A DNA stretch of 37,850 bases, taken from Bacillota bacterium. GTDB lineage: Bacteria > Acidobacteriota > Holophagae > Holophagales > Holophagaceae. Under the pieces are notes generated by a model. The model worked only from the letters and a program-made list of their open reading frames with translations. It had not been told where the DNA came from and did no database searches. Shown here piece by piece: positions 1 to 37,850 of this stretch. Positions within the stretch are counted from its first letter, which is position 1. The number at the start of each line of letters is the position of its first letter. Both the position numbers and the translations under genes were made by a program. Location of the stretch: NCBI GenBank assembly GCA_021287085.1, contig JAJTBC010000149.1:1-37850 (forward strand), in the 5' to 3' direction.

Positions 1-631
1 GATTCTGGGCATGGGGCCCGGCATTGGCCTCGCCACCGCGCGGCGGTTCGGGCGGGAAGGCTTCGCCCTCGCCCTGGTGGCCCGAACGGAAGCCGAGGCC
101 CAGGGCTTCCGCGCCACGCTGGAAGGGGAAGGCTGCCGCGTGCGCTGCGCGTGGGGTGCGGATCTGGGAGACGAAAAGGCCGTGGAGACGTTGAAACCTG
201 AACTCGCCGATCTCTCCCCACAGGCCCTGCTCTACAACGCTTCGGGCGGGGTCGATGGCCTGCCTTCGACCCTTTCGCGCGCAGCCCTCGATGCCTCCCT
301 CCAGCTGAATCTCCATGCCCCATTGATCTGTGTGCAGGCGCTATTGCCGCGTCTTCGGCGCAGCACGCTGCTGTTCACGGGCGGGGGCCTGGCCTTGGAG
401 CCCAAGGCTACCCAGAGTGCCCTTTCCCTTGGCAAAAGTTCCCTTCGCACGCTGGCGTTGTGTCTGGCCGAGGAACTGGAGCCTCTGGGGCATCACGTGG
501 CCACTGTCACCGTGGCAGGCTGGGTGCGGCCCGATACGGCTTTCAGCCCCGAAGCGGTGGCCGAGGTTTGCTGGGAGCTGCATCAAGAAAGCCCTGCACA
601 GTGGCGGCGGGAAGTGGTGATGAAGCCCTAG
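1..631 (+). CDS. Short-chain dehydrogenase/reductase (SDR), 5' end missing
   Basis: The window opens inside this gene: the frame from base 2 reads ILGMGPGIG, the glycine-rich dinucleotide-binding turn of the Rossmann fold, which in the family lies only a few residues from the N-terminus, so little is missing. The ATG at 11 is inside that motif and is not the true start. An NASGG segment matches the family NNAG motif. The usual catalytic Ser and Tyr-xxx-Lys are not intact: the segment reads SALSLGKSSL, keeping the Lys but with Leu at the Tyr position, and FTGGG stands where the Ser strand should be. The fold is clear, but oxidoreductase activity is doubtful and the substrate cannot be named. 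It ends 176 bp before the next gene. Confidence 0.8.
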   Translation, partial: ILGMGPGIGLATARRFGREGFALALVARTEAEAQGFRATLEGEGCRVRCAWGADLGDEKAVETLKPELADLSPQALLYNASGGVDGLPSTLSRAALDASLQLNLHAPLICVQALLPRLRRSTLLFTGGGLALEPKATQSALSLGKSSLRTLALCLAEELEPLGHHVATVTVAGWVRPDTAFSPEAVAEVCWELHQESPAQWRREVVMKP

Positions 632-689
632 GAAGCCACTGCAAAAAGCTCGTGGTTCTGGGAGAAGGCCGGGAGCTCGCATCGTTCGT

Positions 690-722
690 CCTTCATCCTG
701 TCTATCCTTCCGCCCTGTTTTT
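690..722. repeat. Relic of 9-nt-period intergenic repeat
   Basis: On the minus strand this reads as GATAGACAG followed by GATGAAGGA, matching the GATGnACAG unit repeated at 1894-1968 and 3959-4057. Only one arm is present and no partner arm is visible nearby, so it looks like a decayed copy. It lies between the SDR and the WYL gene. Confidence 0.4.
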
Positions 723-807
723 CGTCGTTTTCATGGTGTTGAATCCTGCGCATCCGTGGCCCGGCGCACCTGTGGGCCGTGCCATAATGCCGCTTGGAGA
801 AACATCC

Positions 808-1881
808 ATGGCCCCTCGCAAGCGCACTACGGAACCAGCTAAGCCCAAGGAAGCAGCGGCTTCCGAGGCCATCGTGGAAGCCGCGGGAAAGGCCGCGCCC
901 AAGGCGAAGAAGGCCGCCAAGGCCCCTGCGAAGGCCGCGCCCAAGGCCGTGGATAAAGCTCCGTCCAAAGGGGAGGAAGCCCCCAAGAAGGCTGCGAAGA
1001 AGCCGGTGAAAACGGAGCCTGAGGTTCCTGTCAAAGCCAAGCCCAAGGCGGCTCCCAAGGTCGGCAAGAAGGAGCCAAAACCTGTCGAAGCCAAAGCCGC
1101 CGTGGTCGCTGAAGACGTGTTTGCGCAGGACGCTTTCACCGAGCAGGCCCGCATCCTCATGGAAGCCATCCGTGCCGGACGCGCGGTGGAATTGATTTTC
1201 AAGGAAGCCGACGCCAATCCGCCGCGCACCTTCGAGGCCCGTCAGCTCATCTTCGATGTGTTCACCCAGGCCTGGTTTGCCTGGGGCTGGGATCGCCGCT
1301 ACAACGCCGAGCGCCATCATCGCCTGGATCAGATGGCCCAGATCAATCCCGTGGAGGGGCCTGGCCGTTCGGCGCAAGGGCCGTTCCCCGATGGAACGCC
1401 CTCCAATCAGATCGGCGGCTGGCGCGGCGGCGAGCCCATCGCCGTGAAAGCCGTGCTGCAGAAACAGTGGATCTTCGCCGTGAAGCAGGCGCCCGCGCCC
1501 TTTCCTGATTTCAAGCTCACGGACATCGAGGAGGGCAAGGCCGAGGTGACCTTCACCGGCACCGATCTGCGCGCCATTGCTCGCTGGTGCATGCAGTTCG
1601 GAGACGGCCTCCAGGTGCAGGAGCCGCAGCGATTGGTGGATCGCATCAAGCAGGTGGGCGTTGCCTGGGCAGGCAAAGCGGCGCAGGCCCCCGCGCCTCT
1701 GCCATCCAAGCCGACCAAGGCGGAGGTCAAGCCGGAAGCCAAACCTGAACCGAAGCCCGAACCGAGGCCTGAGCGTCGCCATGAACCGCGCCCAGAGCCG
1801 CCTCGTGCCGAAAATGGCAACAATGGAAGCAGCGGCACCAAGAAAAAAGGGCTCGTGGAAGTGCGCTACGAGCGGTTGTAG
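808..1881 (+). CDS. WYL-domain protein with histone-H1-like Lys/Ala/Pro tail
   Basis: This 357-aa protein has three parts. Residues 1-100 are a low-complexity Lys/Ala/Pro tail with repeated KAAPK, AKKA and PKKAAKK words, like bacterial histone-H1-like proteins. Residues 112-285 resemble a WYL module: an AIRAGRAVELIF strand, an R followed by a hydrophobic strand near 140-150, AWFAWGWD at about 155-162, HHRLDQM at 170-176, then a C-terminal part ending in a helix with QEPQRLVDRIK that resembles the WCX extension. Residues 300-335 are a KPEPKPEPRPE proline/charge tract. WYL domains usually sense ligands or nucleic acid downstream of a helix-turn-helix; no HTH is visible here, and the basic tail may replace it in contacting DNA (inference). 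The start at 808 is preceded by GGAGA 8 bases upstream; an in-frame ATG at 787 has no such site. Confidence 0.75.
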   Translation: MAPRKRTTEPAKPKEAAASEAIVEAAGKAAPKAKKAAKAPAKAAPKAVDKAPSKGEEAPKKAAKKPVKTEPEVPVKAKPKAAPKVGKKEPKPVEAKAAVVAEDVFAQDAFTEQARILMEAIRAGRAVELIFKEADANPPRTFEARQLIFDVFTQAWFAWGWDRRYNAERHHRLDQMAQINPVEGPGRSAQGPFPDGTPSNQIGGWRGGEPIAVKAVLQKQWIFAVKQAPAPFPDFKLTDIEEGKAEVTFTGTDLRAIARWCMQFGDGLQVQEPQRLVDRIKQVGVAWAGKAAQAPAPLPSKPTKAEVKPEAKPEPKPEPRPERRHEPRPEPPRAENGNNGSSGTKKKGLVEVRYERL

Positions 1882-1893
1882 GAAGAACCGGAA

Positions 1894-1968
1894 AAACGGG
1901 ATGGCAGGATGGTCAGGATGAAGGCCGCTTAGGAGCTTTCAGATCCTGGTCATTCTGCCATCCCGTTT
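1894..1968 (+). terminator. 25-bp stem hairpin between convergent genes (repeat family member)
   Basis: Arms at 1894-1918 and 1944-1968 pair over all 25 positions if three G-U wobbles are allowed in the plus-strand RNA (22 of 25 are Watson-Crick). The wobbles become A-C mismatches in the minus-strand RNA. The loop may extend the stem with TGAAGG against CTTTCA. It lies 12 bp after the WYL stop and 12 bp before the aquaporin stop, so it probably ends or protects transcripts, mainly on the plus strand. The left arm contains the GATGGnCAG unit found in the other intergenic repeats. Confidence 0.6.
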
Positions 1969-1980
1969 GAGCGGATTCTG

Positions 1981-2670
1981 TTATTCCTTTGCGGCCAGCA
2001 GGCCTTTGTAGATTCCGGCCCCCAGCAGGGCGCCGACGATGGGGGCGATCCAGAACAGCCAAAGCTGGCTCACGGCCCAGCTTCCCACGAAGAGCGCCAC
2101 GCCGGTGCTGCGGGCGGGGTTCACGGAGGTGTTGGTCACGGGGATGCTGATGAGGTGGATCAGGGTCAGGGCGAAGCCGATGGCGATGGGCGCGAAACCT
2201 GCCGGGGCGCGCTTGTCGGTGGCGCCGAGGATGACGATGAGGAAGATCATGGTCATGACCACTTCGCACACCAGGGCCGCCAGCAGAGAGTATTGCCCTG
2301 GAGAATGAGCACCGTAGCCGTTGGAGGCGAAGCCCTTGGCCACGTCGAAGCCCGGCGCGCCGCTGGCGATGAGGTACAGCACGCCGCCTGCGGCGATGGC
2401 GCCCAGCACCTGGGCGATGATGTAGGGCAGCAGTTGGCTGGCCGGGAAGCGCCCGCCTGCCCACAACCCCACGGAAACAGCGGGATTCAGATGGCAGCCG
2501 GAGATGTGGCCGATGGCGTAGGCCATGGTCAGCACCGTCAGGCCGAAGGCCAAGGACACGCCCAGCAGACCGATGCCGACGCCAGGAAAGGCGGCAGCCA
2601 ATACGGCACTGCCGCACCCACCCAGCACGAGCCAGAAGGTCCCGAGGAATTCCGCACTATAGGCTTTCAT
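1981..2670 (-). CDS. aqpZ: Aquaporin Z, water channel
   Basis: A 229-aa inner-membrane channel of the MIP family with six membrane helices and two half-helices. Both NPA signatures are intact (residues 62-64 and 184-186). The selectivity-filter residues of water-selective AqpZ are present: Phe42, His172, Thr181 and Arg187, at the positions equivalent to E. coli F43/H174/T183/R189, so water rather than glycerol is the expected substrate. Length matches the family (about 230 aa). The start follows AAGGAGA a few bases upstream. It lies downstream of the aldolase gene on the same strand but is separated by 113 bp containing two hairpins, so it probably has its own promoter. Confidence 0.95.
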
Positions 2671-2720
2671 GGATTCTCCTTTCTGGAGAGATGTGGAAGG
2701 TGCTCAGAGTATGCCATATC

Positions 2721-2772
2721 AAAGGCGGGCTTTGCCCGCGCTTTGAGATGGGCCTCCGAGACGGAGCATCTC
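2721..2772 (-). terminator. Two adjacent hairpins after the aldolase gene
   Basis: Hairpin 1 spans 2745-2772: GAGATG pairs with CATCTC and CTCCG pairs with CGGAG around an AGA loop, with a 3-nt bulge. Hairpin 2 spans 2721-2744: GCGGGC pairs with GCCCGC across TTT, flanked by AAAG/CTTT. Read on the minus strand they follow the aldolase stop by 12 bp, and the second ends in CCTTTGAT, a weak U-tract. A terminator or mRNA-stabilising structure between fba and aqpZ is likely; strength is uncertain. Confidence 0.45.
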
Positions 2773-2783
2773 TCTGAAGAGGA

Positions 2784-3812
2784 TCAGATCCGGCCCATGG
2801 CCTTGCCAGCGCTGCGCAGATCCTCGCAGGCCCGCACCACGCGATCCGCCATGCCCTGCTCGGCCTTCTTCAGGTACGAGCGGGGATCGTAGGTCTTCTT
2901 GTTGCCCACTTCGCCGTCGATCTTCAGCACGCCGTCGTAGTTCTTGAACATGTGCTCGGCGATGGGTCGGGTGAAGGCGTATTGGGTATCGGTGTCGATG
3001 TTCATCTTCACCACGCCGTAGTCGAGGGTGGCGTGGATTTCTTCGAGGCTGGAGCCGGAGCCGCCGTGGAAGACCAGCAGCGCGTTTTCGCCGCCGCAGG
3101 CCTGGGCGATGGCAGCCTGGCCATCCCGCAGGATTTCGGGCTTCAGCACCACGTTGCCGGGTTTGTACACGCCGTGCACGTTGCCGAAGGTGGCGGCCAG
3201 CATGTAGAGGCCCAGGGGCGCCAAAGCCTTGTGGGTGGCGGCCATGTCCTGGGGCGTGGTGTAGAGCTTTTCCTTGCCCACGCCGCTGGTGTCGTGGCCA
3301 TCCTCCTCGCCGCCCACCACGCCGATTTCCACTTCCAGCACCAGTTCACTGGCAGCACAGCGTTTCAGCAGCTCGGCGGATTTGCCGAGGTTGTCGGCCA
3401 GGGACAGCTCGCTGCCATCGAACATGTGGGCGTTGTAGAGGTTGGGCAGCCCCGCCGCCCGGCGGCGCTCCGTCTCCTGGATCAGCGGCAGCACGAAGCC
3501 TTCGAGATGCTTGGGATGGCAGTGGTCCGTGTGCAGCGCCACGTTCACATCGTACTGTTCGGCGATGAAGCGCACGTAGTCGGCCAGCGCGATGGCGCCC
3601 TGGGCCATGCTCTTCACACCCAGCCCCGACATGAATTCCGCGCCGCCCGTGGAAATCTGGATGATGCCATCGGACTTGGCGTTCTTGAGGCCCAACATCA
3701 CCGCGTTGACGGTTTCGGTGGAGGTCACGTTGAAGGCAGGAAAGGCGTAGTGCTCCTTCTTGGCCACTTCGAGCATCTTGGCGTATTGGCTAGGGCTGAC
3801 GACCGGCATGAA
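2784..3812 (-). CDS. fbaA: Fructose-bisphosphate aldolase, class II
   Basis: This zinc enzyme cleaves fructose 1,6-bisphosphate to dihydroxyacetone phosphate and glyceraldehyde 3-phosphate (and the reverse) in glycolysis and gluconeogenesis. HTDHC near residue 95 carries the catalytic Asp and a zinc His. EIGVVGGEEDGHD and the GSGSS phosphate loop follow, and the order matches the E. coli FbaA-like class IIA group. I chose the start at 3812 because GGAGG lies 5 bases upstream and the family N-terminus begins at about this point; an in-frame ATG at 3836 would add 8 residues but has no ribosome-binding site. Length 342 aa. It faces away from the ppx gene across a 341-bp gap holding a palindromic element. 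Confidence 0.95.
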   Translation of the reverse strand, partial: FMPVVSPSQYAKMLEVAKKEHYAFPAFNVTSTETVNAVMLGLKNAKSDGIIQISTGGAEFMSGLGVKSMAQGAIALADYVRFIAEQYDVNVALHTDHCHPKHLEGFVLPLIQETERRRAAGLPNLYNAHMFDGSELSLADNLGKSAELLKRCAASELVLEVEIGVVGGEEDGHDTSGVGKEKLYTTPQDMAATHKALAPLGLYMLAATFGNVHGVYKPGNVVLKPEILRDGQAAIAQACGGENALLVFHGGSGSSLEEIHATLDYGVVKMNIDTDTQYAFTRPIAEHMFKNYDGVLKIDGEVGNKKTYDPRSYLKKAEQGMADRVVRACEDLRSAGKAMGRI

Positions 3813-3896
3813 ATCCTCCAGGGTGAGTGCTTCCATCAGTTTAATCTTTTTCGAGTCGAATCGACAGGACCGGGCATCGTCAAGGCGGCGTCTTTA

Positions 3897-4086
3897 AAAG
3901 GATGAACACAGAGAACACGGGGAAAAAGTTCACGGAGGAAGATGAAACCAGATCCTGCTTTCATCCTGAACATCCTGTCCATCGTGTTCTTTTATGCTTT
4001 TCTTCGCAGACCCAAAGAAGAAGGCAACAGGATGAACAAGATGGACAGGATGAAAACCTTTACGCCCCTGGTGTTCTTTGTGGCTG
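3897..4086. repeat. 190-bp nested palindromic element made of 9-nt units
   Basis: The 341-bp gap between the divergent fba and ppx genes is dominated by this element. Inner arms at about 3959-3989 and 4023-4054 are inverted copies (about 23 of 28 positions match) built from 9-base units such as GATGGACAG and GATGAACAA. Outer arms at about 3907-3922 and 4064-4083 share CACAGAGAACAC (11 of 12). The whole can fold as a nested cruciform or hairpin. No coding sense is evident, no transposase is nearby, and no clear target duplication is visible. It resembles a miniature inverted-repeat element or a dispersed intergenic repeat. Confidence 0.65.
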
Positions 4087-4153
4087 AAAGCTTTGGTCGG
4101 CATTCAAGCGCTCGACACCCGTTTGTCGCAACTTCCTGTCAAGATTCCTTCCC

Positions 4154-5656
4154 ATGAGGATTGCGGCGCTGGATGTGGGATCGAACTCCCTTCACCTGGT
4201 TGTGGTGGAGACGGATGCGTACGGGCATCAGCGGGTGCTGGCGCGGGAAAAGACCATGGCGCGGCTGGCGCGGGGCATCGCGAAAACCGGCGAGATCGCG
4301 CCGGAGGCCTTTCGCGCTGGGGTGAAGGCCCTGGAGCGCATGGCGGCCATCATCCGTGAGCTGAACTGCGACAGCATCGTGGCCTGCGGCACGGCGGCCT
4401 TGCGCGAGGCCAAGAACGCGCCCCGTTTCCTGGCGCGGGCCGAAGCCTTGGGCATTGTGATTCGCGTGATCTCCGGCGAAGAAGAGGCGCGGCTGATCCA
4501 TCTGGCCGTGAGCCGCGCCATTCCTTTTCCTGAGGCGCCCGCCGTGTTGATGGACATCGGCGGCGGCAGCACGGAATTGACCTGGGTTCAGGGCGAACGC
4601 GTTTTCGCCAGCGTGAGTCTGCCCTGGGGCCTTCAACGATTGGCGGAGGCCGTGCCCACCAGCGATCCCCCCACTTCTGACGATCACGTTCGATTGAAAG
4701 CCTTCATCCGAAAGGCGCTGAAACAGGCCCGCAAGAATCTGCCCAAGGAATTGCCCGCGGCCGAGCTGGTGCTGGGCACCTCGGGCACCTTGCTGGATTT
4801 GGCCAAGGGCGCGGGGCTGAACCAGAGTCAGGGTGCGGGGTTTTCATGTCACGAGTTGCGCGCCTTCGAACGTCAACTTTGGCGGGTTTCCGTGGCCAGT
4901 CGTGTGCGGGAGATGAAGGTGGATCCCAAGCGGGCCGAAGTGCTGCATGTGGGCGCCACCTGGGCTCACGAATTGCTGCGCTGGCTGAAGGCCGAGCAGG
5001 TGCGCTGCCTGGATGTGGGACTGCGCGAAGGCATGGTATGGGAAGCCCTGCGTCATGGTGGCGTGGCGCTGCCCGCGCTGCCGGAGCGGCGTCGCCAATC
5101 CGTGGAAACGCTGGCGGAGCGCCTGGATCCCGATCCTGGCCATAGTCGCCATGTGCAGAAGCTGGCGGATCAGTTGTTCCTGGAGCTGCGTCCGGCCTTC
5201 GAATTGGGCGAGACGGAGCGCGAGCTGCTGAGTTACGCGGCGCGGCTCCACGACATCGGCCTCGCCATTTCCGAGAAGGGCCACCACAAACACGGTGCCT
5301 ACCTTATTCAGAACGCCAACCTGGGCGGCTTCTGGCCCAAGGAATGCGAGCTCATCAGCCAGATCGTGCGCTTCCATCGCGGTTCGGCGCCCGATCCGCG
5401 CAAGCACGAGGTTTTTGCGTTGCTGGCGCCTTGGCATCGGCAGGTGGTGGAAAAACTGGCCGCCATCCTGCGGGTGGCGGATGCGCTGGATCGCCGCCGC
5501 CGCCAATCCGTGCATGCGGTGGGGCTGACGTTCGATGAGAAGGCCGCCCATTTGGAGCTTCAGGGATCGGGCGATCTGCGCCCGGAAATGGAAGCCCTTC
5601 ATGTCAAAGGCAAATTGCTGTCGAGATTGCTGGGACTTCCCCTCAAGATCGTCTAG
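4154..5656 (+). CDS. ppx: Exopolyphosphatase / pppGpp phosphohydrolase (Ppx/GppA) with HD domain
   Basis: This 500-aa cytoplasmic enzyme removes terminal phosphate from inorganic polyphosphate and/or the 5' phosphate of pppGpp. Phosphate-1 motif DVGSNSLHLVV lies at residues 7-17, CGTAALREAKN at 78-88, the GEEEARL acid cluster at 108-114, and phosphate-2 motif DIGGGSTEL at 134-142. The C-terminal HD-like domain has His366-Asp367 (LHDIG) and HHKH at 377-380, matching long Ppx forms such as E. coli (513 aa). Motifs do not separate Ppx from GppA. No good Shine-Dalgarno sits before the ATG, which is unusual beside its neighbours. The following transporter starts 30 bp later on the same strand, so co-transcription is likely. 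Confidence 0.9.
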   Translation: MRIAALDVGSNSLHLVVVETDAYGHQRVLAREKTMARLARGIAKTGEIAPEAFRAGVKALERMAAIIRELNCDSIVACGTAALREAKNAPRFLARAEALGIVIRVISGEEEARLIHLAVSRAIPFPEAPAVLMDIGGGSTELTWVQGERVFASVSLPWGLQRLAEAVPTSDPPTSDDHVRLKAFIRKALKQARKNLPKELPAAELVLGTSGTLLDLAKGAGLNQSQGAGFSCHELRAFERQLWRVSVASRVREMKVDPKRAEVLHVGATWAHELLRWLKAEQVRCLDVGLREGMVWEALRHGGVALPALPERRRQSVETLAERLDPDPGHSRHVQKLADQLFLELRPAFELGETERELLSYAARLHDIGLAISEKGHHKHGAYLIQNANLGGFWPKECELISQIVRFHRGSAPDPRKHEVFALLAPWHRQVVEKLAAILRVADALDRRRRQSVHAVGLTFDEKAAHLELQGSGDLRPEMEALHVKGKLLSRLLGLPLKIV

Positions 5657-5686
5657 CCTTGAAGGAAACAACGTTCCGGGAGCCCC

Positions 5687-7030
5687 GTGGACCACACCCC
5701 TGCCTTCCGATTTCGCCGCTTCCTGAACTGGTTCCCTCTGGGCCTCACCTACGCGACGCTCTACATGGGCCGCTACAACTTCAATGTCGTGAAGAACGAC
5801 ATCGGAGCGTGGTATCACCTGGACAAGGCCCAGATGGGGCTCATCGCTTCCTTCGGCTTCTGGACCTACGGTCTGGCCGTGGCGTTCAACGGTCCCTTGG
5901 CGGATCGCATCGGGGGGCGCAAAGCGATCCTGGTGGGCGCGCTCGGCGCAGGCCTGATGAACCTGGCCATCGGCCTGATGTTCTTCAACGGATGGACCGC
6001 GCACCTGCTCTGGAGCATGAGCTGGCTCTGGAGCCTCAACATGTACTTCCAGAGTTTCGGCGCGCTGTCGGTGGTGAAGGTGAACAGCACCTGGTTCCAT
6101 GTTCGGGAGCGGGGCGTGTTCGGTGGCATCTTCGGCATCATGATTTCTTCGGGCTATTTCCTCGCCACGACCATCGGATCGATCCTTTTGGCACGCTTTG
6201 CCAACTGGAACGTCATCTGGTTCGTGCCCGCCCTGGCCATGGGCATCATGTTTGTGGCGGATTTCTTCCTCGTCCGCAATCGTCCCAGCCATGCGGGTTT
6301 GTCCGATTTTGATACGGGCGATGGCTCCAACGCGCACCACGAGGAAGATACGCCGCTTCCTTTGCGGGAGCTGTTGGCAAAGGTGTTCCACAATCCCATC
6401 ATCATCTCGCTCATCTTCGCGGAGTTCTGCACAGGTTTTGTGCGCCAGGGCGTGATGCTCTACTTCACGGAGTATCTGGACGAGGTCTATCACTTGCCGA
6501 AGAAGAACCCGCTGTTCTGGTGGACCGGCGTGGCCTTCATGCTGGGCGGAGTCTTTGGAGGGCTGCTGTGCGGGTGGATGAGCGACAAGCTCTTCCAGTC
6601 CCGACGCCCTCCTGTGGCGTTCGTGTTCTACCTCGTGCAGGTGGTCATGCTGGTGCTGCTGGGCTTCTCCATGGGGCGCGGTACCTTTGGCGGCCAAGTG
6701 TGGGCCATCACCTTGCTTGGATTGACCGCCATGTTCATCTTCGGCGTCCACGGCATGTTGAGCGGCACCGCCAGCATGGATTTCGGCGGGCGCAAAGCCG
6801 CAGCCACCGTGGCGGGCGCATTGGACGGCATCCAGTACGTGGGCAGTGGCCTCACGGGCATTGGTCTGGGCTGGGTGCTCAAGACCTATGGCTGGGATGG
6901 CGTAGCGCTCCAGGGGCATCTGCCCGCCCATGCCTGGGTGTGGGTCGGTTGCATCATTCCCTTCAGCCTCATCGGGGCCTTCATCATGACGCGCCTGTGG
7001 CATGCCAAGCCCGGGAAAAGCGCCCACTGA
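5687..7030 (+). CDS. MFS transporter, organophosphate:phosphate antiporter (GlpT/UhpT) type
   Basis: A 447-aa polytopic inner-membrane protein with about 12 helices. The N-terminus has WFPLGLTYATLYMGRYNFNV, resembling the first helix and GRxxF region of the OPA family, which exchanges glycerol 3-phosphate, hexose phosphates or phosphoglycerates for phosphate. The DRIGGRK loop between helices 2 and 3 is the general MFS signature. A central hydrophilic loop lies near residues 205-225 (GDGSNAHHEED). The start is GTG with GGGAG 4 bases upstream. It follows ppx by 30 bp, which fits a phosphate-linked role, and is followed by two tiny membrane genes. The exact substrate is not readable. Confidence 0.8.
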   Translation: MDHTPAFRFRRFLNWFPLGLTYATLYMGRYNFNVVKNDIGAWYHLDKAQMGLIASFGFWTYGLAVAFNGPLADRIGGRKAILVGALGAGLMNLAIGLMFFNGWTAHLLWSMSWLWSLNMYFQSFGALSVVKVNSTWFHVRERGVFGGIFGIMISSGYFLATTIGSILLARFANWNVIWFVPALAMGIMFVADFFLVRNRPSHAGLSDFDTGDGSNAHHEEDTPLPLRELLAKVFHNPIIISLIFAEFCTGFVRQGVMLYFTEYLDEVYHLPKKNPLFWWTGVAFMLGGVFGGLLCGWMSDKLFQSRRPPVAFVFYLVQVVMLVLLGFSMGRGTFGGQVWAITLLGLTAMFIFGVHGMLSGTASMDFGGRKAAATVAGALDGIQYVGSGLTGIGLGWVLKTYGWDGVALQGHLPAHAWVWVGCIIPFSLIGAFIMTRLWHAKPGKSAH

Positions 7031-7037
7031 GGTGACC

Positions 7038-7277
7038 ATGCGCGATCCGAAACTCATCGAAACCCGAGGTGAAGAGCCCACGTTCATTCCTTCGGGATCG
7101 GGGGAATCCTGGCGCAGGGTGGAGTTTGGATTGGGGGATTCCCCCATGCAGGTGTCGCCGGAGGTGGAGGCCAGTCTGCCGCCCCGGCAGCGGCACTGGG
7201 GACGCATGATCGGCTACGCGCTGGTGGTCACAGCGGTCGTCTTGGCGGCGTCCTGGGCTCTCTCTCGGCTTTTCTGA
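7038..7277 (+). CDS. Small single-pass membrane protein, unknown function
   Basis: A 79-aa protein with a polar N-terminal 50 residues and one C-terminal hydrophobic helix (about residues 57-77, MIGYALVVTAVVLAASWAL). The ATG lies 7 bp after the transporter stop and GAGGTG sits just upstream; an upstream in-frame ATG at 7002 is inside the transporter gene. I recognise no family. Its position suggests it is made together with the MFS transporter and the next small gene, perhaps as an accessory subunit (inference). Confidence 0.55.
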   Translation: MRDPKLIETRGEEPTFIPSGSGESWRRVEFGLGDSPMQVSPEVEASLPPRQRHWGRMIGYALVVTAVVLAASWALSRLF

Positions 7278-7286
7278 GCCCGTACC

Positions 7287-7448
7287 GTGAAGGGCATTCT
7301 GATTCTTTTCGCCATGAGCCTGGGCGGGGCCGTGGGCTGGTGGCTGGGTAGCCTGGTCGGCCTCGTGACAGCCGTGCTGCTTTCCGCCATCGGCAGCGGC
7401 CTCGGCGTGTGGACCATGCGTTGGGTGTTCCGAAACTGGATGGAATAA
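7287..7448 (+). CDS. 53-aa hydrophobic Gly/Trp-rich membrane peptide
   Basis: The frame from GTG 7287 to TAA 7448 encodes 53 residues that are nearly all membrane-compatible, with glycine-zipper-like spacing (MSLGGAVGWWLG, SAIGSGLGVW) and a short charged end (MRWVFRNWME). It could form one long or two short helices. It starts 9 bp after the previous small gene and ends 5 bp before a hairpin. The start codon is GTG with a weak upstream site; ATG at 7314 would give 44 aa. No family recognised. Confidence 0.5.
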   Translation: MKGILILFAMSLGGAVGWWLGSLVGLVTAVLLSAIGSGLGVWTMRWVFRNWME

Positions 7449-7452
7449 AGGC

Positions 7453-7480
7453 AACACGCAGAAATTCTTTTCTCCGTGTT
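7453..7480. terminator. Hairpin between convergent genes
   Basis: AACACGCAGAAA (7453-7464) and TTTCTCCGTGTT (7469-7480) pair over 11 of 12 positions with a 4-nt loop. It fills the 39-bp gap between the small membrane gene and ruvB, which converge. The arm sequence AACACGGAGAAA matches the CACAGAGAACAC outer-arm family of the 3897-4086 element, so the terminator appears to be a repeat copy. No long T-tract follows. Confidence 0.5.
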
Positions 7481-7487
7481 CCGCGTT

Positions 7488-8507
7488 TTATCCGAACAGC
7501 GGCCCGTCGCTGGTTTTCAGGCCCAAGTAGCTGTAGGCGGCTTCGGTGGCGCGGCGGCCCTGGGGCGTGCGATCCAGGAAGCCGATCTGCATGAGGTAGG
7601 GTTCCACCAGGTCTTCGAGGGCATCCCCTTCCACTTCGCCCAGGGCGGCGGCCAGGGTGCGCACCCCCACGGGGCCGCCGCGAAACTTGCTGCAGAGGGC
7701 TTCCAGATACGCGCGATCGAGGCCATCCAGGCCCAATTCATCCACTTCGTGGAGCTTCAGGCAGGCCTCGGCGATGTCGTGGGTGATGATGCCTTCGCCC
7801 TTCACGTCGGCAAAGTCGCGGCAGCGTCGCAGGAGGCGGTTGACGATGCGCGGGGTGCCTCGGCTCCTCTTGGCGATGGCCTCGGCGCCCGCTTCCGCCA
7901 TTTCCACCTTCAGCACCTGGGCACTGCGGGAAGCGATGACGCCCAATTCCTCGCGGGTGTAGTACTCCAGCCGATGTACCATGCCGAAGCGATCGTGCAA
8001 GGGCTTGGTGATGAGCCCGGCGCGGGTGGTGGCGCCGACGAGGGTGAAGGGACGCAGATCCACTTTGAGGGTCTGGGCGCTGGGGCCTTGGCCGATGAGG
8101 ATATCGAGCTTGCGGTCCTCCATGGCCGCATAGAGCATCTCCTCGATGGCGGGGGCCAAGCGATGGATTTCGTCGATGAAGAGGAATTCGCCGGGTTCCA
8201 GGTTGGTGAGGATGGCGGCCAGATCGCCTTTCTTTTCGAGGGCGGGGGCCTGGATCACCTTGCAGGGGGCGCCCATTTCGTTGGCCAGGACATGGGCCAA
8301 CGTGGTCTTGCCGAGGCCGGGGGGCCCGAAGAGCAGCACATGATCCAGCACTTCGCCACGGCGCAACGCGGCTTTCAGCGCGATTTCCAGGCGGGCCTTC
8401 ACCTTTTCCTGGCCGATGTATTCCCCCAGCCGCTGAGGGCGCAGCGAATAGTCGAACGGCTCTTCGGCTTGGGTAGGGTCCAGATCGGGATTGCGGTAAA
8501 TTGACAT
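7488..8507 (-). CDS. ruvB: Holliday junction branch migration ATPase RuvB
   Basis: RuvB is the hexameric AAA+ motor that, with RuvA, drives branch migration during recombinational repair. The 339-aa protein has Walker [10 protein letters not shown] at residues 61-69, Walker [11 protein letters not shown] at 108-117 (Asp112, Glu113), sensor-1 GATTRAGL, the LHDRFGM region with the arginine finger, and the C-terminal winged helix with [13 protein letters not shown]. Length matches the family. The ATG at 8507 has GAGG about 11 bases upstream; an in-frame ATG at 8516 is possible. ruvA and ruvC are not adjacent. It is divergent from the histidine kinase gene (120 bp between starts). Confidence 0.96.
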
Positions 8508-8627
8508 CGTGACCATTGCCTCATGGCCCATGGTTTGTGTCCAGCCCTTGAGCGGATACCTTGGAGGAAGGAAGCTGAAGGTCGGAGTTTTCATGCCTCG
8601 CCCCACGCCCAGCACATCGAGGGTTCC

Positions 8628-10166
8628 ATGATCGAGCGATTTTCCATCTCGATCCGGGATCGGCACGGATTCGAGCGGTCGTTGCCCGTGGGCGATACCG
8701 CCGTTCTGGGCCGCCATCATCAATGCGACATCCTGCTTTCCGATCCCATGGTGAGTCGCCAGCACGTCCGCATCGAGCGGGTGGACGGCCAATGGTGGGC
8801 CGAGGATCTGGGAAGCTCCCACGGTACGTACCTCAGCGGTACACGCATCACCCGCGCCGAGTGGCCGCTCGGTTCGGTGCTGCGTCTGGCGGAGGGCGCC
8901 TACCATGTAACGCTTCATCCCGAACTGGCCATGGCTCCGGAAGTGAATCTTCAGGCTGTGCTGCACACGGCCCAATTGCTTTCGGGCCAAGTGGAACTGG
9001 ATACCCTGCTGGAGCAGACCCTGGATCGGTTGCTTCAGCTTTCGAATACGGATCGGGGTTTCATCATGCTGCCGGAGGATGGCGAACTGGTCATCCGCGC
9101 GGCCCGCAACCTCAGCACCAAGATCGATCAGGATATCCAGCTCTCCATGTCCAGCGTGCGGAGAGTCTACGAAAAGCTCGAGCCCATCTGGATCCGCAAT
9201 ACTTCCGGCGATGAACGTCTGGCTTCGCAGCAGTCCATCATGAACCTGCAGCTCAAGACCATTCTTTGTCTTCCGCTGATGGTGCAGGGCTCCTGCATCG
9301 GCGTGGCCTACCTGGACAGCCAGCGCGTGGTGCTGGAACCTGTGGATCGTCCCACTTTCGAAGCCATCGTTTCCCTGTGTGCCATCGCCATCGAGCGTAC
9401 GCGCCTGGCCGAAGACAACCTTCGCCATCAGGTGTTGGCCAGGGTGGGGCAGGTGGCCAGCGCCATCGTCCACGATTTCAAGAACGCGCTGTTCGTCATC
9501 ACGGGCCATGCCCAGATGCTGCGGCGTGCTGCAGGCCAGGATGAGAGGCTTAACCTGCATGTGGAGCAGATCCAGAGAGCCACCGATCATCTGGCGCTGC
9601 TTTGCGGCGACGTGCTGGACTACTCCAAAGTGCGCGAGCCCCAGCGTGAGTGCGTGGACCTGCGCCAATACCTCGAAGGTCTGCTGGAGCCCTATTACCG
9701 CCAGGCCTCGGAACTGGGCGTGGCTCTGCGGGTCGAAGGCCATCCCTGCGAAGTTCAGATCGATCCTCACCGCTTCGCACGAGTGCTGGAGAACCTGCTG
9801 AACAACAGCCTGGATGCTCTGCGAGACCGTTCTCTTGAGGGTTTGCACGATCCAGGCGAGATCCGCATCCAGTGGGCCTGCAGCAACGGCTCCCTTACGC
9901 TGGCCGTGGAGGACAATGGCCGCGGCATGCCTCCGAAAGTTCAGAAGCGGATCTTCGAACCTTTCTTCACCTACGGAAAGAGCAAGGGAACGGGGCTGGG
10001 CCTCGCCACCGTGCGGAAGATCGTCAGCGAGCATGGCGGCAGCCTTGAAGTGGTAAGCCAGGAAGGTCAGGGCACCACCGTGACCCTTCATCTGCCCAAC
10101 TCCCTGAAACAGGAAGGCGAAGACACCACGGGATCCCATCCCGCCGTACATCTGGAGAAGCCATGA
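8628..10166 (+). CDS. FHA-GAF sensor histidine kinase
   Basis: A 512-aa kinase without membrane helices, hence cytoplasmic. FHA domain at residues 20-95 carries the phosphothreonine-binding set GR (28-29), SRQH (43-46) and GSSHGT (62-67). GAF domain at about 105-260. The dimerisation/phosphoacceptor helix has VHDFKN with His282. The ATPase domain shows the N box ([11 protein letters not shown], 388-398), G1 DNGRGM (429-434), F box [12 protein letters not shown] and G2 GTGLGL (454-459). The FHA domain suggests input from Ser/Thr phosphorylation. ATG 8628 has GAGGG 5 bases upstream. Its stop overlaps the ispF start (ATGA), so the two are co-translated. No receiver gene is adjacent on the same strand; the HD-GYP regulator converges from the other side of ispF. 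Confidence 0.9.
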
Positions 10167-10651
10167 TTCGCGTCGGGCAGGGATTCGACGTCCATGCCTT
10201 CAGTGACGATCCGCAGCGTCCACTGGTGCTCATGGGCGTGCCAGTGCCTCACGATCGGGGGCTTGCGGGCCACAGCGATGCCGACGTGATGCTCCACGCG
10301 CTCTCGGACGCCTTGCTGGGAGCGGCGGGCCTGGGGGATATCGGCCAGCACTTTCCCGACACCGATCCCGCCTACAAAAACGCCGATTCCGCCCTGCTGC
10401 TGGAGCGGGTCGTGGAGGCCGTGCGGAAGCGCGGCTGGCGGGTGGTCAATGCCGACGTGCTGCTCATCGGCGAGCGCCCGAAGATCGGCCCCCATCGCCT
10501 GGCCATGCGCGAGCGGGTGGCGCCTTTGCTGGGCGTGGAGATCGAGGCCTTGAACGTAAAAGCCACCACCACCGAAAAACTGGGATTCACCGGGCGGGGC
10601 GAAGGGCTGGCCGCCCAGGCCGTGGTGCTGCTGGAGCGGATCGGGGCCTGA
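10163..10651 (+). CDS. ispF: 2-C-methyl-D-erythritol 2,4-cyclodiphosphate synthase IspF
   Basis: This enzyme cyclises CDP-methylerythritol phosphate in the non-mevalonate isoprenoid pathway, releasing CMP. The 162-aa sequence has GFDVH with metal ligands Asp9 and His11, [11 protein letters not shown] with His45, [12 protein letters not shown], and the C-terminal signature [16 protein letters not shown], all matching E. coli IspF (159 aa). The protein works as a trimer in the cytoplasm. The start overlaps the kinase stop by 4 bp. ispD, often fused or adjacent, is not in the window. It ends 12 bp from the convergent HD-GYP gene with no obvious terminator between. Confidence 0.97.
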
Positions 10652-10663
10652 ATCCAAGCCTCT

Positions 10664-11746
10664 TCAGATCAGGATGCCGCCCAGGATCATGGCATCGGGA
10701 TGGGCGATGAAGATGCGACGGAAGTGGTCTGAATGGGCCAGGAAAAGCTCCACCAGGTCCGGATCGAAATGCTTGCCCGCTTCGGACCGCAGATGCTCCA
10801 GGGCCTGAGCCTCGCTCCAGGCCTCCTTGTAGGCGCGGCGACTTGAAACTGCGTCATAGACATCCAGGAGTGTCACGATGCGAGCCTCGATGGGGATTTC
10901 CTCGCCCTTGAGTCCGAGAGGGTAGCCGGTGCCGTCGAACCATTCGTGGTGGCAGGCCGCGATGCGAGCGCCCATCTGGATGAAGGGCACGTTCGAATCC
11001 CGCAGGATGGTGGAACCCATGGTGGTATGGGCTCTCATCAGAACCCACTCCTCGTCCGTGAGCGAGCCTTCTTTCTGGAGCACCCGGTCGGGCACGCCGA
11101 TCTTGCCGATGTCGTGCATGGGGGCGGCGGCACGGATGCAATCAACGGCTTCCATATCCCAGTCCAGCAGCCTGGCCATGGCCGCGGCGTAGAGGCCGAT
11201 GCGACGGACATGGGCGCCGGTCTGGTTGTCGCGGTGTTCGCTGGCCGACAGCAGGCGATGGGCGATCTCTTCGCGGCTGGCCCGGATCTCCTCGGTCTGT
11301 TCCCGCACCTTGCGGGCCAGCAGGCCTTCCCGATCCAGATGCTCCTGTTCCAGCATCCGCCGCCGCAGCGCATTGGCCACAGCAATAAGAATGCTGTTGG
11401 GGTCGAAGGGTTTGATGACGTAGCCGTAGGCCCCGTGGCACAGGCAATCCGTGGCCATTTCCACGCTGTCGAGGCCACTGACCATCACCACGGCGATTTC
11501 GGGAATGCGATGCGCCAGGCTCTGCACCAGTTCCAGCCCATTCATGCCGGGCATCTGGATATCGCTGAGCAGTAGATCCACTTTTTCGCGCTCGATCACT
11601 TCCATGGCGGAGGCCGCTTCCGCCACTTCCAGCACACGGTACCCGCTTTTTTCGAGGATGCGCCGCAGCTTGAGACGAATGATCTCCTGATCGTCCAGCA
11701 CCAGCACGCGGGCGCCCTCGCCGGGAGCTTTCAGCGGATTGGTCAT
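10664..11746 (-). CDS. Response regulator with HD-GYP c-di-GMP phosphodiesterase domain
   Basis: A 360-aa two-domain regulator. The receiver domain (residues 13-125) has the acid pair Asp18/Asp19, phospho-acceptor Asp62 (LLLSDIQMPG) and Lys111. A coiled linker (about 126-165) leads to the HD-GYP domain with His178, the HD pair His210-Asp211 (MHDIGKIGVPD), HHE (265-267) and GTGYP (271-275); this complete set predicts active hydrolysis of cyclic di-GMP to GMP/pGpG. The start overlaps the stop of the upstream small membrane gene (ATGA), so translation is coupled. The kinase partner may be the FHA-GAF kinase whose operon ends 12 bp away (inference). Confidence 0.93.
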   Translation of the reverse strand: MTNPLKAPGEGARVLVLDDQEIIRLKLRRILEKSGYRVLEVAEAASAMEVIEREKVDLLLSDIQMPGMNGLELVQSLAHRIPEIAVVMVSGLDSVEMATDCLCHGAYGYVIKPFDPNSILIAVANALRRRMLEQEHLDREGLLARKVREQTEEIRASREEIAHRLLSASEHRDNQTGAHVRRIGLYAAAMARLLDWDMEAVDCIRAAAPMHDIGKIGVPDRVLQKEGSLTDEEWVLMRAHTTMGSTILRDSNVPFIQMGARIAACHHEWFDGTGYPLGLKGEEIPIEARIVTLLDVYDAVSSRRAYKEAWSEAQALEHLRSEAGKHFDPDLVELFLAHSDHFRRIFIAHPDAMILGGILI

Positions 11747-12147
11747 GGCTTGAGGCTCGTGGTGGAACGGGGTGTGGAAGGAGGCGCAGTGAAGGCCTGC
11801 AGGCCGATGCCGATCACAATGATGGCGAGGGCCACCCAGCGCAACGGAGGAATGGCTTCACCGAGGAAGCCCCACGCCATCAAAGCGCCGGCCACGAATC
11901 CCAGCGCCAGGAAGGGATAGGCGAAATTGACGGGTACCAGCTTCATGGCTGCTGCCCAGAGTACGATGCTCACGGCGTAGCAGCCCATGCAGGCCAGCAT
12001 CCACGGGTGCAGGAAGAGCTTCACGAGGGGCCCAAGGCTCCACTCCATGCCCGCCGCGCCCACGGCCCGCTTCATGGCGATCTGCGCGAAGGCGTTGAGC
12101 AGGACGCCGGAGAGGATCAGGGGCAGGGCTTTGAGGTAGGGGTTCAT
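11743..12147 (-). CDS. Small DMT/EamA-type four-helix membrane protein
   Basis: A 134-aa inner-membrane protein with four predicted helices (near residues 5-24, 45-70, 73-94, 100-118). Its size and layout fit half-size drug/metabolite transporters such as SMR or ArnE/ArnF-like lipid-carrier flippase subunits; VPVNFAYPFLALGFV fits the conserved third-helix region. These proteins generally act as dimers. The Pro/Thr/Ser-rich tail is probably cytoplasmic. It lies 8 bp after the thioredoxin-like gene and overlaps the HD-GYP gene by 4 bp. No clear ribosome-binding site is visible. Substrate unknown. Confidence 0.7.
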   Translation of the reverse strand: MNPYLKALPLILSGVLLNAFAQIAMKRAVGAAGMEWSLGPLVKLFLHPWMLACMGCYAVSIVLWAAAMKLVPVNFAYPFLALGFVAGALMAWGFLGEAIPPLRWVALAIIVIGIGLQAFTAPPSTPRSTTSLKP

Positions 12148-12155
12148 GGGAAGGG

Positions 12156-12689
12156 TCAGGGCTGTTCTTGCAGCAGAAGATCGAGGATGGCTTCCACCGC
12201 ATCGGGTTCCACACCGATGGCGCGAACCATGCCTTTGCGATCCACCACGGCGTACGTGGGCCAGTATTGAACCTTCCAGGCCGATTGCGTGGCCTCGCTC
12301 ATGCGGGCGTTAGGATAGGTTGCGCCACACTCTTTGGCCACCTTGGCCATCTGTTCGTCTCGGCCTCCGCCGCACACGCCCATCACCACCACGCCCTTGG
12401 CGGCATACTTCTTCGCCAACTGGTTGTTGTGAGGGATGGCCCGCCTGCAGGGGCCGCACCAGGTGGCCCAGAAATCGATGAGGACGATCTTTCCTTTCAT
12501 CTGCGCGGGCGTGACTTCCCCGTTCAGCCATTCCCGCAGGTCCAGTCTCGGCGCGGGCTGATTCAGCAGCAGCTTGTGGGCGGGCCATGCATCTTTGACC
12601 CAATGGGAGCGCTCGACCAGGGCATCGAGCCGGGGATTGCTGGCCCACAGCGAGGTGGCCAGGAGGGGCAGCAGAAGGAATGAACGCAT
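12156..12689 (-). CDS. Exported TlpA/ResA-like thioredoxin-fold protein
   Basis: A 177-aa protein with a cleavable signal peptide (MRSFLLLPLLATSLWA, residues 1-16) and a thioredoxin domain at about 43-175. WATWCGPC gives the redox pair Cys78/Cys81, and YWPTYAV carries the cis-proline. This is the layout of periplasmic TlpA/ResA-type thiol-disulfide reductants that keep exported cysteines or cytochrome haem sites reduced. A third Cys (VCGGG) and a fourth (KECGATYP) lie between. GGAG precedes the start by about 6 bases. It is first of a probable three-gene unit with the DMT-like protein and the HD-GYP regulator. The exact partner is unknown. Confidence 0.85.
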   Translation of the reverse strand: MRSFLLLPLLATSLWASNPRLDALVERSHWVKDAWPAHKLLLNQPAPRLDLREWLNGEVTPAQMKGKIVLIDFWATWCGPCRRAIPHNNQLAKKYAAKGVVVMGVCGGGRDEQMAKVAKECGATYPNARMSEATQSAWKVQYWPTYAVVDRKGMVRAIGVEPDAVEAILDLLLQEQP

Positions 12690-12768
12690 TGCGGCTCCGT
12701 GGTTGGGTCAAGGCAATTGTAGCTGATTGGGCTTGAAGGAATGGATAGGCTGAACAGGGAGCCTTGCC

Positions 12769-14166
12769 GTGCGTTCGTCCATACCCCTTGCGGAGCGATT
12801 GCGTCCTCAGACCCTGGAGGACGTGGTAGCGCAGCCCCATCTGCTGGGGCCGAAGGGGTCGCTGTCCCGGCTCACTTCAGGTGGGCGATTGCCCTCCATG
12901 GTGTTCTGGGGGCCGCCGGGCACGGGCAAGACCACGCTGGCGAGGATCCTGGCAGCCAGCACCGGCCACGGTTTCCACGAGTTCACAGGCGTCACGGGCA
13001 GCGCGGCGGAGCTGAAGAAGTTCCTCCAGGATCACCGGGAGCAGCCCCTTTTCCGTGCCCAGACCCCCGTGGTGTTCCTGGACGAAATCCATCGCTTCAC
13101 CAAATCGCAGCAGGACATTCTGCTGCCCTACCTGGAGCGGGGCGACGCCATCCTGCTGGGCGCCACCACCGAGAACCCGGCCTTCTACCTCAATCCTGCG
13201 CTGCGCAGCCGCTGTCAGATCATTGCCCTCAAGCCGCTGGAAGCCAGCGCCATCCGCACGGTGCTTTCGAGAGCCTGGAAACAGGAGCAGCCGAACGCGC
13301 CGGAGCCCGACGAGATTCTGGATTGGCTGGCGCGCTGGGCCAACGGCGATCTGCGCTCGGCCCTCACGGGGCTGGAAACGTGGCTGGGCATGCAGGCCGA
13401 TCAGCGGGATCTCGAAGGTCTGCGAGAGGCCCTGGGCGGTCGGGTGGCCTATGATCGCGCCGATGGGCACTACGACCTCGCCAGTTGCTTCCAGAAGAGT
13501 CTGCGAGGCTCCGATGCCGATGCGGCCTTGTATTACCTTTCCCGCATGATCCGGGGCGGCGAGGATCCCCGCTTCATCTCGCGGCGATTGATGGTGTGCG
13601 CCGCCGAAGACGTGGGCAATGCCGATCCCACGGCCTTTATCCTGGCCGAGGCCGCCAGTCGTGCGGTGGAGCAGATCGGTTGGCCCGAGGCCCGCATTCC
13701 CTTGGCCCAGGCCGTGATCTACGTAGCCAACGCGCCCAAGTCCAACGCCACCATCGCGGGCATCGACGCCGCCATGGCCGCTCCCGATGCGCCCTTGCCG
13801 GAAAGCCTGCAGGATGCGCACACTCGCACCAGCCGTGACGCGGGAAAGGGCGCAGGCTACTTCTATTCCCACGCCGATTACGCCAAGCCCCAGGCCTTTC
13901 TGCCCGAAGCCCTCCGCGCCCAGACCTTCTACCAGCCCACGCGACCCCAGGAACGAAGCTGGCTGGCCCAGGGCGAACCGGACGCCGAGAGCCTTCAGGC
14001 ACGATGGGATCAATGGACGCAGGCCCATCCAGACGGTGGGGACGTGCCCCTGGACGAATGGTGCGAAGAACTGAAGTGCAGCCGCGAAGCCCTGGCCCGG
14101 GCCCTGCCCAAGCTGGCTCAAGGAGCCTTTACGCTCACCCGAAGGCTTACGGCGAAGCGGTTGTAG
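12769..14166 (+). CDS. rarA: Replication-associated recombination protein A (RarA/MgsA)
   Basis: A 465-aa AAA+ ATPase of the clamp-loader group that acts at stalled replication forks. Walker A FWGPPGTGKTT at residues 46-56, Walker B VVFLDEIHRF at 101-110, sensor GATTENPAF, LRSRCQI with the arginine finger, and the C-terminal tetramerisation part with ISRRLMVCAAEDVGNADP and NAPKSNA are all present. The start is GTG with GGGAG about 8 bases upstream. The C-terminus (from about residue 395) is longer than in E. coli RarA (447 aa). It is divergent from the thioredoxin-like gene (79 bp between starts) and ends near tRNA-Asn. Confidence 0.95.
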   Translation: MRSSIPLAERLRPQTLEDVVAQPHLLGPKGSLSRLTSGGRLPSMVFWGPPGTGKTTLARILAASTGHGFHEFTGVTGSAAELKKFLQDHREQPLFRAQTPVVFLDEIHRFTKSQQDILLPYLERGDAILLGATTENPAFYLNPALRSRCQIIALKPLEASAIRTVLSRAWKQEQPNAPEPDEILDWLARWANGDLRSALTGLETWLGMQADQRDLEGLREALGGRVAYDRADGHYDLASCFQKSLRGSDADAALYYLSRMIRGGEDPRFISRRLMVCAAEDVGNADPTAFILAEAASRAVEQIGWPEARIPLAQAVIYVANAPKSNATIAGIDAAMAAPDAPLPESLQDAHTRTSRDAGKGAGYFYSHADYAKPQAFLPEALRAQTFYQPTRPQERSWLAQGEPDAESLQARWDQWTQAHPDGGDVPLDEWCEELKCSREALARALPKLAQGAFTLTRRLTAKRL

Positions 14167-14183
14167 CAGGCTTCTATTGGCAC

Positions 14184-14210
14184 GAAAACGCCCCGCATGG
14201 GCGGGGCGTC
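14184..14210 (-). terminator. Rho-independent terminator after tRNA-Asn
   Basis: ACGCCCCGC (14188-14196) and GCGGGGCGT (14201-14209) form a 9-bp perfect GC-rich stem with a 4-nt loop. On the minus strand the stem runs straight into TTTT (14188-14185), just after the tRNA CCA end. On the plus strand the following bases CGCATTT are poor in T, so it mainly serves the tRNA. Confidence 0.75.
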
Positions 14211-14215
14211 GCATT

Positions 14216-14290
14216 TGGCTCCGGAGGAGGGACTTGAACCCCCGACCAATCGGTTAACAGCCGATCGCTCTACCACTGAGCTACTCCGGA
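14216..14290 (-). tRNA. tRNA-Asn (anticodon GTT), CCA encoded
   Basis: The minus strand folds as a standard cloverleaf of 75 nt with CCA. Acceptor stem TCCGGAG pairs with CTCCGGA; the D arm is GCTCAGTGGTAGAGC; the anticodon loop CTGTTAA gives GTT; the T arm holds GGTTCAAGTC. Discriminator base is G and CCA is in the gene. It decodes AAC/AAU. A promoter and a terminator flank it, so it appears to be a single-gene unit between rarA and mglA. Confidence 0.97.
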
Positions 14291-14304
14291 AAGGAGGAAG
14301 GAAT

Positions 14305-14332
14305 AGTGTAGCGCAGGATCCGGAAGGATCAA
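14305..14332 (-). promoter_or_regulatory. Candidate sigma-70 promoter for tRNA-Asn
   Basis: On the minus strand TTGATC (14332-14327) and TACACT (14310-14305) are separated by 16 bp. The -10 ends 14 bases before the mature tRNA, leaving a leader of about 8 nt. Both boxes match consensus at 4 of 6. Confidence 0.5.
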
Positions 14333-14343
14333 GCCCTGATCCT
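14325..14343 (-). other. Inverted repeat over the tRNA -35 box, downstream of mglA
   Basis: AGGATCA (14325-14331) and TGATCCT (14337-14343) are perfect 7-bp arms with a 5-nt loop. It could be a weak terminator for mglA (17 bp past its stop) or an operator over the tRNA promoter, since it overlaps TTGATC. No U-tract follows. Confidence 0.35.
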
Positions 14344-14359
14344 GGGGGCCAGGCAGCCC

Positions 14360-14944
14360 TCAGCCCTTCTGGAACTCCATGAGGATCTGACGGGCACAGG
14401 CCTTGAGGGTTTCAATGACGCCGTGTCCCTGGTTGGCGACCGCTTCCACCGTGGGCTCATTGCGGAAGCGCAGGAGATGCTCCATTTCCTCCACCGGCGC
14501 GGCACTGGCCATGTCCCGCTTGTTGAGCTGCAGCACGTAGGGAATGGTGCGGATATCGAACCCGTTTTCCTTCAGGTTGGTGGCGAGATTGGCGATGGAT
14601 TCGATGTTGGCTTCCATGCGCGGGCGCTGGCTGTCCGCCACGAAGATCACGCCGTCGCATCCCCGCAGGATCAGCTTGCGGCTGGCATCGTAGAACACCT
14701 GGCCGGGCACGGTGTAGAGGTGGAAGCGCACCTTGAAGCCCTTGACCGTACCCATGTCCAGGGGCAGGAAATCGAAGAACAGCGTGCGATCCGTTTCCGT
14801 GGCGAGGCTCACCAGCTTGCCCCGTTTCTCGGGATTGGCCTGCTCGAAGATCCACTGGATGTTGGTGGTCTTTCCGCAGAGGCCCGGGCCGTAGTACACG
14901 ATTTTGCAGTTGATTTCACGTGAAGCGTAGTTGATGAACGTCAT
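14360..14944 (-). CDS. mglA: MglA-type small GTPase (polarity switch)
   Basis: A 194-aa Ras-like GTPase, nearly the length of Myxococcus xanthus MglA (195 aa) and similar throughout. The P-loop GPGLCGKT is at residues 19-26, TETDRT with Arg53 at 49-54, switch II TVPGQ at 78-82 with the MglA-specific Thr78 in place of Asp and Gln82, and the base-recognition motif NKRD at 141-144. In Myxococcus MglA-GTP marks the leading pole for motility and is turned off by MglB. It follows mglB by 13 bp in the usual mglBA order. No pilus or gliding genes are in the window, so the local process it steers is unknown. Confidence 0.95.
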
Positions 14945-14957
14945 CGGCGATCCTCGC

Positions 14958-15449
14958 TCAATCGCCGAAGAGCTTGTCGATGTCCTCGTCCGTGATTTCG
15001 GAGAAGGGGCTCTCGAAGCTGGAATTGCCGCCGCTCTGGGCGCGCTGTTCGACCTTTTCGAAAATCTCCTGGAGATCCCGCGCGGCCTTCTTCACGCGCA
15101 GGCGCACCAGCGCGAGGCTGCTGTTCAGATCGAAGATCACCACCAGGATGCCGCGCTTGCCCACGATGGAAATGTGCAGGTTGTCCTTTTCGCCTTCGTG
15201 AAAGAGAAGGCTGAACTCTTTTTCGCCGATGAGTTTGGCCAATCCATCGGTGGCGGCCACGTTGCCCGCCGTGAGCGAAGCCAGGCTGGTGGCGTCGATG
15301 CTGTGGACATCGCCTGAGGCCGCGATCTGCTGGCCGTTCTTGTCCACCAGGAAAACGACCTTGCTCGACGAATCCACCTGCAGCCGAGAGATGATCTCCT
15401 GAAGCTGCTTGTATTCTTCCTCGAACATGACCAGATCGAGCTTGGCCAC
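14958..15449 (-). CDS. mglB: Roadblock/LC7 protein, MglB-type GTPase-activating partner
   Basis: A 163-aa Roadblock/LC7 protein. The domain (residues 10-125) shows the family pattern: helix, [17 protein letters not shown] strand pair, a helix beginning [26 protein letters not shown] and a final long helix. A polar C-terminal tail (about 130-163) carries the acidic end [13 protein letters not shown]. In Myxococcus an MglB dimer stimulates GTP hydrolysis by MglA. The start is GTG at 15449 with GGAGG just upstream. It is the first gene of mglBA; 117 bp separate it from the next gene upstream, with no clear promoter seen. Confidence 0.9.
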
Positions 15450-15566
15450 ATAACCTCCGGGCTATTTCTTCCTTGGCAGAATACCGCAGTTGATGCCGAT
15501 TCGTTGACATCCCTGAAGTCAGGCTAGGGAAAGCGGCGCGACCCCGCTTCGGTTCAAGAAGGACAC

Positions 15567-18470
15567 TCAGTTCAGCTTGAACTGCACCTTGGCGCCCTCG
15601 TTGCGAACGAGTTCCGCGCCTTCTTGTATGGAGAAGATGCGGCGCGGTTCCAGGCCGGTGTTCTCGGTGAGGGCCTTCACCACGGTGCGGGTGCGGCGGG
15701 CGGCCAGCGCGCGCAGCTGCTGCGGAGTCGTTTCCAGCGTGGCCAGCAGGCGCTGTTCCATTTCATTGGGTGGCGGCTGGGGCGTGGGCTTCTGTCCCTG
15801 TGGAGGCGGGAAGGTGGCTTTGAAGAGCGTTTCCAGATAGCGGTCCCGCTCCTGGGCATCCAGTGTGATCTGGTCGAAGGCGAGGTCGGGCTGCTTGCTC
15901 TGGAGATGCTGGAGCTTGGCCTGCTTCAGCCGCCGCTCCAGCTGGGCCTTCTTGAGGGCCTGGGCATCGGCCTGGGCATCCACGGTGCCTTCCACTTCCA
16001 GGTTCAGTTCGGGACGTTCGGTCATGGCCTGCACCAGGCTCTTGAGTTTGGCCTGGGCGTCGGGGGCCAGCGCCACGCTGCCCGGCTCGAAGACGATATG
16101 GCTGAGATCCTGCCCTCCGCCGAAAAGGTTGCCCAGCAGGGTGAAGGGCGAGGTGACGGCCTTGGTGAGCAGGTTGAGGATGGCCTGCCAGACGAGTTTG
16201 CCGTACCGGAAATCGGGATCGTCCAGGCTGCCCTCGATGGGCAGTTCCACGTCGATGACGCCCTTGCGGTCCCGCAGCAGCGCGAGCCCCAGCTTGACGG
16301 GCAGCGAGGTCGCATCGGGGCTGGGCACCTTGTCGCCCAGGTAGAACTGGTCCAGCCGCGTCTTCACGAGGGCCTTGAGCTTGCGATGCTCGATCTTCAC
16401 GGTGGCATCCAGATCCAGCTTGCCCTTGCGCACGGTGTAGCCCAGGAACTTGCGCGTGTAGGGGCTGAAATCCGAAAGCTCCGCCCCCTGGATGCGGATG
16501 GTCACATCCGTATCCCGATCCCGGTTCAGCGGCATGGAATAGCCGCGGATGGACAGCGGCGCCAGGCCACCGGCCTTGCCCGTCAGGGTGAGGGAAGAGC
16601 GCCCTTCCACCTGGCTCGACAGGCCCACGTTCTCGCCTTCGAGATCGGTGATGATGAGCGCGGCGTTAGGCTCCATGCTGCGATCCAGGTAGGCGAGGCG
16701 GCCGGGCTTGAGCATCAGGCGGGCCAGCAGCACTTCCAGGCCGGATTCCGGCGCGGGCGAGGGAGGCACCGCGCTGCCCAGCACCGCGCCGCTCTTGCTG
16801 GGCGCCGGGGTTTGCAGATTGAAGGCTCTGGCCAGATTCGTGCGACCGTCCTTGGCCACCACCAGTCGATGCTCGTGCCCCGTCAACTCCACGGATTCGA
16901 TGCTCAAGCGGTTCTTCCGCGTATCCACGTTGAAGCCCTTCACGCGGGCTTCCCGGTAGCGCAGGAAAGGCTCCTTCTCGGCGCCGTCCATGAGTTCCAG
17001 GTTCTCGAAGCGGGCCTCGCCCTGAAAGGCCGTGAAATCGGAAGCCTTGCCCTGCCAATCCCCCTGGAGATGACCCGTGAGGGAAGCCAGCCCCCGGTTG
17101 GCCTGGATATCCAGCGCGGGGCTGGCGTAGGGATCGAAGGTGGCAAGGCGCAGTTTCTCCAGCTTCAACGTGAGATCCACTGCGGGTTTGAAGAAGGCGA
17201 AGCGGCCCTCCACTTCCAAGGTGGTGTCTCCATCCAGCACCAGCGATCCCTTCAGAGGCGTGGCCTTCTTGGGATCGAGGCTGAAATCCGTGAAGGTGAC
17301 ATCGAGCTTTTCCGCTACGGTGGCCACGGGGCGTTCCGTGGTCTGGTCCGTGAAGCTCACCCGAGCGTTCCGAAGGCCCAGCTCACGAAAGGTGAAAGCA
17401 AAAGGTTCGGATGGCTCCTTGGGCTTGGGCTGGGGTTTGGGGGTGAAGAGCCGTGCAAGGTTGAGCCCCTGGGGCTGGCGCACCAGATCGACTTTGCCAT
17501 CGCGCAGCAGAAGAGAACGGATTTCCACCTTGCGGGCCAGAAGATCGCCTTGGAATCCGCGGGCTTCCAGTTTCGGCAGATCCAGCACGGACGCCGTCTG
17601 ACGCTCTTCGGCCAGCTGCAGCTGATCCAGGTCCAGGGAGCCCTCCTTCAGCTTCAGCACGTGCTTCTGCTCGGACCACTGGAATTCGTAGGCCACCTGA
17701 AGGGAGGCTAGACCGCGCCTCAGCTCGAAGGCCACCTGATCGCGGTAGTAGGGCGAATACTTAGGCAGGAGGACGCCGCTGAGCTCAAGGGTGCCCTCGG
17801 AGGCTAGGGGCTCCAGGGAGAACTGGCCGTTCCAGGCGAAGGTTTCGCCTGACTCCGTGCGGCCTTTGAGGCGATAGGGCGTTTGCTGGCCGGCTTCGGT
17901 GTGGAAGTCCTCCAGATCCAGGCTCAAAGGTCCGATGGTGGTCGCGAAGGGCTTGGAGAGGCTGCGATCCATGAAATGGAAGGAAGCTCCGCGCACCTTG
18001 AGGTGCGCGAGATGCAGCGCCATCGCGGTTTTCTGTGGCTCTGGGGCAGGGGCCTCGGCGTTCAGGCGATCCAGGATGTCGGAGATGTTGAGCCTCCCGC
18101 CCTTTTCCAGCACCAGGCGCCCTGAGGGGCGATCCAGCTCCAGAGCTTCCAGCGAGAGGGTGCGGCCGAGGAGGCTCGACACGTTGGCATTGATATAGAG
18201 GCGTTCCAGGGCCAGGAAATCCTCGCCATTGGGTTCCAGGATGCGAAATCCTTCGAGGGTGGCCGAAAGGGCGAAGGGATTGATGCGCACCTTCTGCAAT
18301 CGCACTTCCCGGCCCAGTTTCTGGCCCAGGATCTGGGGCAGCTTGCGCTTGAGCAGCGGAGGGGCGGCCAGGAAACCCAGGCCGGTGTACAGCAGCAGCA
18401 CCGAGGCCGCACCCCAGAGAAGGCGTCGGTTCAGGCGGGAAAGCCGATGGAAGAAGGTTCGAAAGCTCAT
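15567..18470 (-). CDS. AsmA/DUF748 envelope protein with OmpA-like C-terminus
   Basis: A 967-aa protein with one N-terminal membrane anchor (about residues 17-37) and a very long periplasmic body. The body shows alternating beta-strand text typical of AsmA/DUF748 proteins, which form lipid-groove bridges between membranes: LGREVRLQKVRINPFALSA near the start and long stretches such as KLDVTFTDFSLDP and GKLDLDATVKIEHRKL. The last about 170 residues (from IVFEPGSVALAP) resemble a divergent OmpA-like domain, followed by a PPPQGQKPTPQPPP linker. A role in outer-membrane lipid traffic or envelope integrity is expected from the family. No strong Shine-Dalgarno precedes the ATG. It is monocistronic and divergent from the cPGS-like gene. 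Confidence 0.8.
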   Translation of the reverse strand: MSFRTFFHRLSRLNRRLLWGAASVLLLYTGLGFLAAPPLLKRKLPQILGQKLGREVRLQKVRINPFALSATLEGFRILEPNGEDFLALERLYINANVSSLLGRTLSLEALELDRPSGRLVLEKGGRLNISDILDRLNAEAPAPEPQKTAMALHLAHLKVRGASFHFMDRSLSKPFATTIGPLSLDLEDFHTEAGQQTPYRLKGRTESGETFAWNGQFSLEPLASEGTLELSGVLLPKYSPYYRDQVAFELRRGLASLQVAYEFQWSEQKHVLKLKEGSLDLDQLQLAEERQTASVLDLPKLEARGFQGDLLARKVEIRSLLLRDGKVDLVRQPQGLNLARLFTPKPQPKPKEPSEPFAFTFRELGLRNARVSFTDQTTERPVATVAEKLDVTFTDFSLDPKKATPLKGSLVLDGDTTLEVEGRFAFFKPAVDLTLKLEKLRLATFDPYASPALDIQANRGLASLTGHLQGDWQGKASDFTAFQGEARFENLELMDGAEKEPFLRYREARVKGFNVDTRKNRLSIESVELTGHEHRLVVAKDGRTNLARAFNLQTPAPSKSGAVLGSAVPPSPAPESGLEVLLARLMLKPGRLAYLDRSMEPNAALIITDLEGENVGLSSQVEGRSSLTLTGKAGGLAPLSIRGYSMPLNRDRDTDVTIRIQGAELSDFSPYTRKFLGYTVRKGKLDLDATVKIEHRKLKALVKTRLDQFYLGDKVPSPDATSLPVKLGLALLRDRKGVIDVELPIEGSLDDPDFRYGKLVWQAILNLLTKAVTSPFTLLGNLFGGGQDLSHIVFEPGSVALAPDAQAKLKSLVQAMTERPELNLEVEGTVDAQADAQALKKAQLERRLKQAKLQHLQSKQPDLAFDQITLDAQERDRYLETLFKATFPPPQGQKPTPQPPPNEMEQRLLATLETTPQQLRALAARRTRTVVKALTENTGLEPRRIFSIQEGAELVRNEGAKVQFKLN

Positions 18471-18596
18471 GAACAGAGTCTATCGTCACACTCTCCCTCT
18501 GCTAGAATCTCTCCTTCCCCCATGGTCCCGAGGCCATGACTACCCATTGCGGGTGTGTCGGTTGATCGGTTGACGCCTTCTCAAATAGGAGCCTCA

Positions 18597-19919
18597 ATGT
18601 CCGAGCCTCGTCGTGTGCTCATCCTGGGAGCCGCCGGTCGCGACTTCCACAACTTCAACACCGTGTATCGGGACAATCCCGATTACAAGGTGGTGGCCTT
18701 CACCGCCACTCAGATTCCCGATATCGCGGGCCGCAAGTACCCTGCCGAACTGGCCGGGAAGCTCTATCCTGCGGGCATTCCCATCTTCGACGAAGTGGAT
18801 CTCGTGGAAGTGATCCAGCGCGAAAAGCCCGATGTGGCCGTGTTCTCCTACTCCGATGTGAAGCACGAAACCGTCATGCACCTGGCGAGCCTCTGCATTG
18901 CTCTGGGCGTGGATTTCGAGCTGCTGGGCGCCGACAAGACCATGGTGAAGGCCGCCGTGCCGGTCATCGCCATCACCGCCGTGCGCACCGGCGCGGGCAA
19001 GAGCCAGACCACCCGCTACATCAGCCACATCCTGAAGAGCCTCGGCAAGAAGGTGGTGGCCATCCGCCATCCCATGCCCTACGGCGATCTCGCCAAGCAG
19101 GCCTGCCAGCGCTTCGCGGCCTACTCCGATCTCGATCTGCACAAGTGCACCATCGAAGAGCGTGAAGAGTACGAACCCCACATCGACAACGGCTTCATCA
19201 TCTACTCCGGCGTGGATTACGAAATGATCGTGCGCCAGGCCGAGAAGGAAGCCGACGTGATCCTGTGGGACGGCGGCAACAACGATCTGCCCTTCTACAA
19301 GAGCGATCTGCACATCTGCATCGCCGATCCCCATCGCGCGGGCCACGAAGCCATCTATCACCCCGGCGAAGCCAACTTCCGCCGCGCCCACGTCATCGTC
19401 ATCAACAAGTGCGACACCGCCAAGGAAGAGAACATCGTGGCCATCGAAGAAGCCGCGAAGAAGCTCAATCCCAAGGCCGTGGTGATCCGCGCCAACAGCC
19501 CCGTGACCTGCGACAAGCCCGAAATGGTCAAGGGCAAGAAGGCCCTCGTGATCGAGGACGGTCCGACCCTCACCCACGGCTCCATGAGCTTTGGCGCGGG
19601 CGTCGTGGCCGCCAAGAACGTGGGCGCCGCCGAGATCGTGGATCCCACCCCCTACGCCGTGGCCTCCATCGCTGCCACCTACACGAAGTACCCCAATGCC
19701 AAGGGCATCCTGCCCGCCATGGGCTATGGAGATCAGCAGGTCAAGGATCTGGAAAAGACCATCGACGCCACGCCCTGCGATGTGGTGCTCTCCGCCACGC
19801 CCATCGACATCACCCGCGTGCTGAAGGTCAACAAGCCCATGACCCGCGCCACCTACGAGCTGGCCGAAGTGAAGAAGGGCCAGCTTGAAGCGGAAGTGCG
19901 CAAGGCCCTGAAGGTCTGA
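18597..19919 (+). CDS. Cyclic 2,3-diphosphoglycerate synthetase-like P-loop GTPase
   Basis: A 440-aa cytoplasmic protein. The N-terminal 120 residues form a Rossmann-type part (RRVLILGAAGRDFHNFN). A P-loop follows at about 129-137 (VRTGAGKSQ), then WDGGNND (224-230) and NKCD (270-273), a G4-like base motif. This order and the late TPIDITRVLKVNKP match the archaeal cPGS-related family, whose founder makes cyclic 2,3-diphosphoglycerate with ATP in thermophilic methanogens. Many bacterial members have no proven role, so the name is by family only. ATG 18597 has AGGAG 6 bases upstream. It has its own strong terminator; TAGAAT at 18503-18508 is a possible -10 box but lacks a good -35. Confidence 0.75.
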   Translation: MSEPRRVLILGAAGRDFHNFNTVYRDNPDYKVVAFTATQIPDIAGRKYPAELAGKLYPAGIPIFDEVDLVEVIQREKPDVAVFSYSDVKHETVMHLASLCIALGVDFELLGADKTMVKAAVPVIAITAVRTGAGKSQTTRYISHILKSLGKKVVAIRHPMPYGDLAKQACQRFAAYSDLDLHKCTIEEREEYEPHIDNGFIIYSGVDYEMIVRQAEKEADVILWDGGNNDLPFYKSDLHICIADPHRAGHEAIYHPGEANFRRAHVIVINKCDTAKEENIVAIEEAAKKLNPKAVVIRANSPVTCDKPEMVKGKKALVIEDGPTLTHGSMSFGAGVVAAKNVGAAEIVDPTPYAVASIAATYTKYPNAKGILPAMGYGDQQVKDLEKTIDATPCDVVLSATPIDITRVLKVNKPMTRATYELAEVKKGQLEAEVRKALKV

Positions 19920-19940
19920 TTCCTTCGTCACCTTTGTCGA

Positions 19941-19970
19941 GGCGGGAAACTTCGGTTTCCCGCCTTTTTT
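19941..19970 (+). terminator. Rho-independent terminator with UUCG tetraloop
   Basis: GGCGGGAAAC pairs perfectly with GTTTCCCGCC around TTCG (a C-UUCG-G loop, unusually stable), followed by six T. It lies 21 bp after the cPGS-like stop and is the strongest intrinsic terminator in the window. Confidence 0.95.
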
Positions 19971-20052
19971 GCATGGACGGGTCATCACGCTAGGCAGGGT
20001 TTCCTTACCTCGCGGCAGAACTTGCCGAATTGCTTGAAATCATTCGAGAAGG

Positions 20053-20069
20053 TTACGAAAAAATCGTAA
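20053..20069 (+). promoter_or_regulatory. AT-rich inverted repeat, possible operator upstream of the lone receiver gene
   Basis: TTACGA and TCGTAA are perfect 6-bp arms around AAAAA, in an AT-rich patch that stands out from the GC-rich surroundings. It lies 45-61 bases before the ATG, where a promoter would be expected; TTGAAA at 20034-20039 is a possible -35. A regulator site is inference. Confidence 0.35.
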
Positions 20070-20072
20070 ATA

Positions 20073-20109
20073 GGGAGGTCCGTGAAAGGTAGAATGATTC
20101 ACTCGGACC
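20073..20109 (+). promoter_or_regulatory. 5' leader hairpin between a Shine-Dalgarno-like GGGAGG and the start codon
   Basis: GGTCCG (20077-20082) pairs with CGGACC (20104-20109), and TGAA (20083-20086) with TTCA (20098-20101). GGGAGG at 20073-20078 is 35 bases from the ATG, but folding would leave GGGA only about 4 bases from it. TAGAAT at 20090-20095 in the loop could instead be a -10 box, which would make the transcript almost leaderless. Confidence 0.35.
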
Positions 20110-20113
20110 CTTT

Positions 20114-20482
20114 ATGTCTCGAATTCTGGTGATCGACGACGACTCCTTGCAACGCGCCACCCTCCGGGTGGCGCTGGAACGCATGGGACATCGGGTGAGT
20201 CTGGCGGCCAACGGTCGGGAGGCTCTTCAGGTCATGGATCAGGATGGAGAAAAGCCCGCGCTGGTCATCACGGACATGGTGATGCCGGAGATGGATGGCC
20301 TGGAGGTGGTCCACCACTTCCGCAAGCATCACGCCGAAGTGCCCATCGTGGCCATCAGCGGCGAAGTGCCCGAAAGTTTCCTGCAACTGGCCATGCGATT
20401 GGGCGCTCGCATGGGTCTGACCAAGCCTCTCGACATGCCCCAGTTCATGGCCTCCGTGGAGGACCTGCTGAGCAAAGGCTGA
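20114..20482 (+). CDS. Stand-alone receiver-domain response regulator (CheY-like)
   Basis: A 122-aa single receiver domain with no output domain. Acid pocket Asp8/Asp9, phospho-acceptor Asp54 (VITDMVMPEMDG), switch Ser82 (AISGE) and Lys104 (TKP) are all in place, so it should accept phosphate. Such proteins act by protein contact (motor, phosphorelay or kinase partner). No kinase is adjacent, which makes it an orphan; the FHA-GAF kinase at 8.6 kb is one candidate. The leader lacks a conventionally placed ribosome-binding site. A terminator follows 32 bp after the stop. Confidence 0.9.
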   Translation: MSRILVIDDDSLQRATLRVALERMGHRVSLAANGREALQVMDQDGEKPALVITDMVMPEMDGLEVVHHFRKHHAEVPIVAISGEVPESFLQLAMRLGARMGLTKPLDMPQFMASVEDLLSKG

Positions 20483-20514
20483 ACCGCGGTTCGGTTTTGA
20501 ATCGTGCTAAAGGA

Positions 20515-20540
20515 AAAGGCGCGGTCGAAACCGCGCCTTT
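20515..20540. terminator. Bidirectional rho-independent terminator
   Basis: AAAGGCGCGGT and ACCGCGCCTTT are perfect 11-bp arms around a CGAA loop. The A-rich 5' side and T-rich 3' side allow it to end both the receiver gene (plus) and the OPT transporter gene (minus), which converge here. Confidence 0.85.
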
Positions 20541-20565
20541 CTCGTGGGGATCTGAGGCTATCGAA

Positions 20566-22617
20566 TCAAACGCTGGCCTTGGCCTTGCGGCTGTAGATCA
20601 CCACGTAGGCGCAGAGGGCCACCAGGGCGGCCAGCCCGATCCATTCGCCCAACGCGCCTTCGGCCTGGGCCGCAGACAGCACCGGGAAGCCATCGCGCCA
20701 AGCGTCCTTGGCCTTGATGCCTGCGGCCACCACGCCCATGATGGCGCCGCCAGCCATGAGGCCGCTGGCGATGAGCACGCCGCGATTTTCGCGGGCCTTG
20801 GCATCGGCCTCGGAGTCATCCTTCTTGCGCAGGTTGACCCAGTGGGACATGAGACCGCCCAGCAGCAGCGGCGTGTTCAGTTCGATGGGCAGGTACATGC
20901 CCAGCGCGAAGCCCAGCGCGGGGAGATTCACCATGCGCAGCACGATGGACAACACCACGCCCAGACCGAAGCTGTACCAGCGCAGCGGCATGGCGGTGGT
21001 GCCGAAGATGCCTTCCAGGATGGCCTTCATGGCGCTGGCCTGGGGTGCGGGCAGGGCGTTGGTGCCGATGGCGTAGGCGCCGTCCGGCAGCTTCTGGTTG
21101 GCCAGCAGCCACATGGCGACGCCCGTGAAGATGGCTGCCACCAGCGTGCCTACAAACTTCCATCCGATCTGGCGCGCAGGGGTGGCGCCGATCCAGTGGC
21201 CGATCTTGAGGTCGGTGCTGAAGGCGCCCGAAGCCGCCAGGGCTGTGCAGACGATGCCGCCCACCATCATGGTGAGGAACATGCCGTAGCCGCCCGTGAA
21301 ATGCAGCTTGAGCAGAAGACCGCCGGTAATGACCAGGGTGAGCATGGTCATGCCGCTGATGGGATTGGTGCCGATGGTGGCGATGGCGCGGGCCGCCACG
21401 GGCGCAAAGAAGAAGGCGATCAGCATGATGACCACCGTGGCCACCACGGCGGGCACGAGGGCCTGCTTGATGCCCAGCCCGAACGAAAGGAAGAGCAGGA
21501 TGCCCAGGGTGCAGGTGATGAGGCCCACGGTGATGACGCTGCCGGACAGGGCGCGATCCGTGCGACGGGGCGCGGTTTCCGTCGGTTCCTTCTTTCCTGA
21601 AAGCAGGGCCTTCATGTTGCTGATGATGCTGCGGATCATGCTGGGCATGGAGGAGAGCACGCCCATGACGCCCGCGCCCGCGATGGCGCCAACGCCGATG
21701 ATGCGGATGTAGGCGAAGAAGACCTGTTCAGGAGACATCTCGCCGATGAGCTTGGTGCCTGGGGCCACGATGGTCGGCACATGCTGGCCGATGGCGTGGA
21801 AGAGGGGCACCAGCACGAACATGCTGAAGAGCGAGCCCGCCGCCATCACGGCGCTGTAGCGCAGGCCGATGATGTAGCCGATGCCCAGGGTGGTGGCGTT
21901 GTTCAGGAAGTTGAAGGCCAAGAAGCGCTCCCGCAGCGCGGAGCCGATCCACATGTGCTTCAGGGTGAGGTTCTCGCCCATGACGCGGAAGATGCTGGTG
22001 AAGCTGTCGTAGAGGGCGCCGATGCCTGCAGCCACAGCCAGTTCCTTGGCCTCGTTGCCCGCCTTCTCGCCGGTGACCAGGATTTCCGTGGTGGCCGTGG
22101 CTTCGGGCCAGGGGAACACGCCGTGATTCTCCACCATGAAGTGATGACGCAAAGGCAGCAGGAACAGGATGCCCACGCAGCCGCCCAGGAAGCTCACCAG
22201 GCACACCTGCCACAACGTGGGCGTGGAGACGCCGCTGCCGGGCGTGTTGGCCAGCACGTAGAGGGCCGGAATGGTGAAGGCCGCGCCGGACACCACGTGG
22301 CTGCTGTTGGCGCCGATGCTCTGCACGATGACGTTTTCCAGGATCGTGCTCTTGCGCGGGAAGAAGCGGCTCAGGCCCACGGCCAGAATGGCGATGGGAA
22401 TGGCGGCCTCGATGCCTTGGCCCACCTTGAGCGCCACGTAGGCTGCCGCCATGCTGAAGATGGCGCAGAACACGAGGCCCATGATGATGGCCCGGGGCGT
22501 GGTTTCGGGCACGCCATCCTGGGGCACCAGGGGCACGTAGTTTTCGCCGGGATTCAAGGGCCTGCGGGCGTTTTCGGGCAGGCCCTGGATCGGAGAGGGT
22601 TCGGCATCGTGGGACAT
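20566..22617 (-). CDS. OPT-family oligopeptide transporter
   Basis: A 683-aa polytopic membrane protein with about 14-16 hydrophobic helices. Family features include the early GLVFCAIFSMAAAYVALKVGQGIEAAIPIAI helix region, PWPEATATTEIL, and a large cytoplasmic loop around residue 340 (SGKKEPTETAPRRTD). OPT proteins import small peptides (or metal chelates) with protons; bacterial members are mostly predicted peptide importers. The ATG has AGGAGG 5 bases upstream. It lies 40 bp downstream of the secreted dipeptidase gene on the same strand, so the pair probably forms an operon for peptide use. It ends at a bidirectional terminator. Confidence 0.92.
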   Translation of the reverse strand: MSHDAEPSPIQGLPENARRPLNPGENYVPLVPQDGVPETTPRAIIMGLVFCAIFSMAAAYVALKVGQGIEAAIPIAILAVGLSRFFPRKSTILENVIVQSIGANSSHVVSGAAFTIPALYVLANTPGSGVSTPTLWQVCLVSFLGGCVGILFLLPLRHHFMVENHGVFPWPEATATTEILVTGEKAGNEAKELAVAAGIGALYDSFTSIFRVMGENLTLKHMWIGSALRERFLAFNFLNNATTLGIGYIIGLRYSAVMAAGSLFSMFVLVPLFHAIGQHVPTIVAPGTKLIGEMSPEQVFFAYIRIIGVGAIAGAGVMGVLSSMPSMIRSIISNMKALLSGKKEPTETAPRRTDRALSGSVITVGLITCTLGILLFLSFGLGIKQALVPAVVATVVIMLIAFFFAPVAARAIATIGTNPISGMTMLTLVITGGLLLKLHFTGGYGMFLTMMVGGIVCTALAASGAFSTDLKIGHWIGATPARQIGWKFVGTLVAAIFTGVAMWLLANQKLPDGAYAIGTNALPAPQASAMKAILEGIFGTTAMPLRWYSFGLGVVLSIVLRMVNLPALGFALGMYLPIELNTPLLLGGLMSHWVNLRKKDDSEADAKARENRGVLIASGLMAGGAIMGVVAAGIKAKDAWRDGFPVLSAAQAEGALGEWIGLAALVALCAYVVIYSRKAKASV

Positions 22618-22657
22618 GGAGCCTCCTGGCGGATCATTCCTGGGGATACGTTTCGAG

Positions 22658-24313
22658 CTATTCCTCGTCGGTGGCCTTCAGCTTGCGCACTTTCACCACT
22701 TCGCCGCGCTCCTTGACGATGCGGCGGTACCAGTCCTGCGGATAGGCAGGATGGGTCACTTCGCCCTTGGCGTCGCGCACGTTGCCGTCGAGGTATTTCC
22801 AGATGAGGAATTCGCCGAGTTGCTTCCAGCGCTTCATGGTGAGCTCGGTCTGCTGGGCGCTGTACTGGGTGAGGTAGTCCTTGGCGAGGCCGGGGCTTTG
22901 CTCATAGAGCTTCTTGGCGGCGGATTCCACTTCGTCCTGCTGGGCGAGGAAGGTGCCTTCCAGTTCCCGCTGCACCTTCTGCACGTCCACGATCATGTCG
23001 CTCCAGCGGCTGTAGGTGTAGTTGCTCACGAAGTTGAAAAGCCAGAAGGCGCTGTCCCAGTTGAAGGAATCAAAGTTGCCCGTGCCGATGCGGAAGGCCT
23101 TGGGCGCTTCCTTGATGCCCGCGTACATGGGCACGTACACCGTGCAGTAGGTGTCATCCACGCCGAACCACAGCACGCCGCCGATGGGATTGGGCATCCA
23201 GGAGCGCGCCTGGGCCACGAAGGAAAAGCCCGTCTGCTGGGTGCTGATGGCCCGCTCGTGAACGTAGTCCTGGCCATCCACCTTGAAGCCCATGGGGCGC
23301 CAGCGGTAGGGCAGCTTGAAGGGCCCTGCGCCCACATCCTGGGTCATGTCGAAATCGGTGCCGGTGAAGTGATCGCGCATCAGTTCCATCACGTCATGCA
23401 CGCTCAGCTTCTGATCGGGCTTCACGGCCCAGGGCATGGGCTTGGCGCCGGGCACGGCCTTCACGTAGTCCATGCTGATCTTCTGGGAAGGGCAGGCGCG
23501 GTTGAAGGCGCTCCACACGCGGCCTTCGCAGCCGCGCAGGCTGCCGAAGGTCACGGGGGCGTAGGCATCCACGAAGCTGAAATCCTTGTCCTCGCCCTTG
23601 AAGAAGCCCTTGTCGCGGGCGAAGGAAATCAGATCCTTGCTGTAGATCGCATTTTTGGGGTCGTTGAGGGGGAACTGCCGGATGCGGGCCTGGTTGGCGT
23701 GGGCGCTGATCATGCCATCGGGCACCTTCACCGCCACCCACACCGCGCCCTTCTGGCCTTTGCCCTTGCCGATGATTTCCAGCACCCAGGCTTCGTTGGG
23801 ATCGGCGATGCTGAGGCTTTCACCGCTGCTGGCGTAGCCGTATTCCTCCACGATCTTGGTGATGACCTCGATGGCTTCCCGCGCGGTCTTGGCGCGTTCC
23901 AGCGCGATGTACATCAGGCTGCCATAGTCCACGGTGCCGCTGGGGCCTTCCAGTTCCTTGCGTCCGCCGAAGGTGGTTTCCGCCACCATCACCTGATGCT
24001 CGTTCATGTTGCCCACGCGGGTGTAGGTCACGGGCGCCTCAGGAATGCGGCCGATGATGCGGCCCGCGTCCCAGGAGGTGCCGCTATCCCACTCGCGGAT
24101 CTCGCGCATTTCGCCCGGCAGATGACGGCTGCCCAGCTTGAAGTAGAGCTCTCCGTAGAGGGTGTGGCTGTCCGCGGCGTACGTGATGAACGTCGAGCCA
24201 TCCTTGCTCGCGCCCTTGGTCACCAGGATGTTGGTGCAGGCCTCAAGGCTCGGCGCGGCGGCCAGCACAGCCACCAGCGCGGGAAGGACCAGGGAACGGA
24301 GAACGCGCTTCAT
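22658..24313 (-). CDS. Secreted C69-family dipeptidase
   Basis: A 551-aa Ntn-hydrolase of the PepD/C69 group. A signal peptide (residues 1-25, hydrophobic LVLPALVAVLAAAPSLEA) ends just before Cys26 of ACTNILVTKGAS. In this family the Cys becomes the mature N-terminus and acts as nucleophile, so export and activation may coincide. DGSTFITYAADSH and the YGYASSGESLSIADPNEAWVLEI region follow the family order. Members cleave dipeptides, fitting its place before the OPT peptide transporter. ATG 24313 has AAGGA 5 bases upstream, and a good promoter lies at 24364-24393. The gene faces away from a secreted alpha/beta hydrolase. Confidence 0.9.
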   Translation of the reverse strand: MKRVLRSLVLPALVAVLAAAPSLEACTNILVTKGASKDGSTFITYAADSHTLYGELYFKLGSRHLPGEMREIREWDSGTSWDAGRIIGRIPEAPVTYTRVGNMNEHQVMVAETTFGGRKELEGPSGTVDYGSLMYIALERAKTAREAIEVITKIVEEYGYASSGESLSIADPNEAWVLEIIGKGKGQKGAVWVAVKVPDGMISAHANQARIRQFPLNDPKNAIYSKDLISFARDKGFFKGEDKDFSFVDAYAPVTFGSLRGCEGRVWSAFNRACPSQKISMDYVKAVPGAKPMPWAVKPDQKLSVHDVMELMRDHFTGTDFDMTQDVGAGPFKLPYRWRPMGFKVDGQDYVHERAISTQQTGFSFVAQARSWMPNPIGGVLWFGVDDTYCTVYVPMYAGIKEAPKAFRIGTGNFDSFNWDSAFWLFNFVSNYTYSRWSDMIVDVQKVQRELEGTFLAQQDEVESAAKKLYEQSPGLAKDYLTQYSAQQTELTMKRWKQLGEFLIWKYLDGNVRDAKGEVTHPAYPQDWYRRIVKERGEVVKVRKLKATDEE

Positions 24314-24363
24314 GGAAATCCTTTCGAAGGAAGGGAGGGAACCTCGCAAGGCGATGATGACCC

Positions 24364-24393
24364 ATTCTAGAGGCTTCACCACGCATCTGTCAC
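24364..24393 (-). promoter_or_regulatory. Sigma-70 promoter for the dipeptidase-OPT operon
   Basis: On the minus strand GTGACA (24393-24388) and TAGAAT (24369-24364) are 18 bp apart; each matches consensus at 5 of 6. Expected start near 24357 gives a leader of about 44 nt to the ATG at 24313. This is the best promoter match I found in the window. Confidence 0.65.
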
Positions 24394-24395
24394 GG

Positions 24396-24417
24396 AGCTT
24401 GGAAGAAGGCCCAAGCT
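24396..24417. promoter_or_regulatory. Inverted repeat between divergent genes, possible operator
   Basis: AGCTTGG and CCAAGCT are perfect 7-bp arms with an 8-nt spacer, lying 3 bp upstream of the dipeptidase -35 box. On the other strand a weak promoter for the hydrolase (TTGGAA at 24399-24404, CAGACT at 24422-24427, 17-bp spacer) would overlap it. A shared regulator site is inference. Confidence 0.4.
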
Positions 24418-24466
24418 TCTTCAGACTGGGTGAGGATGACCCGGTGGTTTGGGGCTGGAGGAAACG

Positions 24467-25513
24467 ATGAAAGCCACGGCACGTTTGATGCTGCTTTCCC
24501 TGGCGGGAACCGTGTTGCTGGCCGCGCCCCAGGCCGCTCCCACAGCGACTCAGGCTCCGACCGTGCAAGTTCCTGCACCCGCGCAGGAGCGGGAGGTCAC
24601 CTTTCCCGGCTTCAACGGCTTCACGCTCAAAGGCACGGTGCGTCCGGCTTCGGGCCACGGCTATTTCGCGGTGATGGTGGCGGGATCGGGGCCCACGGAT
24701 CGCAACTGGTCCAATCCGCTCATCCGCAACCCCTTCACGGGCGATCTCATTCCGAGCCATGGCGGGCGCGATTTCGCGGCGTGGCTGGGCCAGCAGGGCA
24801 TCGCGAGCCTGCGCTGGGACAAGCGTTTCATCGGCAGTCACGATCCCAAGCTGGATATTTCCCTGGATGCCCAAAGCGGCGATATCCGCGCCGCCATGGC
24901 TTTTGCGCGCACCTTGCCCGAAGCCAAGGGCAAGAAGCTGCTGCTCATCGGCCATAGCGAAGGCTCGCTCATGGCGCTGGTGACGGCCAAGGAAGCCGAT
25001 GCGGTGCTGCTGTTGGCCATGCCCGCCCAGAGCATGGCCAAGCTCGTGCTGGAACAGGTGAAGCGCCAGCTTCCGCCCGACATGGCCAAGCCCAACCTGG
25101 AGTACCTCGAAGCGGTCTTCCAGGCCATCCGGGAGCGTCAGCCCCGGCCCGATGCGGGCGCGGCGGTGCTTCCGGCCCTGGTGACGAACCTTGCGGAGCC
25201 GCTCATGCGCCCTGAAAGCGTCGGCTTTGTGCGGGACACCCTGGACCTCGATCCCTGGCTGCTGGCCTCGCGCATCGCCGTGCCCTACGCCGTGGTGTGG
25301 GCCGATCGCGATGTGCAAACCCCCAGGCCCAAGCAGGTGCCCGATAGTTTCAAAGGCGCGGTGGTGGGGATTGCCGAAGCCAATCATCTGCTGAAGAAGG
25401 AGACTCGCGATCTCGGCCTGCTGAACGGCGCCACCGCCGCGACCACCTACGGCGACGACACCCCCATGGCCGATCTCAAACCCCTGGCAGAGTGGCTCAA
25501 GACGCTGAAGTAG
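24467..25513 (+). CDS. Exported alpha/beta hydrolase
   Basis: A 348-aa protein with a signal peptide (residues 1-20, LMLLSLAGTVLLAA) and a Pro/Thr/Ala-rich linker to about residue 40. The hydrolase core has GSGPTDRN near 73 (oxyanion-hole region), GHSEG with Ser164, Asp280 or Asp282 (WADRD) and His307 (EANHLL). The body resembles the serine aminopeptidase/esterase-like hydrolase group seen with an N-terminal GFTLKGT strand. Substrate is unknown; an ester or small peptide is plausible given the divergent dipeptidase. GGAGGA lies about 5 bases before the ATG at 24467. An earlier in-frame TTG at 24449 is less likely. Confidence 0.85.
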   Translation: MKATARLMLLSLAGTVLLAAPQAAPTATQAPTVQVPAPAQEREVTFPGFNGFTLKGTVRPASGHGYFAVMVAGSGPTDRNWSNPLIRNPFTGDLIPSHGGRDFAAWLGQQGIASLRWDKRFIGSHDPKLDISLDAQSGDIRAAMAFARTLPEAKGKKLLLIGHSEGSLMALVTAKEADAVLLLAMPAQSMAKLVLEQVKRQLPPDMAKPNLEYLEAVFQAIRERQPRPDAGAAVLPALVTNLAEPLMRPESVGFVRDTLDLDPWLLASRIAVPYAVVWADRDVQTPRPKQVPDSFKGAVVGIAEANHLLKKETRDLGLLNGATAATTYGDDTPMADLKPLAEWLKTLK

Positions 25514-25576
25514 CGTGGGTGTATCCCGCCGAAATCCTTTCGCCTTCTCGTTCGCTGCTGATCTTCATCTGCTTTC

Positions 25577-25612
25577 CTTGGTGTCATTGGTGTCCTTGGT
25601 GCCTTTGTGGGG
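25577..25612. repeat. Short tandem tract with 9-nt period (TTGGTGTC family)
   Basis: Four consecutive 9-base units run CTTGGTGTC, ATTGGTGTC, CTTGGTGCC, TTTGTGGGG. The tract lies in the 143-bp gap between the hydrolase and the cyclophilin gene. Its sequence differs from the GATGnACAG repeats but the period is the same, and no coding frame uses it. Confidence 0.55.
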
Positions 25613-25656
25613 AATGGCTTTTCTGGTGCAGAATGAACGTGAACTAAGGAGGTTTC

Positions 25657-26247
25657 ATGCGTCTCGCTTTCCTCGCTCCCCTTCTGGCTCTGAGCCTGTT
25701 TGCCACTGAACCCGCCAAGCCCCAGGTGAAGTTCACCACCACCCTGGGCAGCTTCACGGTGGAGCTGGAGCCTGAGGCCGCGCCCAAGACCGTGGCGAAT
25801 TTCCTTCGCTACGTGCGTTCCGGCCACTACAAGGGCACCACCTTCCATCGCGTCATTTCCAAGTTCATGATCCAGGGCGGCGGCGTGACCGCCAAGGGCA
25901 CGGAAAAGCCTGCGCCCCAGAAGGTGGAGAACGAGGCCAAGCTGGCTTTTGAAAAGGGCTTGAAGAACGTGCGCGGCAGCCTCGCCATGGCCCGCACCAA
26001 CGATCCCCACAGCGCCAGCGCCCAGTTCTTCGTCAACGTGGTGGACAACGCTTTCCTCGATTATCCGGGCCGTGACGGCTGGGGCTATTGTGTGTTCGGC
26101 AAGGTGATCGAGGGCATGGACACCGTGGACGCCATTCGCAACGTCCAGACCGGCCCCTCGGACAAGCCCGTGAAGACCGTGGAAATCACCAGCGCCGTGG
26201 TGATCGGCGACAAGGCCCCGGCCCGCAAGGCGCCGCGCAAGAAGTAG
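25657..26247 (+). CDS. Exported cyclophilin-type peptidyl-prolyl isomerase
   Basis: A 196-aa PpiA/B-like enzyme that speeds cis-trans isomerisation of prolyl bonds. A signal peptide (residues 1-16) directs it to the periplasm. The cyclophilin core has FHRVI with catalytic Arg at 65, MIQGGG (71-76), GSLAMART, SAQFFVNV and the closing GYCVFGKVIEGMD. The basic C-terminal tail ARKAPRKK is unusual for an exported form. AAGGAGG lies just before the ATG. FabG follows 35 bp later on the same strand, so the two may share a message. Confidence 0.92.
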   Translation: MRLAFLAPLLALSLFATEPAKPQVKFTTTLGSFTVELEPEAAPKTVANFLRYVRSGHYKGTTFHRVISKFMIQGGGVTAKGTEKPAPQKVENEAKLAFEKGLKNVRGSLAMARTNDPHSASAQFFVNVVDNAFLDYPGRDGWGYCVFGKVIEGMDTVDAIRNVQTGPSDKPVKTVEITSAVVIGDKAPARKAPRKK

Positions 26248-26282
26248 TTCAACCGTTTCTGTATTCGCAGAAGGGAGTATTC

Positions 26283-27035
26283 ATGTTCCAACTCGACGGC
26301 AAGATCGTTCTCATCACGGGTGCCAGCCAGGGCATCGGCGAAATCATCGCCAAGGAAATGGCGAAGCAGGGCGCCACCATCGTCTGCGCCAGTCTGCCTT
26401 TCACCGAAGAGGACCTCAAGCGCGTGGTCGCCGAGATCCAGGCCCAGGGCGGCAAGGCCGACTACGTGCTGCTCAACATGGCCGAAGGCGACAGTGTGCG
26501 CGCCGCCGTGGATGAAACCGTGAAGCGCCACGGCGCGCTGCATGTTCTCGTGAACAACGCGGGCATCACCAAGGACAAGCTGCTCATCCAGATGAAGGAA
26601 GAGGAGTGGGATGCGGTGCTGGGCATCAACCTCAAGGGCGCGTTCATCGCCACCCAGGCGGTGGCCAAACCCATGATGAAGCAGCGCTGGGGGCGCATCA
26701 TCAACATCGCTTCCGTGGTGGGTCAGATGGGCAACGCCGGGCAGGCCAACTATGTCAGCGCCAAGGCGGGGCTCATCGGCCTCACCAAGACCACGGCCCG
26801 GGAACTGGCCAGCCGCAACATCACCTGCAATGCCGTGGCCCCCGGCTACATCGCCACCGCCATGACCGACAAGCTCAGCGACGAGGTGAAGGAAGGCTTC
26901 ACCAAGCAGATTCCGTTGGGCCGCATGGGCACGCCCGCCGACATCGCTGCGGCCGTGTGCTTCCTCGCCACCGAAGAGGCCGGCTACGTCACCGGCTGCA
27001 CCATCCCCGTCAACGGCGGAATGCTGATGCCCTGA
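26283..27035 (+). CDS. fabG: 3-oxoacyl-ACP reductase FabG-type
   Basis: A 250-aa SDR that reduces 3-oxoacyl-ACP with NADPH in fatty-acid elongation. TGASQGIG at residues 12-19, NNAG at 91-94, Asn116, Ser144, Tyr157 and Lys161 (YVSAK) form a complete active site; the C-terminus GYVTGCTIPVNGGM matches FabG. ATG 26283 has AAGGGAG about 6 bases upstream; upstream in-frame codons run into the cyclophilin gene. No other fatty-acid genes are adjacent, so a specialised reductase of the same family cannot be excluded. A terminator follows. Confidence 0.88.
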   Translation: MFQLDGKIVLITGASQGIGEIIAKEMAKQGATIVCASLPFTEEDLKRVVAEIQAQGGKADYVLLNMAEGDSVRAAVDETVKRHGALHVLVNNAGITKDKLLIQMKEEEWDAVLGINLKGAFIATQAVAKPMMKQRWGRIINIASVVGQMGNAGQANYVSAKAGLIGLTKTTARELASRNITCNAVAPGYIATAMTDKLSDEVKEGFTKQIPLGRMGTPADIAAAVCFLATEEAGYVTGCTIPVNGGMLMP

Positions 27036-27063
27036 GGCGAGGCTTCAACAGCAATGGTCCAAG

Positions 27064-27092
27064 AGCCCTTTGGTTTCGACCAAGGGGCTTTT
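27064..27092 (+). terminator. Rho-independent terminator after fabG
   Basis: AGCCCTTTGGT pairs with ACCAAGGGGCT (11 bp including one G-T) around TTCG, followed by TTTT. It lies 28 bp after the fabG stop and before the convergent xseA gene. Confidence 0.85.
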
Positions 27093-27141
27093 GGCGTAGG
27101 CCTCCATGACAGGGCGCCAACGCAGGCTTTCTCTTCGCGCC

Positions 27142-28461
27142 TCAATCCCGCAGCGTGGCCGTGCGGGAGCCGTCCTTCCAGCGCAGCTTCAGCTGGCTCC
27201 CCTTGAGGGGCTGGGAAGCCTTCACCACGGGGCGGCCTGCGTCATCCAGGGCCAGCACGAATCCGCGCTCCAGGGGGCCTGTGGGATCGAGGCCTTGAAG
27301 GCGGGCCTCCAGCACCGCTCGCCGCCGCTCCAGGCGTTCCAGCAAGTGATGCAGGGCCGGGGCCAGACGCTGCCGGGCCTGGATAAGCCGAGGCCGATCG
27401 CCTTCGCCGGAGGCCAGATGGGCGGCGTGAAGCAGCCGCTGACGCAACAGCGCGAGGCGGGCCGAGGCTTGATCCAGCCTGCGCTGGGGATGGGCCAGGT
27501 GCAGGCGACTCGCGAGCTTCTCGAAGCGCTGACGGGCGGTTTGAACGGGATCATGGCGCAGCAGCCCATGGTCGAGGCGCAGGTTGAGGGTGGTCTCGAA
27601 GCCCCGCAGACGCCATTCCATGCGGGTTTGCAGAGCGTCGATGCGGCGCTGGAGCTCGCTGGCGAGCTGCCCGCGATCCGGGGTGGTCAGCTCCGCAGCC
27701 TGACTGGGCGTGGCGGCGCGGCGATCGGCGGCCAGATCCACCAGCGTGGTGTCGATTTCGTGGCCCACGCCCGTGACGATGGGCAACCGGCAAGAAGCCA
27801 CGGCCCGCACCAGGCCGGGATCATTGAAGCTCCAGAGATCCTCCAGGCTGCCGCCGCCTCGTACCATCAGGATGGCGTCGCATTTCCAGAACTCATCCTG
27901 GAGCTCCTGCAGGGCCAGCAGGTTCTCGGGCACGGCGCGCTCACCCTGGGCGGCGGCCGGAGCGATGAGCAGATGCACTCCAGGCGCTCGGCGCTGGGTC
28001 ACTTCCAGCACATCCCGCAAGGCCGCTCCGCCCAGGGCCGCGATGATGCCCAGCCGCTGAGGGAAGCGGGGCAGGGGCCGCTTGGGCCGATCGAACAGGC
28101 CCTCCGCCCGCAGTTCCGCTTCCCGCTGGCGCAGTTGGGCTTGAAGATCGCCCTGGCCCGCCGGTTCGATGTGGGTCACGGCCAAGGTGAGGCTGCCGCC
28201 CGCCACGTAGAGGTTCAGGCTGCCTTTGACGATGACGCGCTCGCCGTTGCGGGGCGTGGTTTTCACGAAGCGCTGCTGGCCCGCCCACACGGCGCAGGAC
28301 AAGGCCGCGCCGTCTTCCTTCAAGGTGAAATACCAGTGCTTGCCGGAACTCCGGAAATTGCTCACTTCGCCGACCACGCACACGGCGGCGAAGGCCGGCT
28401 CCACCCGGGCCTTGAGCTGCTCCAGCAGGCGCTTCACGGAAAGGGGCGCGGCATCAACCAT
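27142..28461 (-). CDS. xseA: Exodeoxyribonuclease VII large subunit
   Basis: A 439-aa catalytic subunit of the single-strand-specific nuclease ExoVII used in mismatch and other repair. The N-terminal OB-fold (residues 1-100) has VVGEVSNFRSSGKHWYFTLKE; the catalytic domain shows the family GGGSLEDLWSFNDP, TGVGHEIDTTLVD and RAATPSQAAEL. Long coiled-coil helices follow, then LERGFVLALDDAGR, typical of the C-terminal cap. The small subunit xseB is not in the window. The ATG at 28461 lacks a strong Shine-Dalgarno; an in-frame GTG at 28476 is an alternative. It is divergent from sppA, with 54 bp between starts. Confidence 0.95.
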   Translation of the reverse strand: MVDAAPLSVKRLLEQLKARVEPAFAAVCVVGEVSNFRSSGKHWYFTLKEDGAALSCAVWAGQQRFVKTTPRNGERVIVKGSLNLYVAGGSLTLAVTHIEPAGQGDLQAQLRQREAELRAEGLFDRPKRPLPRFPQRLGIIAALGGAALRDVLEVTQRRAPGVHLLIAPAAAQGERAVPENLLALQELQDEFWKCDAILMVRGGGSLEDLWSFNDPGLVRAVASCRLPIVTGVGHEIDTTLVDLAADRRAATPSQAAELTTPDRGQLASELQRRIDALQTRMEWRLRGFETTLNLRLDHGLLRHDPVQTARQRFEKLASRLHLAHPQRRLDQASARLALLRQRLLHAAHLASGEGDRPRLIQARQRLAPALHHLLERLERRRAVLEARLQGLDPTGPLERGFVLALDDAGRPVVKASQPLKGSQLKLRWKDGSRTATLRD

Positions 28462-28515
28462 GAGCCATGATCCCACGGGAAACCTGCCATCATGAACCTT
28501 CACCCAGGAGCTTTC

Positions 28516-30306
28516 ATGAAGGCTTTCTTTCAATCCTGTCTCGGCACCTTCGTGGCGCTGATCCTGTTCGTAGGTTTGGGCGTGATGGGCCTCATCGGCC
28601 TGGGCGCGGCCATGGGTGCCTCCGCGGCGCCCAAGGTGCCTTCCAAGGCGGTGCTGATCTTCGATCTTTCCCAGCCCATTCCTGATTCGGCCCAGGACGT
28701 GGCTCCGGGACAGGCCCTGCAACGGGCCCTCCAGGGCGGCAGCGACGGTACGCCCCTGCCGGTGCTGCTCAACGCGCTGGAGCGAGCCTCCCAGGATTCC
28801 TCCATCAGCGCCCTCTTCCTTACGGGCAATGTGCGCGGCGGCGGCTACGCCAGCGGCCCGGCGGCCCTCAAGGAGTTGCGCGGCGCCATTCAGCGTTTCA
28901 AGGAAGTCTCCGGCAAGCCGGTGATCGCCTACAACCTGGGCTACGCCAAGCCGGATCTCTACCTTTGCGCCGGAGCTTCTTCCTTGGCGGTGCATCCCAT
29001 GGGCGGCCTGGATCTCACGGGCTATGCCTCCGAACCCATGTTCTACGCCGGGGCCTTCAAGAAGTACGGCATCGAGATGCAGATCACCCGCGTGGGCAAG
29101 TACAAGAGCGCCGTGGAGCCCTTCTTCCTGGAGAAGATGAGCGACGCCAATCGCGAACAGACCCAGGCCTTCCTGGGCGATATCTGGGAGGACTGGAAGG
29201 CCGTGGTGGCGGGCGATCGCAAGCTCGATACGGAAGCCATCCAGAAGCTGGCGGACGAAAAGGGGGAAGTGCTGAGCGAGGAAGCCCTCCGCGCCAAGCT
29301 GGTGGATCGCATCGCCACCTACGACGAAGTGCTGGACGAACTGAAGAAGGTGTCGGGCAAGGAGGCCAAGGACAAGGATTTCCCCCAGATCGACATGGGC
29401 ACCTACGCCAAGATTCCCGGCAAGGAAGCCAAGGGCAAGAACCGCATCGCCGTGGTCTATGCCGAAGGCGAGATCGTGGATGGCGATGGGCAGGGCGGTC
29501 AGATCGGAGGCGACAGCCTCAGCCGCGAGCTGCGTCGGCTCCGCCTGGACAAGAACGTGAAAGCCATCGTGCTGCGCGTGAACAGCCCCGGCGGCAGCGC
29601 CGTGGCCTCCGAATTGATCCAGCGCGAAGTGATCCTCTGCAAGGCCGCGGGCAAGCCCGTGGTGGTATCCATGGGCTACGTGGCGGCCTCCGGCGGCTAC
29701 TGGATCAGCACCTACGCGGATCGCATCTTCGCCCAGCCCAACACCATCACCGGCTCCATCGGCGTGTTCGGCACCCTGCCCAACATCAAGAAGCTGGCCA
29801 ACGAACACGGCATCACCTGGGACAGCGTGCAGACCTCGAAGCTGGCGGCTCCATCTCTCGCGCGGCCTCGCACGCCCGAGGAACTGGCCCGCATCCAGTT
29901 CCTCGTGGACGATATCTACGACCGTTTCCTCACCAAGGTTTCCGAAGGACGGCACCTGCCCAAGGAGAAGGTGGGCGAGATCGCCCAGGGTCGCGTGTGG
30001 TCCGGCAAGGCCGCCCTCAAGCTGGGGCTCGTGGACGAAATGGGCGGCCTTCAGAGCGCCATCCAGCACGCCGCGAAACTAGCCAAGATCGAGAACGATT
30101 ACCGGGTCGATGCGCCGGAGGCTCCCAAGGATCCCATCGAGAAGCTCATGAACGCCCTGGGCAAAGGCGAAAAGCGTCGTCTCGTGAAAGCTGGCCCCGT
30201 GGATGATCTCAAGGCCCAGTTCGAGCGCACCTGGGATCGCCTGCAGGCCATGAATGATCCCAGGGGCGTCTATGCCCGCATGCCCTTCGATCTGGAGATC
30301 AAGTAG
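28516..30306 (+). CDS. sppA: Signal peptide peptidase SppA, long (tandem S49) form
   Basis: A 596-aa inner-membrane Ser/Lys protease that degrades cleaved signal peptides. A membrane anchor spans about residues 8-32. Two S49 domains follow: the first supplies Lys197 (GKYKSAVEPF, equal to E. coli Lys209) and the second Ser361 in VNSPGGSAVAS (equal to Ser409). Length matches the E. coli long form (618 aa). I chose ATG 28516 because AGGAG lies 6 bases upstream; an ATG at 28492 would add 8 residues without a site. The gene converges with queE across a perfect hairpin. Confidence 0.95.
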   Translation: MKAFFQSCLGTFVALILFVGLGVMGLIGLGAAMGASAAPKVPSKAVLIFDLSQPIPDSAQDVAPGQALQRALQGGSDGTPLPVLLNALERASQDSSISALFLTGNVRGGGYASGPAALKELRGAIQRFKEVSGKPVIAYNLGYAKPDLYLCAGASSLAVHPMGGLDLTGYASEPMFYAGAFKKYGIEMQITRVGKYKSAVEPFFLEKMSDANREQTQAFLGDIWEDWKAVVAGDRKLDTEAIQKLADEKGEVLSEEALRAKLVDRIATYDEVLDELKKVSGKEAKDKDFPQIDMGTYAKIPGKEAKGKNRIAVVYAEGEIVDGDGQGGQIGGDSLSRELRRLRLDKNVKAIVLRVNSPGGSAVASELIQREVILCKAAGKPVVVSMGYVAASGGYWISTYADRIFAQPNTITGSIGVFGTLPNIKKLANEHGITWDSVQTSKLAAPSLARPRTPEELARIQFLVDDIYDRFLTKVSEGRHLPKEKVGEIAQGRVWSGKAALKLGLVDEMGGLQSAIQHAAKLAKIENDYRVDAPEAPKDPIEKLMNALGKGEKRRLVKAGPVDDLKAQFERTWDRLQAMNDPRGVYARMPFDLEIK

Positions 30307-30320
30307 CTAGAAGGTGGCGC

Positions 30321-30354
30321 GAGGATTCGTCATCGAATGGGACGACGAATCCTC
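30321..30354. terminator. Perfect 11-bp hairpin between convergent sppA and queE
   Basis: GAGGATTCGTC (30321-30331) and GACGAATCCTC (30344-30354) pair without mismatch around a 12-nt loop. It lies 14 bp after the sppA stop and its right arm overlaps the queE stop codon. No U-tract follows on either strand, so it may block convergent transcription or protect 3' ends rather than act as a classical terminator. Confidence 0.5.
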
Positions 30355-31021
30355 ACACGCCCCTTCGTTCCGGTTCCCAGATCAACTTGTGAAGCTGAAG
30401 CTGAAACCGTGCAGCCAAGCCATCGGCGAGCATGCGTTCGGCCAGCCAACGGGGATCCAGGCGCTGCCAGACGGGACTGAAGAGGAGGTCGTGGCGCTGG
30501 AAGAGGCCGCGCTCTTCGCACCAGGCCTTGGCCCAGTGGTAGTCGGCCTCGTCGCTCAGCACGAACTTCAGCTCGTCCTGGCCGGGGATCAGGAATTCGA
30601 GGTTGCTTTCCAGCCAGCGATGGCCTTCGCCGCTGCCGGGGGTCTTGCGATCCACGATCTTCACCACGGCAGGAGGCACGGGGCGCAGATCGTGGCTGCC
30701 AGCCGTTTCCAGGGCCACTTCATAGCCCAGATCCAGCAATTCTTGAAGCAGCCTTGGCGTCTCGCCTTGGGCCAGGGGCTCGCCGCCGGTCACTTCCACG
30801 AAAGGGGCGTTGGGGCCGGGGCGAGGCGGCCCCAGGCGGCGCACGGTTTCGGCCAGCAGCGTTTCCCGTTCCATGAAGGTGCCTTCGGTGAAGGCGTAGG
30901 CGGTGTCGCAATAGGTGCAGCGCAGCGGACAGCCCGTGAGCCGGATGAAGAGGCAGGGGCGGCCCGCCCGTGTGCCTTCGCCCTGAAGGCTGTAGAAGAT
31001 TTCGTTGACCTTCAGCGCCAT
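30353..31021 (-). CDS. queE: 7-carboxy-7-deazaguanine synthase QueE
   Basis: A 222-aa radical-SAM enzyme that converts 6-carboxytetrahydropterin to 7-carboxy-7-deazaguanine in queuosine biosynthesis. The N-terminus VNEIFYSLQGEGTRAGRP and the cluster motif Cys31-x3-Cys35-x2-Cys38 (GCPLRCTYCDT) are characteristic, as is EVTGGEPL for SAM binding. The ATG at 31021 overlaps the upstream reductase gene by 10 bp; a TTG two codons earlier is an alternative. Other queuosine genes (queC, queD, queF) are not in the window. Confidence 0.94.
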   Translation of the reverse strand: MALKVNEIFYSLQGEGTRAGRPCLFIRLTGCPLRCTYCDTAYAFTEGTFMERETLLAETVRRLGPPRPGPNAPFVEVTGGEPLAQGETPRLLQELLDLGYEVALETAGSHDLRPVPPAVVKIVDRKTPGSGEGHRWLESNLEFLIPGQDELKFVLSDEADYHWAKAWCEERGLFQRHDLLFSPVWQRLDPRWLAERMLADGLAARFQLQLHKLIWEPERRGV

Positions 31022-31728
31022 TGCCAACCGCCGTCCAGGGTGAGGATTTCGCCCGTGAGATAGGGGCTTTGAGCCACGTAGCGCAAGGCCCGGGCCAGGT
31101 CTTCCACGGCGCCGTTGAAGCCCAGCAGGTTCTGCTGGGCCAGGGTTTCGGGATCGCTGCCTTCGTCGGGCAGCACCACGCCCAGGGCATGGCCCGCCAC
31201 GCGCCGAGGCGCCAGTTGCCGAGCCAGTCCGGGCACCAGGGACGCGAGAGCCGCCTTGGAGGCGGTGTAGGGCAGGCGCTGGAGCAAGGGGCGATGGATG
31301 GCGGAATCCAGCAGCAGTTGCAGGCTGCCGCCGGTTTCCAGATGAGGCGCGATGGCCTGTGCGGCCAGCATGGGAAAGGTCAGGTTGAGGCGGAACAGGT
31401 CGCTCAAGGCCGGGGACGTCCAGGAGCCGAAGGGCTGCCGGGGAAAGGTTCCGGCCACCAGCACCGCGCTCTGAAATCGAATCCCTTCAGCACCAAGGGC
31501 CTCCATCTCTGCCATCATTTGAGAATCCAGAGCCGGGTTTTCCGCGTTCCAACAAAGCGTTCGGATCTGGGTTTTGCTTGATAGTTCCGCGATCCAAGGA
31601 TCGGTCTTCGCCCAGGGCCGCGAGCCCGTGAGCAGAAGATGGCAATCCGAGGCCAGGTTTTCGGCCAAGGCCCTTCCCAGCCGCCGTCCCGCGCCTACCA
31701 AGATCCACCAAGGTTTCGAATCGTTCAC
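31012..31728 (-). CDS. SDR reductase resembling FolM (dihydromonapterin/dihydrofolate reductase)
   Basis: A 238-aa short-chain reductase. VGAGRRLGRA at residues 11-20 has the Arg-Arg glycine turn typical of NADPH-using pteridine reductases and FolM; Ser142, Tyr154 and Lys158 (YTASK) complete the active site, and the end EILTLDGGWQWR parallels FolM's PLDGGRHLR. The family reduces pterins, and the next gene queE also uses a pterin substrate, which supports the guess. The two coding regions overlap by 10 bp, so they are co-translated. Only 29 bp separate its start from the divergent phosphatase gene. Substrate assignment is inference. Confidence 0.7.
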   Translation of the reverse strand: MNDSKPWWILVGAGRRLGRALAENLASDCHLLLTGSRPWAKTDPWIAELSSKTQIRTLCWNAENPALDSQMMAEMEALGAEGIRFQSAVLVAGTFPRQPFGSWTSPALSDLFRLNLTFPMLAAQAIAPHLETGGSLQLLLDSAIHRPLLQRLPYTASKAALASLVPGLARQLAPRRVAGHALGVVLPDEGSDPETLAQQNLLGFNGAVEDLARALRYVAQSPYLTGEILTLDGGWQWR

Positions 31729-31757
31729 GTCTGTTTCTCCGTTCCTTCAAGGCTACC

Positions 31758-34352
31758 GTGTCTCCCACGTTCCAACGCATCCGATGGCGGCTCGTTTGGA
31801 CCAGTATTCTGGCCCTGGGCCTTTCGTTGGGTTTCTTCTACCTGAACCAGTGGGTGTACGCCTTCTCCGACGATCAGTGCACGTGGATGGTGGAGCGCTA
31901 TGAATCCCAGGAACACGGCCAGAAGGTGGTGCGCCGCCGGGCCGTCATCCGCGAGATCCTGGAAGGCGGAGTGGCCGAAGAGGCGGGTCTCCTGGAAGGC
32001 GACGAACTGCTGATGATCCGGGGCCAGCGGGTGAATCCCGATCGACTCTGGGAAGCCCAGACCTTGGTCAACGACCAACCGGAAGGGCGCATCCTCATCT
32101 ACCTCGTCCGTCGCTACGACACGGAAAAGCGCGACTACCGCATGTTGGCGCTGCCGGTGAAGGTGGCCAAGCCCTTCCACCCCACGCAGTTGATCGTGCT
32201 GCTCACGGGGCTATTGACCTGGGCGCTGGGGTTGCTGGTGGTGGTGTCGTCGCCCCAGCGCAAGATCACGCGCCACTTCTACTATCTGGGCCTGATGGCG
32301 CTCATGATGCCCCTGGCGGTGACCGGCTTCATGGGCAATATGCCAGGGCCTCTGCAGGCCTCCTTCGGGTTCCTGTCCCAGGTGGTCATGGCGCTGGCGC
32401 CGCCGCTCTGGCTGCACTTCTTCCTCCGCTTTCCGTACAGCTTCCCGTTGCGCACCCATCGCCGTTTCCTGGTGATCCTCTACGGCAGCTTCCTGATGGT
32501 CGGGCTCCTGTTCGGGCTGTTCCATCTCCTCACGGCGATCCTGGGGAAGGACATTTTCCAGATGCTCCTCAACCGCTCGCCGTTACGATGGGTGGCCTTG
32601 ACCTACTCCGTCGCTGCGGGGGTCGCCTACATCGCGGGCCTGGCCATGTTCTGGGTGGGCGCGTACAAGCTGCCGGACCGCCGTAGGCGCGGGCTCTTCC
32701 CGGCCTTGCTCTTCTCCACGGCCATTCTCGTGGACCTGATCGTGTTCCTGGTGCTGCAGGCCCAGGCGGGCCAGAGCTTGGCCTTCCAGCGCATCAGCTG
32801 GTGCTTCTTCACCCCTCTGCCGCTGCTGCCGCTCTCCTTTGCCTACGCCGTTCTGCGCCACGGGTTCTTCGATGTGCAGCGGGCCCTGCTGCGCTGGATC
32901 ACGTACTTCGTGGTGCTGGGCCTTACGCTGGTGGCCTACTTCAGCGGGCTGGCCTGGGTGTTCTCCCTGTGGATCCACGCCATTCCCACGGCCTGGGTGG
33001 GGGTGCTCATGGGTGTGCTGGCCCTGCCCATCGGCTGGCTGCTGCGCTGGCTGCTGCTTTCGCTGCGGCGGCTGTTCCGGCGGGATCTGAACCAGGTGCG
33101 AGATCTCCTCTACGGCAGCCTGCGGGAAGGCCGCAAGGGGCTGTCGGAAACGGGGATTCTGAGCAGCCTCAAGGATAGCCTGCGAGAAGCCTATCGACCC
33201 CAGGTGCTGCTGATGCTGCCGGTGGAGCAGCGTTCCATTCTGTTGCCCGCAGTGGAGAGCAACCTCGAAGACGAAGAGGCCGTGAAGGCCCAGCCGTGCT
33301 CATTGCGGCTTCCCATGGATCTCCTGCGGCGGGCGAGGGAAAACCAGGAACTGGTGCTGGGTCTGGGGCCCGATGAATCCGAATGGATTCGAGAGCAGGG
33401 CGACGAGGTGCGGGCCCACGTGGATGCGTTGGAAGCCCAGATCCTGGTGCTGCTGCTGGTGGATGGAACGCCTCACACGGTCTTCCTCTTGGGCGGGAAA
33501 TACGCGGAACTGAACTATGGCCGCGAGGATCGCGAATTGTTGCGGGAGGTGGCCATCGCGGCGGGCACGCTGCTGGAGACCAGCGTGCTGCATCGCCGCC
33601 TGCTGGATCAGGGGCGCATCGAACAGGAGCTTCAGACCGCCCGTCGCATCCAGGAAAGCCTCATCACCTACGAGGCCCCGTGCATTCCCGGCTACCAGAT
33701 GGCGCTGCGCCTGGAACCCGCCCTCGAAACCGGTGGCGATCTGCTGTGGGTGAAGCGGCGGCCCGGAGGCAAGTGGCTGGCGGCGGTGGGAGACGTGAGC
33801 GGCAAGGGCATGGCTGCCGCGCTCTACATGAGCCAGGCCATGGCGCTGCTCAAGTTCGCGGCGCAGCACGAGGACATGGATTTCGAAAAGATCCTGCCCG
33901 CCCTGGACCGGACCCTCCGCAGTCTCATGAGCGCCCGGGATTTCCTCACGCTCGTCCTGCTGGAATGGGACGAATCGGGGGCCTACCGTTTGGCCAGGGC
34001 CGGGCATCCCGGCGCCTTGATCCTGATGGGGTCTCATCGAGAGGACATCCGCGAATGCGCCCCCGCCGGACGGGGCCTGGGCCTTCGTCCGCCGAGTGCG
34101 GGTGGCTGGCAGATCCACGAAGGCGTGATCGAGCCCGGTCAGTGGATCGTGATGTACAGCGACGGCCTCACGGAAGCCATGAACAAGCGCGGGGAACTTT
34201 ACGGCGCGGCGCGGCTGGAGGAGCAGTTGATCCGCATGCGCGCCACGGGTTCGGCGCGGGCCGCCTGCGAAGCCATCTACCGCGATGTGGCCGCTTTCGA
34301 AAACCAGAACCGCGACGACCGAACCTTGTTCATTCTTGCGAGGGATGCCTGA
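31758..34352 (+). CDS. Membrane PP2C/SpoIIE-type phosphatase with PDZ and GAF-like domains
   Basis: An 864-aa multidomain protein. TM helix 1 (about residues 12-32) is followed by a PDZ-like domain (60-135, VIREILEGGVAEEAGLLEGDELL), about eight further helices (142-435) ending in the PLSFAYAVLRHGFFDVQR-type segment common in multi-TM kinase and phosphatase receptors, a basic linker, a divergent GAF-like region (465-610), a short coil (611-635) and the SpoIIE phosphatase domain (640-864). Metal-binding aspartates are intact: GGDLLW (Asp661), GDVSGKG (Asp679), SDGLTEA (Asp802), NRDDRT (853-854). The family dephosphorylates Ser on anti-anti-sigma partners; none is encoded nearby. Start is GTG with AAGG upstream. 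Its stop shares one base with the next start. Confidence 0.88.
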   Translation: MSPTFQRIRWRLVWTSILALGLSLGFFYLNQWVYAFSDDQCTWMVERYESQEHGQKVVRRRAVIREILEGGVAEEAGLLEGDELLMIRGQRVNPDRLWEAQTLVNDQPEGRILIYLVRRYDTEKRDYRMLALPVKVAKPFHPTQLIVLLTGLLTWALGLLVVVSSPQRKITRHFYYLGLMALMMPLAVTGFMGNMPGPLQASFGFLSQVVMALAPPLWLHFFLRFPYSFPLRTHRRFLVILYGSFLMVGLLFGLFHLLTAILGKDIFQMLLNRSPLRWVALTYSVAAGVAYIAGLAMFWVGAYKLPDRRRRGLFPALLFSTAILVDLIVFLVLQAQAGQSLAFQRISWCFFTPLPLLPLSFAYAVLRHGFFDVQRALLRWITYFVVLGLTLVAYFSGLAWVFSLWIHAIPTAWVGVLMGVLALPIGWLLRWLLLSLRRLFRRDLNQVRDLLYGSLREGRKGLSETGILSSLKDSLREAYRPQVLLMLPVEQRSILLPAVESNLEDEEAVKAQPCSLRLPMDLLRRARENQELVLGLGPDESEWIREQGDEVRAHVDALEAQILVLLLVDGTPHTVFLLGGKYAELNYGREDRELLREVAIAAGTLLETSVLHRRLLDQGRIEQELQTARRIQESLITYEAPCIPGYQMALRLEPALETGGDLLWVKRRPGGKWLAAVGDVSGKGMAAALYMSQAMALLKFAAQHEDMDFEKILPALDRTLRSLMSARDFLTLVLLEWDESGAYRLARAGHPGALILMGSHREDIRECAPAGRGLGLRPPSAGGWQIHEGVIEPGQWIVMYSDGLTEAMNKRGELYGAARLEEQLIRMRATGSARAACEAIYRDVAAFENQNRDDRTLFILARDA

Positions 34353-34897
34353 TGGATAGCCCTGCCGCCCCTTCTTCAGCTCCGCATTCCTCGTGGCTCC
34401 TGCGCATCGTGGTGGTGATGCTGGGCCTGCAGATGGGCTTGCTCTGGCTCCAGGGTCGCCTGCTGCATCGCCAGCATCAGGAACTGGTGGATCTGCGCAG
34501 CGACGTGCAATACCTCGCTGAAAGCCTGGATGCGGCGCTGGGAGCGGAGGTCGAAGAAGGCTCGTACGTGCCCATGCATCGGCTTCAGCGGGGCCGCAAG
34601 GGACACGCCTTGGTGCGAGCGGCCGTCTCCAGTGATCCGCCCCAGGAGCCTGCTTCCAACCCGCCCCAGGATCCGGCCATCAAGGAACTGGAGGAGGCCC
34701 GCGCCTCGGCCCAGAAAGCCGTGAAGGATGCACGGGAAGTGCAGTCGAAGCTCTCCTTCGAGGAGAACGCCCGCAAGGCCGAGGAAAAGGCCAAACTCGA
34801 AGCGGCGCAAAGGAAGGGCATCCGTTGGCACTACATCGCTCTTGGCGTGGGGGTGCTCGCATTGATCGTGCGCGTGTGGCTTCGCCGCAGAGGATAG
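34352..34897 (+). CDS. TM-coiled-coil-TM protein, unknown function
   Basis: A 181-aa protein with an N-terminal helix (about residues 15-36), a charged region with short helices (40-95), a Pro-rich spacer (DPPQEPASNPPQDP), a coiled coil (110-158, rich in Ala/Lys/Glu) and a C-terminal helix (160-176) ending LRRRG. The two helices would make a hairpin with the coil on one side of the membrane. The ATG overlaps the phosphatase stop (TGATG), so translation is coupled. I recognise no family; a scaffold for the neighbouring membrane proteins is inference. Confidence 0.6.
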   Translation: MDSPAAPSSAPHSSWLLRIVVVMLGLQMGLLWLQGRLLHRQHQELVDLRSDVQYLAESLDAALGAEVEEGSYVPMHRLQRGRKGHALVRAAVSSDPPQEPASNPPQDPAIKELEEARASAQKAVKDAREVQSKLSFEENARKAEEKAKLEAAQRKGIRWHYIALGVGVLALIVRVWLRRRG

Positions 34898-34905
34898 GAG
34901 GCTTC

Positions 34906-36213
34906 ATGACTGAACATAGGCTCTGGAAATGGCGTGGCTTCCTGGCGCTGGGCGCGGCCCTGGCGGTGCTGTGGTTCACTCTGCGGCTGATCGGAAGGCT
35001 GAAAGGCGGGAATACCCAGTTGCTTCAGATCGTCGTCCTGGGGCTGGGCCTGGGGGCCGTGGTGGCGGTGGGCCTGGCCTGGGGCAATTCCATCCTGCAA
35101 AGCGGTCGGGCTTCCGAGAGTCGGCAGAACCCTTTGCTGGGTTGGCTGGATCGCGGCTGGAAGCGCGTGGCGCTGCTATTCCGGTCCGACGCCGCGGAAG
35201 CCCATTACCAATGGGCGCTGGCTTCGCCATACGCGGATCGCGCCCTGGAGCACATGGAAGAGGCGGCCCGGCGGGGGCATCGCGAGGCCCATTTCGAGCT
35301 GGGGCTGTTCCAGACGACCCGCGGCATGGGCGAGGCGGGCCGCGAACTGGCCCTGCGTCATTTCCGGCGCGCCGCGGAACTGGGCCATGCGGAGGCGGCC
35401 TTCCATCTGGCCGAAGGCCTTCGCTGGGGAGCTGGCGATAGGAAGGATCGGGCCTCGGCCCACGCCTGGTACCTGCAAAGCGCCCATCGCGGTTGCGCTG
35501 CGGCCATGGCATGGCTTGCCCAGGCTTTCCAGCAGGGCGATGGCGTCGAACCCGATGCCGAAGCCGCCGCCCTTTGGCGCAAACGCCACGAAGCCCTGGG
35601 CGTGGTGCCAGGGCTGCGCACCAGCACGCTGGGCAAAGGCGACGACGACACGCTCCAGCGAGTGGGCGAAGCCGTGGCCTCGGGTTGGAACGATAGCCGC
35701 GCGGCCCTGGAAGCTCAGCCCGGATTTCCCGCCTTCGCGCGAGTGGCGGCCATCACGGCCCAGGTGTTTCTGGTGGGCCTGGCGCTGTTCTTGTTCCTCA
35801 TCACCTTCCTGTACGGAGGCCTCTTCGCCATTCCCGGCTTTCTGGCGCTCGCCGGATTGACCATGCTCCATTTCAAGCTCCGCAAGGAATCCGCCTACTC
35901 CCGCGCCACTCGCCACATGATGGAGGGCGCGGAAAAGGGCGAAGCCGAGGCCTCGTACAAGCTTGGCATGGCCTTCCTGCGCGGCCAGGAACAGATGCCC
36001 CAGGATTTGCTGGAAGCGGCGCGCCACTTCCAGCAGGCCGCAGAGCAAGGCCACCTCGCCGCCATGATCGAACTGGCGGAGTTGCAATGCTGGGGCCCTC
36101 AGGGGCTCCGCAATCCAGAGCAGGGCCGGGCCTGGTTGCAACAGGCCGCCGACCGCGGCCACGCCGAGGCCCGTCTCAAACTCTCCCGTTTGAGCAAGCG
36201 ACCTGAACTCTGA
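34906..36213 (+). CDS. Membrane-anchored Sel1-repeat protein
   Basis: A 435-aa protein. Two N-terminal helices (about residues 11-32 and 38-62) are followed by at least three Sel1 repeats (about 100-220: MEEAARRGHREAHFELG, FRRAAELGHAEAAFHLAEG, YLQSAHRGCAAAMAWLAQ), a membrane hairpin (about 280-325) and two or three more repeats (HMMEGAEKGEAEASYKLG, FQQAAEQGHLAAMIELAE, LQQAADRGHAEARLKLS). Sel1 repeats are alpha-solenoids that hold protein complexes together. The split of repeats by a membrane hairpin is unusual. AGGAGG lies 5 bases before ATG 34906; the gene begins 8 bp after the previous stop, so the three genes form one unit. Confidence 0.8.
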   Translation: MTEHRLWKWRGFLALGAALAVLWFTLRLIGRLKGGNTQLLQIVVLGLGLGAVVAVGLAWGNSILQSGRASESRQNPLLGWLDRGWKRVALLFRSDAAEAHYQWALASPYADRALEHMEEAARRGHREAHFELGLFQTTRGMGEAGRELALRHFRRAAELGHAEAAFHLAEGLRWGAGDRKDRASAHAWYLQSAHRGCAAAMAWLAQAFQQGDGVEPDAEAAALWRKRHEALGVVPGLRTSTLGKGDDDTLQRVGEAVASGWNDSRAALEAQPGFPAFARVAAITAQVFLVGLALFLFLITFLYGGLFAIPGFLALAGLTMLHFKLRKESAYSRATRHMMEGAEKGEAEASYKLGMAFLRGQEQMPQDLLEAARHFQQAAEQGHLAAMIELAELQCWGPQGLRNPEQGRAWLQQAADRGHAEARLKLSRLSKRPEL

Positions 36214-36248
36214 AGGACGCACTGAAGGCAGGCTTGGGCTGCTCGGCC

Positions 36249-37193
36249 TCAAATCCGGCTTCGCAGCGTCTCGATGTAATGCTCCACGGCGTAGTTCATC
36301 CAGCGGAAGCCGCCGCCGGGTTCGCTTCCCAGATAGCCGCAGTGGCCGCCCTGGCGCTCGATGTGGGCGTGGACGGAAGGGGAGATGGGGCCGAGATCGG
36401 AGGCGGGCGCGAAAGGATCGTCCAGGCTGGCCAGCAGCACGAAGGGCCGTTGAATGCCTGCCAAGTAGGGGCCGCAGCTGCATCGAGCATAGTAGTCCTG
36501 GCGGCTCGCAAAGCCCGCCTGAGGGGCCGTATAGGCTTCGTCGAAATCCCGCAGCGAATGCAGATCCGGCAGATCGGGCGCGTCGGGAACGCCCGCCACA
36601 TGCTCGTGCATGAGCTTCAGAAAGCGCAGATCGTACACCCGGTTGAGACCGTGCAACATGCGCAGCGAGCAGACATCGAGATCCCCCGGTGGATTCACCG
36701 CCATGGCGGCGTCGGGCTGCGCCAGGTGATGATCCCGTCCCGTGAGCAGCACCAGCATGGCGGCGCTGAGGGAGAAGCCCACGGCGATGATCTTGCGGCC
36801 TGGAAAGCGTTGGCGAGCGTGGGCGATCACTGCGGCCACGTCTTTCGTGGCGCCGCAGTGGTACGGCTTTCGCGCCAAGCCTCGCCCCAAGCCCGTGCCT
36901 CGGTGGTTGACCGAGATGACCCCGTGCCCTCGTGCCACAGCCCTGGCCGCGCTGCGGCGAAGGTAGTACGAGCCTGCGTTGCCGCCCAGGCCATGCAGAA
37001 GAACGATCACGGTGTCGGTGAGGCCTTCGGCCACTTCCAATCGCAGCTTTTCGCCCGGTTCCACCTCCAGGAACTCAGGTGTGCCGGGCACCGGCACCAT
37101 GGGCGTTTTCACCCGATCCGAAAGGATGGTCTGGAAATGGGGTCCCGGCGCCCAGAGGGCGGGGCGGAAGGGGGCAGGGCGGGGCAGTTCCAT
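36249..37193 (-). CDS. YheT-type alpha/beta hydrolase
   Basis: A 314-aa hydrolase of the AB-hydrolase-4/YheT group. The N-terminus FRPALWAPGPHFQTIL matches the family's WLPGGHLQTL-like opening; LLHGLGGNAGSYYLR supplies the oxyanion region, VNHRGTGLGRG follows, Ser141 lies in GFSLS, Asp in LDDPFAP and His in GGHCGYLG. The usual nucleophile elbow GFSLGG is changed to GFSLSA. Substrate is unknown; relatives act on esters. The start at 37193 is set by homology; GGAAG lies just upstream. It is divergent from the PLP-enzyme gene (64 bp). Confidence 0.85.
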   Translation of the reverse strand: MELPRPAPFRPALWAPGPHFQTILSDRVKTPMVPVPGTPEFLEVEPGEKLRLEVAEGLTDTVIVLLHGLGGNAGSYYLRRSAARAVARGHGVISVNHRGTGLGRGLARKPYHCGATKDVAAVIAHARQRFPGRKIIAVGFSLSAAMLVLLTGRDHHLAQPDAAMAVNPPGDLDVCSLRMLHGLNRVYDLRFLKLMHEHVAGVPDAPDLPDLHSLRDFDEAYTAPQAGFASRQDYYARCSCGPYLAGIQRPFVLLASLDDPFAPASDLGPISPSVHAHIERQGGHCGYLGSEPGGGFRWMNYAVEHYIETLRSRI

Positions 37194-37257
37194 GCTTCCA
37201 GCATAGCGGCTGGGGCAGACTCTTCCCCTGGAAGCCCATTCATGTTTCAACAGTGCC

Positions 37258-37850
37258 ATGGACCCGCTGCTCGATTTCCCGTTGAATCCATGCGTGAAGG
37301 GCTTTCCCCAGGATGCACCGCCCCTGCGTCTGCGGGAGGTGGGAGAGCAGGGATGGAACCTGTTCCATGGGCATCTGGGAAGCCCCGTGGCGGTGCTGCG
37401 TCGCGAGGTGATGGACGAGAACGCCCGCTGGATGCGGGATTTCCTGCGGCGCTCTGGCGCGAGCCTCTGCCCCCACGGCAAGACCACCCTGGCGCCCCAG
37501 CTCTTTCACCGTCAGCTGCAGGATGGCGCCTGGGGTCTTACGCTGGCCACACCCACCCAGGCTCAGATGGCCTTCCACTACGGGATTCCGCGGGTGCTGC
37601 TGGCCAACGAAGTGGTGGATGCGGCGGCGCTGCGGGGCCTCAGTCGCACGGTGGATGCGGATTCGCAGCGGGAGCTGTGGGTTTTCGCCGATTCTCGGGA
37701 AGCAGTAGAAATCATGGCGACGCATTGGTGCGCAGAGAAACCGCTGAACGTGCTGGTGGAAACGGGCATTGCGGGAGGCCGTTGCGGCGCGAGATCCATC
37801 GCCGAAGCCATGGACGTGGCGAGGGCCGTGAAAGCCTCGCCAAAACTTCG
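37258..37850 (+). CDS. PLP-dependent D-amino-acid deaminase/aldolase-like enzyme, 3' end missing
   Basis: An open frame runs from ATG 37258 to the window edge (197 codons) without a stop. The protein has an alanine-racemase-type N-terminal barrel: CPHGKTTLAPQLFHRQL contains Lys75, the expected Schiff-base residue for pyridoxal phosphate, in the PHGKT motif of the D-threonine aldolase/D-serine dehydratase-like group. The opening LNPCVKGFP and the QGWNLFHGHLGSPVAVLRR segment match the bacterial amino-acid deaminase branch. It would act on D-amino acids, releasing ammonia or splitting beta-hydroxy forms; the substrate cannot be fixed from this half. No clear Shine-Dalgarno is visible before the ATG. 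Confidence 0.75.
   Translation, partial: MDPLLDFPLNPCVKGFPQDAPPLRLREVGEQGWNLFHGHLGSPVAVLRREVMDENARWMRDFLRRSGASLCPHGKTTLAPQLFHRQLQDGAWGLTLATPTQAQMAFHYGIPRVLLANEVVDAAALRGLSRTVDADSQRELWVFADSREAVEIMATHWCAEKPLNVLVETGIAGGRCGARSIAEAMDVARAVKASPKL

Follow-up and report, generated by a model that had tools for sequence, protein, structure and literature searches.

Genes 1 and 2 of the locus described here appear, on balance, to form a conserved two-gene signalling unit, in which a PP2C phosphatase with a PDZ-containing sensor, likely directed at a STAS protein, is accompanied by a dedicated, lineage-specific membrane-hairpin partner; the Sel1-repeat gene that follows lies outside the unit. The locus belongs to a single contig of 37.85 kb, analysed at its full length (the window), from a genome totalling 2.43 Mb. 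All three genes are read from the forward strand: gene 1 (31758..34352, GTG start, 864 amino acids) encodes the PDZ/multi-TM PP2C, gene 2 (34352..34897, ATG start, 181 amino acids) a TM-helix-disordered-helix-TM protein, and gene 3 (34906..36213, ATG start, 435 amino acids) the Sel1 protein. The 1-bp overlap of genes 1 and 2 (TGATG) and the 8-bp gap between genes 2 and 3 (34898-34905), reported in an earlier note that treated the three genes as one set, are exact in the sequence.

Gene 1 is divergent to a short-chain dehydrogenase gene (31012..31728, reverse strand), an arrangement also found in relatives, and a QueE-like radical SAM gene (30353..31027, reverse strand) forms a flank conserved across the relatives’ loci. 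Downstream of gene 3 lies an alpha/beta hydrolase gene (36249..37487, reverse strand). Between the start codon of gene 1 and that of the dehydrogenase lie only 29 bp (31728-31758), and the corresponding spacing in relatives is about -20 to 32 bp (twelve loci). Such tight divergent starts imply either that the promoters are placed within coding sequence or that the transcripts are almost leaderless. A sigma-70 promoter scan gave no match, and Rfam reported nothing in the window except one tRNA.

The phosphatase and its membrane sensor

Judged by its sequence, gene 1 is a SpoIIE/RsbU-type PP2C placed below a TM1-PDZ-9TM sensor. The catalytic domain (33738..34343, + strand) matches PF07228 with an E value of 4e-35 and 121.8 bits, against a curated cut-off of 25, and is found in 18/18 orthologues. 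The metal-site aspartates D661 (codon 33738-33740), D679 (33792-33794), D802 (34161-34163) and D854 (34317-34319), all on the + strand, are invariant across the 18 full-length orthologues, which bears out the intact catalytic centre previously ascribed to the phosphatase. The predicted structure of the whole protein is a weak model, with a mean pLDDT of 48.

Between the membrane and the catalytic domain lies a cytoplasmic portion comprising a GAF-like region and a helical linker (residues 441-640; 33078..33677, + strand). The linker motif EQELxTARxIQExL directly precedes the phosphatase, with E624, A628, I631, Q632 and L635 conserved in the 18 orthologues. The GAF-like region (residues 441-620) has no Pfam match and aligns weakly by hhalign, at 86% over 69 columns, with the GAF domain of related kinases, and the evidence for a GAF-like domain within residues 441-640 is only suggestive.

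Hydropathy indicates one TM segment, a loop carrying the PDZ domain, and a following stretch compatible with nine additional TM segments (residues 142-436; 32181..33065, + strand), about ten overall. The PDZ domain comprises residues about 57-121 (31926..32120, + strand) and occupies the first large extracytoplasmic loop. In gene 1 itself the PDZ_6 match, at E 8.5e-6, is slightly under the Pfam cut-off; among the orthologues, PDZ_6, PDZ and PDZ_2 match 12-15 of 18, PDZ_6 itself 15. Profile matches in the PDB are to the PDZ domains of MamP, DegP and RseP, and this region of the gene 1 model has a pLDDT of 66-83.

When the sensor profile was searched across the phylum, it was present in 33 genomes outside the family. 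Six of these extra-family proteins were scanned with Pfam and all six are histidine kinases composed of PDZ, GAF and/or PAS, HisKA and HATPase domains. The genes directly 3' of such kinases encode NtrC-type sigma-54 activators in both cases scanned, and other PDZ-kinase loci have downstream frames of similar length (460-500 amino acids). Alignment of gene 1 with these kinases by hhalign gave probabilities of 99.9% for the whole sensor and 98.6% for the membrane part alone, and an off-target control failed, as expected for a control. By these profile alignments the gene 1 sensor is homologous, via its membrane part, to that of GAF-PAS-histidine kinases from other parts of the phylum. The kinase loci differ from that of gene 1 in having a kinase output, in lacking gene 2 and, in the cases examined, in adjoining an NtrC-type gene. 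PDZ-multiTM histidine kinases with the sensor common to gene 1 (L170-L179) are widespread in the phylum. A PP2C with the layout of gene 1 is also encoded in another family of the same class. One membrane sensor serves two chemistries, that of histidine kinases across the phylum and that of a PP2C phosphatase here.

The small membrane protein and its linkage to the phosphatase

Gene 2 contains two hydrophobic segments, TM1 at about 34388-34456 and TM2 at about 34823-34876 (+ strand). Its predicted structure, weak at a mean pLDDT of 64, consists of two long helices (residues 13-65 and 108-180) with a disordered middle. Hydropathy and model together agree with the TM-coil-TM hairpin proposed earlier, in the form TM-helix-helix-TM. 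The protein is 35-51% identical to twenty orthologues, and about 50% identical between genera; the twenty share the conserved stretch KAVxDARxxQxKLSxEENARKAEEKAK. In close pairs the dN/dS ratio is 0.15, 0.02 and 0.32 (pairs at 50% identity were saturated and were left out), so that the 181-amino-acid frame is under purifying selection. Orthologues across genera together with this selection mark gene 2 as a real gene and protein family. It matches no family in Pfam or NCBIfam, has no match on plasmids, and was found in 0 of 16 genomes from other families of the class. A contig scan with the gene 2 protein alone returned four relatives only, titled Holophaga/Holophagaceae and Acidobacteria, with one MAG titled Deltaproteobacteria.

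The C-terminal tail of gene 2 carries 3-4 Lys/Arg and zero acidic residues in 20/20 orthologues. Because this tail is basic and free of acidic residues, an N-in/C-in orientation is proposed, with the loop in the periplasm. Basic residues flank the loop as well, and the positive-inside signal is mixed; on this moderate evidence the loop is probably periplasmic, like the PDZ domain.

In the family sample of 77 whole genomes of Holophagaceae-like Acidobacteriota, gene 1 is present in 72 and gene 2 in 70. Of the 69 genomes carrying both, 68 have them adjacent and on the same strand, with a typical spacing of 2-12 bp, and in the sole exception (G013) they lie on separate contigs. Such near-constant adjacency suggests a joint function of the sensor phosphatase and the small membrane protein, and by itself it is also compatible with co-expression lacking physical contact. 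In one genus (g2), gene 2 is partial, degenerate or missing while gene 1 persists, which implies that gene 1 can function without gene 2.

Composition of the proposed unit

Gene 3 encodes five Sel1 repeats, two TM segments at the N terminus and a membrane hairpin in the middle. The description of a Sel1 protein split by a membrane hairpin holds, as the domain scan and hydropathy place the hairpin among the repeats. Gene 3 thereby resembles other Sel1-repeat proteins in its five repeats and differs in the hairpin that splits them. Homologues of gene 3 in genus g6 (L112, L113 and L119) are without the central hairpin, so the hairpin was either inserted or lost.

Homologues of gene 3 occur in 45 of the 77 family genomes (E<=1e-15), and among the 43 genomes with homologues of both gene 2 and gene 3 the latter is beside the pair in one, the genome of the window itself. 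In seven other genomes with genes 2 and 3 on one contig, the two are 39 kb to 3 Mb apart, and the relatives’ gene 3 homologues occupy a different conserved neighbourhood. The note’s own test, whether the genes are neighbours in related genomes, thus comes out in favour of genes 1 and 2 and against the Sel1 gene, which is rejected as a member of the unit on synteny; the three genes do not stand as one set. Gene 3 is judged, from this comparison of gene order, to be a bystander and a recent neighbour of the pair. A misassembled contig was considered as the cause of its position and judged unlikely, because the same downstream hydrolase lies near the pair in two genomes of the same genus. In these two genomes an ABM-domain gene follows the pair, and the alpha/beta hydrolase of the window comes next.

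Other genes accompany the pair in relatives. A SirB1-type gene (Transglut_core2/TPR) usually follows gene 2, and there are 16 loci where a SirB1-like gene comes after gene 2 or gene 1. A 189-amino-acid membrane protein, which has no Pfam match and is strongly conserved (MDLxRFLELxxxHGWxGMALWGVLLAQA), is encoded in several genera after the SirB1-like gene or after gene 1 (11 loci, among them L088:10681-11250); in two g2 loci its gene is directly 3' of gene 1. The SirB1 family is absent from the genome of the window.

These neighbourhoods bear on how large the unit is. A genuine envelope complex of all three products, with the Sel1 protein as a scaffold beside the phosphatase and the hairpin protein, would fit the close spacing on one strand in this genome and the lack of a second gene 3 copy in it (none at E<=1e-15), but it is highly improbable given the single adjacent case, the separate loci at which the other carriers among the 45 hold gene 3, and three genomes of the same genus in which gene 3 is not beside the pair. 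The ancestral unit could instead have comprised the phosphatase, the hairpin protein, the SirB1-type transglutaminase-like protein and the 189-amino-acid membrane protein, the last two having been lost from the locus here. The frequency with which both genes trail the pair in relatives, and the lack of any SirB1 family member in this genome, speak for such a history; the core pair nevertheless survives without both genes here and in two genomes of the same genus, the g4 genomes that were examined have no 189-amino-acid gene at this position, and this larger unit is regarded as improbable. Conversely, gene 2 might merely share transcription with gene 1 and play no part in signalling, encoding for instance a structural membrane protein of unrelated function. 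That it lacks a known domain, and that gene 1 outlives it in genus g2, lend this idea some weight, but the linkage has been retained in 68 of 69 genomes despite turnover of the other neighbours, and the idea is considered rather unlikely. The favoured reading of a two-gene unit assigns gene 2 a partner role because the two genes are almost always adjacent and overlap or nearly do so, and because of the topology.

Proposed mechanism, output and known systems

In the favoured reading, a periplasmic or envelope state would be sensed through the PDZ domain and the ten-TM sensor of gene 1, for which homology has been demonstrated. Travelling by way of the GAF-like region and the helical linker, the signal would turn a dimeric PP2C on or off, as in RsbU and SpoIIE, the linker and catalytic residues being conserved. 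The helical loop of gene 2, probably periplasmic, would modulate the PDZ sensor or its dimerisation. Envelope sensing by gene 1 is a reasonable proposal, with the PDZ domain in the periplasm and the gene 2 loop probably there too. More tentatively, gene 2 could be the first of a new regulator family, tethered to the membrane and binding the periplasmic PDZ domain of a ComP-like sensor; the two proteins would then make up a receptor whose output is a PP2C and not a histidine kinase. With gene 2, an unnamed family gains a concrete functional hypothesis.

RsbU, RsbP and SpoIIE from Bacillus are, like gene 1, SpoIIE-type PP2Cs with invariant metal-site aspartates (PMC5468089, PMC12143880); RsbU likewise has a helical linker ahead of the catalytic domain, and SpoIIE has ten TM segments. 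Unlike these three, gene 1 combines a PDZ domain and a ComP-like membrane sensor with a dedicated small membrane partner, and no STAS, anti-sigma or sigma gene adjoins it. In RsbU and SpoIIE, phosphatase activity is governed by linker and switch helices (PMC12143880, PMC5468089); coiled-coil linkers do the switching in RsbU-type PP2Cs, which have sensors in common with kinases (PMC12143880). Gene 1 offers a natural case in which the proposal of that work, that linkers permit sensor swaps between outputs, becomes testable.

ComP has ten TM helices with a PDZ domain in the first loop (PMC9620489), and thus shares with gene 1 the order of TM1, extracytoplasmic PDZ and nine TM segments, a likeness of layout. 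In both cases a small gene adjoins that of the sensor, ComX being beside ComP. However, gene 1 has a PP2C output where ComP has a histidine kinase, and gene 2 is a membrane hairpin while ComX is a secreted pheromone. A 2019 survey of microbial PDZ proteins names four families that are not proteases, ComP being one of them, and leaves SpoIIE unmentioned (PMC6411480).

Neither this genome nor the relatives’ loci examined have a STAS or stand-alone anti-sigma gene next to the pair, in agreement with what was first noticed. The accompanying idea that the locus departs from the usual partner-switching arrangement stands for the immediate neighbourhood and is weakened by the rest of the genome, which encodes an RsbW-like HATPase (C124), a receiver-HATPase (C150) and three STAS proteins (C23, C281 and C317, the last next to a receiver-PP2C). 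Orthologues of the receiver-HATPase lie 8-10 kb from the pair in two genomes. STAS proteins are the usual targets of SpoIIE-type PP2Cs, and unlinked PP2Cs can supply partner-switching networks. With RsbW-like and STAS proteins present in the genome, ordinary partner switching stays the best guess for the output: gene 1 most likely dephosphorylates a STAS protein, with C317, C281 and C23 as candidates, that an RsbW-like kinase encoded elsewhere would have phosphorylated, and would be an unlinked input to the network. The phosphatase might instead work outside partner switching, for example on substrates of Ser/Thr kinases or on a SiaC-like target. SiaA from Pseudomonas is, like gene 1, a membrane-bound PP2C and functions within the siaABCD operon, and weak SiaA NCBIfam matches in 3 of the 18 gene 1 members, together with the lack of STAS and free anti-sigma genes near the pair in the relatives examined, favour such an output. 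Gene 1, in contrast to SiaA, is without siaABCD-type neighbours, and the usual preference of its class and the partner-switching proteins of this genome both leave an output of that kind a fairly small probability.

The receiver-PP2C of the same genome is encoded immediately 3' of a STAS gene (L134:5960-7470), forming a separate and more classical partner-switching pair. The free RsbW-like kinase (L136:4304-4780) lies beside ispH-like and TolR/ExbD-like genes, named by eye, with no STAS or sigma gene adjoining. Elsewhere in the window, at 14360-15510, an MglA-type small GTPase adjoins a roadblock-like protein, both assigned by eye from the sequence.
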